Source of the DNA: Cyanobium sp. Morenito 9A2
GTDB taxonomy: Bacteria; Cyanobacteriota; Cyanobacteriia; PCC-6307; Cyanobiaceae
Reading direction: 5' to 3'
Assembly: GCF_024345575.1 (NCBI RefSeq)
Contig: NZ_JAGQBJ010000005.1
Coordinates: 62,001-126,000 of the forward strand
Length of the DNA stretch: 64,000 nucleotides
Shown here: piece after piece, positions 1-64,000 of the stretch
How positions within the stretch are numbered: the first letter of the stretch is position 1
How the letters are laid out: each line of letters begins with the position of its first letter
Translations under genes and position numbers: made by a program
The notes under the pieces: generated by a model
Databases searched by the model: none
Told to the model about the DNA's origin: nothing
What the model saw: only the letters and a program-made list of their open reading frames with translations

Positions 1-62
1 TCGCCGAACACCCTGGGCTTGAGCAGCAACACCTCGGGAATGGACTGGGGGACGATTTCCAT
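1..62 (-). CDS. rfbC: dTDP-4-dehydrorhamnose 3,5-epimerase, N-terminal fragment (runs off left edge)
   Basis: Only about 20 codons are in the window. They read MEIVPQSIPEVLLLKPRVFG, the usual opening of RmlC epimerases (an I-P-x-V-L-x-x-x-P-x-V-F-G-D pattern before the cupin fold). The ATG at 62 is my start; an in-frame extension upstream (LPTP...) is possible. RmlC catalyses the third step of dTDP-L-rhamnose synthesis. It follows rfbB by about 42 bases on the same strand, completing the A-D-B-C set. The identification rests on a short peptide plus strong context. Confidence 0.75.
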   Translation of the reverse strand, partial: MEIVPQSIPEVLLLKPRVFG

Positions 63-104
63 CGGGGTGGGCAGTGAATCAGCGTGTGAAAGCAGCCAGA
101 ACCA

Positions 105-1190
105 TCAGCTGAGTTGGCCGGCGTACTGACCGACGAGGTAGGCGGAGTAGTCGTCAGACAGCAACGGCTCCCACCAGGAGCGGTTCGCCAGGTACCAGGC
201 CACGGTGCGGCGCAAGCCTTCCGACACCGTGACCCGGGGCTCCCAGCCCAAGGCCTCACGGATGTGGGAGGCGTCAATTGCATAACGGCGATCGTGGCCG
301 GGTCGATCGGTCACAAAACGGATCAGCTCGCGGCTGGGCCGCTGCGGCAGGGCGAGACCCTGATCGGAAGCCAGCTCATCGACCAGGTCGCAGAGCTGGT
401 GCACCAGATCGAGGTTGCTCACCTCGTTGTTGCCGCCGATGCAATAGGTGTGGCCAGGTTCACCCGAGAGCAGGATGCGCTCAAGGGCGCGGCAATGGTC
501 TTCGACGAAGAGCCAATCGCGCACATTGGCGCCATCGCCGTAGACCGGGATAGGCCGGCCCAGGAGAATGTTGATCAAGGTGAGCGGGATCAGCTTCTCG
601 GGAAAGTGGAAGGGACCGTAATTGTTGGAGCAGTTGCTCACCAGCACCGGCAGGCCGTAGGTGTGCTGCCAGGCGCGGGCGAGGTGGTCGCTGGCGGCCT
701 TGCTGGCAGCGTAGGGGGAGCGGGGGGCATAGGCGGTGGTTTCGTTGAAGGGCGGATCACTGGGCTCCAGACTGCCGAAGACCTCATCGGTGCTCACGTG
801 CAGGAAGCGCCAGGACGCGGGCGAGCCGGCGGCGAGCCAATGGGTGCGGAACGCCTCCAGCAGCGTGAAGGTGCCGCCCACGTTGGTGGAGAGGAACGCC
901 GCGGGGCCGCTGATCGAGCGGTCGACGTGGGATTCGGCAGCCAGGTGGGCGATGTGGGTGATGGCGTGCTCCGCCAGGAGCACGTCCACCAGGGTCCGGT
1001 CGCCGATGTCGCCCTCCACGAAACGGATCTGGCCGGCGGCGATCAGCGGTTCGATCGTGGCCCGGTTGCCAGCGTAGGTGAGTGCATCGAGCACCACCAG
1101 GTTGTCGTTGGGGTGCGCGGCGGCCCAGTGATGAACGAGGTTGCCGGCAATGAAGCCGGCGCCGCCGGTGATCAGGATGTGACGCGTCAC
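105..1190 (-). CDS. rfbB: dTDP-glucose 4,6-dehydratase (RmlB)
   Basis: A 361-residue extended SDR enzyme that converts dTDP-glucose to dTDP-4-keto-6-deoxyglucose, the second step towards dTDP-L-rhamnose. Visible features are the N-terminal Rossmann motif GGAGFIAG (usually GGAGFIGS), the RmlB catalytic triplet STDEVFG near residue 133, the YAASK catalytic Tyr/Lys motif near residue 160, and the usual family length. The start is GTG at 1190, overlapping the stop of the upstream protease gene as GTGA, so translation is probably coupled. It is followed by rfbC. Cytosolic. Confidence 0.95.
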   Translation of the reverse strand: MTRHILITGGAGFIAGNLVHHWAAAHPNDNLVVLDALTYAGNRATIEPLIAAGQIRFVEGDIGDRTLVDVLLAEHAITHIAHLAAESHVDRSISGPAAFLSTNVGGTFTLLEAFRTHWLAAGSPASWRFLHVSTDEVFGSLEPSDPPFNETTAYAPRSPYAASKAASDHLARAWQHTYGLPVLVSNCSNNYGPFHFPEKLIPLTLINILLGRPIPVYGDGANVRDWLFVEDHCRALERILLSGEPGHTYCIGGNNEVSNLDLVHQLCDLVDELASDQGLALPQRPSRELIRFVTDRPGHDRRYAIDASHIREALGWEPRVTVSEGLRRTVAWYLANRSWWEPLLSDDYSAYLVGQYAGQLS

Positions 1191-1594
1191 TTGGCGACGG
1201 AGAGGGGAAGGTTCGGGCTGGCGGGGTTCAGATCGATCGACTGCAGTGGGGGCCTGAGTACCAGATCCATGTCCTCCGTCGGAATCGCCCCCAGCAGCAC
1301 CTCATCACCCAGCACCATGGCGCCGGTGAAGCAACGACGGTTGCGGAAGCGCACCTCGATCGGACCCACGTAGGGCACGCTGCGGCAACGGCCATCGGCC
1401 AGGACGACCTCTCGCTGCTCCAGCGTTTCGAGCTGCCGCTGAATCACCAGGTGCTCGGGGATGCAGAGATGCACCGCGCCCGTGTCGGCCAGGGCTGAGA
1501 CCGCCACGGGCTGGAATTCGGGTCTGGTGGTGTTCGCCAGTTGAAGGTCAGCGCGAATCAGGCCCATCGAAGCAGAGGTGGTGGATGGGTTCAT
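1187..1594 (-). CDS. Retropepsin-like (clan AA) aspartic protease inside the rhamnose operon
   Basis: A 135-residue protein with the aspartyl-protease motif ALADTGAVHLCIP (catalytic D37-T-G) and a later LLGAIPTEDMDL segment matching the hydrophobic-hydrophobic-G part of single-domain retropepsin-like folds. Its length fits small bacterial clan AA proteases, which act as dimers. I chose ATG at 1594 because it overlaps the rfbD stop (ATGA); an internal start at residue 10 (MGLIRADL) is also reasonable. Its stop overlaps the rfbB GTG start. The gene is therefore sandwiched with four-base overlaps on both sides, implying co-expression. Its substrate is unknown, and no link between such proteases and rhamnose synthesis is known to me. 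There is no signal peptide, so it is probably cytosolic. Confidence 0.75.
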   Translation of the reverse strand: MNPSTTSASMGLIRADLQLANTTRPEFQPVAVSALADTGAVHLCIPEHLVIQRQLETLEQREVVLADGRCRSVPYVGPIEVRFRNRRCFTGAMVLGDEVLLGAIPTEDMDLVLRPPLQSIDLNPASPNLPLSVAK

Positions 1595-2532
1595 GGTTCC
1601 CCGTCCCAGGCGCTCAGACATTGGCGCAGATCCTCGCGCCAATCGGGCAGGGGAAGCCCAAATGTGCTTTGGAAACGGGAGCCATCGAGGCGTGAATTGG
1701 CGGGGCGGGCCGCCGGGGTGGGGTAGGCGCTGGTGGGGATGGCGCTCAATTCGGGGGCACGGGTCAGCAGGCCCAGCTCCAGCGCCTGCCTGAAGATCTC
1801 GGCTGCGAAGCCGTGCCAGCTCACGGCCGGCTGGCCGCTGTAGTGGTAGGTGCCCCAGGGGAAGGGGCGGCCATCGGGGAGTACGCCGACACTGGCGGGT
1901 TCGGCCAGGGTCAGCAGGGTGCGGGCGATCGCTTCGGCGCTGGTGGGGCCGCCGCTCTGGTCGGCCACCACCGAGAGGGCCGGGCGTTCGGCGCCGAGGC
2001 GCAACATCGTGCGCACGAAGTTGGCGCCCTCGAGGCCGAACACCCAGCTGACCCGCAGCAGCAGGTGCGGGCCGCCGGCAGCCCGCAGGGCCTGCTCGCC
2101 GGCCAGCTTGCTGGCGCCGTAGACCCCCAGGGGGCCCGTGGGGTCGTCCTCCTGCCAGGGGCGCTCGCCGCCGCCGGCGAAAACGTAGTCGGTGGAGAGG
2201 TGCAGCAGGGGGAGGTTGCGCTGGGCGCAGGCGGCGGCCAGCAGGCCCACGGCAGTGGCATTGATGGCGTGGGCGAGCTCCGACTCCGTTTCGGCGCGAT
2301 CGACGGCGGTGTAGGCGGCGGCGTTGAGCACCAGGGCGGGCCGATGGCCATCAAGCAGGGCCGCCAGTTGGGGGGCCAGCTCGGTCACGGGGGCGGCCAG
2401 ATCGAGCTCGGGACGGCCGGCCACCACCAGCGGCGGCGGCGGAAGACCGGGACCATGCCGTTGGATCATGCATCGCCGCAGGGCCGAGGCCACCTGACCC
2501 TGGCGGCCGATCAGAAGCAAGGGAGAGCTCAA
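1591..2532 (-). CDS. rfbD: dTDP-4-dehydrorhamnose reductase (RmlD)
   Basis: A 313-residue SDR-family reductase catalysing the last step, NAD(P)H reduction of dTDP-4-keto-L-rhamnose to dTDP-L-rhamnose. The N-terminus [14 protein letters not shown] carries the family's Gx(x)GQ(L/V) nucleotide-binding motif. YGASKLAGE is the catalytic YxxxK, and the [14 protein letters not shown] segment is typical of RmlD. The start ATG overlaps the rfbA stop by four bases, and its stop overlaps the protease gene start. Length is normal (about 290-310). Confidence 0.95.
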
Positions 2533-3437
2533 GGCTGCAGTTCCTCCATCAGCAGCCTCTCCAGGTAAGCCCCGTAGCCGGACTTGCGCAGGGGCACCGC
2601 CAGGGCCGCCAGGGCCTCGCCATCGATCCAGCCCTGGCGCCAGGCCACCTCCTCGGGGCAGCCGATCTTGAGGCCCTGGCGTTTCTCGAGGGTGCGGATG
2701 TAGCTGCCGGCCTCATGGAGGGAATCGCAGGTGCCCGTATCGAGCCAGGCCATGCCGCGCCCCAATAACTCCACCTGCAGTTGGGCGGCGTCGAGATAGA
2801 GGCGGTTGAGGTCGGTGATCTCCAGCTCGCCCCTGGCGGAGGGCATCACCTGTTTGGCCAGCTCCACCACGCGGGCGTCATAGAAGTACAGGCCGGTGAC
2901 GGCGTAGTTGGAGGCGGGCTTGGCCGGCTTCTCGACGAGGGAGGTGACGCGCAGGTCGGCATCGAAGCCCACGACGCCATAGCGCTCCGGATCCGCCACC
3001 CGGTAGGCAAACACCGTGGCCCCCTGCTGCCGAGCGCTGGCGGCTTGCAGGCCACCGGAGAAGTCGTGGCCGTAGAAAAGGTTGTCGCCGAGCACCAGGG
3101 CGGCGGGCCTGCCGCCGAGGAAGGCTTCACCGATCAAGAAAGCCTGGGCGAGACCATCGGGGCTGGGTTGCTCGGCATAGTTGAGCTCCAGGCCCCAGGC
3201 CGAGCCATCGCCAAGCAAATCGCGAAAGCGGGGCAGATCCACAGGGGTGGAGATGATCAGGATCTCCCGGATCCCCGCCAGCATCAAGGTGCTGAGCGGG
3301 TAGTAAATCATCGGCTTGTCGTAGACGGGCAACAGCTGTTTGCTGACCGCCTGGGTGATCGGATGCAGGCGGCTCCCGGTGCCGCCTGCCAGGATGATGC
3401 CCCGGCGCCCATGGGCCTTGTGATGTGGGTCGGGCAT
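2529..3437 (-). CDS. rfbA: Glucose-1-phosphate thymidylyltransferase (RmlA)
   Basis: A 302-residue nucleotidyltransferase that makes dTDP-glucose from glucose-1-phosphate and dTTP, the entry to the rhamnose pathway. The N-terminal signature [16 protein letters not shown] is clear, followed by [20 protein letters not shown], diagnostic of RmlA, and the [13 protein letters not shown] metal-binding region. The length is typical. It is the first gene of the rhamnose set, about 70 bases downstream of cysS on the same strand, so it may share the cysS transcript or start in that short gap. Confidence 0.96.
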
Positions 3438-3507
3438 GGGCTGGATTGTATGCAGCCAGGCCAGACGGCATGGCCCCGAAGCCTTCGGTAGCCCAGGGGC
3501 CTGAGGT

Positions 3508-4974
3508 CTACTTCCGAATCCAGTCGGTCACGCCCGTCGGCCGATCGATCAGTTCGATGCCGTGGCGGCGCAGCTGGTCGCGCAGGCCATCGGCGCTGGC
3601 ATAGTCTTTGGCGCCCTTGGCCGTGCGGCGCTGCTCGATCAGGGCCTGGATCTCGGCCTCCGAGGGGCCGCCGACGGGCTCAGCCGCTGGGGTGGCGCTC
3701 GCTTCGGCCTTCAGGCCCAGCACCCCGGCCAGCTCCACAAGCAAACGCCATTGGTCTTCCAGGCGCCGGTCGTCGGGCGAGGGCAGTTCCCCGCGCTCCA
3801 GCCGATTCGCCAGCGATCGCAGCGGCCGGGCCAGCTCGAACAGCACCGCCAGGGCGCTGGAGCTGTTGAGGTCGTCATCGAGGGCGGCGACGAAGGCGTC
3901 GCGCTGGCGCGCCAGCTCCGGGCTGGGCTCGAAGTTGGGCTCTGCCTCAGGACCGGCTTCCCAACCGACGGCGGCTGCGCCGCCCACAGCCAGGGCGGCG
4001 CCCAGGCCCCTCCAGCCCGTCGCGGCGGCCTCCAGGGCGACGGGGCCGAAGTCGAGCGGTTTGCGGTAGTGGGCCTGGAGCACGAACAGCCGCAAGGTCA
4101 TCGCGCTCACGCCACTGGCCAGCAGGGCGCGGATCGTGGTGAAGTTGCCAAGGGACTTGCTCATCTTCTGGCCGCCCACGTTGACCATGCCGTTGTGGAG
4201 CCAGAGCTGGGCCAGGGGTTTCCCCGTGGCCGCCTCCGACTGGGCGATCTCGTTTTCGTGGTGGGGAAAGATCAGATCGGCGCCGCCCAGGTGGATGTCG
4301 ATCGATTCGCCCAGTTCCGCGCGCACCATGGCCGAGCACTCGATGTGCCAGCCGGGCCGCCCAAGGCCCCAGGGGGAGGGAAAGCTGGGCTCGCCTGGTT
4401 TGGCGCCTTTCCAAAGGGCGAAATCGAAGGGATGGTGCTTGCGCGCCTCCTGGGCTCCACTCACGCGACCGGAGGCGTTGTCCTGCTGGCTCTCCAGGTC
4501 GCGGCCGGAGAGTTTGCCGTAGCCCTCCGCCTTCATCACCGCGAAATAGACATCACCATCGGCCGAATAGGCGGCGCCCTTGGCCTCCAGCTCGCCGATC
4601 AGAGCCCGGATGCCATCAAGGCAACGGGTGGCTCGGGGCATGCGGTCCGGCGGCAGGATGCCAAGGGCCGCCATGTCGGCCTGGAACGCGCTGATGTTGC
4701 GCTCGCTCACCGCCTCCATGGAGCTGCCTTCTTCGGTGGCGCGCTGGAGGATCTTGTCGTCGATGTCGGTGATGTTCTGGACGAAGGTGACCGCCAGGCC
4801 GCGCCAGATCAGGTAACGCCTGAGCACATCCCAGACGATGTAGCTGCGGGCGTGGCCCAGGTGGCAGAGGTCGTAGACGGTGACGCCGCAGCAGTAGATC
4901 GAAACCTGGCCCGGCACCAGGGGCACCAGCGGCTCGCTGCGCCGGGTCAGGGTGTTGGTGAGCCGCAGGGTCAA
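3508..4974 (-). CDS. cysS: Cysteinyl-tRNA synthetase
   Basis: A 488-residue class I aminoacyl-tRNA synthetase charging tRNA-Cys. It has the HIGH-type motif CHLGHARS at about residues 37-44, the zinc-binding Cys region at 28-29, the GWHIECSAM segment, and the KMSKS loop (KMSKSLGNF) near residue 270. The C-terminal region ends in the [17 protein letters not shown] anticodon-recognition part expected of CysRS. It is the housekeeping gene bordering the polysaccharide region, divergent from the outer-membrane protein gene across about 115 bases. Confidence 0.97.
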
Positions 4975-5089
4975 GGGAAGCGGTGTCCAATCGCAGCAAA
5001 CTAGGGCCTGGCCCGGGCCGGATCCTGCGCGTATCGTTCCACGAGTCGATCCACCAGCTCACGCTCCCTTGCCCCAGCCTGCACCAAGG

Positions 5090-7003
5090 ATGCTGGTGGT
5101 TCTGGCAGCAGCCCTGGGCTTGCAGAGTCCAGCGCCCAGAGCTGAGCCGATCGAGACCAGGGCGCCCCTTGCGTGGGAGCTGGAGCCACCCGCCCCGGCA
5201 CGGCCCAGCCACTCGGGCCCCTCCGTTGACCCACCTTGGCTCGAAGGAGCCAGAACTCTGGTCTGGGAATGGGATCCAGACCCGGAGGACACGGCTCGGA
5301 TCTGGGCAGAGGACGGACCGGACCTGGCAGCGAAACCCATCTCTCCGGCGGCGCGAACCGCGCCGCCCAGCCAGGCCGATGGGAAGGCCCTGCTGGGCGG
5401 TCTTCCCATCATCCCGAGCGATTACCTTCCCCTGCTGCGTCTGGGCCCAGCGGTGCCCACCGCCAGCCAACTGCCTGAGGAGAGCTGGCAGATCAGTGTG
5501 GGCCAGTTGGCACCGTTCGGGGGCGGCGGGCAGGCCAGGGGCACCGGCAACCAGACCTATTTCGGCCGCCTCGATGCTGGAGTTTCAGACGTCTGGCAGT
5601 TCTCCGTCTTTTATTCGGTGGCGGATGACCCGCTCTATGCCCCGGTCAGAGCCAAGGGACACCCCCCCAACCGTCTCAGCACCTCCTCGAATTACTGGGA
5701 AGCCTTTGGAGGCGCCCTGCAGAGGCCGTTGGCGGCGGGTCGGAACTGGACCCTGAGCCTGGCGGGCTCCCTGGAGCAGTTCCATGTGATCAGCGGCGGC
5801 GGCTGTGGCTCCAGCGGCTGCCAGGACAACCCCAACATCTTCAACAGCGCCGCCGGACCGGTGTCGACCCGCAACCTGGCGGGGTCCCTTGCCCTGCCGA
5901 TCAGTTGGCAGGCCACCCGCAACCTTCAGGTCACCTTCACCCCCGGCGCCTCCTTTCTGCCGCCGACCCAGGGGGATGGCCAGGGGGGCGCGGGCACCTT
6001 CTTCGGCACCAACCTGACCGTGGCCGCCGGCGTCAGCTGGCGCTTCGCCCCGCAGCTCAGCCTGTTTGGCTCGGGGTTGCTCCCCCTGGGCCCCGGCACC
6101 AACAGCTTCGATGGCGAGCTCAACTTCCGCAGGGTCCCGATCCTGACCGCAGGCTTGAACTGGGCGATCAACCCCCGCTTCGGCCTCGAGGGGGCCCTCA
6201 CCAATGGCTGGGGCGCCACTCCGGCCACGGCCCTGCTGACCCTCCCGAGTCAGAACAAGCTCGGGTTCATGGGCCGCTTCGTCTACAGCCCCGAGGCCAG
6301 CGATTCACCAGGCGTCACGATGGGGGACCGCCAGCGCAGCCTGACCCTCGGCGGCCTGACGGTGAACACAGCCCAGGTGCCGCCGGATGGAACCCTGCAG
6401 CTCTGGGCCAACGCTGACAGCCTGGGCAATCTGTTCGGTTTCTTCGGGTACTCCCTCTCCAACGCTGTCCAGTTCCAATACAGCGGTGGCGTGTTCAACA
6501 CCATCGAGCCCGCCACAACCCTGAGCAGCCTCTACGCCAGCGATGGCGGCTACAACGAGCGCTTCGGCGCCAAAGCGATCGTGCTCAACCAACTGCGCGG
6601 GGCACCGTTTTCCACCGCCGGACGCCTCAGCGTCGGTCGCAACCGTGACCCAGACAGCTTGCAGGGGTACGCGTTCTTCGAGCTGATCAACACCTGGGAG
6701 GCGAACCGCTGGCTGGCCCTCAACCTCAGCCCCAAGGTCGGCTGGAGTGGGATCAGCTCGCCGTGGGGGGTGGGTCTGAGCGCCAACCTGCAGCTCGGGA
6801 AGTGGTTTCAGCTGATCCCTGAACTGAACCTCGTGGCATCCCAGGTCAGCGCCAGCAACGGCACCCTGGCCCTGCGCTGGCTCGCCAGCAGGACCAGCGC
6901 CGTGGATCTTTATGTGAGCAACGCTGCGGGCCTGCTGGACATGGGCCAGCTGATGGGCAATGGCCAGGTGCGCGTCGGTGGGCGCCTGCTACTGACTTTC
7001 TAG
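5090..7003 (+). CDS. Outer-membrane beta-barrel protein near the polysaccharide exporter
   Basis: About 637 residues. A hydrophobic N-terminal stretch (MLVVLAAALGLQSPAPRAEP) looks like a signal peptide ending in a small-residue cleavage site. A Pro-rich linker of roughly 100 residues follows, then a long region of alternating hydrophobic/polar strands rich in Gly, Asn and aromatics, ending in RVGGRLLLTF with the C-terminal Phe typical of outer-membrane barrels. I chose ATG at 5090; a TTG at 5069 adds seven residues including an Arg and is plausible. It lies directly upstream of wza, suggesting a cell-surface role with the polysaccharide, but no specific family is recognised and a transport function is not shown. 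Confidence 0.6.
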   Translation: MLVVLAAALGLQSPAPRAEPIETRAPLAWELEPPAPARPSHSGPSVDPPWLEGARTLVWEWDPDPEDTARIWAEDGPDLAAKPISPAARTAPPSQADGKALLGGLPIIPSDYLPLLRLGPAVPTASQLPEESWQISVGQLAPFGGGGQARGTGNQTYFGRLDAGVSDVWQFSVFYSVADDPLYAPVRAKGHPPNRLSTSSNYWEAFGGALQRPLAAGRNWTLSLAGSLEQFHVISGGGCGSSGCQDNPNIFNSAAGPVSTRNLAGSLALPISWQATRNLQVTFTPGASFLPPTQGDGQGGAGTFFGTNLTVAAGVSWRFAPQLSLFGSGLLPLGPGTNSFDGELNFRRVPILTAGLNWAINPRFGLEGALTNGWGATPATALLTLPSQNKLGFMGRFVYSPEASDSPGVTMGDRQRSLTLGGLTVNTAQVPPDGTLQLWANADSLGNLFGFFGYSLSNAVQFQYSGGVFNTIEPATTLSSLYASDGGYNERFGAKAIVLNQLRGAPFSTAGRLSVGRNRDPDSLQGYAFFELINTWEANRWLALNLSPKVGWSGISSPWGVGLSANLQLGKWFQLIPELNLVASQVSASNGTLALRWLASRTSAVDLYVSNAAGLLDMGQLMGNGQVRVGGRLLLTF

Positions 7004-7129
7004 ATTGAATGAGCCACGGGCCTTGGATGCAAGCTGTCGAGGGAAGGACCAAAGCAAAGCACTGTCCTGGTTATTGCGGCTTCCCAGCCCCATACTGACC
7101 CCCAGGTCTGACCGACTGACGGTTCCTCG

Positions 7130-8356
7130 ATGCCTGCCCGAGTGTTGAGCCGCCAGCCCCGTGCCACCGCTGCCGGGCTGAGCGGGCTGCTGGTGCTGGC
7201 CCTGGTGAGCTCGGGGCTGCCGCTGGCCCTGGCGGCAGCCGAACCGATGGCGATCCCCCTGGCCCAGCCCCCTGGAGCCGAAGCTATTCAAGGCAGTGGG
7301 CCGACCCCACCGGCGTCCAGGGACCCTGCCCGCGGCCTGGTGGCCCCGGGGGGGGCCACCAGGGCCATCCGCCCAGCCCCGCTTCAGGAAGACGCCTACA
7401 TCCTCGGGGCCGGCGATGGGCTGGCGGTGAAGTTCCTGGGAGGGGACACGCGCAATCCACTCTCGGGGCCCGTCGAGATCCTCAGTGATGGCACCGTTTC
7501 GTTACCCCTGCTGGGCAGTGTGCGCCTCCATGGCTTGACCCTCTCCCAGGCGACGCTCTGGCTGGAGGGGCTCTACAGGCGTCAACTGCTGCGCCCTGAA
7601 CTGCAACTCACCCTCACAAGGCCGAGGCCGCTGCGGGTGGCGCTGGTGGGTCAGGTGGAGCGACCGGGCATCTATACCCTCACCAGCTCGGAAACCTCGA
7701 ACACCGAGGCCAGGGTAACGATCAGCGGCCTGCCCACCCTGGTGGATGCGATCCAGAAGGCGGGGGGGATCACCCAGGAGGCGGACCTGCGCCAGGTGTT
7801 GTTGCGTCGGCGCTTACCCGGTGAGGCTGTGGCCTATCGGCGCACGCGCGTGAACCTGCTGGCGCTGGTGCAGGACGGTGACCAGGTGCAGAACCCGCTC
7901 CTGTTCGACGGCGACACGATCCGGATCGAGAAGGCCACCGAGCCCGTGATCGAGGCCACCGAGCTGGCGGCCACCACCCTGGCGCCGCGCCAGATCACCG
8001 TGAATGTGGTGGGCGAAGTGGAGCGCCCCGGCCCGGTGCCGCTGCCCGCCAACACCCCCCTGGTGCAGGCGGTGATGGCGGCGGGGGGCACCAAGAGCTG
8101 GCGGGCGAACATCTCCCGGGTGCAACTGGTGCGCATCAACCGCAACGGCAGTGTCACCCGCCTGGCCTATGCCCTTGATCTGGATGCACCGGCCTCTGAC
8201 AACCGCAACCCACCCCTGCGCGATCGGGACACGGTGGTGGTCGGACGCAGCAGTTTCGCCAAACTCAGTGATGCGATCACGGCGGTGGGCACGCCGCTCA
8301 CCGGGCTGACGAACGTGCTCACCTTGCTGCAGCTCACGCGCAACAACAACAACTGA
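7130..8356 (+). CDS. wza: Wza-type polysaccharide export protein (Poly_export + SLBB)
   Basis: 408 residues. An N-terminal signal peptide (residues 1-36, ending ALAAAEP; no lipobox Cys, unlike E. coli Wza) is followed by a Poly_export domain at about 85-162 (YILGAGDGLAVKF, with ILSDGTVSLPLLG). Two SLBB-type segments begin at VALVGQVERPGIYTL (about 170) and VNVVGEVERPGPVPL (about 290). These proteins form the periplasmic/outer-membrane channel for capsular polysaccharide and contact the Wzc kinase, here at 49.3-51.8 kb. A phosphatase gene starts two bases after its stop, so the two are probably co-translated. Confidence 0.88.
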   Translation: MPARVLSRQPRATAAGLSGLLVLALVSSGLPLALAAAEPMAIPLAQPPGAEAIQGSGPTPPASRDPARGLVAPGGATRAIRPAPLQEDAYILGAGDGLAVKFLGGDTRNPLSGPVEILSDGTVSLPLLGSVRLHGLTLSQATLWLEGLYRRQLLRPELQLTLTRPRPLRVALVGQVERPGIYTLTSSETSNTEARVTISGLPTLVDAIQKAGGITQEADLRQVLLRRRLPGEAVAYRRTRVNLLALVQDGDQVQNPLLFDGDTIRIEKATEPVIEATELAATTLAPRQITVNVVGEVERPGPVPLPANTPLVQAVMAAGGTKSWRANISRVQLVRINRNGSVTRLAYALDLDAPASDNRNPPLRDRDTVVVGRSSFAKLSDAITAVGTPLTGLTNVLTLLQLTRNNNN

Positions 8357-8358
8357 GC

Positions 8359-8811
8359 ATGGCGGTCCGAGCACACTTTCGGATCAACTGGGTGTTGCGC
8401 GACCAGCTGGCCCTGGGGCCGGCGCCCCGCCAGGAGGGCCATCTGAGGTTGCTGGAACAAGAGGGCGTGCGGGCAGTGCTGAGCCTCTGTGACGCCCCCG
8501 AGCTGTCGATGCCAGCTGCGCTGGGGGAGCGCTTCCTGTGGGCACGCCAGGTGCTGCCCGACCACCGCAGCGGCCGCAACCCCACGCGCGGGGAGCTGGA
8601 GGCGGCCCTGGCCGAACTGGCCCGGCTACGTCAGGAGGCGGCGGGGGCGGTGTTCGTCCACTGCCTGGGCTCAATGGAGCGCTCCCCCCTGGTGTGCCTT
8701 GCCTGGTTGATGCGGGAACGGGGGCTGAGCCGTCTGGAGGCCCTCGATTACCTCATGCAGGTGCATCCCGGCACCAACCCGTTGCCCGGCCAGCTGGGCT
8801 TGCTGGAGTGA
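8359..8811 (+). CDS. Cys-based (dual-specificity-like) protein phosphatase
   Basis: A 150-residue protein with the phosphatase P-loop HCLGSMERSP (H101, C102, five residues, R108), matching H-C-x5-R-S, and a candidate general-acid Asp in LPDHRSGRNP near residue 68. It starts two bases after the wza stop. Known Wza/Wzc systems pair the tyrosine autokinase with a phosphatase (LMW-PTP or PHP type); this gene could fill that role with a dual-specificity-like fold. Its action on Wzc is inference. Cytosolic, no signal peptide. Confidence 0.7.
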   Translation: MAVRAHFRINWVLRDQLALGPAPRQEGHLRLLEQEGVRAVLSLCDAPELSMPAALGERFLWARQVLPDHRSGRNPTRGELEAALAELARLRQEAAGAVFVHCLGSMERSPLVCLAWLMRERGLSRLEALDYLMQVHPGTNPLPGQLGLLE

Positions 8812-9046
8812 AAACTCAGGCCCATGCTGCATCGGGGCCTACAGGTCTGGCCCGGAGAGAGCCCCTACATTGACCATGGTAGGTGTGACGTTCGAGCCCC
8901 GCTCACGTTCGCCTGAACCTCACCGAATCGTTAGGCCGGGGGTGTGGTGTGGCCCAACGACTCGGCCGATGGCGGGCGCGAAGGCCAGGACCAGCGGTTC
9001 ACCGGCGGCCGGGGTCTAGCCGGGACCCGCCTGCGGCTGGGCGCGC

Positions 9047-10969
9047 GTGGTGCCCTGGGTCCCTGACGCCCTCTCCATTCCTCACTCCCTCCGCTTGAAA
9101 CACCTGATCCGCCAACTGCTCAGCCCACTTCTCGGGACGTTCCTGAGCCGGCAGCCAGCGGCACAGCTGATCCGCGAAACGGCGCGCCGGCAGTGGAAGC
9201 TGCTGGTGGTGAACCTGCTCAGCAGCCTGCTGGAGAGCGCCAGCGAGGGCGCCACCTTCGGGGTGATCTTCCTGGTGGTGGAGCTGCTCTCCAACACGCA
9301 CGCCCCCACGGCGGTCACCTGGGCGAGCAAACCCGTGGTCTCCTGGATTACGGGGGCTCCCGCATGGCTGGCGGGCCTGCCCACCACGCCGCTGTTCCTG
9401 GCTCTGCTCGTTCTGGCGGTCATGCTTCAGCTGGTTCAGAGCCTGACCCGTTACGCGGGGCTGGTGAGCATCGGCTACTTCGCTGCCCGCTGCAAGGCCC
9501 AGGTGACGGCGCGGATCCACAGCCAGATCCTGCGCCTGAGCTACCCCTGCGCCAGCGCCTACCGGGTGGGGGATCTCACCGACTACGCCGCCGGCGGGCC
9601 TGACGCGATCCGTACCCAGATCGAGGCGGCCAGCCAGATCCTGGTGACGACGCTGCTGATCGCGGTCTACCTGGGGATCCTGTTGCGCCTCTCCCCCTGG
9701 CTGCTGCTGGCGGCGGGGGCCCTGGGGGGGCTGATCACCTCGGTGCAGCGGGCGCTGCTGCCGCGGCTGCGGACGGGGGCCCATCAGGTGAGTGGCATCC
9801 AGGCGGAGATCGCCGCCCGGATCACCGAGGACATCCAGGCGCTGCGGCTGCTGCACAGCAGCGGCCAGCGCCAGAGCGCGGATCAGGCGCTGCGCTCGCG
9901 CATGGGCGAGCTGGAGGGCAGCCTGCGGCGCCAGAGCCGCCTGATGAACGTGATCGGTCCGTTCAGCAGTTTCCTGCCGATCGCGGCGATCGCGGTGATG
10001 GGGGGCCTGAGCCTGCTGGTGTTCGGCTCGAAGACCTCCGGGGTGCTGCCGAGCCTGGTCACCTTCGTGCTGGCTTTGCAACGCCTCAATGTGCGCTTTT
10101 CCAGCCTGGCGGGCCTGTTCAACCAGCTGGCCGACAACGCCGGACGAATCGGTCGGCTGAATGCGATCCTCAGTCCCGGCGGCAAGGCTTTCGCCCAAGA
10201 AGGCGGCGTGCCCTTCCTGGGCCTGGGACAGGAGATCCGCCTGGAGCAGGTGCACCTGAGCTACGGGGGCAGCGGCCCCGATGCCCTCAAGGGGATCGAT
10301 CTGGTGATCCCCAAGGGGGCCACCGTGGCCCTGGTCGGACCGAGCGGGGCGGGCAAGAGCTCGATCGCCGATCTGCTGGCGGGGCTCTATGAACCCAGCC
10401 GCGGCCGCGTGCTGATCGATGGCCAGGATCTTCGCGCCCTGGAGCTGGGCAGCTGGCAGCAACGCCTGGGGGTGGTGAGCCAGGACACCTTCCTGTTCAA
10501 CCTTTCCCTGGCGGAGAACATCGCCTTCGGCACCCCCGGAGCCAGCCGCGAGCAGGTCCGGGCGGCGGCGGCGGTGGCCCATGCGGCGAGCTTCATCGAG
10601 GCGCTGCCCGAGGGCTTCGACACGATCGTGGGGGAGCGCGGCTTCCGGCTCAGCGGCGGCCAGCGCCAGCGCATCGCCCTGGCCCGGGCGATCCTGCGCC
10701 AGCCGGAGCTGCTGATCCTCGATGAGGCCACCAGTGCGCTCGATTCCGAAAGCGAGCGGCTGGTGCAGGATGCGCTCGAGGCCCTTGATGGCCGCATCAC
10801 CAAGCTGGTGATCGCCCACCGTCTCGGCACTGTGATCCAGGCCGATCGGATCGTGGTACTGGAAGCGGGGCAGATCGTGGAGCAGGGCAACCACGGGGAT
10901 TTGAGCGCCCGGCAAGGGAGCCTGTACCAGCAGCTGTGGCTCAATCAGGTGGGGGCTGGGGTGGGGTGA
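9047..10969 (+). CDS. ABC transporter, fused membrane and ATPase domains (MsbA-like exporter)
   Basis: 640 residues from the GTG at 9047; a TTG at 9095 (MKHLIRQLL) may be the real start. The N-terminal half is a six-helix type IV exporter domain. The C-terminal half has Walker A GPSGAGKSS (about 431-439), Q-loop VVSQDTFLFN, signature LSGGQRQR (about 535), Walker B LLILDEATSALD (about 555) and the switch His in IAHRLGT. Such half-transporters work as dimers and export lipids, lipid-linked oligosaccharides or peptides. Since no Wzx flippase is seen in this window, it may move lipid-linked sugar, but that is inference. Confidence 0.9.
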   Translation: MVPWVPDALSIPHSLRLKHLIRQLLSPLLGTFLSRQPAAQLIRETARRQWKLLVVNLLSSLLESASEGATFGVIFLVVELLSNTHAPTAVTWASKPVVSWITGAPAWLAGLPTTPLFLALLVLAVMLQLVQSLTRYAGLVSIGYFAARCKAQVTARIHSQILRLSYPCASAYRVGDLTDYAAGGPDAIRTQIEAASQILVTTLLIAVYLGILLRLSPWLLLAAGALGGLITSVQRALLPRLRTGAHQVSGIQAEIAARITEDIQALRLLHSSGQRQSADQALRSRMGELEGSLRRQSRLMNVIGPFSSFLPIAAIAVMGGLSLLVFGSKTSGVLPSLVTFVLALQRLNVRFSSLAGLFNQLADNAGRIGRLNAILSPGGKAFAQEGGVPFLGLGQEIRLEQVHLSYGGSGPDALKGIDLVIPKGATVALVGPSGAGKSSIADLLAGLYEPSRGRVLIDGQDLRALELGSWQQRLGVVSQDTFLFNLSLAENIAFGTPGASREQVRAAAAVAHAASFIEALPEGFDTIVGERGFRLSGGQRQRIALARAILRQPELLILDEATSALDSESERLVQDALEALDGRITKLVIAHRLGTVIQADRIVVLEAGQIVEQGNHGDLSARQGSLYQQLWLNQVGAGVG

Positions 10970-11015
10970 GGCTCACCACCCGATATCGTCATCAAAAGAG
11001 GGAGCGCAAGAGGAG

Positions 11016-11237
11016 ATGCGCACGATCGTCGATCTGCCTGAGCCTGAGCGGGAGGAGCTGGATGCCCAGTGCCGTCAGCGCGGTCTTTCGAGGGCGGCCG
11101 CCCTGCGGGAGGCCTTGAAGCTTTGGCTCCAGCACCAGCAACCCAGGCATGAGAAGGTAAAGCGCCTCTGGCACGACCGACCCGCTGACGCCCTGACCCT
11201 GCAGGAGGCCCTACGGCAGGAGTGGATCGATCGCTGA
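11016..11237 (+). CDS. Ribbon-helix-helix type antitoxin
   Basis: A 73-residue protein starting MRTIVDLPEPEREELDAQC and continuing LSRAAALREALKLWLQ. This is the beta-strand plus two-helix layout of RHH antitoxins, with a charged C-terminal tail (HDRPADALTLQEALRQEW) that would wrap the toxin. A purine-rich AAGAGGAG lies just before the ATG. Its stop is directly followed by the start of a PIN-domain toxin, the standard antitoxin-toxin order. The antitoxin looks intact while its toxin is internally deleted. Confidence 0.75.
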   Translation: MRTIVDLPEPEREELDAQCRQRGLSRAAALREALKLWLQHQQPRHEKVKRLWHDRPADALTLQEALRQEWIDR

Positions 11238-11501
11238 ATGCTTTTGCTCGACACCAACAGCCTCATCGATGTGCTGCGCGGCGAACGGCCCAGCCTGGCC
11301 TGGCTGGAGAGTTTCCTGCGACTGCCTCTCGATCACAGCATCGCCAGGGAAAGCGTGCTCCTCAGGCAGAGCCTTGAGCTGAAGGTGCCTGATGCGATCA
11401 TCCTGGCTACGGCCACCGTGCATGGGCTCACCTTGGCGACCCGCAACGTGCGGGTTTTCCCCTTGACGCTCCAGAACGTGGTTCATCCCTACGCGCTTTG
11501 A
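11238..11501 (+). pseudogene. PIN-domain toxin with internal deletion
   Basis: The 87-residue reading frame begins with a good PIN N-terminus (LLLDTNSLIDVLRGERPS, first catalytic Asp at residue 5). It then jumps straight to the C-terminal part (PLDHSIARES, DAIILATATVHGLTLATRNVR). Full PIN toxins of this type are about 130 residues. The missing 40-45 residues normally hold the second acidic residue (the S-x-x-x-x-E helix). The last acidic position after TRNVR is Val instead of Asp/Glu. The frame is open, but the active site should be destroyed. It abuts the RHH antitoxin (TGA-ATG). Confidence 0.65.
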
Positions 11502-12005
11502 TGGCTGGGGCGGCCCTCGCTGGCCGCCTCAGCAAGCTGGTGATCGGCCGCCGCCGCGCGATCGTGGAGCAGAGCAGCCGCAAGGATCTGAACGCCCGCG
11601 GGAGAGCCCGTACCGCCAGGTGCGGCTCGATCAGGCGGGGGATGGGGTGGGATCGGTCCTGTTCGCTTCTGGTCAGTGGTGTGCCGCGGATCCATGGAGC
11701 CAGCCCGACCCGGGGTGCCCGCCCGCCGCACGCTCGCGGTTGCTGCGATCAAGCGCCGGGGTAAGGCGGGGATCGATCGGGCTCTCCCATGCGGCCCTGT
11801 GCATCTGAACAAGCGCCACCGGCCGCCGGCTGTGATCCCTTCCGAGCAGGAGTACAGGGGGAAGCGGGATCAGCCAGGACAGCAACCCCGTGGCGAAACG
11901 AACACTCTGGCCTGGCTGCTGAGCCGTCCCCCCAGTGGCTGCCGATCACCAGCTGAAATCGCTGCCGAGCTCGCCGCCGAGCGGGCTTGGGGATCGCCTT
12001 TCTTA
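11502..12005 (+). other. Gene-poor stretch with a possible antitoxin remnant
   Basis: No convincing complete gene is visible. Just before 12006 one frame reads TLAWLLSRPPSG, then SPAEIAAELAAERAWGS, resembling the tail of small antitoxins paired with PIN toxins. That would fit the damaged PIN gene downstream, but the N-terminal part cannot be recognised and I treat it as a possible relic only. The rest of the stretch shows nothing I can support. Confidence 0.3.
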
Positions 12006-12393
12006 ATGCCAGCGCCCCCGCTACCTGATCGAAGACCAGGAGACCTTTTCGGGCCGCTGCCGGGGCCTGCTTGCCGATCCGGTCGAGCGACAGGTGGAGG
12101 CGCCGCTTGGAGGGAGACGGCTCCGCTGGCTTGAATGCCGCGGAGCTCCGCTCAAACGGGTTGATCAGCAGGCCCTTGGGCGTTTTGATGCCTTCGTTGC
12201 CAGGCTGGGTCTGCATGGGGTGGAACGTTCCCGAGCGCTGGTGGTAACCGCGATTGAGCGGAGGATGAGTGACGGCCTGTTCAGACCCGACGCCCTGCAA
12301 GCGGCCTGTTGCCAGCGGTTGGGGCAGGGCAGGGTCTGGATGCTCCCCGGGGATGCGGTGGTCCAGGGGCTGAAGGTGAGGCTGCTGGCTTGA
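12006..12393 (+). pseudogene. Relic of a second PIN-domain toxin
   Basis: Reading from about 12019, the frame gives RYLIEDQETFSGRCRGLLAD, then WLECRGAPLK, FDAFVARLGL and PDALQAACCQRLG ending in VVQGLKVRLLA. This matches the order of a VapC-like PIN domain: a Y-L-I-E-D segment after the first strand, the LEC helix with the conserved acidic residue, PDALQAA, and the GD..F...GL tail. The usual opening (start Met, first strand and first catalytic Asp) is lost: an ATG at 12006 is out of frame with the rest, and an in-frame TAA precedes 12007. An N-terminal deletion or frameshift is the simplest reading. Confidence 0.5.
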
Positions 12394-12544
12394 TGGGGGG
12401 ACACGTGCGCTTGAATCCGGGGGCGAGCAGCTGGTGCAGGAAGCGCTCGGAGCATGGAGGGAGGGTGGCGAACTCAGAACGTCGCCCCAACGATGGAGGC
12501 GCCGGCAGCAAGTCTTGGAACCGTCTCCAGCCCTGCCCCCATCG

Positions 12545-13546
12545 ATGAGCCTGGTATCTGTTGTGATCCCTACGCTCAACCGCCTTCCCCTGCTGCAGGC
12601 CACGGTGGCTTCTGTGCAGGCACAGGTGTACGGCGCCTGGGAACTGGTGATTGTGGACGATGGCTCCAGTGACGGCACCACGGCCTGGGTGAGCGCTGAG
12701 CGCGCCAGGGATCCAAGGATCCGGCTGGTTGAGCGCTCCTCCCTTCGGTCCGAGACCCATGGGGCGCAGGTTTGCCGCAATCTGGGCCTCCAGCAGGTCA
12801 ACGGAGAGGTCGTACTGTTTCTTGATTCCGATGATCTACTCGCTCCTGATTGCCTCCACCGCCGCCAGCAAGTTCTGCAAAAAGAGCGAAGCCTTGATGC
12901 AGTTGTGGGGCAAGCCGGATACTTTCAAGACCAGCCTTTTGATCTAGGAATCGACAAGATCTGGGGCAATCTTGATCCGGAAGAGGGAGATCTCGACCGG
13001 TTCCTGGCCCATGCCATTCCCTGGCAGACCAGCGGCCCGCTCTGGCGCCGAGAGGCTCTGAATTGCATCGGCCCCTGGGACGAGAGGCTCCAACATGTCG
13101 GGCACGACCACGAATTCCACGTCCGCGCCCTCTGCCGCGGCGTGCGCTTCCGAAAGCTGGCAGGTGTTGACTACTTCTGGCGTGTTCCCCGCAATGATTC
13201 CCTCAGCTCGCTGGAGTCCTTCAAGCTCCGCCACCGTGATGGCGGCATGATCACGGCCTACCGGGCCATCATCGCCGAGGTAATGGGCAACGGCTGCAGC
13301 ACGTCTCTGCGGGAGGCCGTGATGGCGCGGGAAGTGATTCGCCTGATGATGGACTGCCGAAACTTCGGCGGATCAGCACAATGCTGCGAACAAGGCCTGC
13401 TCGATGCCGCCCAGCGCGGACTGCTTCCTGCCTGGAAACTCGTCGCCAGCCGGGTGCTACTCCGCTGCTGGTGGCGGATCGGCGGCCGTCTGCCGGCGAT
13501 GGCACTGCTCAACCGCCTGGCAGGGGAGGCGGTGGCCTCCCGATGA
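12545..13546 (+). CDS. Family 2 glycosyltransferase
   Basis: 333 residues. The N-terminal GT-A fold is clear: SVVIPTLNRLPLLQATVASV, IVDDGSSDGT and the metal-binding LFLDSDDLLAP (DxD-type). A GWDE-like acceptor segment follows (IGPWDERLQHVGHDHEF). GT2 enzymes add sugars from nucleotide donors at the cytoplasmic face; the specific sugar cannot be told. I chose ATG at 12545; the frame is open upstream but without family similarity. Its stop overlaps the glf start (ATGA), tying it to galactofuranose metabolism by context only. Confidence 0.88.
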   Translation: MSLVSVVIPTLNRLPLLQATVASVQAQVYGAWELVIVDDGSSDGTTAWVSAERARDPRIRLVERSSLRSETHGAQVCRNLGLQQVNGEVVLFLDSDDLLAPDCLHRRQQVLQKERSLDAVVGQAGYFQDQPFDLGIDKIWGNLDPEEGDLDRFLAHAIPWQTSGPLWRREALNCIGPWDERLQHVGHDHEFHVRALCRGVRFRKLAGVDYFWRVPRNDSLSSLESFKLRHRDGGMITAYRAIIAEVMGNGCSTSLREAVMAREVIRLMMDCRNFGGSAQCCEQGLLDAAQRGLLPAWKLVASRVLLRCWWRIGGRLPAMALLNRLAGEAVASR

Positions 13547-14673
13547 CCCGCACCGCAAGGGTGCTCGTGGTGGGTGCCGGCTTCTCCGGTGCCGTCGTGG
13601 CCCGAGAGCTGGCGGAGGCAGGCCATGACGTGCTGGTGATTGATGCCCGCGACCATCTCGCCGGTAATTGCCACACTGAACGGGATGAGGACACAGCTGT
13701 GCTCGTTCACCGCTACGGCCCCCACATCTTCAACACAAACAACGAGATGGTGTGGTGCTACATGCAGCGCTTTGGCACCTGGATGCCCTACACCAATCGG
13801 GTGAAGGCGTCGATCCCCAAAGGCATCTACAGCCTCCCGATCAACCTGCATACAATCAACCAGTTCTACGGACTGCGATTACATCCCAAGGAGGCCCGCA
13901 CCTTTCTGGCCAGTCGGGCAAGCCGGGAGTACCCCGAACCAACTAACTTTGAGGAGCAAGCACTCAGCCTCATTGGGGAGGAGCTCTACGGAGCCTTCTT
14001 TTATGGCTACACGCGCAAACAATGGGGCTGCGAACCAAAGGAACTACCGGCCTCGATCCTCAAGCGCATTCCCGTTCGATTCAACTACAACGACAACTAC
14101 TACGCCACCCGGCACCAGGGCTTACCGCTGGAGGGCTACACCGAGGTGATCCGACGCATCCTCGATCACCCCGCCATCACGGTGGAATTGAACACAGATT
14201 GGGAGCCAGCGATGAAAGGAGTCTTTCGCCACGTGGTGTACACCGGCCTGATCGATCAGTTCTTCGGCTGTGAGGCCGGTGCCCTGGGCTATCGCACCGT
14301 GTTCTGGACGTGCAGCGGCGGCGTGGGTGATCTGCAGGGCAACGCCGTGATCAACCATTGCGATCTGGCTGACGCCTTCACCCGGGTGCATGAGCACAAG
14401 CATTTTGCCCCCTGGGAAGAACACGAGCGTTCGCTGTTGTTCACTGAGTACAGCAAGGAAACCGAGACAGGCGACATTCCCTATTACCCCAAGCGCCTGG
14501 CACCGGATCTGGAGCTCCTGGCCACCTATCAAATCCGGGCGGCACAGGAGCCGAACGTGACCTTCCTCGGCCGCCTGGCCACCTACCGCTACCTGAACAT
14601 GGATGCGGTGGTGGCCGAAGCGCTGGAGCGGGCACCGTTGATCCTGCGACAGCTGGGGCGCCCAGCGGCATGA
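13543..14673 (+). CDS. glf: UDP-galactopyranose mutase
   Basis: 376 residues. It has an N-terminal FAD-binding motif VVGAGFSGAVVARELAEAG, then GNCHTE, YGPHIFNTNNEMVW, FYGYTRKQWG and the YNDNYYATRHQGLPLEGYT region containing the substrate-binding residues of Glf. It interconverts UDP-galactopyranose and UDP-galactofuranose, so the polymer made here probably contains galactofuranose. The start overlaps the preceding GT2 stop by four bases and its stop overlaps the next gene (ATGA). Cytosolic flavoprotein; length is normal. Confidence 0.96.
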   Translation: MTRTARVLVVGAGFSGAVVARELAEAGHDVLVIDARDHLAGNCHTERDEDTAVLVHRYGPHIFNTNNEMVWCYMQRFGTWMPYTNRVKASIPKGIYSLPINLHTINQFYGLRLHPKEARTFLASRASREYPEPTNFEEQALSLIGEELYGAFFYGYTRKQWGCEPKELPASILKRIPVRFNYNDNYYATRHQGLPLEGYTEVIRRILDHPAITVELNTDWEPAMKGVFRHVVYTGLIDQFFGCEAGALGYRTVFWTCSGGVGDLQGNAVINHCDLADAFTRVHEHKHFAPWEEHERSLLFTEYSKETETGDIPYYPKRLAPDLELLATYQIRAAQEPNVTFLGRLATYRYLNMDAVVAEALERAPLILRQLGRPAA

Positions 14674-15824
14674 AGGCGGTGCGGCCCCTGCTGGTGTGGT
14701 TCGCCAACAGTCATGAGCACTCGCTCCACTACCTCAAGTTTGGCCTGATGCAGATGGCGCGGCAGGGCGAGATCTGCCTGGAGGAGAGAAACACAGCAAC
14801 AGCGCACGACTGGCTGCCGCAGGATCTCCGCCAGCGCTCCTACCGCAGGATCGTGCTGCTCGGTGTGCAGTGGGGCGGGCAACGGCGGCTGGTGGCGGTG
14901 GACGGGGAAGATTCTCCGTTCCAGCTCTCGGATCTGATTGAGCGGGTGGATCGCTACTACACCTGCACCTATTGTCCGTTCCTCTTCCAGGAGCAGCAGT
15001 TTCGCATTGCGCTGCCCTGGCAGAGCGACGCGGAGATTCGGCCCTATCGCCAGCGCTTCGGTTCACTTGTGAACCGCTATGGGGATCAGTTCCACAAGGT
15101 GCGCCCCTGGGCACCGATCGGCCCCGATCTGGAGTGCTCCCAGCCCCAGCGGAGTTGGTCAGAACGAAAGCTCGGCAACCTGCGCCACAAGCTGCAGCTG
15201 CGCTGGTGCGGCACGCTGGACTGGCAGCCCCAGCTTGAACGCTTCTCAGCACGCTGGGAGCACATCAAGGCGCTTCGCACCGAGGCCCCCACGGTGGATG
15301 TGGTCCTGCTTGACTCCCTCTGGGGCTGGCCGCGGCATCGCATCGCCCTGCACAGCCAGCTGGCCAACCTGGCGGCGCAGGGCTACGGGATCCGGTCGCA
15401 GCTGAACCACCGTGAGCCCGAGGCCGATGAGCTGGGTGATGCGCCTGCTCCGGATCCCGCCGATTTCCCCATGCAAGTGGGCGAACCCATCGGGGAAAAC
15501 TATGAACAGCTGCTGGCGCAATCGCGGTTGGGTGCATTCGCAACCGGGTTTCACTATGGCTGGCGCAGCATCGTGACCTTGGCCTGGGCCCTGGGCTTGA
15601 AGACCTTGCAGGACCCCTTCACCTACACCTTTCTGTACGATCCGGCCCCGTTTCAGCAGCGGCTGGGGCCTGAGGGCTGGCAGGGGTTGAGCGCTGCTCT
15701 CGATGGGGCGCGCATGGAGGATTGCACGGAACGGAAACGCCGCTGGGAGCATTTTGATCACGTGGCGGCACCAGAACGCCTGGCGGCGATCATTGTTGAA
15801 ACGACTTTGAAAGAGCTGAGCTAG
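14670..15824 (+). CDS. Unassigned protein, possible GT-B glycosyltransferase, coupled to glf
   Basis: 384 residues, no family recognised with confidence. The N-terminus (RPLLVWFANSHEHSLHYLKF) and the C-terminal third (SRLGAFATGFHYGWRSIVTLAWALGLKTL) resemble the second Rossmann domain of GT-B transferases, where a small-residue/G-x-x-S pattern binds the donor. A middle segment reads DVVLLDSLWGWPRHRIALHSQL. It begins inside the glf stop (ATGA), so the two are surely co-translated. A galactofuranosyltransferase would fit the position, but this is inference. No signal peptide or membrane segment is seen. Confidence 0.55.
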   Translation: MKAVRPLLVWFANSHEHSLHYLKFGLMQMARQGEICLEERNTATAHDWLPQDLRQRSYRRIVLLGVQWGGQRRLVAVDGEDSPFQLSDLIERVDRYYTCTYCPFLFQEQQFRIALPWQSDAEIRPYRQRFGSLVNRYGDQFHKVRPWAPIGPDLECSQPQRSWSERKLGNLRHKLQLRWCGTLDWQPQLERFSARWEHIKALRTEAPTVDVVLLDSLWGWPRHRIALHSQLANLAAQGYGIRSQLNHREPEADELGDAPAPDPADFPMQVGEPIGENYEQLLAQSRLGAFATGFHYGWRSIVTLAWALGLKTLQDPFTYTFLYDPAPFQQRLGPEGWQGLSAALDGARMEDCTERKRRWEHFDHVAAPERLAAIIVETTLKELS

Positions 15825-15858
15825 ATTCACTTGTGTTGATTCATAAGATATCCAGAGG

Positions 15859-16620
15859 ATGCAGCGGGTTTTCGGCAGGATGATTCGCCCCTTGCTTCGA
15901 GCGAATGGGTACAGGCTTGAAACCGACTTGCCATGCTTCCTCAACCACGCCACTCCAAAACTGCAGCCAACGCCCTTGATGGCGCTTGCGTTGGCGGAGC
16001 ATTCCCTGACGAGGCCATTTGTCCTGCAGCTTGGCGCCAATGATGGGAAAAGATTTGATTGTCTTCATCCGTTTCTGGAGCATTCATGCTGGAGCGGCTT
16101 GCTTGTTGAAGGCGACCCGATACTGCAGGAGCAACTGAGATTGAACAATCAGCATCGTGAGCCACGAATCAGGACATTGAATTGCGTTGTGGGAGATGGT
16201 GAACCAGCCACCTTCTACTCCCCTCATCCCGACAAGGTCCATGAGCTCCCAGACTGGGCGCTTGGAATCGGTGGATTTGATGCTGACCACATCGATCGCC
16301 ATGCTGTTCATTTCCCTGGGCTGGCTGATTGCTTCACGAAGAGAAGCGTAACAACAATAACCATTAACAATTTGATCAGGAATCATCTTGGGCGCACCCC
16401 TGATGTTCTTTTCATGGATCTGGAGGGATATGATGCCAACATCCTTGAGGCCTTGGACTATGCCAGCTTTTCCCCAAAGATAATCATATTTGAATCGGCG
16501 CATGCAGAACGCTCCCGCATGAACTCCCTGTTCTCCATGCTTGGGGCCAAGGGATACCTGGTTCACTGGGGTCCTGGCGATTCAGTTGCGATGCACGCAT
16601 CAGTGATGGGGTGTCAATGA
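15859..16620 (+). CDS. FkbM-family methyltransferase
   Basis: 253 residues with the SAM-binding motif VLQLGANDGKRFD, an acidic-loop equivalent LLVEGDP, and the family's MDLEGYDANILEAL block followed by IIFESAH. FkbM enzymes O-methylate sugars or natural products; in a polysaccharide cluster a sugar methylation is likely. It starts 34 bases after the previous gene without overlap and is visibly more AT-rich than its neighbours, suggesting separate acquisition. Followed by a gene-poor stretch of nearly 0.9 kb. Confidence 0.85.
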   Translation: MQRVFGRMIRPLLRANGYRLETDLPCFLNHATPKLQPTPLMALALAEHSLTRPFVLQLGANDGKRFDCLHPFLEHSCWSGLLVEGDPILQEQLRLNNQHREPRIRTLNCVVGDGEPATFYSPHPDKVHELPDWALGIGGFDADHIDRHAVHFPGLADCFTKRSVTTITINNLIRNHLGRTPDVLFMDLEGYDANILEALDYASFSPKIIIFESAHAERSRMNSLFSMLGAKGYLVHWGPGDSVAMHASVMGCQ

Positions 16621-17506
16621 TCCAACCATTTCGACAAAGAAAGGGCACATTCATCATGGTTGTGATTTGATTTGGGCTCAGGACTGTACATGTTTGCCAC
16701 GAATCTGATGGCGGGCGTTGTTTCAAATTGATTGGCATGACCACCGTTCCCGTCACGACCTCTCCCTTGCCAGAGCATCCCAGTACTCCCGATGTCAGGT
16801 AGCATTTCATTGATCGTCACGATGGCTGCATGCCTGCTTTGACCATGGCACTCTTGACGCAGCCTGCTGTCTTTCAAGCCGCCTAACATTGCTTTCCACG
16901 GTGGAGATCCTCGCGTTAGGTCTACTCGTTTCTGAACTCATGCGATGGCGAGCCCCCGGGCATCTCCTACCCGCGAGCGGGGCAGGATGGATGATCCTTG
17001 GCTTGGCCAAGCTCGATCCAGGCCCGAGGGGAGAGCCAGCACCTGTTGACAGAGCGCCACAAGCGAGAGTTGGCCGCGATAGAAAGCTTGATACAACGGC
17101 GCGACTTTTTTCTCAAACGTGGTGCTCGTTCGATCACATTCTGCCACGAAAGACCATGGCCAACGCCTTGGGCATCGCCTGATCGGTGTTGCGCCTCCAG
17201 GCTTGAAATGCCGGAAAAACTCTTACATTGAAGGTACCACTACTGAGTGCATGGTGAGCCACGCTTGCAACCCTTGGGAGGCCCGCTACCATGCTGACTT
17301 GATAGTCACTACTTCTTACAGGCCCTTCTATGACATGAAGAAGCGACCTTTCAGTCCGCTCTGGCTTGCATCGAAGCTGGCGGGGTGGTTCTCTCAACGC
17401 TGTCTTGCTCCTCCAAGCGACACATTGCTCGGCCATTTCAGCCAAGTTCCCTGTCATCAATTGTGCCAAGGTCGCTCCAGGTGCCTGACGGCTTGATGGC
17501 GATGGC
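16621..17506. other. Gene-poor stretch of about 0.9 kb
   Basis: I see no reading frame with recognisable protein character on either strand. The composition is less GC-rich than the flanking genes. One plus-strand frame (about 17230-17490) contains a short plausible peptide (HADLIVTTSYRPFYDM) but no family match. It may be the remains of a deleted gene or mobile element; no terminal inverted repeats were noticed. Confidence 0.4.
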
Positions 17507-18733
17507 ATGAGAATCGCTCTCATCAGCTATGAATACCCCCCCGCCGTCGCCATCGGAGGCATCGGCACCTACGCCGGGCAGGCCTCGACGATGCTGACCA
17601 TGGCTGGCCACTCGGTAGAGGTGTTCGCGGCCGGACCGCCGCAACCCGAGCCCGCTGAGACCTTGGGTGTCCGCGTCCACCGCATCGCGGTCCCCAGCCG
17701 TTCCAGCTTTCGATCGGCCCTCGCTCCTTGCTTCCTGGAGCGGCACCGGCAGGAAGCCTTCGACGTGTGGGAAAGCCCCGAACTGTCTGCCGAAGCCGAG
17801 CCGCTGCTGAAATTGGCCCCCGAGGTGGCGCGGGTGGTCAAGTTGCACACCTCCAGCCATTTGCTCGCACAAATCGGCCATGAACCTCCTACGTGGGCCC
17901 AGCACGCTCGATTCAGCCTCGGTGCCCTGCGGCGTGGGCGCCTGGCGGTGTTGCCCACGGTGCGATCTGATCAGGAATGGGAGCGCGAACGCGCGTTCAC
18001 CCTCCAGGCCGATGAGGTGGCGGCGCCGAGCCAGGCCATCGGCGATCGGATCACGGCTGACTGGGGCCTGAATCCTGCGCAGGTGGCTGTCTTCCCCAAT
18101 CCCTTCACCCCTGCGCCGGGACTGCTGGAGCTGCCCCTTCCTGAGGCCGTGGGCACAGTGGGGTTCCTGGGCCGTCTCGAAACCCGCAAGGGCATCTTTG
18201 AGTTCGCTGAAGCGTTGCGGCCCCTGCTCCGTCGACACCCCTTCCTCAACGTGCGGTTCATCGGCCCCTCCTGGCCCACCCAGAGGGGTGAGGCGGAGCG
18301 CTGGTTGCGGCGCTACCTGCACCACTTCATTAATCGGGTCACATTCACGGGTGGCATAGCGTCTTCTGCCCTGGCCAGGGAGTTGGGGGTCTGCGATGTG
18401 GTGGTGTTGCCTTCCCGCTGGGAGTCGTTCGGCCTGGTGTGCGCGGAATCGATGGCGGCAGGTCGGGTGGTGATCGGTTCCTCGGCCGGTGGAATGGCGG
18501 AGCAGATCGAACATGGTCATAGTGGCCTGCTGGTGCCACCGCGTTCCCCAGGGGCGATCACGGCGGCGCTCGAGGCCTTGATCGAACAGCCCGCCCTGGT
18601 GGCGCCCATGGCGGCGGCGGCCCGCCAGCGGGTGCTCACGCACCTGGCCCCTGAGCGCATCCTGCCCCTGCAGCTGGCCAGCTACCAGCGGGCGATCGAG
18701 CGGGCCCGGCAGCGCCAGACCTCCCTGTGCTGA
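17507..18733 (+). CDS. Family 4 glycosyltransferase
   Basis: 408 residues, GT-B fold. The N-terminal domain starts MRIALISYEYPPAVAIGGIG with the glycine-rich loop typical of GT4. The C-terminal domain has VGFLGRLETRKGIFEFAEAL (the donor-domain entry with R and K) and the E-x7-E signature in SRWESFGLVCAESMAAG. It transfers a sugar from an activated donor with retention of configuration; the sugar is not predictable. The next gene starts inside its last codons (GTGCTGA), indicating coupling. Confidence 0.92.
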   Translation: MRIALISYEYPPAVAIGGIGTYAGQASTMLTMAGHSVEVFAAGPPQPEPAETLGVRVHRIAVPSRSSFRSALAPCFLERHRQEAFDVWESPELSAEAEPLLKLAPEVARVVKLHTSSHLLAQIGHEPPTWAQHARFSLGALRRGRLAVLPTVRSDQEWERERAFTLQADEVAAPSQAIGDRITADWGLNPAQVAVFPNPFTPAPGLLELPLPEAVGTVGFLGRLETRKGIFEFAEALRPLLRRHPFLNVRFIGPSWPTQRGEAERWLRRYLHHFINRVTFTGGIASSALARELGVCDVVVLPSRWESFGLVCAESMAAGRVVIGSSAGGMAEQIEHGHSGLLVPPRSPGAITAALEALIEQPALVAPMAAAARQRVLTHLAPERILPLQLASYQRAIERARQRQTSLC

Positions 18734-19662
18734 GCGTCGTTCTCCCCACCCACAACCCGAACCCCGAAAGGCTGGAGCGAACGCTGGAGGGCCTACGCGT
18801 CCAGACGCTGGCGACCGCCGAATGGGAGATGCTCCTGGTGGACAACGCCAGCGATCCGGAGCTGTCAGCGCAGTGGGTGTCCTGGCACCCCCGCGGGCGG
18901 CTGGTGAGGGAGCAACGCCTGGGGCTCACCCACGCGCGCCTGAGGGGCCTCGCCGAGGCGGCCCCCGGAGTGATCGCCTGGGTGGATGACGACAACGTGC
19001 TGGCGCCCACCTACCTGGAGGAGGTGCGTGATGTGTGCGCAGCCCATCCCCGCCTGGGGGCCGCCGGCGGTCCGGCGATCGCCGAGGTGCAGGGCTCGGT
19101 GCCGGCCTGGTTCGTGCCGGATCTGGCCCCGATCGGCTGCCGCGACCATGGCGATCAGCCCCTCTGGATGGAATGGAATCCCGCTGCTCCGGCTTACCCC
19201 GCCGCCGCCCCGATCGGCGCCGGGCTGGCGATCCGCACCGAAGCCATGGCCGTCTGGGCTGAGCAGGTGAAAGGCGATCCGCGCCGTCTGGCCCTGGGCC
19301 GCAGCGGCCAAGCCCTCTCCTCGGGCGAGGACAACGACATCTGCCTCACCCTGCTGCGCGCGGGTTGGCAGCTGGCCTACCTGCCCCAGCTGCGCCTCAC
19401 CCATCTCATACCCAGTAAACGACTGGAACTGGATTACCAGCGCCGGCTGGCGGAGGCCAGCTTTCGCGATTTCGTGCGCGTGCTCGATCTCCATGGCCTG
19501 CGGCCCTGGCCGGCGATCCCCGTCTGGAGCGTGCCCTTGCGCAGCCTGCGCGCCTGGTTCCGCTACCGGGTCTGGCGCAGCCCTGAGCGCCAGGTGCGCT
19601 GGCGGGGGGCTGTGGGGCAGTTCAGGGGGCGGGCTCTGCTGGAACCAACCGAAGCGCGATGA
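18727..19662 (+). CDS. Family 2 glycosyltransferase
   Basis: 311 residues. LSVVLPTHNPNPERLERTLE, LLVDNASDPELS and the WVDDDNVLAPTYL metal-binding motif identify a GT-A GT2 enzyme. SSGEDNDICLTLLRAGW supplies the ED catalytic-base region. The start is GTG, overlapping the preceding stop by seven bases; the stop overlaps the following ATG (ATGA). The acceptor-side C-terminus (RSLRAWFRYRVWRSPERQVRW) is basic and amphipathic, perhaps membrane-associated. Confidence 0.9.
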   Translation: MLSVVLPTHNPNPERLERTLEGLRVQTLATAEWEMLLVDNASDPELSAQWVSWHPRGRLVREQRLGLTHARLRGLAEAAPGVIAWVDDDNVLAPTYLEEVRDVCAAHPRLGAAGGPAIAEVQGSVPAWFVPDLAPIGCRDHGDQPLWMEWNPAAPAYPAAAPIGAGLAIRTEAMAVWAEQVKGDPRRLALGRSGQALSSGEDNDICLTLLRAGWQLAYLPQLRLTHLIPSKRLELDYQRRLAEASFRDFVRVLDLHGLRPWPAIPVWSVPLRSLRAWFRYRVWRSPERQVRWRGAVGQFRGRALLEPTEAR

Positions 19663-20627
19663 ATCTTCGCCCCGCCCTCGGCCAGCTCAAGACGGTCCTC
19701 TACCGCAAGCCCAAGGACGAACTGCGCCGTCTGCGCCGTTGGGGCCCCCACGCCTACCTGCGCCTCGGCGCCTGGCAGGCACGGATGGAGGCGGCGGCCC
19801 ATCAGCTGCCGCCCGTGGTGGCCACGGACCTGGGGGCTCCCCCCCTGGAGGTGTGGTACCTCACCGGGGCGCGCTTCTGGTACCAGACGGCGTTCTGCGC
19901 CTGGACCCTGGCCCGCTGGAGCGGCCGCCGGCTGGTGCTCAACCTGACCGATGACGGCAGCCTGAGCGCCGCCCAGGAGCAGGCGCTGCGGCGTCTGTTT
20001 CCCCAGGGCACAACCCGCTGGCGTTCAGCCTGTTGGGAGCAGTTCCAACAGCTGTTGCCGGAGCCGCAGTACCCCACCCTTCACGCCCGCTGGCACGACT
20101 ACATCAACCTGCACAAGCTCACTGCGATCCACCTGGGATCCAGGGGCCCCAAGCTGGTGCTCGATTCCGACATGCTGTTTTTTGCCCGCCCTGAGGCCCT
20201 GCTGGGCTGGTGGGATAGGGACCTGGCGGCCGACGCGTCCGGGGAACTTGTGCAGCCTTGCCTGATGGTGGATTGCGAAGAGGCCTACGGCTACTCGCCG
20301 GAGCTGATGCGGGAGCTGGTGGGGGTGCCGATCCCACCCCTGCTGAATGTGGGCGTGTGCGGGCTCTCCAGCGAGGCGCTGGACTGGGCTGAGCTGGAGC
20401 ACTGGTGCCGCACCCTCTTGGAGCGGGAGGGCACCAACTACTACCTGGAGCAGGCCCTGGTGGCGATGCTGGCTGCCCGGCATTCCCCCACCGTGCTGCA
20501 TCGGGACAGTTACATCACCTTCCCCAGTCGCGCCCAGACCCTGGCGCGCCAGGGGGTGCTGCAGCACTACGTGGCCGACAGCAAGCCCTGGTATTTCCGG
20601 GAGGCCTGGGGGTTGGCGTGTCAATGA
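19659..20627 (+). CDS. Putative GT-A-type glycosyltransferase of unassigned family
   Basis: 322 residues. A nucleotide-sugar-transferase-like core is suggested by LEVWYLTGARFWYQTAFC, LNLTDDGSL, and a DxD-type motif in PKLVLDSDMLFFARPEALL (D169, D171), followed by LLNVGVCGLSSEALDW, which resembles the N-x-G-x-x-x segment of GT8-like enzymes. No family can be named. It is coupled on both sides by ATGA overlaps between two GT2 genes, which supports a role in polymer assembly. Cytosolic; no signal peptide. Confidence 0.6.
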   Translation: MNLRPALGQLKTVLYRKPKDELRRLRRWGPHAYLRLGAWQARMEAAAHQLPPVVATDLGAPPLEVWYLTGARFWYQTAFCAWTLARWSGRRLVLNLTDDGSLSAAQEQALRRLFPQGTTRWRSACWEQFQQLLPEPQYPTLHARWHDYINLHKLTAIHLGSRGPKLVLDSDMLFFARPEALLGWWDRDLAADASGELVQPCLMVDCEEAYGYSPELMRELVGVPIPPLLNVGVCGLSSEALDWAELEHWCRTLLEREGTNYYLEQALVAMLAARHSPTVLHRDSYITFPSRAQTLARQGVLQHYVADSKPWYFREAWGLACQ

Positions 20628-21586
20628 TGGTGACCCAGACGTCGTTGGTGTCGGTCTGCATGCCCTGCCGCAACGCCGAGCCCCATGTGGCAGCGGCGAT
20701 CGATTCGGTGCTGCAGCAAAGCTGGACTCAGTGGGAGTTGATCGTGATCAACGACGGCTCCAGCGACCGCAGCCTGGAGCGGATCCGCAGCGTCAGTGAT
20801 CCGCGCCTGCGCGTGCTGAGCGGGTGCTTCGGCTCGGCGGCCCGCGCCCGCAATGCGGCGTTCGCGGCCTCCCAGGGAGACTCCATCTTGTTCTTCGATG
20901 CCGATGATTTGTTGTCACCCTTGGCGATCGAAGCCCAGCTGACGCGTCTGGCCGGCCACAGCGATGCCGTCGCCATGGCGAGCTGGGGGCGCTTCTACGG
21001 CAACGATCTGGCCAGCTTTCGACCCGATCCGCAGCGTGTCTGGCGCGACATGGATGCTCGCGATTGGTTGGTGGAAGCCTGGGCTGAAGCTCAGCCGATG
21101 ACCCAGCCCGGCCAGTTTCTGATCCCACGGGCCTTGATCGAGGTGGCGGGCGGCTGGGACGAAACGCTGACGCTGATCGATGATTTCGAATTCTTCGCCC
21201 GGGTGCTGGTCCACGCCAAGGAGGTGCTGTTCACCCCCGAGGCCACCCTCTACTACCGCTCCGGCATCCAGGGCAGCCTCTCCGCCCAAAAGAATCGGGC
21301 CGCCCAGGAGTCCGCCTTCCATTCCCTCCTGCGCGGCACCGGCCATCTGCTGGCCCGGCGCAGCGACGCCGCCGCCCGCCGCGCCTGCGCCAACGTGCTC
21401 CAGAACTTCATCTATGGCCTCTATCCCGAGCACGCCGACCTCAGAGCCGCCGTGGCCCAGCGCGTGGCCGAGCTGGGGGGGAGCAATCTGCCGGTGCCCG
21501 GCGGCCCGACGTTCCAACTGATGCGGCGCGCGCTCGGCTGGAAAGGAGCCAAACGGTTGCAACGGGCGCTCGGCCGCGGCTTCTGA
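20624..21586 (+). CDS. Family 2 glycosyltransferase
   Basis: About 320 residues. LVSVCMPCRNAEPHVAAAID, VINDGSSDRSLERI and ILFFDADDLLSPLAI give the GT-A nucleotide-binding and DxD motifs; GGWDETLTLIDDFEFFARV is the acceptor/base region. I chose ATG at 20624, which overlaps the previous stop; a second ATG follows immediately at 20627. The open frame extends further upstream but without family similarity. The next gene begins at its final base. Confidence 0.9.
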   Translation: MMVTQTSLVSVCMPCRNAEPHVAAAIDSVLQQSWTQWELIVINDGSSDRSLERIRSVSDPRLRVLSGCFGSAARARNAAFAASQGDSILFFDADDLLSPLAIEAQLTRLAGHSDAVAMASWGRFYGNDLASFRPDPQRVWRDMDARDWLVEAWAEAQPMTQPGQFLIPRALIEVAGGWDETLTLIDDFEFFARVLVHAKEVLFTPEATLYYRSGIQGSLSAQKNRAAQESAFHSLLRGTGHLLARRSDAAARRACANVLQNFIYGLYPEHADLRAAVAQRVAELGGSNLPVPGGPTFQLMRRALGWKGAKRLQRALGRGF

Positions 21587-22605
21587 TGCGCATCGCCCTC
21601 ACCGCCGATCCGGAACTGCCGGTGCCACCCCTGCTCTACGGCGGCATTGAGCGGATCATCGATCTGCTGGCCCGGGAGCTCACAAGGCGGGGCCATGGGG
21701 TCACCCTGTTGGCCCATCCCGACTCCCGCACGGAGGCTGAGCTGGTGCCCTGGCCCGGCCGCTCCAGCCGCTCCCGGGCCGATACCGTGCGCAACGCCGC
21801 CACCCTGCTGCGGGAGGTGCGCCGCCGCCGCTTTGATCTGGTCCATTCCTTCTCGCGCATTGCCTACCTGCTGCCGCTGCTGCCCCTGCCGATCCCCAAG
21901 CTGATGAGCTATCAACGGCCGATCAGCCACCGCTCGATCCACCTGGCCCAGGCCCTTTCCCGCGGCAGCCTGCAGTTTTCAGCCATCAGCCGCTGGATGA
22001 TCGAGCCGGTGGCCGCCATCGGCCATTGGCACCTGGTGCCCAACGGCGTCGAGCTCGCCACCTACCCCTTCGTCGCCGATCCCGGACCCATGGCGCCGTT
22101 GGTGTTTCTCGGGCGGGTGGAGGCGATCAAAGGCCCCCACCTCGCGATCGAGGTGGCGCGCCGCACCGGCCTGCCCCTGGTGATCGCCGGCAATGTGCCG
22201 CTGGAGCATCAGGACTGGTTCGAGGCCACGATTTCCCCGCAACTCGACGAACAGATCGCCTACATCGGTCCGGTGGACGACACCCAGAAGGCCATACTCC
22301 TGGGCTCCGCCCGGGCCTTGCTCATGCCGATCCTGTGGGAGGAACCCTTCGGCATCGTGATGGCCGAGGCCATGGCCTGCGGCACTCCCGTGCTGGGGTT
22401 CGCCCGTGGGGTCGTGCCGGAGGTGGTGGAGCACGGCGTGAGTGGCTTTGTGGTGGAGGGCGTCGAGGCCCTGGCCGAGGCGGTCGGGCGCCTGGAGCTG
22501 CGCCACCGCCGGGCCAGCCGTGGGCGGGTGGAGCGCCTGTATGCGGCCGAGGCGGTGGCCGATGGGTATCTCAAGGTCTATGGGCTGTTGCTGGCCCATG
22601 CCTAA
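21586..22605 (+). CDS. Family 4 glycosyltransferase
   Basis: 339 residues. The N-terminus MRIALTADPELPVPPLLYGGIERII has the GGxE loop seen in many GT4 enzymes. LVFLGRVEAIKGPHLAIEVA and EEPFGIVMAEAMACGTPV provide the donor-domain R/K and the E-x7-E signature. It begins on the last base of the previous stop (TGATG), so it is likely co-translated. Donor and acceptor cannot be predicted. Confidence 0.93.
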   Translation: MRIALTADPELPVPPLLYGGIERIIDLLARELTRRGHGVTLLAHPDSRTEAELVPWPGRSSRSRADTVRNAATLLREVRRRRFDLVHSFSRIAYLLPLLPLPIPKLMSYQRPISHRSIHLAQALSRGSLQFSAISRWMIEPVAAIGHWHLVPNGVELATYPFVADPGPMAPLVFLGRVEAIKGPHLAIEVARRTGLPLVIAGNVPLEHQDWFEATISPQLDEQIAYIGPVDDTQKAILLGSARALLMPILWEEPFGIVMAEAMACGTPVLGFARGVVPEVVEHGVSGFVVEGVEALAEAVGRLELRHRRASRGRVERLYAAEAVADGYLKVYGLLLAHA

Positions 22606-22623
22606 CCAGAGCAGAGCGCTGCG

Positions 22624-23778
22624 ATGAGCATCTCTCTCAGTTGCGGCCGTAAATTCCATTCCGATCATCTTGCCGCTGCCTTGTGGCGCGCGGGTGCGCT
22701 TGATCAGGTCTTCACCGCCAATCCCTCCTGGGCTTACCGGCGCCATCGCTCGATTCAGCACAAGGTGGTCCACACCTTCCCTTATTACCTGCCTGGACTG
22801 CTGCTGGGGCGCCTGCCTGGGGTGCAACGACTTGCTTCCAGCCTGGATTGGTGGGCGACGAGGCGGTTCGATGCGGCCGTTGCCAAGCAGCTGGGATCCC
22901 CTTCGACCCTCATCGCCTGGGCCTGGTCGGCCCATCGCAGCTTCGAGGTGGCCAAAGCCCATGGCATTCAGTGTGTGTTGGAGGAATGCGGGTCAGCCAA
23001 CCTTCAACAGTTCAACATCCTCACCGAGGAATACAGCCGTTTCGGCTTGGCCTACCACAGCCCGATCGCCCAGCGAGTGATCGAGAATGAACGGCGTGAA
23101 TGCGAACTCGCCGATATCATTCTTTGCCCGTCTGCCTATGTGGCGGATTCTTTCTCAAGTTATGGGGTGCCCCGCAGCACGTGCCTGGTGATTCCCTATG
23201 CCACGAATCCACGCTTCCGGGCCGCGCAGCCCAAGCTCCCGAGGGAGCGTTTGGAGATTCTCTATGTGGGGTCCGTTGGCTTCCGCAAGGGACTGATCTA
23301 TCTGCTCCGGGCCCTGGCGGAGCTTGATGATGCACGGGTGAGTTGCACGGTGATTGGCCAGGTGGATCCTGTCATGGCCCCTTTCCTGAAGCCCTTCCAG
23401 CATCTGTTCCGGCATATCCCTTCGGTTCCTCACACCGAGATGCCTGAGCATTTCGCCCGGGCCAATCTGTTCGTCTTGCCAACCCTCGATGAAGGCATGG
23501 CCTATGTCGTCATGGAGGCCCTGGCCAGTGGCACACCTGTGATCACCACGCCCCACAGTGGGGCCGAAGGGATGGTGAGCCATTGCAGCAATGGTTTTCT
23601 GGTGCCAATCCGTGATTCCCATGCGATCGCGTCGGTCCTGGGTGAATGCCTGGAGGATCCCCACTTGATCCCGAGACTGTCGGCGGCAGCCCTGGCCTCC
23701 TCCGCAGGCTGGTCGTGGGATGACTACGTCGAGCAGCTGGTGGCCTCACTGGAACGGGGACTCCCGACCGTGTCTTGA
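22624..23778 (+). CDS. Family 4 glycosyltransferase
   Basis: 384 residues, GT-B. The C-terminal domain is clear: ILYVGSVGFRKGLIYLLRAL (with R and K), HFARANLFVLPTLDEGMAYVV and MEALASGTPVITT with the late catalytic Glu. The N-terminal part (MSISLSCGRKFHSDHLAAAL) differs from the usual glycine-rich start. It starts 18 bases after the previous gene and its stop overlaps the next TTG start. Codon use is less GC-biased than in the preceding genes. Confidence 0.88.
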   Translation: MSISLSCGRKFHSDHLAAALWRAGALDQVFTANPSWAYRRHRSIQHKVVHTFPYYLPGLLLGRLPGVQRLASSLDWWATRRFDAAVAKQLGSPSTLIAWAWSAHRSFEVAKAHGIQCVLEECGSANLQQFNILTEEYSRFGLAYHSPIAQRVIENERRECELADIILCPSAYVADSFSSYGVPRSTCLVIPYATNPRFRAAQPKLPRERLEILYVGSVGFRKGLIYLLRALAELDDARVSCTVIGQVDPVMAPFLKPFQHLFRHIPSVPHTEMPEHFARANLFVLPTLDEGMAYVVMEALASGTPVITTPHSGAEGMVSHCSNGFLVPIRDSHAIASVLGECLEDPHLIPRLSAAALASSAGWSWDDYVEQLVASLERGLPTVS

Positions 23779-25052
23779 ACCCGCCTTCCTCCACGATCTG
23801 CCTGGTGTCGCCGGGCCATCTGAGCTCCAATCCCCGCATCGTCAAAGAGGCCAACGCCCTTCACGCCGCTGGGTATCGGGTGCATCTGGTGTATGGAGAA
23901 ACGAATGCCTGGGATCGGGTGCGCGATGGCTCCATCCTTCAGTCGGCCGGTTGGTGTGCCCATCCGGTGCGGGTGAGAGGAGGTTCCTTTCGCTACTACC
24001 TCTTGAGGTTGCGCCAGCGCTGCGCCCTGAGGTTCTGCACATTCTGGCCGGGCTCCCTGGCTCTGGCCGTGGCCGCCCAGCACCCCCTGGCGGTGCCCCT
24101 CGCCAGAGCTGTCTGCCGCCTCAAGGCGGATCTTTACATCGCCCACTACGTGGTGGCGCTTCCCGCTGTCGCCCGGGCGGCCCGCCTCCATGGTGGTCGC
24201 TATGGCTTCGATGCCGAAGACTTTCATCCCGGGGATCTCCCCGAGACGGCAGCCCATGCTCGCCAGCGGCGTCTGATTGGCTTGATTGAGGGCGCGTTCC
24301 TCCCTGATTGCGTTCAGATCACGGCAGCCTCGCCGGGGATTGCCGCGGCCTACGAGCAGGCCTATGGCCTTCCCCGGCCCACGGTGATCCTCAATGTCTT
24401 CCCCCTGGCCCAGGCCCCCGCGGCGGCCACTCTGAAGGGGACGGCGACGCCTGGTCCATCCCTCTATTGGTTTTCGCAGACCATTGGCCCCGGTCGTGGC
24501 CTGGAAACGGCCGTGGAGGCCATGGCTCTCGCGGCGTCCAGGCCCCATCTTTACCTGCGTGGATTGATCTCCGATCACTACCGAAATGCCCTGAACGAGC
24601 TGGCCCAACAGCTCGGTGTGGCTGATCGGCTTCATGTTCTAGAGCCCGCCGCACCTGATCAGATGGAGCGCCTGGCTGCTTCCTACGACCTGGGCCTCGT
24701 CTCGGAAACCGGAGTGACGTTGAACCGTTCGATTGCCCTCACCAACAAGCTGTTCACCTATGCCCTGGCCGGACTACCAGCCATGATCAGCGATGTTCCA
24801 GCCCATGTCGCCTATGCGCGCACGGCAGCAGGTTCAGTGTGTGTCTACCGCAACCATGATCCGCTCAGTCTGGCAAACGCACTCGATTCCCACTTGATCG
24901 GTGATGGTTTGATCTTGGCCTCCGCGCGCCAAGAGGCCTATGCGCTCGGACAGGCCCGATTGAACTGGGACAGTGAACAAGTTCTTCTACTCAGGTGTGT
25001 CTCCTATTCTCTCTTACCAGGCGACTTGACAGCCAGAGATTCAGCATCGTGA
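23775..25052 (+). CDS. GT-B glycosyltransferase (GT4-like)
   Basis: 425 residues from a TTG start overlapping the preceding stop (TTGA). The N-terminus ICLVSPGHLSSNPRIVKEANAL matches the S-x-x-P-R-x-x-K-E-A opening of a GT4-like group, followed by YRVHLVYG. FDAEDFHPG and a C-terminal ALTNKLFTYALAGLPAMISD give the acceptor/donor elements. The E-x7-E signature is replaced by a more divergent form. The stop overlaps a GTG start of an acyltransferase. Confidence 0.8.
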   Translation: MNPPSSTICLVSPGHLSSNPRIVKEANALHAAGYRVHLVYGETNAWDRVRDGSILQSAGWCAHPVRVRGGSFRYYLLRLRQRCALRFCTFWPGSLALAVAAQHPLAVPLARAVCRLKADLYIAHYVVALPAVARAARLHGGRYGFDAEDFHPGDLPETAAHARQRRLIGLIEGAFLPDCVQITAASPGIAAAYEQAYGLPRPTVILNVFPLAQAPAAATLKGTATPGPSLYWFSQTIGPGRGLETAVEAMALAASRPHLYLRGLISDHYRNALNELAQQLGVADRLHVLEPAAPDQMERLAASYDLGLVSETGVTLNRSIALTNKLFTYALAGLPAMISDVPAHVAYARTAAGSVCVYRNHDPLSLANALDSHLIGDGLILASARQEAYALGQARLNWDSEQVLLLRCVSYSLLPGDLTARDSAS

Positions 25053-26185
25053 GTGCAACTGAACGAACGTCACTGGCAACATCGGCTGTTCACGCACCTC
25101 TGCTCGATTGGGCACGCTTTCTGACTGCCTTCCTTGTGGTTCTTTGTCATGCCAGGCCAGATCACTGGGTGGGTTGGAGTGAATTGAACACATTCGGCCA
25201 TGCCGGATGGGCTCAGCTCTTCTTCCTTTCGATCAGGCCAGGGCGCCAAGGCGTCGTGATCTTTTTCGTGCTGAGTGGCTATCTCGTTGGCGGCCGCGTG
25301 ATCGAACGGGTCAATAATCACACCTTTGCACCAGGGCGTTACTTCAGTGATCGTGTGTCAAGAATTTATACGCCATACCTTCCTGCCTTGGTGCTAACAG
25401 TGGTCTGTGTTTACTTCGCGAATGGCCAACTGCCTAGAAATATTCTCGCCCAGCTGAGTTGCAATGCTGCTTCATTCCAGGAGGTATTCTGTGCGCCCCT
25501 AGAGGGCAACCCATCGCTGTGGTCGTTGAGCTACGAAGTCTGGTTCTATGCACTGGCTGGAGTTCTTGCCACCTTCCTCTCGCAGTTTTCTATGGTCAAG
25601 AAGACCTGGAAAGAATTGGCATTGCTGGCCGCTCTTGGCCTGATCACTTGCTGGGCTCTCTCCATTCTCAACAGTGTCTATTTGATTGCGTGGCTGATTG
25701 GGGCTCTCGTCTATAGGCGGCCGCTTTTCCCGGCGTCATGCCTGGTCAATGTTGGTGGTGGGCTGTTGCTGGTTGTAGGGATTGTGCTGTCCCAGCTTGG
25801 TGCCGCTCTATCCAAAGGAGTCAACGAGCATCAGGGCCTTCTCTATGTGCTGGGAACGTTGTTGGTCAGTGCTGCCGTTGCCTTGCTGCTACCGGCACTC
25901 GCACGGCCCTATGGGCGCTTGGAAGGCTCTTGGCTCCTGGACCTGGGCCCTCGATTGGCGGCGTTTTCCTACACGCTTTATCTCGTTCATTATCCCGTGT
26001 TTTATCTGATGCGGTCTTGGCATGCTCCATTCACTGCTTTTACGGTTGAATCTTTCTTTCTCTTCTGGATCAAAATTCTGATCTCGATCATTACTGCTTG
26101 GTTAATGTACTTGGGATTTGAGCGCAACACCAGCCATGTCCGATCGCTTCTGTACGGTAAGTTGCAGGCCGGTTCAAGTATTTGA
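25049..26185 (+). CDS. Acyltransferase family 3 membrane protein
   Basis: About 378 residues with roughly ten hydrophobic segments. The N-terminal LLDWARFLTAFLVVLCHAR carries the family's R...H pair, and VVIFFVLSGYLVGGRVIER, FSDRVSRIYTPYLPALV and WSLSYEVWFYALAG are standard Acyl_transf_3 landmarks. These enzymes O-acetylate (or O-acylate) surface sugars. I chose GTG at 25049, overlapping the previous stop (GTGA), rather than the longer open frame. The gene is AT-richer than its neighbours. Confidence 0.9.
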   Translation: MSATERTSLATSAVHAPLLDWARFLTAFLVVLCHARPDHWVGWSELNTFGHAGWAQLFFLSIRPGRQGVVIFFVLSGYLVGGRVIERVNNHTFAPGRYFSDRVSRIYTPYLPALVLTVVCVYFANGQLPRNILAQLSCNAASFQEVFCAPLEGNPSLWSLSYEVWFYALAGVLATFLSQFSMVKKTWKELALLAALGLITCWALSILNSVYLIAWLIGALVYRRPLFPASCLVNVGGGLLLVVGIVLSQLGAALSKGVNEHQGLLYVLGTLLVSAAVALLLPALARPYGRLEGSWLLDLGPRLAAFSYTLYLVHYPVFYLMRSWHAPFTAFTVESFFLFWIKILISIITAWLMYLGFERNTSHVRSLLYGKLQAGSSI

Positions 26186-26522
26186 TGGGTGGTCGATGGG
26201 CTTCGATTGGGTGATTCTTGGAGCGACCAACGAGCCCTGTCTTTGCTGGGCTGATTTCAGCCTTCAGCACCTGGCTGCCATTGTGAAGGCCCTGCGGCTG
26301 TCGATTTTTGTTGAGAGTTTAGAATGATCTTGATCACCACCTGTTAATATTTGAGCATGAAGGCAGTTGGCGCCTCATGAAGAAGCAGATCTCTACCTGC
26401 TGATCAGTTGAAGAAACTTCCTGGCCTGTCCGGAGGAGGATCTCAGAACGATTTGAAGACTTCTCTGTGCGGAGAGCAAGTCGAGCGGGCATGGCAGGTA
26501 TCTGGCTACCTCAATCGTATCG
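26186..26522. other. Relatively AT-rich intergenic stretch before an FkbM gene
   Basis: No gene seen on either strand. Around 26300-26350 the sequence is clearly AT-rich for this genome (TTTTTGTTGAGAG, then TTAATATTTGAG), which would suit a promoter for the downstream FkbM methyltransferase, but no convincing -35/-10 pair with normal spacing could be fixed. Confidence 0.35.
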
Positions 26523-27236
26523 ATGCCTATGTTGTTTCCTTTGCTTCCCCACCACTGGCGCCAGAGGCTTAAGCGCCGCCTCCTGGTGGTCCGTGACATG
26601 ACCACACGCCTGCAGAACCTTCGACGGGCGGGCTTTGTGTGCACGGGGGCCATCGATGGTGGGGCCTATCTGGGCAACTGGAGTCTGGAGTTTTCCAAGG
26701 TTTTTGGAGAGGTTGCGATCCTGCTCGTTGAACCGCAACCGGCCAGCCAAGCGATTCTGACCAGCCTGATCCAGCGACATGCCGCATGGCAGGTGGCCGC
26801 AGTGGCCCTCTCCGATCGATCTGGCGAGTCGTTGTTTCGCCTGGGCGAATCCAACAGCGGCCTGGTTCCATCACCCCAGGAGGACCCAGTAACCATTGCT
26901 GTGCCATGCAGCACCTTGGAGCAGTTACTGAAGGAGCGCGCCGCTTTTGAGCCAAACCTGCTCAAGCTCGATCTCCAGGGCCACGAACTTCAGGCCCTCC
27001 GTGGTGCGGGAACGGAGCTGCCGCGCTTTGAGGTGATCATCACGGAGATTTCCATGCTGCGCATCGGCGATGTGCCGATCTTCCATGAGGTGGATAACTT
27101 CATGGAAGCGCAGGGCTATCGGCTCTATGACCTGCTACCCCAGTACGACCGTCCGCTCGATGGGGCGCTCTGGCAGATCGATGCGTTCTATGTGCGGCTG
27201 GATTCCGCCTTGATCGCCTCCCGTGCCTGGGATTGA
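26523..27236 (+). CDS. FkbM-family methyltransferase
   Basis: 237 residues. TGAIDGGAYLGNWSLEF is the SAM-binding motif, LLVEPQPASQ the acidic loop, CSTLEQLL the family's typical D/C-S-x-D-x-L position, and LLKLDLQGHELQALRGA the diagnostic FkbM block. Likely methylates a sugar hydroxyl of the polymer or a precursor. Not overlapping its neighbours; separated by the AT-rich gap upstream and a damaged toxin-antitoxin locus downstream. Confidence 0.87.
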   Translation: MPMLFPLLPHHWRQRLKRRLLVVRDMTTRLQNLRRAGFVCTGAIDGGAYLGNWSLEFSKVFGEVAILLVEPQPASQAILTSLIQRHAAWQVAAVALSDRSGESLFRLGESNSGLVPSPQEDPVTIAVPCSTLEQLLKERAAFEPNLLKLDLQGHELQALRGAGTELPRFEVIITEISMLRIGDVPIFHEVDNFMEAQGYRLYDLLPQYDRPLDGALWQIDAFYVRLDSALIASRAWD

Positions 27237-27311
27237 TCGGCCGCGCCCGCGCCGGCCTCCCTTGCGAACCAATGACACGCAGTGAGACTCTTAGCTGTCT
27301 GCCGTGATCCC

Positions 27312-27547
27312 ATGCGCATCACCAGCAAGGGCCAGTTCACGATCCCCAGGCCTTCCAGGAGCGCTTCGGGCCTCACCCCCACACCGCTGTCCGTTTCCGC
27401 GAGCAGCAAGGGAACGTCGTCCTTGAGAAGGCCAGTGAGGACCCCGGCTGTGGGGAGCAGAGCCTCCAACGGCTCCGCCAGGCCCGCCTGCGCCCTCGCC
27501 TCAGCACCGAGGCCCTGCTCTCCGTCACCCGAAGAGAGGGCCCCTGA
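27312..27547 (+). pseudogene. AbrB/MazE-type antitoxin with a one-base frameshift
   Basis: From ATG 27312 the frame reads MRITSKGQFTIP, the SpoVT-AbrB swapped-hairpin opening, and then loses sense. Moving to the next frame at the C run 27344-27347 restores QAFQERFG, TAVRFREQQGNVVLEKASED and LSTEALLSVTR and ends at a TGA overlapping the toxin start, exactly as expected. One C is missing relative to the restored frame. It may be real decay or a homopolymer sequencing error; with one added base a normal 78-residue antitoxin results. Confidence 0.75.
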
Positions 27548-27951
27548 TGCTGCTGGTGGATTCGAATGTGTTGCTGGTTGTGCTGTCAGCCGGTCCGACT
27601 TGGTTGGAGTGCAATGCGGCGAACCTCCAGGAGGCGTTGGATGCGGACCCTGTTCTGATCAACGTGATCGTCTACGGGGACATTGCTTTTGCTGTGCAGC
27701 GCACTAAAGCATTGGAAGAGCTCATGCCGCCCGATCTTGATCTCCATCGCGCCATCCCCGAGGAAGCTTCCTTCCTGGCCGCCGGTGCCCACGCGGCCGA
27801 TCGCGAACGGGGCGGCCTTCGCCAGACGATCCTTCCGGACTTCCCCATCGGTGCCCATGCCCTGGTGGAAGGGATTCCCCTCCTCACCCGCGATCAGCGC
27901 CGTTACCGCCAGGCTTTCCCAGGCCTGAAGCTGATCTCCACTCCGAGGTGA
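27547..27951 (+). CDS. vapC: PIN-domain (VapC-type) toxin
   Basis: A 134-residue putative ribonuclease. The acidic positions appear retained: LLVDSNVLL (D5), NVIVYGDIAF (Asp where Glu is usual), ILPDFPIGAHALV (central Asp) and LLTRDQRRYRQAFPGLKLI (last Asp). The start ATG overlaps the antitoxin stop (TGATG). The open frame is full length, but the antitoxin in front is frameshifted, so either the toxin is silenced or weakened (note E-to-D) or the frameshift is artefactual. Confidence 0.82.
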   Translation: MLLVDSNVLLVVLSAGPTWLECNAANLQEALDADPVLINVIVYGDIAFAVQRTKALEELMPPDLDLHRAIPEEASFLAAGAHAADRERGGLRQTILPDFPIGAHALVEGIPLLTRDQRRYRQAFPGLKLISTPR

Positions 27952-27962
27952 CGCCCCGTCGC

Positions 27963-27974
27963 GAGGGAGGGGAG
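27963..27974 (+). promoter_or_regulatory. Strong ribosome binding site deciding the esterase start
   Basis: GAGGGAGGGGAG directly precedes ATG 27975. It favours this start over the upstream in-frame ACG/ATG-less extension at 27948 and gives a protein beginning with a positively charged signal anchor. Confidence 0.5.
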
Positions 27975-28835
27975 ATGAATCGCCGCGCACTCGCCGTTGC
28001 CGTGGCCTCCTGTGCACTCGGAGTGATCGCAGGTGTGCTGATGCAACGTTCAGGGCTGATCTCAGCCCTGACCCGTGGTGTCCCACGGACGCGGCCTCCG
28101 TCGGTCGCCACCGTTCCATCACCCCTCTGGCGCGACCCCTTCGTGTTGGTCGTCATTGGCCAGTCCAATGCCGGAAACCACGGCCACCCCCCCGCCCGAG
28201 CCGGTGTGAACGCCTACGCGCTTTCGGCCCAGGGGCTCCATCGCCTCGTTGATCCGCTGCCTGGATCCAGCGGCACGGGGGGGTCCCCCTGGAGTCGATG
28301 GGCTGCACTGCGGCAGCTTGCCGATCCCGGCCAGCAGGTGGTGGTGGCCTCGATCGCCCAGGGCTCCAGTCAGGTGGTCGATTGGATCAACGTCGGTGCC
28401 CATTCCCAGCGTCTACCGGCTCTGCACGCCCAGCTGAAACGCCAAGGCCTGAGCGTGGATGCCCTGGTGTGGCACCAGGGGGAAACGGAAGCCTGGGGTG
28501 GGGATGACCCCAAGGCCTACGCCGCCCATCTGGGTGCGTGGTTGGCTTCGGTTCGGCGCCTCGGCATCCAGGCCCCGATCTTTGTCTGTCAGACCAGCCG
28601 GGATGGGCAAGGGGTGGTCAATCCCGCGATCCGCGCCGCCCAGGCCTCCGTCTGGGACGCCAGGGCAGGGATCTATGCGGGAGCTGACACCGACAGCCTC
28701 GGTGCGGCCTTCCGCAGTGATGGCGTTCACTTCAACGACAAGGGTCTTGAGGCGTTTGCAGCCATGGTCGAGCGCGCCATGGACCAGCCCAGTGACACGC
28801 GGGCTATCAGCCTGGAGGATCTCAGGCGCCCATGA
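27975..28835 (+). CDS. Membrane-anchored SGNH/SASA-type carbohydrate esterase
   Basis: 286 residues. An N-terminal positive-hydrophobic segment (MNRRALAVAVASCALGVIAG) is a signal anchor or signal peptide. The catalytic blocks are VVIGQSNAGNHG (Ser nucleophile in GQSN), VWHQGETEAWGG and RSDGVHFNDKG (Asp-x-x-His). This is the layout of the sialate O-acetylesterase-like (SASA, PF03629) group of SGNH hydrolases. A role in removing acyl groups from surface sugars fits, since the next gene (ATGA overlap) is an acyltransferase. Acts outside the cytoplasmic membrane. Confidence 0.82.
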   Translation: MNRRALAVAVASCALGVIAGVLMQRSGLISALTRGVPRTRPPSVATVPSPLWRDPFVLVVIGQSNAGNHGHPPARAGVNAYALSAQGLHRLVDPLPGSSGTGGSPWSRWAALRQLADPGQQVVVASIAQGSSQVVDWINVGAHSQRLPALHAQLKRQGLSVDALVWHQGETEAWGGDDPKAYAAHLGAWLASVRRLGIQAPIFVCQTSRDGQGVVNPAIRAAQASVWDARAGIYAGADTDSLGAAFRSDGVHFNDKGLEAFAAMVERAMDQPSDTRAISLEDLRRP

Positions 28836-29908
28836 GCGCATCACCCACCCGCCGCATCGTTGCCCTCGATGGTCTTCGCGCCGTTGCTGTGGTGCTGGTG
28901 ATGCTGGGCCATGGATCGGAGGCCTACCTGGGCGACCAAGCCGAGGCCCCCTGGCTGGCTCCGCTGGTGAACAGCTCCCTCGGCGTGCGGCTGTTTTTCG
29001 TGCTGAGTGGCTTTCTGATCACCAGCCTGCTGCTGCGCGAACAGCAGCAACGGGGCTCGATCGACTGGAGGGCCTTCCTCTTTCGCCGCTGCCTGCGCAT
29101 CTGGCCAGCCCTCTATGCCTACCTGATCGCGATCGCTGGGCTCACGCTGCTGGGGGTGATCGCTGTTTCACCGCTTCAGTTCCTGGCGGCCGCCACCTTC
29201 ACCTGGAACTACGCCGGGATCTGGATCCGCCAGGGCACGGCCGACGGCGGTTGGTTCCTGGGCCATCTGTGGACCCTGGCCCTGGAGCAGCAGTTCTATC
29301 TGGCCTGGCCCGCCCTGATCATTCTCGCTGGCTGGAGGCGGGCGGCCGTTGGAGCCGTTGCGGTGCCACTGCTGATGCCTCTGGTGCGTCTGGGGTGGTA
29401 CGCAGCCTTCCCTGATCAGCGCGGTTTTCTGGGAATGTTGTTCCACACGGCGATCGATTCAATTTTGATCGGTTGTGCCTTCGCCCTTCACCAGCCACGG
29501 ATTCGCCTCTGGATGGCGCCGCGGCCCTGGGTGTTCCCGCTGGCCCTGCTGTTCGTGTTTCTGATTTCGCCGCTCCTTGGCTCCCTGCTGCGCCCCTATC
29601 GGATCACGGTGGGCTATGGCCTCGATGGCCTCTGTTGTGGGGTCCTGATCCTGGCGGCGGAGCAGGAAGGGGCCTGGTCCCGCTGGCTCAGCCTCAAGCC
29701 ACTGGTTGTTCTGGGAACCATCTCCTATGGCCTCTACATCTGGCAGCAGCTGTTTCTCACCCCGTTGAACACCACCATCACGGGCCACTTCCCCATCAGC
29801 GTGCTCGCTGCCTTCGGCTGCGCGGCGGCCTCGTTTGGTGGGATCGAGCGGCCCTTCCTGAGGGCCAAGGGGATGTTTCAGCGTGCGGCGCTCGGTCCGC
29901 CCGGATGA
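28832..29908 (+). CDS. Acyltransferase family 3 membrane protein
   Basis: 358 residues, multi-pass. RIVALDGLRAVAVVLVMLGHG has the conserved R-x10-H pair of Acyl_transf_3, followed by SLGVRLFFVLSGFLITSLLL, FLFRRCLRIWPALYAYL and HLWTLALEQQFYLAWP (E-Q-F-Y). Probably acetylates polymer sugars. It is coupled to the esterase upstream and to a glycosyltransferase-like gene downstream by ATGA overlaps. It is more GC-rich than the acyltransferase at 25049, so the two are not a recent tandem duplication. Confidence 0.93.
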   Translation: MSASPTRRIVALDGLRAVAVVLVMLGHGSEAYLGDQAEAPWLAPLVNSSLGVRLFFVLSGFLITSLLLREQQQRGSIDWRAFLFRRCLRIWPALYAYLIAIAGLTLLGVIAVSPLQFLAAATFTWNYAGIWIRQGTADGGWFLGHLWTLALEQQFYLAWPALIILAGWRRAAVGAVAVPLLMPLVRLGWYAAFPDQRGFLGMLFHTAIDSILIGCAFALHQPRIRLWMAPRPWVFPLALLFVFLISPLLGSLLRPYRITVGYGLDGLCCGVLILAAEQEGAWSRWLSLKPLVVLGTISYGLYIWQQLFLTPLNTTITGHFPISVLAAFGCAAASFGGIERPFLRAKGMFQRAALGPPG

Positions 29909-31242
29909 GGCCCCCTCTGCGGATCCTGCTGGTCTCCCCCCGCTTCCCCCCCAGCAGCGCCGCCGACAGCCAGCGATTGCGCATGCTGCTGCCTCACTTC
30001 TCGAGCGCAGGGGTGCAAGCCGACGTGCTCGCTGTGGATCCCGCCTGCAGCGCCAACCCGCTGGATCCCTGGCAGGCGGAGCATCTGCCACCGGAGGTGC
30101 CGGTCCACCGCGTGCGCGGCCGCTCCCTGCGCTGGGCGCGGATTCCCGGTCTGGGCAACCTCGAGGCCCGCAGCTTCGGGGCCCTCGCTCGCACCGGCAG
30201 CCGCTTGCTGAGCTCCAGGCGCTTTGATCTGGTGTACATCTCCACCACGGCCTTCGGCAGTTTTGGGCTGGGCCCGTTGTGGAAGCGCCGCCATGGGGTT
30301 CCGTTCGTGCTCGATCTGCAGGATCCCTGGGTGAACGACTACTACCGCCAGCACCCGGCGGTGCGCCCCCCCGGCGGGCGCCTCAAGTACGCCCTCGCCG
30401 ATCGGCTCCACCGGCGCCAGGAGCCGCGGGTGCTGCGCCAATGCAGTGGACTCACCAGCGTGAGCGCCGCCTACGTCCAGCAGACCGTGGCCCGCTGGCC
30501 CTGGGCCGCCTCGATCCCCGCGGTGACCCTCCCCTTTCCCGGCTCGGCCGAGGATTTTGAGCACCTGGGCGCCATCGCCCCCAGTCAGTTGCCCTTCGAT
30601 CCGGCTGACGGACTTTTGCATTGGGTATCGATTGGCCGGGGTGGCGCCGATCTCACCACCGCCTTGGAGGGGTTGTTCAGCGCCCTCGCCCGCCACGCCC
30701 CCGCCGAACTGCAGGCGCGTCTGCGACTCCATTTTCTGGGCACCTCCTACGCCCCCGCCGGCCGGGGAATCCCCTCGATCGCGCCGATCGCCGCGCGCTT
30801 CGGGCTCACCGATCTGGTGGAGGAAAGCACAGATCGCCTGCCCCTCTCGCTCACCCTGGCCACCCTCAGGGCTGCCGATGCGCTGCTGGTGATCGGCTCC
30901 GATGATCCCGGCTACACCGCGTCCAAGCTCTACCCCTGCCTGTTGGCCCGTCAGCCCCTGCTGGCCCTGATGCACCCCCAGAGTTCAGTGGTTGAGCTGA
31001 TCCGGCGTTGCGGAGGCGGCGTGGTGGTTCCGTTGGCGCCCGGGGAATCCAGTGAGGTTTCCGGGGATCGGATCGCTGCCGCCTGGCTCGCTGGTGACCG
31101 CTACGGCCAGACCCAGCCTCTGGAGGCTGCCGCCTTTGGGCCCCACACCGCCGCAGCCCAGGCCAGGACCCTGGCCGCATTCCTTCATGCCTGCTTGGAT
31201 CAGCCATCGGACCGTTCCCCGTTACCCGCCAGCGCCGTTTGA
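29905..31242 (+). CDS. GT-B glycosyltransferase-like protein
   Basis: About 445 residues. The N-terminal ILLVSPRFPPSSAADSQRLRMLL resembles GT4 openings, with FDLVYISTTAFG, PFVLDLQDPWVNDYY (D-x-x-D-P-W, common in GT4-like N-domains) and a C-terminal GYTASKLYPCLLARQPLLAL that replaces the usual E-x7-E. A typical exopolysaccharide glycosyltransferase, but divergent. I chose ATG 29905, overlapping the acyltransferase stop; the upstream open frame is antisense-like noise. The next gene starts with TTG within its stop. Confidence 0.8.
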   Translation: MRPPLRILLVSPRFPPSSAADSQRLRMLLPHFSSAGVQADVLAVDPACSANPLDPWQAEHLPPEVPVHRVRGRSLRWARIPGLGNLEARSFGALARTGSRLLSSRRFDLVYISTTAFGSFGLGPLWKRRHGVPFVLDLQDPWVNDYYRQHPAVRPPGGRLKYALADRLHRRQEPRVLRQCSGLTSVSAAYVQQTVARWPWAASIPAVTLPFPGSAEDFEHLGAIAPSQLPFDPADGLLHWVSIGRGGADLTTALEGLFSALARHAPAELQARLRLHFLGTSYAPAGRGIPSIAPIAARFGLTDLVEESTDRLPLSLTLATLRAADALLVIGSDDPGYTASKLYPCLLARQPLLALMHPQSSVVELIRRCGGGVVVPLAPGESSEVSGDRIAAAWLAGDRYGQTQPLEAAAFGPHTAAAQARTLAAFLHACLDQPSDRSPLPASAV

Positions 31243-32681
31243 CTGCCCTGTTCCCACCGCTGCTCACGGCCCGCAGCGAAGACCTCGCCCGGGCCTACCG
31301 GCGCCTCCAGGATCCTCTGCTGCAGTGGTTCGGGGCGGCGGCCCTGCTGCTGGTGGCCTTCCTGGCGACGAATTCCTTCGAGCGCGCCCTGGCCCTGGCG
31401 GTGATCCTGCCGGCCTGGTGGCTGGTGCTGGTGGTCTGGGATCGCCTCGGCGGCCTGGAACTGCCGTTTCTGCCGCTGTATGTGAGTTCCCAGGCCCTGC
31501 TATTCGCCCTGCCGCTGCTCACCTCCGCCGAGAGCCTGCGGGACTACGCCCCGTCCCAGATGTTGCCGGCCGGCCTGGTGGTGGCCCTCTGGCTGCTGAG
31601 CCTGCTGGCGGGCTGGTGGATCGCCCAACCCGGCTGGTTTCTGCTGCCCCCCGGGGCTCCGCTGCCCCTCAACGAACAGAGGCTGAGGCTCCTGCCCCAT
31701 GCCCTGCTGGCAGCGGGCCTGGCCATCGACCTGCTTCTCAGCAGCGGGCTCTACTGGCAACTGGCTGGTCCGGCGGGCGGCGCCCTGCTCTCGCCGGTGC
31801 GCACCCTGGCTTCGGCCTTCGAGTTGATCGGGGGCTTCTTCGGGGCGCTGCAGTTCGGTGCCGGCCGTCTGCAGACTCCCCAGCTCTGGTGGGCCCTGTG
31901 GGCGGCGATCGTGGTCCAGAGCCTGTTCTCGTTGTTGCTCTCCGCCAGCCAGGCGATGCTGCTCAGCACCCTGTTCGGCCTCTGGCTCGCCTCCCCTCGC
32001 CGGGCCCTGCCCTTCACCCTGGCGCTGCTGCTGCTGTTCGGCTTCCTCAACCAGGGCAAGTTCGTGCTGCGGGAGCGCTACTGGAGCCGCGGCCTGCCCC
32101 TGCCCGCCAACCCGATCGCGCTGCTGAGCGAATGGTTCGAAGCCAGCACCAGCTCCCAGGCGGCCGGCACAGGCCAGGATCCCACCCAGCGCCTCAACAA
32201 TCTTCAGAACGTGCTGTTCATCCAGGGGCAGCTGGCCGCCGGGGTGCCCACCATCGGTGGCGCCAGCTACGCCCTGATCCCCCAGGTGCTGGTGCCGCGG
32301 GTGCTGGCCAGCGAGAAGGTGCGCAGCCAGGAGGGGCAGGTGCTGCTCAACCTCCAGTTCGGTCGCCAGGCCACCCGGGAGCAGACCGAGACCACCTACA
32401 TCGCCTGGGGGTTCCTGCCGGAGGCGATCGCCAATTTCGGCGACCTGCTGGGCCCGCTGCTGGTGGGCGTCAGCTGTGGTGCCCTGCTGCGCCTGGGGGC
32501 GAACGCTGCCCGCGATCAGCGGCTGTTTTCGGTGCCGGGGGTGATCGGCCTCACCCTGCTGCTGCTCTGGGTGGTGTCCTACGAATTCGTGGCCAGCACC
32601 TTCGCCGCCGCCGCCTTCCAGTGGGTGGTGATGTTCCTGGCCGTCACCTGGCTGCTGCGCAAACTGGCGCCAGCCGGATGA
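31239..32681 (+). CDS. Wzy-like polysaccharide polymerase (polytopic membrane protein)
   Basis: 480 residues from a TTG start overlapping the previous stop. It has roughly a dozen hydrophobic segments and a large hydrophilic loop around residues 280-390 (ERYWSRGLPLPANPI, QDPTQRLNNLQNVLF, QFGRQATREQTETTYIAWGF). This is the layout of O-antigen/EPS polymerases, whose sequences are poorly conserved. The LRERYWSR and TTYIAWGFLPE segments are features of cyanobacterial oligosaccharide repeat-unit polymerase-like proteins. It would join repeat units at the periplasmic face. Assignment is from topology and context. Confidence 0.65.
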   Translation: MTALFPPLLTARSEDLARAYRRLQDPLLQWFGAAALLLVAFLATNSFERALALAVILPAWWLVLVVWDRLGGLELPFLPLYVSSQALLFALPLLTSAESLRDYAPSQMLPAGLVVALWLLSLLAGWWIAQPGWFLLPPGAPLPLNEQRLRLLPHALLAAGLAIDLLLSSGLYWQLAGPAGGALLSPVRTLASAFELIGGFFGALQFGAGRLQTPQLWWALWAAIVVQSLFSLLLSASQAMLLSTLFGLWLASPRRALPFTLALLLLFGFLNQGKFVLRERYWSRGLPLPANPIALLSEWFEASTSSQAAGTGQDPTQRLNNLQNVLFIQGQLAAGVPTIGGASYALIPQVLVPRVLASEKVRSQEGQVLLNLQFGRQATREQTETTYIAWGFLPEAIANFGDLLGPLLVGVSCGALLRLGANAARDQRLFSVPGVIGLTLLLLWVVSYEFVASTFAAAAFQWVVMFLAVTWLLRKLAPAG

Positions 32682-33859
32682 GCCGCCTCGCCATCGTCGT
32701 CAGCCATCCGATCCAGTACTACGCCCCCTGGTTCGCATGGCTGGCCGCCGAGCCGGATCTGGCGATCGAGGTGTTCCACCTCTGGGATTTCGGCGTTGAG
32801 CGGCGCCACGATCACGGGTTCGGCCGGGCGCTGCAGTGGGATCTCAACCTGCTGGAGGGTTACCCCAGCCGCTTCGTGGCCAACGCCGCCGCCGATCCGG
32901 GCACGCACCATTTCGGCGGCCTGCACAACCCCTCCCTCGTGCCGGAGGTGCTGGCCTGGCGACCCGACGCCCTGCTGCTGTTCGGCTACGGCTGGCGCAG
33001 CCACGTGAGCCTGCTGCTCGATCCGCGCCTCCGGCGGATTCCGATCCTGTTCCGCGGTGATTCCCATGACCTGGCGGCCCAGGGGGGGTGGCGCCCGGCT
33101 CTGGCCCGCCTGCTGCGCCGCCTGCTCTTCCGCCGACTGGCCGCCGCCCTGGCGGTGGGTTCGGCGAACACCGCCTGGCTCCGTGCCTCTGGTGTGCCGA
33201 TGAACCGGATCGTGAACGCCCCCCACGCCGTCGACAACGCGCGTTTCCAGGCCGCCGCCCCCGCGGCCGAGCGCGACGCCCTGGCCTGGCGCGGCGAGCT
33301 GGGCATCCCCCCGGAGGCGCCGGTGGTGCTGTTCGCCGGCAAATTCGAGCCCAAGAAGCAGCCCCTGGAACTGCTGGCTGCCTTCGCAGCCTTGAACCAC
33401 CCCAACGCCGTGCTGCTGCTGGTGGGTGACGGCGTGCTGGAGCGCCCGTTGCGGGAGGCGGCCGCCACCCTGCCCCCCGGCCGGGTGGTGATCGCCGGCT
33501 TCCAGAACCAGTCGGCGATGCCGCGCACCTATGCCACGGGTGATCTGTTCGTGCTTCCCTCCCTGGGCAACGGGGAAACCTGGGGACTGGCGGTGAACGA
33601 GGCGATGAACCTGGCTCGGCCCGCGCTGGTGAGCAGCCATGTGGGCGGTGGTCCTGATCTGGTGCGGACCGGAGTGAACGGCTGGCTTGTTCCCGCCGGT
33701 GATCGCACCGCCCTGGGAGCCGCCCTGGCGGAGGCCCTGGCGGATCCCGTGCGCCTGCGGGCCCTGGGCCAGGCCGCCCGCGATCACATCGCAGGCTTCA
33801 GCTACGGCGCCGCCACTGCGGCCCTGCGCCGGGCCCTGGCCATCGCAAGGGTGGCCTGA
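32678..33859 (+). CDS. Family 4 glycosyltransferase
   Basis: 393 residues. The opening AIVVSHPIQYYAPWFAWLA is the H-P-I-Q-Y-Y form of a GT4 subgroup. IPILFRGDSHD, VLFAGKFEPKKQPLELLAAF (R/K site) and LFVLPSLGNGETWGLAVNEAMNLARP (E-x7-E) complete the GT-B fold. I took the ATG overlapping the polymerase stop. The next gene starts on its final base. Confidence 0.93.
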   Translation: MSRLAIVVSHPIQYYAPWFAWLAAEPDLAIEVFHLWDFGVERRHDHGFGRALQWDLNLLEGYPSRFVANAAADPGTHHFGGLHNPSLVPEVLAWRPDALLLFGYGWRSHVSLLLDPRLRRIPILFRGDSHDLAAQGGWRPALARLLRRLLFRRLAAALAVGSANTAWLRASGVPMNRIVNAPHAVDNARFQAAAPAAERDALAWRGELGIPPEAPVVLFAGKFEPKKQPLELLAAFAALNHPNAVLLLVGDGVLERPLREAAATLPPGRVVIAGFQNQSAMPRTYATGDLFVLPSLGNGETWGLAVNEAMNLARPALVSSHVGGGPDLVRTGVNGWLVPAGDRTALGAALAEALADPVRLRALGQAARDHIAGFSYGAATAALRRALAIARVA

Positions 33860-35034
33860 TGGCTCCCCCAGCCCCTCCCGGTCCGGTGGTGGATCTGATC
33901 GTGCCCGAGCTCCATGCCCACGAAGGAGGCGTGCAGATCTACAGCCGCACCATGATCCGTGGCCTGCTTCAGGTGCTGCCGCCGTCGGTGCACCTGCGGG
34001 TGTTCGTGCGCAACGACCGCCCCAGGCACCGCCCGGCTCGGCTGGATCCGCGCGTGGAACTGCACCTGCTGGGCTCCCCCCTGCCAGGCGTGCCCTTCCT
34101 GCGCTTCACGGCGGCGCTGCTGGCGGCGGCCGGGCGCCAGCGGCCGGCCCTGGTGATCAGCACCCACCCCAACCTCGCGCCGCTGCAGTGGCTGCTGGGG
34201 CGACTGGCGGGTTGCCCCACCTGGGCCTCCGCCCACGGCATCGATGTCTGGAACCTGCGGCCGGGGCCCCGCCGCTGGGCCCTGCGCCGGCTGACGCGGC
34301 TGCTGCCCGTGAGCCGCTACACCAAGCACCAGCTGCAGCGCCAGCTGAAATCCCCTCTGGGACGCCGTGGCCCCGAGCTGGTGGTGCTGCCCAACACCTA
34401 CGACGACCGGAGCTTCTGCCCGGGCCCCCGGCCCGCCCATCTGCTCGAACGCTATGGCTTGGATCCCGATCAGCCGCTGATCTTCTGCCTCACGCGGCTC
34501 TCCAGCCTCGATCGCTACAAGCACGTCGATGGCCTGATCACCGCCATGCCCGAGCTGCTGCGCAGCCGACCCGATCTGCGGCTGCTGATCGGTGGAGAGG
34601 GCGATGACCGTGCACGCCTCCAGGCGTTGGTGCAGGAGCGCGGCCTTGGCGCGGCCGTGCAGCTGATTGGCAACATCGGCGCCGATGACTTACCCGACCA
34701 CTACCGCCTCGCCAGTCTGTTCGCACTGCCCAGCGAGAAGGAGGGCTTCGGGATCGTCTTCCTCGAGGCCGTCGGCAGCGGCACGCCGGTGCTGGCCGGC
34801 AACCGCGATGGCTCCGTCGATCCCCTCGCCGATGGCGCCTTCGGCTGCCTGGTGGATCCGCGCCTGCCCCTTGCCCCACCGCTCCAGGCCCTGCTGGAGG
34901 GTTACGGCGAGCCCCTCTGGCACCAGCGCGAAGCCCTGGCGGCGGCGGTGGCGGAGCGCTTCGGCTTTCGGGCCTTCTGCGGGCGGCTGCGGCGGTTGCT
35001 GGCTGATGTGCCGGCGCTTGTGGGCGAGACCTGA
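33859..35034 (+). CDS. Family 4 glycosyltransferase
   Basis: 391 residues. HAHEGGVQIYSRTMIRGLL is the glycine-rich N-terminal loop, ISTHPNLAP and SAHGIDVWNL the N-domain landmarks, TRLSSLDRYKHVDGLI the donor-domain R/K, and PSEKEGFGIVFLEAVGSGTPVL the E-x7-E signature. Starts on the last base of the upstream stop and ends three bases before asnB. Confidence 0.94.
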   Translation: MAPPAPPGPVVDLIVPELHAHEGGVQIYSRTMIRGLLQVLPPSVHLRVFVRNDRPRHRPARLDPRVELHLLGSPLPGVPFLRFTAALLAAAGRQRPALVISTHPNLAPLQWLLGRLAGCPTWASAHGIDVWNLRPGPRRWALRRLTRLLPVSRYTKHQLQRQLKSPLGRRGPELVVLPNTYDDRSFCPGPRPAHLLERYGLDPDQPLIFCLTRLSSLDRYKHVDGLITAMPELLRSRPDLRLLIGGEGDDRARLQALVQERGLGAAVQLIGNIGADDLPDHYRLASLFALPSEKEGFGIVFLEAVGSGTPVLAGNRDGSVDPLADGAFGCLVDPRLPLAPPLQALLEGYGEPLWHQREALAAAVAERFGFRAFCGRLRRLLADVPALVGET

Positions 35035-35037
35035 GCC

Positions 35038-36864
35038 ATGTGCGGCATTGCTGGCCTGTTGTCTCTCTCCACTCAGCCGTCGGCTCCCGATCTGGTGGCG
35101 GCCCTCGACCAGGCCCTCGCCCACCGTGGCCCCGATGACGCCGGTGTGTGGAGTGAGCGGGGCACCACCTTGGTGCACCGGCGCCTGGCGATCCAGGACC
35201 TCTCCCCCGCCGGCCACCAGCCGATGCCCTCGGCCTGCGGGCGCTACGTGCTGGTCTTCAACGGCGAGATCTACAACCAGCGCGAGCTGCGCCGTCAGCT
35301 GGAGCGCCTGGGCCACCGCTTCCATTCCAGCAGCGACACCGAGGTGCTGCTCGAGCTCTACGCGCGCTATGGCCTCAGCGCCCTGCAGCGCTTGCGGGGC
35401 ATGTACGCCTTCTGCCTCTGGGATCGCCAGGAACGCCGGGCCCTGCTGGCCCGCGATCCCTACGGGATCAAGCCGCTCTACCTGCACCACGGGAACGGCG
35501 GTGAGCTGCTCTTTGCCTCCGAGCTGCGCGCCCTGCTGGCCACCGGGCGGGTGCCGCGCCGCCTGGACGGACAGGGACTGGCCGACTTCCTGAACCAGGG
35601 CAGCCTCCCCCACCACCGCACCCTGGTGGAGGGGATCACGCCGTTGCCCCCCGGCCACCTGGGCCTCTGGCAGGAGGGCCGCTGGCAGCTGCAGCGCCAC
35701 TGGCAGCCCAGCTACGCCCCCGATGGAGTGCTGGAGGGCCCCGATCTGGTGTCCCACACCCGTGCGGCCCTGGGCGCCTCCGTGCGGGCCCATTTACTCA
35801 GCGATGTACCGGTGGGCCTGTTCCTCTCCGGCGGGCTCGATTCCTCCGCCGTGCTCGCCCTGGCGGAGCAGCCGCTCACCACGGTCTCGATCGGTTTCGC
35901 TGAGGCCGGCTTCGATGAATCCGGGCGCGCCGCCGCCCTCGCCCGTCAGTTCGGGGCGACACACCACAGCGTGCAGCTGCGCGTCGCCGATGCGGCCGCC
36001 ACTATCCCCGGTTTTCTGCAAGCGATCGATCAACCCAGCGTCGATGGCTTCAACACCTACGGCGTTTCCAAGCTGGCGGCGGGGCTGGGGCTCAAGGTGG
36101 TTCTCAGCGGCCTCGGGGGCGATGAGCTGTTCGGCGGCTACCCCAGCTTCCAGCGCCTGCCGCGGGCCTGGCGGCTGCACCGGCGCCTGGCGCCCCTGGC
36201 GCCCCTGGCGGCCGCTGCCCTCGGCCGCAGCCACCGCGGCGGCGCCCAACGGCTGGCCGATGGGCTGCGCCAGCCGGCCTCGATCGAGAACAGCTACCGC
36301 TCCCTGCGCGGCATCTTCTCCCCCAGCGAGGTGGGCCGCCTGCTGCGCCACTGGGGCCTTGAGCCCCCGCTGACCCACGGCCATGAGCCCCCGCAGCCGT
36401 GCGGCCCCGAGTCCTGGGTGGTGAAGGATCCCTCCCGCTTCCCCACCGCCGCGGATCAGATCGCCTGGCTGGAGAGCAGCCTCTACATGGGCCAGCAACT
36501 GCTGATCGACAGCGATGGGATGGCGATGGCCCACGCGCTGGAGCTGCGCCTGCCGCTGGTGGATGCGGAGCTGCTGCGGGCCCTGGCCGGTCAGCCCGCC
36601 GCCCAGCGCCTGGCGGCACATAAGCGCCTGCTGCGCCAGGCCGTGCCGGAGGCCGAGGCCCTGGTGGGCCGGGCTCCCAAGCAGGGCTTCGCGTTCCCGT
36701 TCCAGTGCTGGTTTGATGCCGACGGCTTTCACCCCAGCGCCTGGGGCCTGCCGCCGCTGCCCCCCACCCCCGCTGATCTCGATGTGCGCGCCTGGGCCCG
36801 CCGCTGGGGGCTGTTGGTGCTCAGCGATTGGCTGAAGCGGCACCTGGGGGTGGAGTTGGCGTGA
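35038..36864 (+). CDS. asnB: Asparagine synthase-like glutamine amidotransferase
   Basis: 608 residues. It starts MCGIAGLL, so Cys2 is the N-terminal class II glutaminase nucleophile; HRGPDD, LVFNGEIYN and SSSDTEVLL are further glutaminase landmarks. The synthase half has the PP-loop LFLSGGLDSSAVLAL near residue 265 and LSGLGGDELFGGYPSF. Family length is normal. Within a polysaccharide cluster such proteins usually amidate a uronic-acid carboxyl rather than serve amino-acid metabolism, which I infer here. It sits three bases after a GT4 gene and is followed by an overlapping FkbM gene. Confidence 0.93.
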   Translation: MCGIAGLLSLSTQPSAPDLVAALDQALAHRGPDDAGVWSERGTTLVHRRLAIQDLSPAGHQPMPSACGRYVLVFNGEIYNQRELRRQLERLGHRFHSSSDTEVLLELYARYGLSALQRLRGMYAFCLWDRQERRALLARDPYGIKPLYLHHGNGGELLFASELRALLATGRVPRRLDGQGLADFLNQGSLPHHRTLVEGITPLPPGHLGLWQEGRWQLQRHWQPSYAPDGVLEGPDLVSHTRAALGASVRAHLLSDVPVGLFLSGGLDSSAVLALAEQPLTTVSIGFAEAGFDESGRAAALARQFGATHHSVQLRVADAAATIPGFLQAIDQPSVDGFNTYGVSKLAAGLGLKVVLSGLGGDELFGGYPSFQRLPRAWRLHRRLAPLAPLAAAALGRSHRGGAQRLADGLRQPASIENSYRSLRGIFSPSEVGRLLRHWGLEPPLTHGHEPPQPCGPESWVVKDPSRFPTAADQIAWLESSLYMGQQLLIDSDGMAMAHALELRLPLVDAELLRALAGQPAAQRLAAHKRLLRQAVPEAEALVGRAPKQGFAFPFQCWFDADGFHPSAWGLPPLPPTPADLDVRAWARRWGLLVLSDWLKRHLGVELA

Positions 36865-37715
36865 GCATGCAACGGGGCCTTCCCTACATCTGGCGCCATC
36901 CGCTCAGCCGCCGCGAGCGCCTGCGGGCGACGGGTCGTTATCTGCGCTGGCAGCTTGGCGCCCGCTTGTTGCCCTGGCCTGTGGCGGTGCCCTGGGTCAA
37001 CGGCACCAGCTTGGTGATGACCCGCGGAATGACCGGCGCCACCGGTAATTACTACTGCGGACTGCATGAATGGCCCGACATGGCCTTTGTGCTGCACCTG
37101 CTCCGGCCCAGCGACACCTTCGCCGACCTGGGCGCCAATGTGGGCAGTTACACCGTCTTGGCTTCAGGAGCCGTCGGCTGCTCTTCGCTGAGCTTCGAGC
37201 CGGCCCCCGTCACCTTTGATGGGCTGCAGAGGAATCTTGCCTTCAATCACCTGCAGGATCGGGTCAACGCTTACCAGGCCGCCCTCGGCAGCCAGCAGGG
37301 CAGCCGGCGTTTCAGCCTTGATCACGGCCCGATGAATCAGGTGGTGGGCGACGACGACGCCGGTCCCACGGCCTGCGTCGTTGTGTGCTCCATTGATGCC
37401 ATTCCAAAACTGCGCCAGGCTGCGCTTTGGAAGCTGGATGTGGAAGGCCACGAACGCGAGGTGTTGCACGGAGCCCGACAGACCTTGGCCGAAGCGCCGC
37501 CCCAGGCGCTGTTGATCGAAGACCGCAGCCCGACCGTGCAGAGCGTATTGGAGGGACATGGCTACCTGGCCTGTGGCTACGACCCCTGGAACCGGGAGAT
37601 CTCGATCGATCCCCGGGCTCGCACGGGCAACCAGATCTGGATCCGAAATGTGGGCTGGGCCCGTGAGCGGGTGGCCTCGGCACCGAGCTTCCAGGTGCTG
37701 GGCCTGGCGATCTGA
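36861..37715 (+). CDS. FkbM-family methyltransferase
   Basis: About 284 residues from GTG 36861 (GTGA overlap with asnB); ATG 36867 is an alternative. FADLGANVGSYTVLAS is the SAM motif, SFEPAPVTFDGL the acidic loop, and LWKLDVEGHEREVLHGA the FkbM signature. An N-terminal basic region (SRRERLRATGRYLRW) precedes the fold. Likely O-methylates a sugar. It is the third FkbM gene of the cluster, and the sequences are divergent, so they probably have different targets. Confidence 0.88.
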   Translation: MSMQRGLPYIWRHPLSRRERLRATGRYLRWQLGARLLPWPVAVPWVNGTSLVMTRGMTGATGNYYCGLHEWPDMAFVLHLLRPSDTFADLGANVGSYTVLASGAVGCSSLSFEPAPVTFDGLQRNLAFNHLQDRVNAYQAALGSQQGSRRFSLDHGPMNQVVGDDDAGPTACVVVCSIDAIPKLRQAALWKLDVEGHEREVLHGARQTLAEAPPQALLIEDRSPTVQSVLEGHGYLACGYDPWNREISIDPRARTGNQIWIRNVGWARERVASAPSFQVLGLAI

Positions 37716-37722
37716 GGCCCGC

Positions 37723-38895
37723 TTGAACATCCTCCACCTCATCCCCTCGATCAGCCCGCTCCGCGGTGGTCCCAGCCAGGCGGTGTTGGCGATGGTGGCC
37801 GAGCTGCGCCGCCAGGGGGTGGACGCCCGCCTCCTCACCACCAACGACGACGGGCCGGGGCTGCTCTCAGACCTGCCCCTGGGGGTGTGGCACGAACACC
37901 AGGACGTTCCCGTGCTCGCTTTTCCCCGCTGGAGCCCGCCCCTGCGTCCCCTGCTCGAGTTCGCCGTGGCCCCTGGGCTCACGCGCTGGTTGCGGACCCA
38001 TCTGAGCGAATTCGATCTCCTGCACGTCCATGCGCTCTTCTCGTATCCCTGCACCAGCGGCATGGCCGCGGCGCGGGCCTTGAAGGTGCCCTACCTGCTG
38101 CGCAGCATCGGGCAGCTCAACCGCTGGAGCCTGGAGCAGAGCCCTGGCCGCAAGCGGCTGCTGCTGCGGTTGATCGAGCGCCGCAACCTGGAGGGGGCGG
38201 CGGCCTTGCACTTCACCAGTGACGCCGAGCAGCGGGAGGTGGCGGATCTGGGCCTGGCCTCGCCGTCATTCGTGTTGCCCCTAGGCGTCGAGCTGCCGGA
38301 GTTGTTGCCTCCGGAGGATCGGGGAGAGAACCAACCCACGCGCTTTCTGTTTCTCTCGCGCCTGCACCCCAAGAAGCAGGTGCCACTGCTGCTTGGGGCC
38401 TTGGCCGAGCTGCGGCTCCATCGCCCCGAGGCCGCCTGGACGTTGGAGATCGCCGGCGAGGGGGAACCCGCCTACGTGGCCGAGCTCAAGGCCCTCGCCC
38501 TTCGACTGGGCCTCGCCAAGCGTTGCGCCTGGCTTGGCTTTGTAGCTGGACCTGAAAAGCAGGCCCTGCTGCAGCGGGCCGATTGGTTCGTGCTGCCCTC
38601 GGCCTCGGAGAACTTCGGTGTCGCCGCCGCCGAGGCCCTCGCCGCCGGCACCCCGGTGATCCTCAGCACCGGGGTGGCCGTGGCCGAGGCGGTGCGGCGG
38701 GCCGGGGCGGGGTTGGTGTGCGCGGCGGAACGGCGACCACTCAAGGAGACGTTGCTCCAGGCGCTGGAGCCGCCCTCACCCGCCCAGCGCCAGGCCGCTC
38801 GGGCGCTGGCGGCGGAGCGGTTCAGCTGGCCTTCGATCACCGAGCGCCTGATCGAGCACTACCGCACCCTCGCTCCCCTTTCCGCCCGTGGCTGA
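37723..38895 (+). CDS. Family 4 glycosyltransferase
   Basis: About 390 residues from TTG 37723 (MNILHLIPSISPLRGGPSQA); no ATG gives the complete N-terminus. LRGGPSQAV is the glycine-rich loop, FDLLHVHALFSYP and RSIGQLNRWSL N-domain elements, FLFLSRLHPKKQVPLLLGAL the R/K donor site, and PSASENFGVAAAEALAAGTPVI the E-x7-E signature. Ends with an eight-base overlap with the next gene. Confidence 0.93.
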   Translation: MNILHLIPSISPLRGGPSQAVLAMVAELRRQGVDARLLTTNDDGPGLLSDLPLGVWHEHQDVPVLAFPRWSPPLRPLLEFAVAPGLTRWLRTHLSEFDLLHVHALFSYPCTSGMAAARALKVPYLLRSIGQLNRWSLEQSPGRKRLLLRLIERRNLEGAAALHFTSDAEQREVADLGLASPSFVLPLGVELPELLPPEDRGENQPTRFLFLSRLHPKKQVPLLLGALAELRLHRPEAAWTLEIAGEGEPAYVAELKALALRLGLAKRCAWLGFVAGPEKQALLQRADWFVLPSASENFGVAAAEALAAGTPVILSTGVAVAEAVRRAGAGLVCAAERRPLKETLLQALEPPSPAQRQAARALAAERFSWPSITERLIEHYRTLAPLSARG

Positions 38896-39661
38896 CCCCC
38901 TCGCTCAGCTCACCCCGCTGATCCTCACCTACAACGAGGAGCCCAACATTGCCCGCACCCTCACCGGGCTCAGCTGGGCGCAGCGGATCGTGGTGATCGA
39001 CAGCGGCAGCAGCGATCGCACCCTGGCGATCCTCGCGGCCCACCCCCAGGTGGAGGTGGTGCATCGGATGTTCGATTCGTTTGCCGCGCAGTGCAACTTC
39101 GGCCTCACCCAGATCCACACCCCCTGGGTGCTCAGCCTCGATGCCGACTACGGCCTTTCCCCTGCGCTCGTCGATGAAATCCGAGCCGCCTTGGCTGGAG
39201 TGCCTGCTGAGATGAGGGGCTTTCGGATTCCCTTTCGCTACTGCGTCGATGGGAAGCCCCTGCGGGGAACGATTCTTCCCCCGCGCCTGGCCCTCTACCG
39301 ACTTGGCTCAGGCCACTACGTCAACGACGGCCATGCCCACCGCTACGAACTTCAGGGGGCATCAGCCTCACTGAGTCACCCCATCTTCCACGACGACCGC
39401 AAACCTCTTTCCCGTTGGCTGCGATCCCAGGAGCGCTACCTCCAGCAGGAAGCCAGCAAATTGCTCAGCACCCCCCATCACCAGCTCTCCCGCGCTGATC
39501 GCCTGCGCAAGCGCCACGTGATCGCCCCCTTTGCGGTGCTGTTTCTTTGCTTGGTGCTCAAGGGGGGCCTGCTCGATGGCTCGCGCGGTTGGTTCTATGC
39601 CTTTCAGCGGATGTACGCCGAGCTTCTGCTCAGCCTGATGCTCTGGGAGGGACGAATGTGA
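38888..39661 (+). CDS. Family 2 glycosyltransferase (WaaE/KdtX-like)
   Basis: 257 residues from GTG 38888. LTPLILTYNEEPNIARTLTG, VVIDSGSSDRTLAI and VLSLDADYGLSPALV are GT2 motifs in the WaaE-like subgroup, which also has the RCNFGL-like segment (here AAQCNFGLTQI) and a C-terminal membrane-associated stretch (FAVLFLCLVLKGGLLDGSRGW). Overlaps both neighbours (8 and 4 bases). Confidence 0.92.
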   Translation: MADPLAQLTPLILTYNEEPNIARTLTGLSWAQRIVVIDSGSSDRTLAILAAHPQVEVVHRMFDSFAAQCNFGLTQIHTPWVLSLDADYGLSPALVDEIRAALAGVPAEMRGFRIPFRYCVDGKPLRGTILPPRLALYRLGSGHYVNDGHAHRYELQGASASLSHPIFHDDRKPLSRWLRSQERYLQQEASKLLSTPHHQLSRADRLRKRHVIAPFAVLFLCLVLKGGLLDGSRGWFYAFQRMYAELLLSLMLWEGRM

Positions 39662-40296
39662 GCGACTCACGTTCGGTTGGCGACTACGGATGGAGCACCC
39701 GGATCCCCACCGAGGAGGCCTTCCTGCTGGCGCCCCTGGCGCAGCTGTTGCCGTCCTCCGCAGGGCCGCATGGCCGGTTGCGGCTGCTCGATCTGGGCTG
39801 CGGCAACGGCTGGCTGAGCGGCTGGCTGGCGGCACGCGGCTTCCAGGTGGTGGGGGTGGACCCCAGCGCCTCGGGGATCACCGAGGCCAGGCGCGCCCAT
39901 CCCGAGCTGCGTTTCGAGCCCCTGGCCGCCAGCCCCCAACTGCTGCACCAGTTGGGCGAAGCACCCTTCGATCTGGTGGTGAGCCTGGAGGTGGTGGAGC
40001 ACTGCTACGCCCCGCGTGATTGGGCGGCGGCCGCCTTCAGCGCCCTGCGCCCCGGCGGCCAGCTGATCGTTTCCACGCCGTACCACGGCTACCTCAAGAA
40101 CCTGGCCCTGGCCGGCACAGGTCAGCTCGAGGCCCATTTCACAGCCTTGTGGGATGGGGGCCACATCAAGTTCTGGAGCCGCCGCAGCCTGGGCCAGCTG
40201 CTCACGGAAGCGGGCTTCGAGCAGCTGGAGTTCCGCGGCGCCGGACGGCTGCCGTGGCTGTGGAAATCGATGGTGCTGGGGGGGTGCCGGGGTTAG
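39658..40296 (+). CDS. Class I SAM-dependent methyltransferase
   Basis: 212 residues from GTG 39658 overlapping the GT2 stop (GTGA). LRLLDLGCGNGWLSGWLAARG is motif I, VVGVDPSASGI the acidic loop, FDLVVSLEVVEHCYAPRDW motif II and LRPGGQLIVSTPYHGYLKNL motif III. It resembles the UbiG/Methyltransf_23-like enzymes found in polysaccharide clusters. Last gene of the long overlapping run; a damaged antitoxin on the other strand follows. Confidence 0.9.
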   Translation: MSDSRSVGDYGWSTRIPTEEAFLLAPLAQLLPSSAGPHGRLRLLDLGCGNGWLSGWLAARGFQVVGVDPSASGITEARRAHPELRFEPLAASPQLLHQLGEAPFDLVVSLEVVEHCYAPRDWAAAAFSALRPGGQLIVSTPYHGYLKNLALAGTGQLEAHFTALWDGGHIKFWSRRSLGQLLTEAGFEQLEFRGAGRLPWLWKSMVLGGCRG

Positions 40297-40355
40297 CTGT
40301 GTGGCGGGTGGCCAAGGTGGCCCCGATGGAGAGGGTGACGGCGGCGATCACCGCA

Positions 40356-40602
40356 TCAGCTCAAGGAGGCAGGCTCAGGGCTCGAGGCCCTCGGTGGCAC
40401 GTCCAGCTCCACACCGCCGAGATCAGCGAAGTGGACACCGATGCGGCGGCCCAATCCGGCGCCGCCGCTTTCGGGTCCCTGGGATGGCTTGACAGCCTGG
40501 CGCATGCTCATGCGCGCTTCTTCTTCCATGGAGTGGCCATGGCGTGCGGCATCAGATGTGCCTTGAATTCGTCGTCAAGGTGTGGGTCGTGATTGAGGCC
40601 AT
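40356..40602 (-). pseudogene. FitA-like (RHH) antitoxin relic with frameshifts
   Basis: On the minus strand from ATG 40602 one reads MASIT, then after a one-base shift LDDEFKAHL, then after another shift GHSMEEEARMSMRQAVKPSQ and IGVHFADLGGVELDVPPRA. Together these follow the FitA antitoxin order: I-R-N-L-D-D, then GRSMEEEARxxLRxAL, then a toxin-binding tail with LGGVELxxPPR. At least two single-base indels break it, and no PIN toxin follows because the methyltransferase end lies there. An orphan relic. Confidence 0.6.
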
Positions 40603-40692
40603 CCCTTGGTCAACCGCCTCGATGATTGCATTGCCGTCAATGCAACTGGTGCGGTCGGAATGGGCCCCGTTCCGTCAGGTTGAGGCGAATCA

Positions 40693-41070
40693 TCAGCTCT
40701 CCCGCGCCCTGCGCACCGCCGCCTCCTTCTCCTCCAGCAACGCCTGCAACCACCCCAGCAGAACCTCCCGGCTGGCGGGCAACGGAAAAGGCCCCTCCTC
40801 GTAGCGGGCCTCCACGGCAAACACCTGCAAGTCGAGCAGGTCGGCCGGCAGATCGGAGCCGGCCAGATCGGCCAGTTCTGCGAGGTCATGGCTGCGGGGC
40901 GGGCGCTGATTCGCCAGCACGATCTGGGCCTTGAGCAGTTTTTCCAGAGCCTGCTGGGCCAGGAACCCCCACTCCTCCTCAGGGAACACCCCATCGAGCC
41001 CCAGCTGCAGGGCCACCAGATGGCGCTGAACGATCACCAGGAGTAGGGCCGCATCCTCAGCGGGCGGCAT
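40693..41070 (-). CDS. HEPN-domain toxin of a HEPN/MNT module
   Basis: 125 residues from ATG 41070, mostly helical: RHLVALQLGLDG, WGFLAQQALEKLLKAQIVLAN, then RPPRSHDLAELADL, which contains the R-x4-H motif of HEPN ribonucleases. The upstream extension to 41097 adds nine residues and is not needed. It overlaps the MNT gene by 14 bases. In type VII systems the MNT partner inactivates HEPN by adding AMP to it. Both halves look intact, unlike the other toxin loci in the window. Confidence 0.8.
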   Translation of the reverse strand: MPPAEDAALLLVIVQRHLVALQLGLDGVFPEEEWGFLAQQALEKLLKAQIVLANQRPPRSHDLAELADLAGSDLPADLLDLQVFAVEARYEEGPFPLPASREVLLGWLQALLEEKEAAVRRARES

Positions 41071-41464
41071 AAAGCACCTTCCCTTCCCGCGCCACATCGC
41101 CCATCACGTGCCAACGCGATTGGGCCATCCGCGCCGCATCGCCCCAGCCGGTCACCAGCAGATCAACACCCACCGGCACCGAGCCCAGCAGCGCTCGGTA
41201 GCGGCGCCAACCCGCCAACTTCTGCTGGGGCGTGAGCTGGGCGCTGCGGATGATCACCACTAGATCCAGATCCGAATCACTGCGGGACTCACCGCGGGCT
41301 CTGGAACCAAACCCCACCACGGCCTTCACCTCCGGGTCGGCGATCAACGCCAGTAACCCCAGACGCAGTCGATCCCCATCAATCCCAGGGCCCAGGTCCA
41401 GTCGCTCTGGCAAGGCAGTGGGATGCTCCCAGGGCAGTGTTGGATGGGCTGAGGTCAAGGCCAT
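41057..41464 (-). CDS. Minimal nucleotidyltransferase (MNT) antitoxin
   Basis: 135 residues with the polymerase-beta-like motif VGFGSRARGESRSDSDLDLVV (GS at 53-54, acidic pair in the SDSDLDL block), the defining GSx10DxD pattern. It is upstream of, and overlaps, the HEPN toxin gene on the same strand. Known MNT antitoxins AMPylate or otherwise modify the toxin. The N-terminal 30 residues are poorly conserved and a later start is possible. Confidence 0.85.
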   Translation of the reverse strand: MALTSAHPTLPWEHPTALPERLDLGPGIDGDRLRLGLLALIADPEVKAVVGFGSRARGESRSDSDLDLVVIIRSAQLTPQQKLAGWRRYRALLGSVPVGVDLLVTGWGDAARMAQSRWHVMGDVAREGKVLYAAR

Positions 41465-41510
41465 GGCCTCAGGCTAGATCCGCTTCGCTTGGCGCCCCAC
41501 ACACCTGCCC

Positions 41511-42083
41511 ATGCTCCAGGATCTCGCCGCCTACCGCCTGCCCCCTGATTTCACCGCGGGCGCCCCCAGGGTGGTGCAGCTGGTCTGGTTCTGCGTCGGC
41601 AGCCCCCTGCTGGCGGCCCGCTGGCTGCCGGGTTCGGCCTGGCGGGTGGGGCTGCTGCGGGCCTTCGGGGCGCGCCTGGGGCGCCAGTGCCGGATCAAGC
41701 CCGGCCTGCGGGTGAAGTACCCCTGGCGGCTGGTGGCGGGCGAGGCCTGCTGGCTGGGGGAAGCGGTGTGGATCGACAACCTGGCCCCGGTGCATCTGGG
41801 CGATCGGGTCTGTCTCTCCCAGGGGGCCTACCTCTGCACCGGCAACCACGATGTCCGCAGGCCCGGCTTTGATCTCCTCCTGGGGCCGATCGAGCTGGGC
41901 GATGACGCCTGGATCGGCGCCCGGGCCGTGCTCGCCCCCGGCACGCGGGTGGGGGCCGGCACGGTCGTGGCCCTGGCGGCGGTGGCCAGCGGCGACCTGG
42001 GGGCTGGGGTGATCTACGCCGGCCACCCGGCCCGCCCCAGCGGCCACCGCTGGGGTCCTGACCAGCCCTCCCTGAAGCCTTGA
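41511..42083 (+). CDS. wcaF: WcaF-like hexapeptide-repeat acetyltransferase
   Basis: 190 residues. WRVGLLRAFGARLGRQCRIKPGLRVKYPWRL is split here as LRAFGA and IKPGLRVKYPWRL, typical of WcaF; then imperfect hexapeptide repeats (VWIDNLAPVHLGDRVCLSQGA), the catalytic-His region YLCTGNHDVRRPGFDL, and WIGARAVLAPGTRVGAG with VIYAGHPA at the end. WcaF acetylates fucose-type sugars of colanic acid; here it is likely to acetylate a polymer precursor in the cytosol. A WcaI-like glycosyltransferase follows. Confidence 0.9.
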   Translation: MLQDLAAYRLPPDFTAGAPRVVQLVWFCVGSPLLAARWLPGSAWRVGLLRAFGARLGRQCRIKPGLRVKYPWRLVAGEACWLGEAVWIDNLAPVHLGDRVCLSQGAYLCTGNHDVRRPGFDLLLGPIELGDDAWIGARAVLAPGTRVGAGTVVALAAVASGDLGAGVIYAGHPARPSGHRWGPDQPSLKP

Positions 42084-42234
42084 CGGCAACGGTCAGCCCG
42101 TTGTCATGGATTCCTCAGGTGGGTGGCCTGGTTCCAGAGTGGTTCCGCCCCCAAAATGACTGCGGCTGCACCTGGTTGCCCTGACCGCTGACAATGACTC
42201 CTCGCCAAGGGCTCCCAGCCGGCCGCCGGTACCC

Positions 42235-43635
42235 TTGCGGGGTCTGCGCCGCCTGAGCGCCCAGCTGCGCCAACGCTGGTCCTGGCGCGCCAGCCGCAGC
42301 CGCACCGCCCGGCTCACGGTGGTGAGTCAGTTCTTTCCGCCCGATTTCGCCGCCACAGGCCAGTTGCTCGATGATCTGAGCGTGCGCCTGGCCCAGCGTG
42401 GACTGCAGGTGCAGGTGGTCACCGGGCAGCCTGCCTACGCCTTCCACCAGAAGGAGGCCCCACAGCTGGAGTTCCACTCCAACCGTTGCATCCGCCGCAC
42501 CCGCGCCTCGCGCCTGTGGCCCAGGCGCATCCGCGGCCGCGCCGTGAACGGGCTGTTGTTCTGCCTGCGCAGCAGTGCCCGGCTGCTGCGCTACGCCCGC
42601 CGCGGCGACCTGCTCCTTTACACCACTGAACCGCCCTACCTGCCGGTGGTGGGCTGGTTGCTGCATCGCCTCACCCGCACCCCCTACCTGGTGCTCCTCT
42701 ACGACCTCTACCCCGATGTGCTGGTGGAGCTCAAGGTGCTGCCCGAGCGCCATGGGCTCACCCGGGTGTGGCGGGAGCTCAACCGCTGGGTCTTTGCCGA
42801 GGCCCAGGAGCTGATCGTGTTGAGCGCGTCGATGGCAGAGCGCCTCAGGCGCTTCTGCCCGGAGGCGGCCGCCAAGGTGTCGGTGATACCCAGCTGGGCG
42901 GATCCCGAGCGCATCCAGCCCCTCGCCAAGGCCGATAACTGGTTTGCCCGCAAACATGGACTCGAACCGTTGTTCACGGTGCTCTACTCCGGCAACCAGG
43001 GCCGCTGCCACGACCTGGTCACCCTCATGGCGGCAGCCCTGCTTCTCCGCCACGACCGGCGCATCCGCTTTCTGTTCATCGGCTCCGGTCCCCAGCGGGA
43101 ACGGCTCATCGGCCTGATCAACGACTGGGGTCTGCTCAATTGCAGGTTTCTCCCCTTCCAGAGCCTGGAGGTGTTGCCCTACTCCCTCACCTGCGCCGAC
43201 CTGGCGGTGGTCAGCCTGGGCATCGGCGCCGAGGGGCTGGTGGCCCCCAGCAAGCTCTACGGGCACCTGGCGGCGGCGACCCCGATTGCCGCGATCACCC
43301 CGGAGGGCTCCGAACTGCAGCAGCTGGTGCGCTCCAGTGGCTGTGGCGCCTGGTTCGCCAATGGCGATGCCGATGGCCTGGCCCGCTGGATCCGTCATCT
43401 CGCTGACCACCCCGAGGAGGCCCAGCGCCAGGGCAAGGCGGCCCGGGGTCTGCTGCTGGCGGAGGCCTCCCCGGAGCGCATCACTGACCAGTACTGGGAG
43501 CTGATTCGCCGCCACCTGCCCTTCGAGAAGCTCGTGGCCATCGAAAACACCCGCCGTCTGGATGCGGAGCCGGAAGGCTGGGCCGATCTGCCGAGGGACA
43601 TCGGGCCCCAGGAACCGGGAGCCGTGACCTGTTAG
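42235..43635 (+). CDS. WcaI-like family 4 glycosyltransferase
   Basis: 466 residues from TTG 42235. LTVVSQFFPPDFAATGQLLDDL is the WcaI-type N-terminus, with VVTGQPAY, LLLYTTEPPYLPVVG, VLLYDLYPDVLVEL and the donor-domain LYSGNQGRCHDLVTL. The C-terminal YGHLAAATPIAAI replaces the classical E-x7-E. These enzymes are encoded beside WcaF in colanic-acid-type clusters, as here. It is the last polysaccharide gene on the plus strand in this run. Confidence 0.85.
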   Translation: MRGLRRLSAQLRQRWSWRASRSRTARLTVVSQFFPPDFAATGQLLDDLSVRLAQRGLQVQVVTGQPAYAFHQKEAPQLEFHSNRCIRRTRASRLWPRRIRGRAVNGLLFCLRSSARLLRYARRGDLLLYTTEPPYLPVVGWLLHRLTRTPYLVLLYDLYPDVLVELKVLPERHGLTRVWRELNRWVFAEAQELIVLSASMAERLRRFCPEAAAKVSVIPSWADPERIQPLAKADNWFARKHGLEPLFTVLYSGNQGRCHDLVTLMAAALLLRHDRRIRFLFIGSGPQRERLIGLINDWGLLNCRFLPFQSLEVLPYSLTCADLAVVSLGIGAEGLVAPSKLYGHLAAATPIAAITPEGSELQQLVRSSGCGAWFANGDADGLARWIRHLADHPEEAQRQGKAARGLLLAEASPERITDQYWELIRRHLPFEKLVAIENTRRLDAEPEGWADLPRDIGPQEPGAVTC

Positions 43636-43828
43636 GCCGGGGGAATGCCTGCCGAATGGGGCGTCCCACCAGGGGGCGGGGGCAGGTTTTGAAACCATCG
43701 TCCCCTGTGATCCGGTGGATCGCCAGCCCGCCACCCCAGGAGCCAGGGAGCGGTGGCGGCTCAACCCGAGCGATCAGCCCTGGGGCACGTCCTCGTTCGC
43801 TTGCTGGGGCGCAGCTCCGCCAGCTCGT

Positions 43829-44623
43829 TCAATCCCCCGCCGGCCCCAGCCCGGTGGCCGCTGCCCCGGTCCCTGGCCGGGGAGCCAGCTCGGCGAAAGC
43901 GACCCGCCAGGATTCGGGGCCGAGGATGCCATCCACCTCCAGACCGGCGGCGCGCTGGAAGGCCTGGAGCTCCTGGTAGGAGATCGGGCCGAATGCCCCG
44001 TCATCACCACGACCGGAAGGGCCCGAGGGACCCAGGTCCCAGCCCAGCAGGATCAGTCGCCGCTGCCAGGCGAGCACGTCCTGCCCCACGCTGAGCGGAC
44101 TGGTGAGGCTGCGGTAGATCCCCGGCCAGGCGGGGGCGCCGCTGGTTTCGCCCGGGGCGCTGAGGCCATCGAAACGGGGACGGCCGTAGCCGTAGACGTT
44201 CGCCATCGGATGGCGATCACGGCGCACCCTGGCGGGGAAGGGGCCGATGTTGCCGTTGATGCAGGTCACCTGACCGCCGGGGGCGACCGATTCGACGATC
44301 CCCACATGCCAGGCGTCGGAGTCGGCCGTGCCGGGATACCAATCGAAGAAGACCAGATCGCCGGACCGGGCACCTGCTGGGCCCTCGATCCACTGGCCCC
44401 TGTCCTTGAACCAGCGCACGGCGAAGGGGCAGTAGCTGAAGCCCTTGGCGGTGGTGATCGGCAAGGGCAGTCCCGCCTGGTGGAACACGTAGGAACTGAA
44501 CAGACCGCACCACTCCGCCTGGAGGCCATACCAGGTGCCGTACTTGGTGACGTTGTTGGCGTTGGTTTCACCGAATCCGATTTCACCGGCGGCAATGCGG
44601 AGCACGTCGGAGGCGGTGGCCAT
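43829..44623 (-). CDS. CHAP-domain amidase/peptidase with peptidoglycan-binding domain
   Basis: 264 residues from ATG 44623 (the frame extends 24 residues upstream without family similarity). The CHAP domain is at about 5-130: ETNANNVTKYGTWYG, catalytic Cys39 in AEWCGLFSSYVF, His in AWHVGIVES, and INGNIG. A C-terminal PG-binding-1-like domain is at about 190-250 (DDGAFGPISYQELQAFQRAA, VDGILGPESW). No clear signal peptide, so either exported differently or phage-like. Likely cleaves or remodels cell wall. It separates the EPS run from the PEP-CTERM-like genes. Confidence 0.85.
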   Translation of the reverse strand: MATASDVLRIAAGEIGFGETNANNVTKYGTWYGLQAEWCGLFSSYVFHQAGLPLPITTAKGFSYCPFAVRWFKDRGQWIEGPAGARSGDLVFFDWYPGTADSDAWHVGIVESVAPGGQVTCINGNIGPFPARVRRDRHPMANVYGYGRPRFDGLSAPGETSGAPAWPGIYRSLTSPLSVGQDVLAWQRRLILLGWDLGPSGPSGRGDDGAFGPISYQELQAFQRAAGLEVDGILGPESWRVAFAELAPRPGTGAAATGLGPAGD

Positions 44624-44761
44624 GGGGCTGGGGCGGAAGCAGGTTTTGAAGGCTTGAAATCTAATCAAACTGCCTTGAGTTGACCACGCCATCAAGCAAC
44701 GAAGGACCTGCAGAACGATCGGAGCAAGGACCCTTCGACAGCTGGGTCTGATCGCGTCTGG

Positions 44762-45433
44762 TCAGACTCCGAGCGCTGGGGGGCGTGAGGGGGCATAGCG
44801 GCGGCGCAGGGCAAGGCAGGGGGCCAGGGCCAGCAGAAGACCCGGGGCACAGACCGGTGACGGGGCCTTGAGTGGCCCACCGATGCTCCCGAAGTGGCGC
44901 TGGGTGCTAACGCATGAGATGTCCCCCGCCAGGCTCTTGGGCGTCAGGTTGGCGCCGCCTGTGCCGACGTCTTGGCCGATCGAACTGAACCCCGCTGTGT
45001 CGCTGGAGCCAATGGTGCTCTGATGTGGGCCACGGCATCGGGGCCAGGGGTGGTGCTCGGGAGGTCTGCCGTCAGTGCAATCCTGACGCCGCTGGGAGCA
45101 GCTCCAGTGGTTGGAGCGAAGAAGGTCAGATCGCCGTTGCCACCTGGGTTGTACGGAAGGAAACCGCAGGTGCAGGGGTTTCATCCGGGGTGTTGCTGAA
45201 GGTGAGGGAACCACCGGGGGTGCGGCGTCATCTCAGGGGAAACAACCTGAACAGGTGCCCGATTGGCGCTCGATGGCGTCATGGCATGACCTCCCTGCCA
45301 GGCTCACCCGGGACGTGAGGCAATCGGTGTAGGTCTGGTTCTGAATCGTTCAGGTGATGGCCTTGGACGCGCTTTCGCCAAGCTCCCCAAGGACAGCGAT
45401 TGCGCAGCCAGCCCCCGCAGTGGTCGTGAGAAC
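44762..45433 (-). pseudogene. Degenerate third copy of the PEP-CTERM-like secreted protein
   Basis: Pieces in different frames follow the order of the two intact relatives at 45675 and 47405. They are a signal-like TTTAGAGCAIAVLGELGESA and KAIT at the N-terminus, a TGA (45350-45352) where the relatives have Tyr, then IQNQTYTD, GTCSGCF, GGSLTFSNTPDE, and LTFFAPTTGAAPSGVRIALT. A final tail reads KAPSPVCAPGLLLALAPCLA then LRRRYA. One stop and several frameshifts make it non-coding. The tail anatomy (PxP, hydrophobic stretch, RRRY) is preserved. Confidence 0.6.
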
Positions 45434-45674
45434 GGTCCCTTCACCGCATGAATGCTTAACGGGTAGGCAAGGCAAGCGCGGCTTCCGGGCTGGTCTGGCA
45501 AGGGCACCTGGGGATAGGGGGGAGGACCGCTCCAGCACTGCCCTGGGGACCTGAGCTGGGGAGGTGGCCAGAGATGGGGCCTCCCGGGGACGCCCTGCTG
45601 GGGTCCTGGATTTCAGGCCACGGCCCCCTGGTGCCCCCCCCGGGCCTGGACAGCTCCCTGGGAGTGGGGCGGCC

Positions 45675-46343
45675 TCAGGCCGTTGGAACCAGTTCCGGGT
45701 CAGGCTGGGCCGCTGACAACCTGGTCTTCAGCTCCGCATAGCGACGGCGCGCCATCAGCACGGGCAGGAACACAGCAAGGCCAAACCAGGAGATGGGCGC
45801 CGGTGCCTTCGCAAGGGTCGTGGACGCTGTCCACGTACCCCTGACAACTCCTCCAGTGCCACAAACGCCTGCGCCGGTGTAGATGCCATTGTCGCAGTAT
45901 TCAATGCCCGTGATTGCTCTCGATTCTGTGGCTGTGCCTCCCGGAGCTGCCGCGGGAAGCGCGGAAGCGATCGTGAAGCGGATGACATCAGCGCCATTCG
46001 GTGTGTTGTTCAAGATCAAGTACTGGGTACCCCCTGATACTGCGGTGGCGATTGTTCCGCCCTGCAACCCCGTGGCCCAACGGGAGGTCTGATCAAGGCC
46101 CGTCGTGGGAACAGTCGTCAAGCTGATGTCGTAGGCCCCAAAACCAGCAGCGGTCCCGCCCCAGTTGAAGTAGCCGCTGATGGTTCCGGAGGTGCCGTTG
46201 GTGCCTGCCACTCCCGTAAAGCTGTAGGCACCGCCGAGAAAATAGGTGATCGCATTCGCTGGCTGATCAACGCCCACGGTCAGCGCAAGAGCACAGCAGG
46301 CTCCCAAGAGGCTGGGGAGCATCGCTTCTTTGGTGAGCCCCAC
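45675..46343 (-). CDS. Secreted protein with PEP-CTERM-like sorting tail (copy A)
   Basis: 222 residues from GTG 46343. There is a signal peptide at 1-31 (LLGACCALALTVGVDQPANA), then a beta-rich body beginning AITYFLGGAYSFTG with GTISGYFNWGG. The C-terminal signal is APAPISWFGLA (180-190), a hydrophobic stretch VFLPVLM and basic ARRRYAELK (198-206). This is the three-part anatomy of PEP-CTERM substrates (motif, membrane helix, Arg cluster), with SWFG after the PxP motif and a longer post-Arg tail than usual. A cyanoexosortase gene lies at 52.7 kb. The protein is probably processed and released or anchored at the surface; its function is unknown. Confidence 0.75.
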   Translation of the reverse strand: MGLTKEAMLPSLLGACCALALTVGVDQPANAITYFLGGAYSFTGVAGTNGTSGTISGYFNWGGTAAGFGAYDISLTTVPTTGLDQTSRWATGLQGGTIATAVSGGTQYLILNNTPNGADVIRFTIASALPAAAPGGTATESRAITGIEYCDNGIYTGAGVCGTGGVVRGTWTASTTLAKAPAPISWFGLAVFLPVLMARRRYAELKTRLSAAQPDPELVPTA

Positions 46344-47404
46344 GCGCCTGGTTGAAGAGCAAATTCCTAAAAGAGTTTACTTCAAGATGCATGAAGCCGA
46401 CAACCGGCCCCTGGGGCCTTCACCACTTGGCTGGAGCCGGAACCCGTTCGCAGGAGGGCGCCGCGGCAGGCTTTCTTGGGGGTTGACAGGCCCCCGGACG
46501 CCAGGGTGTGAAGGGCTGGGTCAGCGATGGTGCGCATGAGGAGCGGTCCGTCGCTGGTTCGGACCGTTCTGGCCGCTCGCCTTGGCCTCGCCAGCGGCTG
46601 GAAACGTTTGTTGCTGTCAGCGCAGGGAGCTACGTGTTGATCGCTGGCAGGTCTGCCCCAGCAGGTCCTGCCCCCGCCTCCATCGTGACGACGTGATTGG
46701 CTGTCCTCGACAGCGTCCCACGAGGTTCAATCGCAAGCCTTTTGGATGGACCACTGTTGCTGGATGGCCTGGTGCATTGGCGCAGTCGTCGTCAGTACTG
46801 TTGGCCCCATGGGTCAAACATAGATACATCTTGGCGCCGTGATTCACCACTTCTGCCCGGAGCAAGGACACAGCTGAAGTGCGGTCGGGTCAACCACTCC
46901 CATCGACGCAGCCTTCGCACTTGAACAAGCGCTGGCGCCCCGGCAACGACACCATCCATGGCCCAGCGACCGTGTCGGATCTCCCGTCAAATGCTCTGCA
47001 GCTGACGCTCATCGTGTTGACGTTCGAGACAATGGTCTCTGCAGATCCGTAGGCGCCGATCCCACCTCCGGCGGGGCAGCCGCCTCCAGGGAACGCGCCA
47101 GGAGCGGATCCGGGCGATTCCATGACTCAAGCCCTTGAATCGCACGCTTTCTCATCAGCGGCGGCCACTCCCACGTTCGGAAGGGCCCCCTGGGCGAGTT
47201 CAGGGGTGTCACAGGGGCCTTGGTTGCGTACCCCCAGGGCCTTGGCGGCGATCAGGGTGCTGCCACCGAAGCAGTCGCTGAGCGGCGCATCGGGGCCTAG
47301 GGGGGGGGCAGGTCCGTTCCACGGGAGTCCCCACGGCGGCAGGAGGGCGATCGGGCCATCCGTCGACCGCAGCCCACCCGACCAGGAGAGCCCTCCGACA
47401 AGTT
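46344..47404. other. Gene-poor stretch of about 1.06 kb between the two CTERM-like genes
   Basis: No convincing gene. Minus-strand frames contain short protein-like pieces (ETIVSNVNTMSVSCRAFDG near 47000, and GPDAPLSDCFGGSTLIAAKA near 47260) that could be parts of another decayed secreted protein, but they match nothing I can name and sit in different frames. A run of nine G lies near 47300. Confidence 0.35.
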
Positions 47405-48100
47405 CTATCGGGCTGGAGGAGCGGTAGCCGTCAACCCAGGCCGGGGCCGGGGATCCGCCGGATTGGGTAGGAGCGCAACGTAGCGGCGGCGCAGAAAGAG
47501 CATGGGAAGGAGTGCGCCAACGCCTAGCCATGACAGTGGGGCCGGGGCGGCGACGGTGGCCGAGACACCCTGCAAAGCGGTGGCCGAGGCGTTCGGGCAA
47601 TTCAGATTGTTGGACACCTGATTGCTGTTGATGTTGTTGTTGTTGTCTCTGAAATTGGTGCAGAACACACTGTTGGCCGCCGTCGCGCTGATCGGCGTTG
47701 AGCTGGTGTTGGTTGGAGTGGTCGCCAGGGGGCTGGCAAGGGCCAGCCTGAACCCGGGCTCGTTGCCGCCGCCCGCTTCATTCCAAAAGTAGAGCGCGAT
47801 CGGACTGGTTGAGTTCGCTGGCGCATTGCCGCTTGTGGGGTCGTAACCGACGTTGGTGAAGGTGACCGGCGAGGTCAGGCCCAGGGGGTTGGCACCTGTC
47901 ACCCGGAGCGATCCGCCGGACAGGGCCGTTCCATCCCAGTTGAACCAGCCGCTGAAGGTTCCCGCATTGCCGGCTCCGGCATAGCTGTAGGTACCGTTCG
48001 TGATCCAGTAGGTCACGGCCTGCGCCGGCTGCCAGGCTCCCCAGGCAAGACCGGCGGCACAACCGGCGCCGAGCAGGCCCGGCAGCAGAGCTCTGGTCAA
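47405..48100 (-). CDS. Secreted protein with PEP-CTERM-like sorting tail (copy B)
   Basis: 231 residues from TTG 48100, chosen because GGAGG lies five bases upstream and the result (MTRALLPGLLGAGCAAGLAW) aligns with copy A's signal peptide. The body shares AVTYWITNGTYSYAG and GTFSGWFNWDGTALSGGS with copy A. There is an Asn-rich insert (RDNNNNINSNQVSNNLN) at about 151-167. The tail is APAPLSWLGVGALLP with FLRRRYVALLPN (about 185-213). Likely exported by Sec and processed by the exosortase encoded 4.6 kb away. Function unknown. Confidence 0.75.
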   Translation of the reverse strand: MTRALLPGLLGAGCAAGLAWGAWQPAQAVTYWITNGTYSYAGAGNAGTFSGWFNWDGTALSGGSLRVTGANPLGLTSPVTFTNVGYDPTSGNAPANSTSPIALYFWNEAGGGNEPGFRLALASPLATTPTNTSSTPISATAANSVFCTNFRDNNNNINSNQVSNNLNCPNASATALQGVSATVAAPAPLSWLGVGALLPMLFLRRRYVALLPNPADPRPRPGLTATAPPAR

Positions 48101-48664
48101 ACGCCCTCCATGGATGAAATCCAAGCCAAGGCCCAATCTTGGCCATGTTGCAGGCGCTGTCTGCTGAAGACGTCCCGGCTCGTTCTGAGAAAATCCTGAG
48201 AACGCCTTCCCGCCTGAGTGGGCACCCGCTCGGCCTGACGACGACGGGCCCCTGCCGCCATCGTGCTGGGGTGGGGGACCGGCGCCCTGGAGGCTGAGCC
48301 TCAACCGCAGCGTCTGGCGGCCTTGGAGAAGCGCCTGGCCGCGCTGGCCGGCGCGACGGAGGCATCGCCCGAGGATCAGCTGCACCAGCCACCCCCCACC
48401 GAAGCCTGGAACGATGGCTGCCAGAACGGCGCTGGGGTCGATGGCTTTTCTGCTCTGGAGCTGATCGTCGCAACGGATCGGGGAGCCTCTGCGCCGGGCA
48501 GCGGTGGGACTGGCCGCTGGTCTGGATGGTCGCTGCGGCGCTCGCCCAAGGCACCGTGCCCGTGCACAGGGAGCCGGCATTCAAGGCGATTCAGCACCTC
48601 CAGCAGGACTGGGTGGGCTGATCGGACTGGACCAAGTTGAGTCCACCTGACAGTGGGTAACTGG
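48101..48664. other. Intergenic stretch without a supported gene
   Basis: A plus-strand frame at 48263-48640 gives a helical-looking peptide (QRLAALEKRLAALAGATEAS) and then loses protein character; I do not accept it as a gene. The stretch separates copy B (minus strand) from a decayed Phd/PIN locus (plus strand) and may include its promoter. Confidence 0.35.
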
Positions 48665-48930
48665 ATGCGGGTGGTCCATGTGCACGAAGCCAAGACCCAG
48701 TTCTCACGCCTGCTCGACGCCGCCCACGCCGGCGAGACGATCGTGCTCGCCAAGGCGGGCCGGCCCTGGGCCCGGCTCATGCCCCTGGAGGGGCAGGCCG
48801 GCTGGCGCAGGAGTGGAGCCTTGCGGGAGCAGATGCCCCTGCCGCCACCGGAGGTGTTGCTTGAACCCCTGCCGGAGCAGGAGCTGGAGCTGGAGTCCTT
48901 TGAGGGGGGGGGCTGGTTCCCGGTTCATGA
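48665..48930 (+). pseudogene. Phd/YefM-type antitoxin with a poly-G frameshift
   Basis: MRVVHVHEAKTQFSRLLDAA, then GETIVLAKAGRPWARLMPLE, is a textbook Phd/YefM N-terminus. The C-terminal part VLLEPLPEQELELESFEGGG then crosses a nine-G run (48904-48912). In the frame read, no stop occurs until far downstream; a one-base change in the run would place a stop at the TGA overlapping the toxin ATG (48928-48930), the normal arrangement. Either real decay or a homopolymer error. Confidence 0.7.
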
Positions 48931-49322
48931 GCCTGCCGCGACTGCTGCTCGATACGCACGTGCTGTTCTGGTGGCTGTCGGAGCCGGAGCGCCTCAGCCC
49001 GGCGGTGGCGGCAGCCCTGGCCGACCCAGCCTCCGAGGTACTCGTGAGCGCCGCCAGTGCCTGGGAGATTGCCACCAAGTACCGCATCGGCAGGCTTCCC
49101 TCTGCCGCCGTGCTCCTGGAGGATTGGGGGCCCCTGCTCGATGGTCAGGGGTTTCGACACCTGGCCATCCATCCGTGCATGCGATCCGAGCCGGTGGCTA
49201 CGCCCTGGCCCATCGCGACCCCTTTGACCGTCTGCTGGCGGCCCAGGCCGAGCTGGAGCAATTTGACGCTGGTCAGAGTGGATCCGGCACTGGCTGGGTT
49301 CCCGTGCCGGATCCAGTGCTGA
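48927..49322 (+). pseudogene. PIN-domain toxin with two compensating frameshifts
   Basis: The 131-residue frame starts PRLLLDTHVLFWWLSEPERL with DTH-type first Asp, then VLVSAASAWEIATKYRIGRL (conserved Glu in WEI). At about 49173 it leaves frame and regains it at about 49262, ending LTLVRVDPALAGF. The skipped stretch in the neighbouring frame reads HAIRAGGYALAHRDPFDRLL, containing the conserved H-R-D-P-F-D-R with the catalytic Asp. So a missing base and an extra T cancel out, but about 28 residues including the active-site Asp are garbled. Toxin probably inactive. Confidence 0.7.
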
Positions 49323-49328
49323 TCAGCC

Positions 49329-51776
49329 TCAGCCGTCGAGCCAGCGACCGAGACGTTTCTTCCAGTCCGCCCACAGGTGAGGGGCACGTCGGGCGCGCTG
49401 GGGGGGATCGTCGTCGCCATCGGGAGCGGCCTTGTCGTAGTAGCTGTAGGCCGATCCGGCATCGAAGCCGCCATAGCCGCTGTAACTGCGCACGTCGTTG
49501 TAGCCGTAGCCATAGCCGTAGGCGTAGGCGCCGGATTTCTCGCCCTTGGGTCGGCGGGCGTTGGTGACGATCCCCAGCAGCGGCACACCGGCATCGTTGA
49601 TCCGATCCACGGCTTCGGCGGGCAGGGAGCGATCGACGCGGTTGAGGGTGACCAGAAGCACGATGCCCTCCAGGTGCTGGGCCACCAGGGCCGCATCCGC
49701 CAGGCCCAGGGCCGGCGGGGTGTCATAAAGCACCAGATCGAAGACGCCGCTGGTGCCGATGTCATGCACCAACGCACCCATGCGCTCGGAACCCAGCAGC
49801 CGCGGCGGATCGGGGGGCCGGCGGCCGGCGGTGATCACGCTCCACCCCGGGTAATCGGGCACCTCCTGGACCACATCCCGCCAGTCCAGCCCCTCCTCGG
49901 TGAGCAGGTTCGTGAGGCCACGGAGGTTGTCGAGGCCGAGGCGATGGTGGATCTGCGGCTTGCGCAGGTCGGCGTCCACCAGCAGCACCCTCTGGCCCAG
50001 CTCCGAGAGCGTTTTCGCCAGGAGTACGTTCAACAGGCTCTTGCCCTCGGCGGGCACCGAACTGGTGAGCGCCACCGACACCAGGGGCCTGTCCGTGTGG
50101 AGGAAGCGCAGGGAGGTGTAGAGGTTGCGCAGGGCCTCCTGGTAGAAGAAGCGCTGGTAGCCCCCCTGGCCATCGGTCTGCTGGTCGAGCTCCTGGAGCA
50201 GGAAGCGCTTCTCCCGCCGCACACCATCGAAGAAGGCCACGTAGGGCACGTGGCCCAGCAGGGGGACGCCCAGGTCTTCGCGCACCTCCTGGGGACTGTG
50301 GAACACATGGTCGAGCCGGTCGCGCAGCAGCGCCACACCCGCCCCCGCCACCAGCCCGAAGAGGATCCCCTGGAACACCCCCTTGCCCAGGGAGGGCTCC
50401 ACGGGGGTGAGCGCCACGCTGGTGGGGGAGATCACCTTCCAGGGGGTGCTGCGCTGGGCGATCTCCAGCTGGAACTGCTCGCGGGTGCGGAGGTAGTTGG
50501 CCAGGTTGCCGTCGGCGATCTCCAGCTTCTGCTTGAGCGCGTCGAACTCCCGCAGCAGTGCCGGCTGCAGCTTGAACTGAGCATCCAGCTTGGCGATCTG
50601 GGCGCGGGTGATCGCCGTGGCGTTGGCGTTCTGCCGCAGGGCGGCAGTCACGGCGTCGAGCTCCTTGCGGAGCAGTTGCGGGCGCAGCTGGTCACGGGCC
50701 GCCAGCAGGCTGAGCAGCACGGGGGCGCCGGGGCGGTAGCGGGAGCGAGCCTCGGCGATCTCCACCTCGATCCGTTGCAGCTCATCCAACAGCGCCTGGT
50801 TGGGCAGGTTGGCGGCCAGGTTGTTGCCGCTGCCGCCGGCCTCGACTGTCGAGCCACCGCCACTGTCACCAGGGTTGGTGGAGCCGATGCTGAAACGGCG
50901 CGCCGAGAGCTTGCCGCTGGCCACCTCGGTGCGCACCTGCTCCAGCCGTCTGCGCTCACCCCCCTGGGCCAGCAACTGGCCCTGCAGGCGCTCCAGCTGT
51001 TGGCGCAGGGCCAGGGCCTCCTCCGTGGGCTGCACCAGGTTGTTGGCCTTGCGGAACTGCTCCAGCTCCAGTTGCAGGGCATCGCTCTTGGCCTGCAGCA
51101 GGGGCGCCTGGCGATCGAGAAAGCGCAGGCCATCGTTGAGGCGCTCCTGGCGCTGGCTGGTCGCCCAGCCCAGGTAGCTCTTCTCGGCGAGCGTCAGGGC
51201 CTGCTGCACCACCTGCTGGTCGGAGCCCTTTCCGCTCACATTCAGCACCCCAGGCGCCACAAGACCGTTGCGTTGCACCGCGTCCACCGGCACCAGCGAC
51301 ACGTTGATGCGGGGGAGGGCCCTGGGTTTCACCCCCGAGCGGGCCAGCTCCAGGTACACCGGCTCCAGCACCGCCGCGCTCTCCAGCACCTTGATCAGGG
51401 TGGGGACATCAATGTTGAAGGTGTTGCGGGCCAGCGATTCGATCGCGCCGCCGCCGTCGCTGCCGGCGGCGGCGCCACCGCCGCTGGAACTGGGCCGGTC
51501 GTTCACCGGATCGGAGATCAGCAGGGTGAACCCCCCCTGGTACACCGGATCGAAGTAGAGCTTGTACAGGGTCTGCGACACCTGGAACAGAGCCACGACC
51601 ACCACGGTGATCAGGAACGGCCGCCGCCGCCGCCGGATCACCCGGACCAGGGTGGTGAGGTTGAAGCCCTCGCGGCGGCCGTCACCGGAGCCCCGCGGCA
51701 CCCGCCCTGCCTGGTCCTCCGAGCGGACGCCGCCGCTGCCACCGATCACCTGTTCCGGTGGGCTGAGGCGGGTCAT
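49329..51776 (-). CDS. wzc: Wzc-type polysaccharide co-polymerase / tyrosine autokinase
   Basis: 815 residues from ATG 51776. A cytosolic N-terminus is followed by a membrane helix (PFLITVVVVALFQVSQTLYKLY), a Wzz-like periplasmic domain with long coiled coil (about 250-480), a second membrane segment (GVFQGILFGLVAGAGVALL), and a BY-kinase domain with Walker A SSVPAEGKSLLNVLLA, Walker A' VLLVDADLRKP and Walker B FDLVLYDTPPALGLADA. The C-terminal tail has ten Tyr within about 34 residues (GYGYGYND...YSYYDK), the autophosphorylation cluster. It controls chain length/export with Wza (7130). Convergent with the toxin relic, six bases away. Confidence 0.93.
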   Translation of the reverse strand: MTRLSPPEQVIGGSGGVRSEDQAGRVPRGSGDGRREGFNLTTLVRVIRRRRRPFLITVVVVALFQVSQTLYKLYFDPVYQGGFTLLISDPVNDRPSSSGGGAAAGSDGGGAIESLARNTFNIDVPTLIKVLESAAVLEPVYLELARSGVKPRALPRINVSLVPVDAVQRNGLVAPGVLNVSGKGSDQQVVQQALTLAEKSYLGWATSQRQERLNDGLRFLDRQAPLLQAKSDALQLELEQFRKANNLVQPTEEALALRQQLERLQGQLLAQGGERRRLEQVRTEVASGKLSARRFSIGSTNPGDSGGGSTVEAGGSGNNLAANLPNQALLDELQRIEVEIAEARSRYRPGAPVLLSLLAARDQLRPQLLRKELDAVTAALRQNANATAITRAQIAKLDAQFKLQPALLREFDALKQKLEIADGNLANYLRTREQFQLEIAQRSTPWKVISPTSVALTPVEPSLGKGVFQGILFGLVAGAGVALLRDRLDHVFHSPQEVREDLGVPLLGHVPYVAFFDGVRREKRFLLQELDQQTDGQGGYQRFFYQEALRNLYTSLRFLHTDRPLVSVALTSSVPAEGKSLLNVLLAKTLSELGQRVLLVDADLRKPQIHHRLGLDNLRGLTNLLTEEGLDWRDVVQEVPDYPGWSVITAGRRPPDPPRLLGSERMGALVHDIGTSGVFDLVLYDTPPALGLADAALVAQHLEGIVLLVTLNRVDRSLPAEAVDRINDAGVPLLGIVTNARRPKGEKSGAYAYGYGYGYNDVRSYSGYGGFDAGSAYSYYDKAAPDGDDDPPQRARRAPHLWADWKKRLGRWLDG

Positions 51777-51918
51777 GGTGCTCGCGAGCTGTGCGGATCG
51801 TACGAGGGGGTTGCAAGGGCCGTAGCGGACCTGGGACGGGCACGGGTACCCAGGGGCCAGGGAGGTTCCCCGGGGCAGAACACCTTGCCAACCTGTGGGT
51901 GGGCCATAGGCTCCGCCC

Positions 51919-52719
51919 ATGACCGATCCGACCACGGACCAGGCCTTCAGCACCGGTCGCGCCCGCAGCTTTGCCCGCCTCACGGCCTACACCCTGCTGG
52001 GTTTGTTCGCCGTCAGTGTGATCCCGGCGTTGCTGCCCTTCGCCTTCAATCAGCCCGAGCGCCTGTTCGGCAGCCTGCGCGAGCTGCTGGAACGCTCCAC
52101 GCTGCCGCTGGTGGCCTTGATCCTGCTGTTCGCCGGCTTCGGCGGCGGCGCCCTGCCCGCCGCCTGGGAGGTGTGGCTGGCCACCGTGCTGGGGCCGCTG
52201 CTGAGGCTGGTGGCACTGCTCTACCTGCTCACGGCCGTCTCGATCGTGGCTGTCGCCGGTGAGATCCAGAGCCAGGGGCTGGCCCAACTCAAGGGTCAGC
52301 TGCAAAGCACCCTCTCGGGCCTCGGGGCCTTCCGCCAGCAGCTGCGGGTCGCCCCCGATGCTCCCTCGCTGCGGCGACTGCTCGACCAGCAGCCCGTCCT
52401 GCGACCCAGCCTGAGCAACCCCAGTTCCCCCCTGGCCAGCCCGTCGGCCAGCCTGAAGGACCAGCGGGCCGCCGCGACCCAGTTGCTCGATCGGGTCGAG
52501 GCGAACCTGCGCTCCGAGGATCTGCGCCGCCGCAGTGACGCCGCCGGCAACCTGCTCAAGGAAAACCTGCGCCTGGCGGCCACCGCCACCGTCTACGCCG
52601 GGTTCTACCTGCTGGCAAGCCTGTTCTGGCCGGCGCGGCTGGGCCCCTGGGTCGAGCGCGGCCGCCGTTTGCGGGCCGAGCGTTCCCGGGCCGAAGCCGA
52701 GACCCATGAAGCCGGCTGA
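51919..52719 (+). CDS. HpsJ-like membrane protein, exosortase-linked
   Basis: 266 residues. Two to three N-terminal membrane segments (AYTLLGLFAVSVIPALLPFA, LVALILLFAGFGGGALP, LLRLVALLYLLTAVSIVAVA) are followed by a helical soluble part (GLAQLKGQLQSTLSGLGAF) and a last membrane segment (AATATVYAGFYLLASLFWPA). This organisation and its position just before a cyanoexosortase match the HpsJ family seen in cyanobacterial polysaccharide/exosortase loci. Divergent from wzc with 142 bases between. Overlaps the exosortase start by 14 bases. Confidence 0.6.
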   Translation: MTDPTTDQAFSTGRARSFARLTAYTLLGLFAVSVIPALLPFAFNQPERLFGSLRELLERSTLPLVALILLFAGFGGGALPAAWEVWLATVLGPLLRLVALLYLLTAVSIVAVAGEIQSQGLAQLKGQLQSTLSGLGAFRQQLRVAPDAPSLRRLLDQQPVLRPSLSNPSSPLASPSASLKDQRAAATQLLDRVEANLRSEDLRRRSDAAGNLLKENLRLAATATVYAGFYLLASLFWPARLGPWVERGRRLRAERSRAEAETHEAG

Positions 52720-53560
52720 TCTGCCCCTGGCGTTGCTGGCCGGCCTGGCCGCCAGCCAGCTCACCTTGATGACCCGCAGCGGGCCCGGCGCCGGCGACTA
52801 CGCGATCATGGCCGCCCTGGTCTGGCTGGGGGGCGCCGTGCTGCTGCACGACGACCGCCAGCAGCGGGGTTTTCCCCCCGCCCCCTGGCCCCTGCTGCTG
52901 CCGGGGCTGCTGCTGCTGCTTTGGTGCCTGCTGGTGCTCAGCTTCGCCCTGCGTCTCTACGACCCGCTCGTGCACCTACTCCCCCTGGCGGCATTGCTGG
53001 GCCTGGCACTGGTGTCGAACGCCAGCCCCCGGCGGCGCCTGTTTCGCCAACTGCTGCTGCTGGGGTTGCTTCCGCCGGCGATGCTGCTGTTCCAGGCGTT
53101 GCTGCCCCCCGAAGGCCCGGCGCGGCTCACAGCCACGTTTTCCGCTTTCCTGCTCTGGCTCGCCGGTCAACCGGCCCTGGCCGAGGGGATCGTGGTGCTG
53201 CTGCCCGGCCGCAGCCTCGAGATCGGCCAGGGCTGTCTCGGGCTCAACACGATCAGCCTCTGCCTGGGGGCGGTGGTGGTCTTCGCCCTGCTGCTGCCCG
53301 CCCATCGCCATCGAACCCTGTTGGCCCTGGCTGCCGCCGCCGTGCTCGTGGCCTTCGTGGTCAACGGCTTGCGGGTGGCGCTGCTGGGGTTCACCGATCC
53401 AGAGCCCGCCCCGGGCTGGTGGAACGAGCTGCACGGCTTCGACTTCTGGCACATCGGTCTGGGCTCCAGCCTGTTCTCACTGCTGGCCATGGGCGGCACC
53501 ACCGTTCTGGTGGTCGCCTCCCTGGAGTGGGAGCTGCGCCGGAGGCGCTCCGGAGGCTGA
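52706..53560 (+). CDS. Cyanoexosortase (PEP-CTERM-type protease/transpeptidase)
   Basis: 284 residues, about eight membrane segments. The exosortase triad is present: Cys177 in LEIGQGCLGLNTI, Arg223 in VVNGLRVALLG and His249 in FDFWHIGLGSSLFSLL. Exosortases recognise C-terminal PEP-CTERM-like signals on secreted proteins and cleave there. I chose ATG 52706, overlapping the HpsJ-like gene; an accessory gene follows. Likely substrates in this window are the tail-bearing proteins at 45675 and 47405. Confidence 0.88.
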   Translation: MKPADLPLALLAGLAASQLTLMTRSGPGAGDYAIMAALVWLGGAVLLHDDRQQRGFPPAPWPLLLPGLLLLLWCLLVLSFALRLYDPLVHLLPLAALLGLALVSNASPRRRLFRQLLLLGLLPPAMLLFQALLPPEGPARLTATFSAFLLWLAGQPALAEGIVVLLPGRSLEIGQGCLGLNTISLCLGAVVVFALLLPAHRHRTLLALAAAAVLVAFVVNGLRVALLGFTDPEPAPGWWNELHGFDFWHIGLGSSLFSLLAMGGTTVLVVASLEWELRRRRSGG

Positions 53561-53561
53561 G

Positions 53562-54158
53562 ATGGGGTCCGTCGGCCCTGCTCCCGCCCCGCCCGACGGC
53601 CGGCCCACGGACCTGCGCCTGCTGGTCCTGGTGTTGTTCACGGGCTGGGCCGCGCTGCTCAGCGTCGAGAGCTGGTTCCGCCCCCCCGGGGTCGAGCGAC
53701 CGGTTCCTTTCCCCACCACCGTGCTCCGGCCTGAGGGCACTTACCACCGGGTGCCGCAGGTGGCCGATCACCAACCGCTCCCTCCCCAGGTCGTGGTACT
53801 CCAGGCCGCCGATTACCGCGGACCGGACGGCCAACGGCTGGCCCTGCGCTGGATCACCCACACCTCCTCCTCCCGCGGCGGCATCAACTTCGACTTCCCC
53901 TCCATCGCCACGGCCGTGCTCGGTCCGGGGACCAGGGGCCACTGCCAGCGCATCAGCGCCGCCGGGCCGGAGGCCACCCTGTTGGGCAGCGAAACGGAGT
54001 TGCGCGCCGCCCTGGCCGCGTCGGCGCCCCAGGGCTTCGAGCGGCTGCTCTGGCTGGCGGGCCTGCGGCCCTACCAGGCCAATGCCTGCCTCTGGACCGG
54101 CACGGTGGCGCGGCCCTCCCCTTCGGCCCCACGGCGGGCTCCATCACGTTTCGAGTGA
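53562..54158 (+). CDS. Cyanoexosortase-associated (EpsI-like) protein
   Basis: 198 residues. An N-terminal membrane anchor (LRLLVLVLFTGWAALLSVES) is followed by a periplasmic domain with VVLQAADYRGPDGQRLALRW and SSSRGGINFDFPSIATAVLG. The order and W/R-rich strands match the accessory proteins encoded beside cyanoexosortases (EpsI-like). Starts one base after the exosortase stop. No further gene follows for almost 1 kb. Confidence 0.75.
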   Translation: MGSVGPAPAPPDGRPTDLRLLVLVLFTGWAALLSVESWFRPPGVERPVPFPTTVLRPEGTYHRVPQVADHQPLPPQVVVLQAADYRGPDGQRLALRWITHTSSSRGGINFDFPSIATAVLGPGTRGHCQRISAAGPEATLLGSETELRAALAASAPQGFERLLWLAGLRPYQANACLWTGTVARPSPSAPRRAPSRFE

Positions 54159-55109
54159 GGTCCCCCTTGGCATCGAGGGCACGGGGGGCGGCGACCACCC
54201 CTTGTCGCAGGGCGGGAGGCCCGGTTTGACACCCCCGGGCGAGACGGGTCTGAACACCTGAAAAGGCCTGCCGACGCCACCAACCGCGTGCTGGCGAACC
54301 CCCAGGGCACCGGGAGAATCGTGCGCACCGCCTCCCGACCGCGCACGGCGCATCGTCCCGCCGAACACCTGATCGTGGCCGTCCTGGGGAGCGCAGGGGG
54401 CCTTGAAACCGCCGTTGCGCACCTGCGGAACGGCAGCAGCCGCCACCCTGGTGGCCTGGAGCCGATTCCGCACGCCGTGAGGTTGGGGCCCATGCCCCGA
54501 AGCCCTCAGCACCAACGCACCCGCTCCGGTGCCCTGGGCGCGGACCCGGACCATTGGCGCTGAGGGCCTCCCAGCCTGAAGGCCGAGCGACGTTCATCGG
54601 ACGCCCGGTGATCGTGCCCGCCGCCGGCTGGATCCACGAGCGACGGCGCTGGTGCTGGTGATCGAAGCCATGGTGGGCGTGCTGAGGCTGAGTGGCCCGC
54701 CCGCTGCACTGGTCACGATCCGCGACCCGTTCACCGGAGCGATCGAAAAGCAGCACCCTTGAATCCGTCGTGGGGCTGAGAAGCTCGACCAGCGCCCCTG
54801 GCCCCTTCAAACGACCCCAACTGAAGTGAAATGAGCAGCAACCGCGGGCGCGCGGGCACGGTCCACGACCAGGAAGGATCCAACTCCGCTGCCTTCACCT
54901 GGGATGTCGGCGGTGGGGACGTCCTGATCCGGTCGTAAGCACTGGGTTGATGCGCCCAGGGAAGCCCAGCCTGGCCCGGCCAACGGGACTCTCGAGCCAG
55001 CACCTCGGCAGGTGGACCTGGGCGGCTGAACCCGAACAAACCTGCCAGAGTTGGTGAGTCAAGGGCCCACGTCAGGCCCGCCGCAGCCCTGCTGGCCCAG
55101 GCCCCTTCC
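54159..55109. other. Gene-poor stretch of about 0.95 kb
   Basis: No gene is supported on either strand; frames are open only because of high GC content. A short plus-strand piece (ATFIGRPVIVPAAGWIHERR, near 54590-54650) looks protein-like but is isolated. Could be decayed coding sequence. Confidence 0.4.
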
Positions 55110-55736
55110 ATGAACATCGGCATCCTGATCTTCCCCCAGGTGGAAGAGCTCGATTTCGTCGGCCCCTGGGAGCTCTTCAGCCTCTGGCAGCGGCTGGAGA
55201 ACGGCCCCGAGCGCTGCCTGGTGGTGGCCGAAACGCTCGATCCCGTGGTGGCCGCCAAGGGGCTCTCACTCAACCCCCACGCCTCCTTCAGCACCTGCCC
55301 GCCGCTGGATGTGCTGCTGGTGCCGGGGGGCCAGGGCACCCGAAAAGAAGTGTTCAACACCGCCTTGGTCGACTTCATCCGCGACCAGGCCGAGGGCGCC
55401 GGCGCCGTGCTCTCGGTCTGCACCGGCGCCTTCCTGCTGCACGCCGCCGGTCTCCTGGAGGGCCGTCGGGCCACCACCCACTGGGGTTCCCTCGATCGCC
55501 TGCGCGCCCTCGGCGATGTGGAGGTGGTGGAGGAGCGCACCACCCAGGACGGGCCGATCTGGACCTCGGCGGGGGTCTCGGCGGGGCTGGACCTGGCCCT
55601 GGCCTTCATCGCCGAGCGCGCCGGGGAGGAGGCCGCCGCAGAGGTGCAGCTGGCCGCCGAGTATTTCCCCTCGGACATCGTCTACGGCACGCCCTCGCGG
55701 CACCCCAAGGCTCCCGCCTATCTGCGCCGGAGCTGA
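55110..55736 (+). CDS. DJ-1/PfpI family protein
   Basis: 208 residues. NIGILIFPQVEELDFVGPWELFS is the GATase1-like PfpI opening with the conserved acidic residue near 12-13. LLVPGGQGTRK and the nucleophile elbow VLSVCTGAFLLHAAGLL (Cys104) follow, then ATTHWGSLDRL and TSAGVSAGLDLALAF. The W-G-S-L and S-A-G-V-S segments place it near the isonitrile-hydratase-like/AraC-N-terminal subgroup. Enzymatic role uncertain: hydratase, glyoxalase-like or chaperone. Cytosolic, stand-alone. Confidence 0.88.
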   Translation: MNIGILIFPQVEELDFVGPWELFSLWQRLENGPERCLVVAETLDPVVAAKGLSLNPHASFSTCPPLDVLLVPGGQGTRKEVFNTALVDFIRDQAEGAGAVLSVCTGAFLLHAAGLLEGRRATTHWGSLDRLRALGDVEVVEERTTQDGPIWTSAGVSAGLDLALAFIAERAGEEAAAEVQLAAEYFPSDIVYGTPSRHPKAPAYLRRS

Positions 55737-55766
55737 GCCCTAGGCTCCGGCCATGGGAGGCCTGCC

Positions 55767-57191
55767 TTGACACCGACCCCTGGGAGCAGCGACCAGGATC
55801 AGAGGCAAGGCCCCAGCCCAGGGCAGGTCGGTGCGGCCCCAGCGGCGAACCCCGCTCCTTCGGGGCAATTGCTCTCCATCCTTGGCGTGGGCTTCGGTCT
55901 GGCCGGTGCGGTGGGCGGTTCGATCGGCGCCGGCATCCTGCGCACCCCCGGTCTGGTGGCGGCCCAGCTCGGCAACGGGCCCCTGATCCTGGCCGCCTGG
56001 GCGCTGGGGGGGCTCTACGTGCTGCTGGGGGCCCTGGCCGTCGCCGAGCTGGGGGCGGCGATGCCCCGCGCCGGGGGCTGGACCGTGTACGCCCGCCGCG
56101 CCCTGGGGGATCAGGCCGGCTTCGCCGTCGGCTGGATCGACTGGGTGGGCCACTGCGCCGGCCTCGCCTGGGTGGTGGTCACGATCGGTGCTTACACCTC
56201 CGCCCTGGTCCCCGCGATCCCGCTCAACGGCAGCGCCATCGCCCTGGTGGTGCTGCTGCTCTTTGCCCTGATCCAGCTGATCGGGCTGGAGGCCGGCAGC
56301 CTCAGCCAGCAGCTCCTGAGCCTGGTGAAGGCCCTGGCCTTCCTGGCCCTGATCGGCGCCTGCCTGCTGCTCAGCCCGGGCCATGGGCCGGAGCTGGCCG
56401 GAGCCGGTGGGCCCTGCGCCCCCGGGGGCCTTTCGGCGCTGGTGATCGCGGCGGTGTTCGCCCTGCAGGCGGTGATCACCACCTACGACGGCTGGCAGAG
56501 CCCGATCTACTTCGCCGAGGAATTCAGCGCGCCCGAAAAGGAAGTCCCCCGCTCCTTGATCGGCGGACTGGTGGTGGTGATCGGATTGGTCCTGCTGGTG
56601 AACCTGGCCCTTCTGAAGGTGCTGCCGCTCGCGGAACTCGCTGCCTCCGACCTGCCCCTGGCCGATGCCGCACGCACCCTCTTCGGCCCCCTCAGCGGCC
56701 AGGTGATCCTGGTGCTGGCGCTGATCTCCTCGCTGGGGCTGGTGAACACCTCGATCATGTGCGCCCCCCGGATCCTGTTCAGCCTCAGCCGCGACGGGCT
56801 GTTCCCCGGCGCCTTCGCCCTGGTGCGCCCGAGCGGCACCCCCGTGAATGCCCTGGCCGCCACCACCCTGCTCACCGGCCTGCTGGTGCTGTTCGCCGAT
56901 TTCAATCGCCTGCTGGGGGTGGCCTCCCTGCTCTATGTGCTCCTTTATCTGGCCGGCATGGTCTCGATGCTGGTGCTGCGCTGGAAGGAGCCGGAGCTGC
57001 CGCGCCCCTTCAGGGCCCCGGGCGGCGCCTGGGCGGCCTCAATCGTGGCCCTGGGCTCCCTGGCCTTCCTGGGGGCGGCCGCCCTGAACGACCGCACCAA
57101 CAGCCTGCTGGCCCTCGCCCTGATCGTCCTCTCCCTGCCACTGAAGTGGCTGCAGCGGCGCCGGGACGTGTCCTCCCCGGGCGGGGCCTGA
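55767..57191 (+). CDS. Amino acid permease (APC superfamily)
   Basis: 474 residues from TTG 55767; about 12 membrane helices. GGSIGAGILRTPGLVAAQLG is the substrate-binding helix-1 motif of APC transporters, with AAMPRAGGWTVYARRALGDQ and PRSLIGGLVVVIG. Probably a proton-coupled amino acid importer. It lies 30 bases after the DJ-1 gene and four bases before phzF, so the three may form one operon, an inference from spacing. Confidence 0.9.
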   Translation: MTPTPGSSDQDQRQGPSPGQVGAAPAANPAPSGQLLSILGVGFGLAGAVGGSIGAGILRTPGLVAAQLGNGPLILAAWALGGLYVLLGALAVAELGAAMPRAGGWTVYARRALGDQAGFAVGWIDWVGHCAGLAWVVVTIGAYTSALVPAIPLNGSAIALVVLLLFALIQLIGLEAGSLSQQLLSLVKALAFLALIGACLLLSPGHGPELAGAGGPCAPGGLSALVIAAVFALQAVITTYDGWQSPIYFAEEFSAPEKEVPRSLIGGLVVVIGLVLLVNLALLKVLPLAELAASDLPLADAARTLFGPLSGQVILVLALISSLGLVNTSIMCAPRILFSLSRDGLFPGAFALVRPSGTPVNALAATTLLTGLLVLFADFNRLLGVASLLYVLLYLAGMVSMLVLRWKEPELPRPFRAPGGAWAASIVALGSLAFLGAAALNDRTNSLLALALIVLSLPLKWLQRRRDVSSPGGA

Positions 57192-57194
57192 GCG

Positions 57195-58103
57195 GTGCAC
57201 ACCCCCCCTCACCCAGCGATCGCCGCCGGCACCCTGCACCGGCTCGCGGCCTTCAGCGACGACCCGGCCGGGGGCAACCCGGCGGGGGTGTGGATCGGGG
57301 CGGCCCTGCCGCCAGCGGAGGCGATGCAGCAACTCGCCGCCGAACTGGGCTATTCGGAGACGGCCTTCCTGGCACCGCTGGAGGGAGGGGAGCGCAGGAT
57401 CCGTTACTTCAGCCCCAGCGGCGAGGTGCCCTTCTGCGGCCACGCCACCATCGCCAGTGGCGTCGTGCTGGGAACGTCGATGGGCATGGGCACCTACCAG
57501 CTGCAGACCGCCGTGGGCCAGGTGCCGGTGAGCGTGCGCCGGGAGAACGGCCGCGCGGTGGCCACCCTCACCTCGGTGGAGCCCCGCCAGGAATCCGCCC
57601 ACTCCGAACTGGTGGCGGCCGTGCTGGCCTGCCTGGGCTGGGGCGCCGGTGAACTGGACCCGGCGTTGCCGCCGCTCAAGGCCTTCGCCGGCGCCTGGCA
57701 CCTGGTGCTGGCGGCCCGCCACGCCGAACGGCTCGGGCAGCTCGACTACCCCTATGAACCCCTGCGGGAGCTGATGCTGGCCGAAGGGCTGCTCACCCTG
57801 CAGCTGATCTGGCGGGCCGAAGCGGCCCTGTTTCACGCCCGCAACCCCGCCCCCGCCTGCGGCATCCGCGAAGACCCCGCCACCGGTTCGGCCGCCGCCG
57901 CCCTCGGCGGCTATCTGCGCGCCCTGGGTCAGATCCCCCCCGGCGGCCGGTTCACGGTCCTGCAGGGGGAAGCGATGGGACGCCCCAGCCGCCTGGAGAT
58001 CACCATCCCCGCCCGCGGCGGCATCGGGGTCAGCGGCGGTGCCGTGGCGCTGCCGGTCCCCTGGGCCGCGGCGCCCCCTGGGGGCCTTGAACAGGGTTCC
58101 TAA
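57195..58103 (+). CDS. PhzF-family isomerase
   Basis: 302 residues from GTG 57195. AAFSDDPAGGNPAGVWIG, ELGYSETAFLAPL (catalytic Glu), YFSPSGEVPFCGHATIAS, and the second-half IREDPATGSAAAALGGYL are the PhzF landmarks. Outside phenazine clusters these proteins are isomerases/epimerases of unknown substrate. No other phenazine gene is visible, so phenazine synthesis should not be inferred. Confidence 0.93.
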   Translation: MHTPPHPAIAAGTLHRLAAFSDDPAGGNPAGVWIGAALPPAEAMQQLAAELGYSETAFLAPLEGGERRIRYFSPSGEVPFCGHATIASGVVLGTSMGMGTYQLQTAVGQVPVSVRRENGRAVATLTSVEPRQESAHSELVAAVLACLGWGAGELDPALPPLKAFAGAWHLVLAARHAERLGQLDYPYEPLRELMLAEGLLTLQLIWRAEAALFHARNPAPACGIREDPATGSAAAALGGYLRALGQIPPGGRFTVLQGEAMGRPSRLEITIPARGGIGVSGGAVALPVPWAAAPPGGLEQGS

Positions 58104-58133
58104 GCTGAGAAAAACGCGTGTCCTGGGCTCTTC

Positions 58134-58394
58134 ATGGCCGTCGACTCCTCCGAGCAGGGCCCCCGGTTCGTCAACGCCTGGGCCCAGCACCCACCGCTGC
58201 GCTTCTTCGGGGGCGTGGCGCTCGGGGTTTTCTTGTTGGCCATCCCCTGGTCCCTGGAAGAGCCCTTGCGGTTTGGCTCCGTTGAAGCCATCGCCAGCGC
58301 CGGCCTGGTGCTGCTCTGCGGAAGCCTCACCGCCCGCTGGGGCGCCAACTTCGTCGCAGCCCTCTCCCGCGCCTTGGATTCCCTGGCCCTGTGA
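58134..58394 (+). CDS. Small membrane protein of unknown function
   Basis: 86 residues with two hydrophobic segments (FFGGVALGVFLLAIPWSL and AIASAGLVLLCGSLTARWG) around a short charged loop. No family recognised. Its stop overlaps the next gene's GTG start, so it is probably co-translated with the Coa1-like protein. Confidence 0.6.
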   Translation: MAVDSSEQGPRFVNAWAQHPPLRFFGGVALGVFLLAIPWSLEEPLRFGSVEAIASAGLVLLCGSLTARWGANFVAALSRALDSLAL

Positions 58395-58816
58395 TCGCAG
58401 AGCCCCCCCCAAAGCGAAATTGGTGGCAGCGGAACTGGCCCTGGGTGGTGCCCCTGGGCTGCGCCGGCAGCCTGGTGTCGGTGCTGGGCTTCGTGGGCCT
58501 GGCGGTCTTCGGGGTGTTCGGCCTGATGAAGTCCTCCATTCCCTACAAGGAGGCCCTGGGGCGGGCCCAGGGCGATCCGGTGGTGCGCAGCCGCCTGGGG
58601 GCTCCCATCCAGGGCGGCCTGTTCCTCTCCGGCCAGGTCAACGTGAGCGGCACCGATGGCAGCGCCAACCTGGCGATCCCGATCAGCGGTCCGAAGGGTT
58701 CGGGCACGCTGGTGGTGCAGGCACGCAAAGCCCGCGGGGAGTGGACCTACTCCACCCTGGAAGTGCAGCCCGATGGCCCGGGCACCCCCATCAAGTTGAT
58801 CGGTGACGCGCTCTGA
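58391..58816 (+). CDS. Coa1-like membrane protein
   Basis: 141 residues from GTG 58391. An N-terminal cytoplasmic W-rich region (RNWWQRNWPWVVPLG) leads into a membrane helix (LVSVLGFVGLAVFGVFGLM), then SIPYKEALGRAQGDPVVRSRLG, GQVNVSGTDGSANLAIPISG and WTYSTLEV. This is the pattern of the cytochrome oxidase assembly factor Coa1 domain as found in bacteria. Its role here is unknown. It overlaps the next gene by 14 bases. Confidence 0.65.
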   Translation: MIAEPPPKRNWWQRNWPWVVPLGCAGSLVSVLGFVGLAVFGVFGLMKSSIPYKEALGRAQGDPVVRSRLGAPIQGGLFLSGQVNVSGTDGSANLAIPISGPKGSGTLVVQARKARGEWTYSTLEVQPDGPGTPIKLIGDAL

Positions 58817-59159
58817 CCCCTGGAGATGCCAGTGCCTGGCCCTGCTTCTCCTGCTGGCCAGCTGCAGTTCAGGGCCGAAGCTGGTCGTCGTCAACCGTTC
58901 GGCAGCCACCCTTGATGACGTGGTGGTTTCAGGGGTTGGGTTCGAGCGGCCGATCGGTGCGCTCAAGGGCAGCGAGCAGAGAACACTGGAGGTGCACCCG
59001 CGGGGCGAGTCAGGGGTGCGTCTGCGCTTCAAGGCTGCCGGCCGCACCATCGACAGCGGCGAGCTGGGCTACATCGAGAACAACCCCAGCTACCGGGTGG
59101 TGGCGAGCGTTGAGCCAAGCCTGGAGGTGAAGGTGGAGTCCAGCCTGGGCAACTACTGA
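58803..59159 (+). CDS. Predicted small lipoprotein
   Basis: 118 residues from GTG 58803. The signal peptide ends in a lipobox (LALLLLLASCSS; acylated Cys). The remaining domain is beta-rich (KLVVVNRSAATLDDVVVSG, RTLEVHPRGESGVRLRF), resembling small immunoglobulin-like lipoproteins, but no family is named. Last gene of a three-gene overlapping set. Confidence 0.65.
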   Translation: MTRSDPWRCQCLALLLLLASCSSGPKLVVVNRSAATLDDVVVSGVGFERPIGALKGSEQRTLEVHPRGESGVRLRFKAAGRTIDSGELGYIENNPSYRVVASVEPSLEVKVESSLGNY

Positions 59160-60774
59160 TGCGGCGCCAGGAGCCCCAGCCTCGGTGGCGCGTCAGCTCT
59201 CCTGAGATCCCCCTGAATCTGCCCAGAACCATGGGGCGGCAGGGGATCTGGGCCAAGAAAAGAGGGCATGGCCCAGCCCACGTCCGCCCGTGACCGGTCT
59301 TCGACTGCTCCCCACGGGCCCTTCCCGCCAGGCCTGATCAGGGTGCCGGACGTTCGGTGATCCTGGTCCCTGCCAGGGCAGGAAACCCCACGGCGAGAAG
59401 GGCTCTGACCCGCGGATCCCCCCGTTGGTGACGCCCCATGCCCGTTGCGCGGACAGCGACAGCTCGGGCACGGTCGAGGGATGCTGGGTCGAGGGACTGG
59501 CCCGTCGGGTGCGGACGGTCAGCCCTCTGCTCCACCACAGCCGTGCCTGTTTCGCAGTGGCCATCCGGCGGCCATGGTTCCCTCGCCCGAGCTGGAGGGA
59601 CAACGCTGCGCCAATGGCAACCGTGCCAGTGACCTGCCAGATGAACGGGGCTGCCGCTGAACCGGCTGGCCAGGATCCGCCGGACCGGACGGATCAGGAA
59701 CGCTGGCGATGCCGGCTCGGGACCTGGCCCCGGAAGCGATCAGACGCCGCTGAACAGCCCGATGGGAGACTCCCCCATGGGAGCCAAACGATGGGAAACA
59801 ATGCCACCCCTGCGCCGGAGAGGACGTTGAAGCCCCCTTAGCGGCAGGCGGGCCATCGGCCGGGAACGGCGAGGCCACAACCCGCCTGACCGGTGGGACG
59901 GAAGCAGGAAGGGACCTGAGCTCTTAGCCCCGCGCTCGTCTCCCACCCCGGAGATCTGAGCGCCAAGTCTTTGGAGCATCTCCAGGATTGAATCCACCGG
60001 GGTGCTCCGGTTGAACGGGGCCGTGGTTACGGCCGCCCGGGTTGCCCGGCTCGGCCAAGACCCTCCGGGCCGATGGACCTGGAGCACGCGACGGAAGCAA
60101 CCCTCCACCCTGCGGCCGCAGCAGTGAAGTGGGGCCCAATGGCCCAGGGCCCACGCGCTCTGCCCCGGCGCCAGGGCGGCACAGATGCCGTGGAGGCAGG
60201 TGTGCGGTTCCTATGGTTCCCACCCTGCTGAGACCGGAGCGCACCGGGCTGAAGAGACCTGCCCGCCGATTCAGGCTGACCCATCAGCGGCGATCCGCCG
60301 CCGTCTGCCCCCCTCACCGATGGCCAGGCCCGCGCCCGCCAGGGCGACGGGGCCATACCTCCGCCGCTCTGGCAACATCAAGAATCGCCAGCGATTTGCT
60401 GCGATCTGGGGGAGAAATCAATCACCCGTTCTTGCTCCAGAAGGCCTTGATCATGGAGACGGAAAGATTCACTGAATCCTGCGGGCATGAGCCTGCCGGC
60501 GTCCTGTTGCAGCTCCTGTTCCGTCAAAGTGGCCTGTGGCGGCAAGGTAAGTCACTGACGGATCGTGGAGCATCCAGTGGCTGCGTCTGGCCGCTGAAGA
60601 GGACCCCATGGGGCTGGTCAAGCCGCCCGCGACAAGTCATGGTGATCATCTACCCATGACGAGAACCCTGGCGCCGGATCGATTTCAGCGGCACAGGCCA
60701 CGATGGCCCCTGCCGCAACAGGTTGACAGGTGGAAGAACAGCAACGAATATCAACGGGTCCAAAGAGGAAAGGG
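59160..60774. other. Long gene-poor stretch of about 1.6 kb
   Basis: The largest gap in the window. Open frames are abundant on both strands because of GC content, but none shows protein-like composition or a recognisable family. From about 60380 onward the composition becomes less GC-rich, like the cassette to the right, suggesting that a boundary lies here. No tRNA, repeat array or terminal inverted repeats noticed. Confidence 0.4.
60763..60774 (+). promoter_or_regulatory. Purine-rich ribosome-binding-like site before a short ORF
   Basis: AAGAGGAAAGGG immediately precedes ATG 60775. It is stronger than the sites before most genes here and is the main reason to consider the 20-residue ORF real. 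Confidence 0.35.
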
Positions 60775-60837
60775 ATGGCAACCTCAGCCCTCTCCACCCT
60801 GAAGTGTGAAGCTGATCATGCCAAGCATGAAGGTTGA
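60775..60837 (+). CDS. Possible 20-residue leader or precursor peptide
   Basis: The ORF encodes MATSALSTLKCEADHAKHEG and stops seven bases before the preferred start of the Zn-dehydrogenase gene. It has a good upstream ribosome-binding-like sequence. It could be a translational leader for the operon or, given the radical SAM enzyme downstream, a very small precursor peptide; one Cys is present. No homology can be claimed and it may be chance. Confidence 0.25.
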   Translation: MATSALSTLKCEADHAKHEG

Positions 60838-60844
60838 GGACACA

Positions 60845-61951
60845 ATGACGTCCAGCCTTGTTCTTCACGCCACAGAAGCAGGCAACGGCAGGCAAACACG
60901 GCAGGCCAATCAACGTTATAAGGATCCCTCGATCCGCCTTGAGGAAAGGGAACTGAAACCCTTGGCTCCCGATGGTCTGCGCCTTCAGATGCTCAGGGTA
61001 GGCATCTGCGGAACGGACATTCACATGACGCAGAAGGATCCCAACGGCTATGTACGTTGCTCAGCGCCCGCCTCCATTCCAGAGCATGGTCGGATTCTGG
61101 GGCATGAAGGAATCGGCAGGGTGATCGCCACCGGTGCAGATGTTTCCAGCTTTCGGGTGGGAGAGATCGTGGCACCCGAATCCGTCCTGAGCTGCGGGCT
61201 CTGCAGGCCGTGCCGGGCCGGAGCCTTCAATCAGTGCCGGCATGCCCGGCTGCTGGGCATGGAAAACGATGGCCTGTTTTCCGCAATTGCCGACGTCCCG
61301 GCCCGATCCGCCGTCGGCATCCATAGGTTGGCCGAAAGCGAACAGGGGCTGCAGATGGCCGCCTGCCTCGAACCCGCGGGCGTTGCCCTGTTGACGGGCC
61401 TGAAAGCACAGATGTCACCGGGCGACAAGGTGCTGATCTTCGGGGCCGGGCCGATAGGACTGCTCTGCGCCATGATGGCGCGGCGATTGCATGGTGCATC
61501 AGCGGTCTGCATGGTGGAACCCTCCGCCTACCGCAGAGATTTTGCGGCTGCTTGGACTGATCAGGTGGTGGAGTCAGTGGAGGCGTTGGAGACACCCGAT
61601 GGCGGGTGGGATGTTGTTGTGGAGGCATCGGGTATTCTTGCCAATGTCAACACTGTGTTTCGTCAGATCGCCCCCTGTGGCCGTGTGGCTTTGCTGGGCA
61701 GGGGCGGAGAAGCGTTGTTGGTTGAAGCCGTCGACCATATGATCACCAACGCCATCAGCGTTATGGGTCTTCGCGGCCACCTTGGCGGTGTTTACGAGCG
61801 ACTGATTGACCTGTGCGTTTCCGGGGTCCTTCCCCTGGATCGAATTGTCAGCACAACCATGGAGGGACTCGACAAACTTTGCCATGTGCTGGAGCGTCCG
61901 GATTCCATCTCCAGCGCAGATTGCAAGATCGTAGTCAAGCTCTCCAGTTAA
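60845..61951 (+). CDS. Zn-dependent medium-chain dehydrogenase (sugar/polyol/threonine type)
   Basis: About 368 residues from ATG 60845, preferred over GTG 60806 because GAGG lies five bases upstream. The catalytic zinc site is VGICGTDIH (Cys55) and LGHEGIG (His87-Glu88); the structural zinc has four Cys in SCGLCRPCRAGAFNQC (117, 120, 123, 131). NAD(P) is bound by VLIFGAGPIGLLCAMMA. The family includes sorbitol, threonine and inosamine-type dehydrogenases; the substrate here is unknown. It heads a radical SAM plus sugar-transporter set. GC content is lower than in the polysaccharide genes. Confidence 0.88.
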   Translation: MTSSLVLHATEAGNGRQTRQANQRYKDPSIRLEERELKPLAPDGLRLQMLRVGICGTDIHMTQKDPNGYVRCSAPASIPEHGRILGHEGIGRVIATGADVSSFRVGEIVAPESVLSCGLCRPCRAGAFNQCRHARLLGMENDGLFSAIADVPARSAVGIHRLAESEQGLQMAACLEPAGVALLTGLKAQMSPGDKVLIFGAGPIGLLCAMMARRLHGASAVCMVEPSAYRRDFAAAWTDQVVESVEALETPDGGWDVVVEASGILANVNTVFRQIAPCGRVALLGRGGEALLVEAVDHMITNAISVMGLRGHLGGVYERLIDLCVSGVLPLDRIVSTTMEGLDKLCHVLERPDSISSADCKIVVKLSS

Positions 61952-62083
61952 CTGACTTGACTCCCGGCAGCGCAGGAAACGACGCCCTCTGCCCCTTCAG
62001 GACGGCGTGGCAAAGGCCTCCAGATCCAGGGTCGTCCCGCCAGCTTCCGCACAGTTAAGGCGCCGAGATTCACCCGCCAGCTG

Positions 62084-63319
62084 ATGTTAATGACTTCTCA
62101 ACACCCTTTGATAACCAGCATGGCCAATCCCTTCCCCCTGGACGGCGAGAGTTTTCTGAAGATCCGGATTTCCGTACGGATGCTGAAATGCAACTTCAGT
62201 TGCAACTATTGCGTGGCAGCCGCAGGGCAGACGCAGGTGAGCGGGGTGGACTACAGCAGGGGTGCTAAACGCAACATGTGGGGGACGGAAAAAGGCCGGG
62301 GCGCGGCACGTCAAGCGATCGAATGGGCGGCGTCTCTGCCCTATCGGATTGGCGTTCGCTACGACGTGCACGGGGAACCCTTCCTCAACGCCGATGTGAT
62401 GGAGGATCTGGTCTGGCTCACAGGCCAGGCAAACGTTGCCTTTGTGGAAGTGCAGACCAATGCTTCACTGTTCAAGCAGCGTCTGCCGACCCTTGCAACA
62501 GCCCTGGATCCCAAAAAGCTCAAACTCTTCTGCACGTTTCACCATACGGAGATCGCCCTCGATGATTTTCTGAGTAACGTCATCGTTGCCAGCGATCTGG
62601 GATTTGACGTTGTGGTCAACACCTTGCTCGCAACGGACAATGTGGCCATCATCCGCGAAGCCCTGGAGCGCTGCGCCGAACTGACGATCGCCACCTCTGC
62701 TGATCTGAAGTTTCCTGGGTTTGAGGTGCCGGCCACCGAGGCGATGGGTACACGGGTCGATGTTGACAAACGGGCCAGGCATTTTCTCAGCAAAGACCCC
62801 ATCGAAGAACTTCTCCAGGCCGGTGAAGCAGGCCTGGAGGTCTTCCGGACGATGGCCGACAGCGGACCACTGGGGCGGGAGATTCGCTTTCTGGCGGCCC
62901 TGCTGGTGGGACTCTATGGGGGAACGGGCCGGCTCTGCTCCGCCGGTCATGACTATCTGATTGTTGACAACTGGGGCGACGTCTTCCCCTGCACAAGTTA
63001 TGCGGATATCCAGATGGGTCAACTTGGTTCAGTCTTTGATCCTGGATTTGTTCCAGTACTCAGAGAAGCTGTGTACGCCCCATGTGCCTACGCAGAAACC
63101 TGCCACCAGAAGGAAGAATATGGAAATCTGAGCATTCTTCGAGAACACCGGGATCGGCTTAATATGAGCCTAAATTGTGTTTGCGGAACAGCCAAGGAGA
63201 TTGATCCCCAGACCCTTTTTGACAGCAGAATGGCCCTTCTGGAAACAAGCCGCAACAATCTTCAGACCGGCCGGATCGGGAAGCCCTTCTGCGATCCCAC
63301 CCCCGCAATCAGCGGATAG
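62084..63319 (+). CDS. Radical SAM enzyme with SPASM-like C-terminal Cys cluster
   Basis: 411 residues. The [4Fe-4S]-SAM motif is LKCNFSCNYC (Cys36, 40, 43: CxxxCxxC), followed by a radical SAM barrel (VRYDVHGEPFLNADV, the GE motif; VEVQTNASLF). The C-terminal region has LCSAGHDYLIVDNWGDVFPC (about 285-304), CAYAETC (about 333-339) and LNCVCG, the spacing expected of SPASM/twitch auxiliary clusters. Such enzymes modify peptides or oxidise/epimerise sugars and cyclitols. Neighbours (a dehydrogenase and a sugar porter) favour a small polyol or sugar substrate. Alternative start at 62120 (MANPFPL). Confidence 0.88.
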   Translation: MLMTSQHPLITSMANPFPLDGESFLKIRISVRMLKCNFSCNYCVAAAGQTQVSGVDYSRGAKRNMWGTEKGRGAARQAIEWAASLPYRIGVRYDVHGEPFLNADVMEDLVWLTGQANVAFVEVQTNASLFKQRLPTLATALDPKKLKLFCTFHHTEIALDDFLSNVIVASDLGFDVVVNTLLATDNVAIIREALERCAELTIATSADLKFPGFEVPATEAMGTRVDVDKRARHFLSKDPIEELLQAGEAGLEVFRTMADSGPLGREIRFLAALLVGLYGGTGRLCSAGHDYLIVDNWGDVFPCTSYADIQMGQLGSVFDPGFVPVLREAVYAPCAYAETCHQKEEYGNLSILREHRDRLNMSLNCVCGTAKEIDPQTLFDSRMALLETSRNNLQTGRIGKPFCDPTPAISG

Positions 63320-63340
63320 GGGTCAGGTCCTCACAACGTC

Positions 63341-64000
63341 ATGCCATTCTCTTCCAAGCCTTCTCCACAATGGTGGCTGGAGGCCAGAGTGTTGATCTTT
63401 GCGCTGGTGGCCTCTCTGGGAGGCCTGCTGTTTGGCTTCAACGCGACAACACTCGGGCTGGTGGCCTCGACGGCGGCCAACGACTGGTCCCTCAGCCTGA
63501 CGTCCCAGTATCTGCTAAGTGGAGCCTTTTTCCTGGGCGCCATCCTGGGGGGGATCTTCATCGGCAGGTTCGGAGATGGCCTGAGCAGACGAGATGTGAT
63601 CACGACGAGTGCGGCCTGCTATGCCTTCTTCGGTTTTGCCTGTGCCATCTCTGAGCACTTCGAAGAGCTGGTGGTGGCGCGCTTCTTTCTGGGGATCATC
63701 GTTGGAGTGACGTCCCTGGCCATCCCCTTGTACATCGCTGAGATCTCCCAACCCAAAAACAGGGGAGCCCTGATCTCACTCAACCAGATGAGCATCACCC
63801 TGGGGATCGTTCTGGCTTTTGTAGCGGAGAACAGACTGGTGGATGAGCGTGACATCACGCAGCTCTACACCATCAGCGGCATTCTTGCCGTCGCCGTGAG
63901 CATGGGAGCCATCATTCTGCCTGACTCCCCAGCCTGGCTGATCAAGCAAGGAGATGAGGATGCCGCTCGCGCTGTTCTGAGGACCATCCACAGCGCGGAT
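63341..64000 (+). CDS. MFS sugar-porter transporter, N-terminal part (runs off right edge)
   Basis: The first 220 codons are in the window. SLGGLLFGFNATTLGLV is the helix-1 motif of the sugar porter family; FIGRFGDGLSRRDVI is the G-R-x-x-D-x-x-x-R-R loop, LYIAEISQPKNRGALISLNQ the P-E-x-x-R-G-like loop and ILPDSPAWLIKQG the P-x-S-P-x-W-L motif after helix 6. Starts 21 bases after the radical SAM stop, so probably the same operon. Likely imports a sugar or cyclitol used by the two upstream enzymes. Confidence 0.85.
   Translation, partial: MPFSSKPSPQWWLEARVLIFALVASLGGLLFGFNATTLGLVASTAANDWSLSLTSQYLLSGAFFLGAILGGIFIGRFGDGLSRRDVITTSAACYAFFGFACAISEHFEELVVARFFLGIIVGVTSLAIPLYIAEISQPKNRGALISLNQMSITLGIVLAFVAENRLVDERDITQLYTISGILAVAVSMGAIILPDSPAWLIKQGDEDAARAVLRTIHSAD

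Follow-up and report, generated by a model that had tools for sequence, protein, structure and literature searches.

A probable variant exosortase/sorting-signal pair beside polysaccharide genes in Cyanobium sp. Morenito 9A2

Paralogous proteins with C-terminal tails and their degenerate relatives

The window analysed here, a 64,000-nucleotide stretch of Cyanobium sp. Morenito 9A2 (contig NZ_JAGQBJ010000005.1), encodes two secreted-type proteins on the minus strand. P1 (222 aa, 45675-46343) is an open reading frame that ends in a candidate sorting tail, APAPISWFGLAVFLPVLMARRRY followed by 20 aa (45678-45806, minus strand). P2 (231 aa, 47405-48100) lies within a longer open reading frame (47405-48580) and ends in APAPLSWLGVGALLPMLFLRRRY followed by 24 aa (47408-47548, minus strand). 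Inspection of the start context found GGAGG immediately 5' of a TTG, which is likely the start codon of P2. P1 begins with a signal-like segment ending in QPANA, found with a simple hydrophobicity rule and by eye, and P2 with one ending in QPAQA, judged by eye; the rule flags P1 and misses P2. Both tails have the PEP-CTERM-like architecture of a motif, a hydrophobic helix and a basic cluster close to the C-terminus, laid out as APAP-(I/L)SW(F/L)G, hydrophobic stretch and RRRY ahead of the final 20 or 24 residues.

P1 and P2 are paralogues (37% identity, E 1.8e-16), and a common tail is therefore expected from descent and does not count as independent evidence. Full-length searches with both proteins in 78 other genomes added one homologue, from a member of the same genus (G001), whose tail is APAPTSWLGLIVLAPLFALRRRY followed by 14 residues. 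As the three proteins form a single homologous family, the SW-x-G common to them may be mere inheritance. The bodies of P1 and P2 had no match among solved structures at E<=1 and nothing convincing in Pfam or NCBIfam (best E 0.26 and 0.013, respectively). In the low-confidence predicted structure of P2 (mean pLDDT 45.7), a helix at residues 189-210 is consistent with a tail helix and proves nothing. P1 and P2 are the only two intact targets of this class found in the source genome (3.1 Mb, 26 contigs); loci related to that of the window occur in Synechococcus and Cyanobium strains and in two metagenome-assembled relatives.

A broken frame at 44765-45415 (minus strand) has the look of a decayed relative of P2, a relationship weakly suggested by its tail and by three stretches collinear with P2 (about 45415-45221, 45129-45052 and 44950-44780), none of them strong singly. 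The tail of this relic, APSPVCAPGLLLALAPCLALRRRY followed by 10 aa (44765-44866, minus strand), falls outside the interval 45675-48100. It was scored at E 3.0e-4 by tail model A2 and at 2.3 bits by a leave-genus-out tail model, below its own shuffles (max 6.8). The initial annotation had described AP(A/S)P and RRRY(A/V) as common to both intact proteins and the relic, and all three indeed carry them (APSP and RRRY in the relic). It had also described SW(F/L)G as usual after the first motif and 20-25 residues as following the Arg cluster; each of these holds for P1 and P2 and fails for the relic, which has no SW-x-G and 10 residues beyond the cluster. The stretch separating P1 from P2 (46400-47400) was also examined for a degenerate copy, but none was supported, the best match listed there reaching 20.8 bits against shuffles with a mean of 19.4 and a maximum of 24.6.

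The exosortase and its conserved cassette

An exosortase of 284 aa, counted from MKPADLP, is encoded at 52706-53560 (plus strand), 4.6-6.4 kb from P1 and P2. It exceeds the family cut-offs of PF09721 (82.2 bits, cut-off 25.7) and TIGR04178 (47.8 bits, cut-off 23), and has C-x-G, N-x-x-R and H-x-x-x-G as CLG, NGLR and HIGLG, with a putative Cys, Arg, His triad. These motifs are termed invariant in exosortases in the available text of Haft et al. 2006 (PMC1569441), and all three occur in 58 of the 59 exosortases compared, the exception without H-x-x-x-G being interrupted by a stop. A TAG stop lies inside the exosortase frame of G142. The window enzyme stays below every named NCBIfam subtype cut-off, the nearest being CrtA (TIGR03763) at 101.6 of 150 bits. 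Four further members of its clade (clade 1) score 60.6-81.2 bits with the same model, and three enzymes tested from a second clade (clade 2) score 105.3-126.7 bits, likewise below 150.

A clade-1 profile (A3), run on 350 genomes of the family with a match limit of E<=1e-8, separated 16 genomes at 215-442 bits from another 45 with best scores of 51-111 bits and 289 without a match; a clade-2 exosortase is also present in four of the 16. Across 194 class-wide genomes, family members included, only the window's own enzyme scored above 109.2 bits. In a tree of 59 exosortases, the 14 clade-1 rows, which were labelled and picked by A3 score, form one side of a 100/100 branch.

The exosortase is flanked on the plus strand by an HpsJ-like partner (51919-52719), which overlaps the exosortase start and scores 70.5 bits of 140 with NF050013 and 58.5 of 60 with NF038305, and by a downstream partner (53562-54158), which is conserved in the cassette and has no match in NCBIfam or Pfam. 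Adjoining the cassette and divergent from it is a Wzc-like polysaccharide chain-length/tyrosine autokinase gene (49329-51983, minus strand), and further polysaccharide genes near the locus are HpsP-, WcaF- and WcaI-like. All 13 clade-1 neighbourhoods read contain the exosortase, the downstream partner and the Wzc-like gene, and 12 contain the HpsJ-like partner, the 13th ending at a contig edge. Identical tblastn searches of nine clade-2 neighbourhoods found neither the HpsJ-like nor the downstream partner in any, and the Wzc-like gene in seven. Clade-2 loci have a different downstream protein; its end looks similar by eye, so that the partners of the two kinds of locus may be distant relatives.

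Two small gene pairs were also observed in the window. Between P2 and the Wzc-like gene (48653-49322) lies a gene for a Phd-type antitoxin (27.3 bits of 20.8), followed by one without an NCBIfam match at 1e-5, which by eye we take to be a likely PIN-domain toxin. The other pair (40693-41464, minus strand) includes a gene resembling MntA nucleotidyltransferase antitoxins (41057-41464, 35.7 bits, cut-off 60) and a partner without an NCBIfam match at 1e-5.

Co-occurrence of tails and exosortase clade

Clade-1 exosortase neighbourhoods supplied further tails of like build, also from other protein families, while the same screen of nine clade-2 neighbourhoods gave none but one unlike frame, despite a standard tail being present there (L054). 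A tail model (A4) was built from 11 seeds, namely P1, P2 and the G001 protein, which were known beforehand, seven tails obtained by screening for PxP together with hydrophobicity and basic residues, and one from model A2. It was run on the 350 family genomes together with a standard-tail model (A5); at most 22 tail candidates were scored per genome, so that the counts are lower bounds.

Among the candidates scored, A4 at E<=1e-6 matched at least 11 of the 16 clade-1 genomes and none of the 334 others, which answers the question posed in the initial annotation, whether matches of a tail model follow the exosortase clade. When the eight seed genomes were left out, the count was at least 3/8 against 0/334 (Fisher p 8.5e-6, a value that is too small since the genomes are related), and at 1e-4 it was at least 4/8 against at least 1/334. 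At 1e-3, four of the 16 clade-1 genomes had no tail match among the candidates scored and at least five of the 334 genomes outside the clade had one. For standard tails, A5 at E<=1e-3 matched at least 48 of 49 clade-2 genomes, at least 2 of the 12 that have clade 1 alone and at least 5 of the 289 that have neither; among the candidates scored, neither the window genome nor G001 had a match. Two genomes (G137 and G259) hold both exosortase clades plus both tail classes. Based on these comparisons, a distinct subclass of predicted tails, marked by PxP, a helix proline and RRRY, tracks this exosortase clade. As a separate observation, G211, a genome 97% complete with no exosortase at E 1e-8, encodes a relative of P1 and P2 (32%) with an RRRY tail (L148).

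Alternatively, the tails could serve purely as membrane anchors at the C-terminus, passed down with a protein family and cut by no enzyme. This would suit a set in which P1, P2 and the G001 protein are one family with two intact copies only in the window genome, and in which P1 is missed by the leave-genus-out model, where it scores 1.4 bits, below its shuffles (max 7.7), and 6.4 bits with the standard model. P2 and the G001 protein pass the leave-genus-out model at 17.1 and 19.4 bits. Going by these scores, the tails in the window form an outlying sub-variant, in which P1 is placed by its homology to P2; by eye, the helix proline stands four residues from RRR in this genus and mostly 7-8 elsewhere. 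Against plain anchors, the class is carried by other protein families in clade-1 genomes and, among the candidates scored, is absent at E<=1e-6 from the 334 other family genomes, and we regard this explanation as unlikely. A link between the window genome and the class that does not depend on P1 or P2 comes from a gene unrelated to them and broken by a frameshift (G000:C1, about 503400-503900, L127), which carries a typical class tail. It ends in APVSGPLSALSLLPLAGVAAYRRRF, scores 27.5 bits in the leave-genus-out model and is 70.6% identical across 102 residues to a protein adjoining the exosortase of G137.

Features that define the tail class

The class was described from 18 tails, the 11 A4 seeds and seven found with A4, drawn from matches read individually and including the G211 tail, whose genome has no exosortase match at E<=1e-8. 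Left aside were the relic, the frame-broken C1 gene, a more standard-like VPAPLPLLAPG tail (G113), standard tails from G142, G279, G349, G006, G033, G104, G169 and G333, and chance frames in G136 and G106. For comparison, 40 standard tails were fetched, of which 38 were distinct and counted.

Proline within the hydrophobic segment occurs in 18 of 18 class tails and 2 of 38 standard tails. The former count is partly circular, since every one of the 11 A4 seeds carries this proline and the other seven tails were retrieved with A4; the two standard tails in question start APVPGPLP, a register shift. Tyrosine follows the Arg cluster in 15 of 18 class tails, 11 of them with exact RRRY, and in none of the 38 standard tails. 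Among the tails compared, these two features are the ones that separate the class.

The initial annotation had instead proposed SW-x-G and the extended end as marks of a subclass recognised by this exosortase. The link between a subclass and the clade stood, and these two marks of it did not. SW-x-G is found in P1, P2 and the G001 protein, which would fit recognition by this motif, but its three carriers are homologous proteins of one genus and the other 15 class tails have none. The ends measure 4-25 residues, reach 20 or more in three of 18 and comprise 14 in the G001 protein itself. In addition, standard-class tails with PWLG and ends of 22-27 residues occur at L105, L109 and L132 (G142, G006 and G112), genomes in which only the clade-2 exosortase was found, so that W-x-G with a long end accompanies the other enzyme too. 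These counts rule out both features as class markers, and that this exosortase would recognise them is improbable. More probably, SW-x-G is a local variant passed down within a single protein family, and the long end is an extension that is tolerated.

Existing sorting-signal models

That existing PEP-CTERM models would miss these tails was borne out: at E<=10, neither NCBIfam nor Pfam gave a PEP-CTERM match to the P1 or P2 tail, and TIGR02595, run across the window genome at the same limit, had no match at either tail. The near-invariant Pro-Glu-Pro is absent, with PAP in both window tails and PSP in the relic. The G001 tail reached 16.2 bits with TIGR02595 (cut-off 16) alone and 15.1 in its own genome. 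The eight standard tails of the family that turned up in both the A5 and the TIGR02595 searches fared barely better, at 12.5-16.9 bits with two above the cut-off, and being missed is thus not peculiar to the window tails; as TIGR02595 at E<=10 gave matches in 12 of 14 control genomes, its weak matches carry little meaning.

For PFE-CTERM (NF050011, cut-off 24), there was no match to the window tails, and two related tails scored 13.8 bits; Synergist-CTERM matches were likewise below the cut-off. Processing by a different C-terminal sorting protease, either a rhombosortase (GlyGly-CTERM) or a myxosortase-like enzyme (MYXO-CTERM), is highly improbable: the isolated window tails weakly resemble GlyGly-CTERM (TIGR03501; 13.9 and 13.5 bits) and MYXO-CTERM (13.9 and 6.9 bits), and the G001 tail alone exceeds the former cut-off (15.9 of 15.5), but both window tails stay below the cut-offs of 15.5 and 20, and the best rhombosortase match in the genome has 25 bits of 84 in a search that gives matches in 14 of 14 control genomes.

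Discussion

A sequence class of tails co-occurs with one exosortase clade, and that exosortase lies in a conserved cassette. We consider it probable (about 0.7), on sequence grounds, that the window tails and exosortase form a variant exosortase/sorting-signal pair of the exosortase/PEP-CTERM kind. Its signal would consist of PxP in place of PEP, often with Ser two residues on, a hydrophobic segment containing proline, and then RRRY. For P1 and P2, export, topology, cleavage and acceptor are drawn by analogy with known exosortases, from which the likeliest course is that both would be exported and retained in the inner membrane by the helix, with the Arg cluster inside. Cleavage by the exosortase would follow close to PxP, on the outer side of this membrane, and the cleaved proteins would be handed on, possibly to the polysaccharide encoded around the locus.

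As described in the available text of Haft et al. 2006 (PMC1569441), the targets of the PEP-CTERM/EpsH system have signal peptides and the exosortase lies within polysaccharide loci. The pair proposed here resembles this system (TIGR02595) in its polysaccharide locus and in tails that combine a motif, a hydrophobic helix and a basic cluster close to the C-terminus, on targets with candidate signal peptides (flagged by rule in P1 only, judged by eye in both), and differs by PAP in the window tails and PSP in the relic in place of near-invariant PEP and, across the class, by the proline inside the helix and RRRY. The closest named subtype is Cyanoexosortase A (CrtA, TIGR03763) with its similar adjoining HpsJ-like partner (NF050013), although the window enzyme and partner reach only 101.6 of 150 and 70.5 of 140 bits. 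Standard tails of the Cyanobiaceae, VPGPLPxLG..GFSRKLRRRI (clade 2), come from the same bacterial family and share PxP, the hydrophobic stretch and the Arg cluster; unlike the class tails, they usually have Pro where the class often has Ser, their helix is proline-free and Tyr follows the cluster in 0/38. In Nostoc punctiforme, according to the available text of the report (PMC12188702), deletion of Cyanoexosortase B showed that it is needed for motility, biofilm and scytonemin and altered the exported PEP-CTERM proteins, and 35 targets are predicted for it. This is a different subtype, to which the window enzyme scores 16.4 bits of 300, and two intact targets were found in the window genome.

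In the part of the literature covered, titles and abstract openings name no such tail class, and no pairing of an exosortase with Cyanobium was found. With less confidence than for the pair itself, we lean towards the view that the Cyanobiaceae hold a separate, unnamed exosortase type that would read a proline-kinked helix and RRRY, alongside and blind to VPGPLP tails. To our knowledge, it is not settled which features of a target an exosortase recognises. As both tail classes lie near or below the model cut-offs, our results suggest that annotation models undercount exported proteins in these small cyanobacteria. If the proposed pairing is true, separable tail classes for two exosortase clades would let specificity be mapped to the proline, RRRY and PxP, and the single genomes that hold both clades and both tail classes (G137 and G259) would be a natural test of exosortase specificity.
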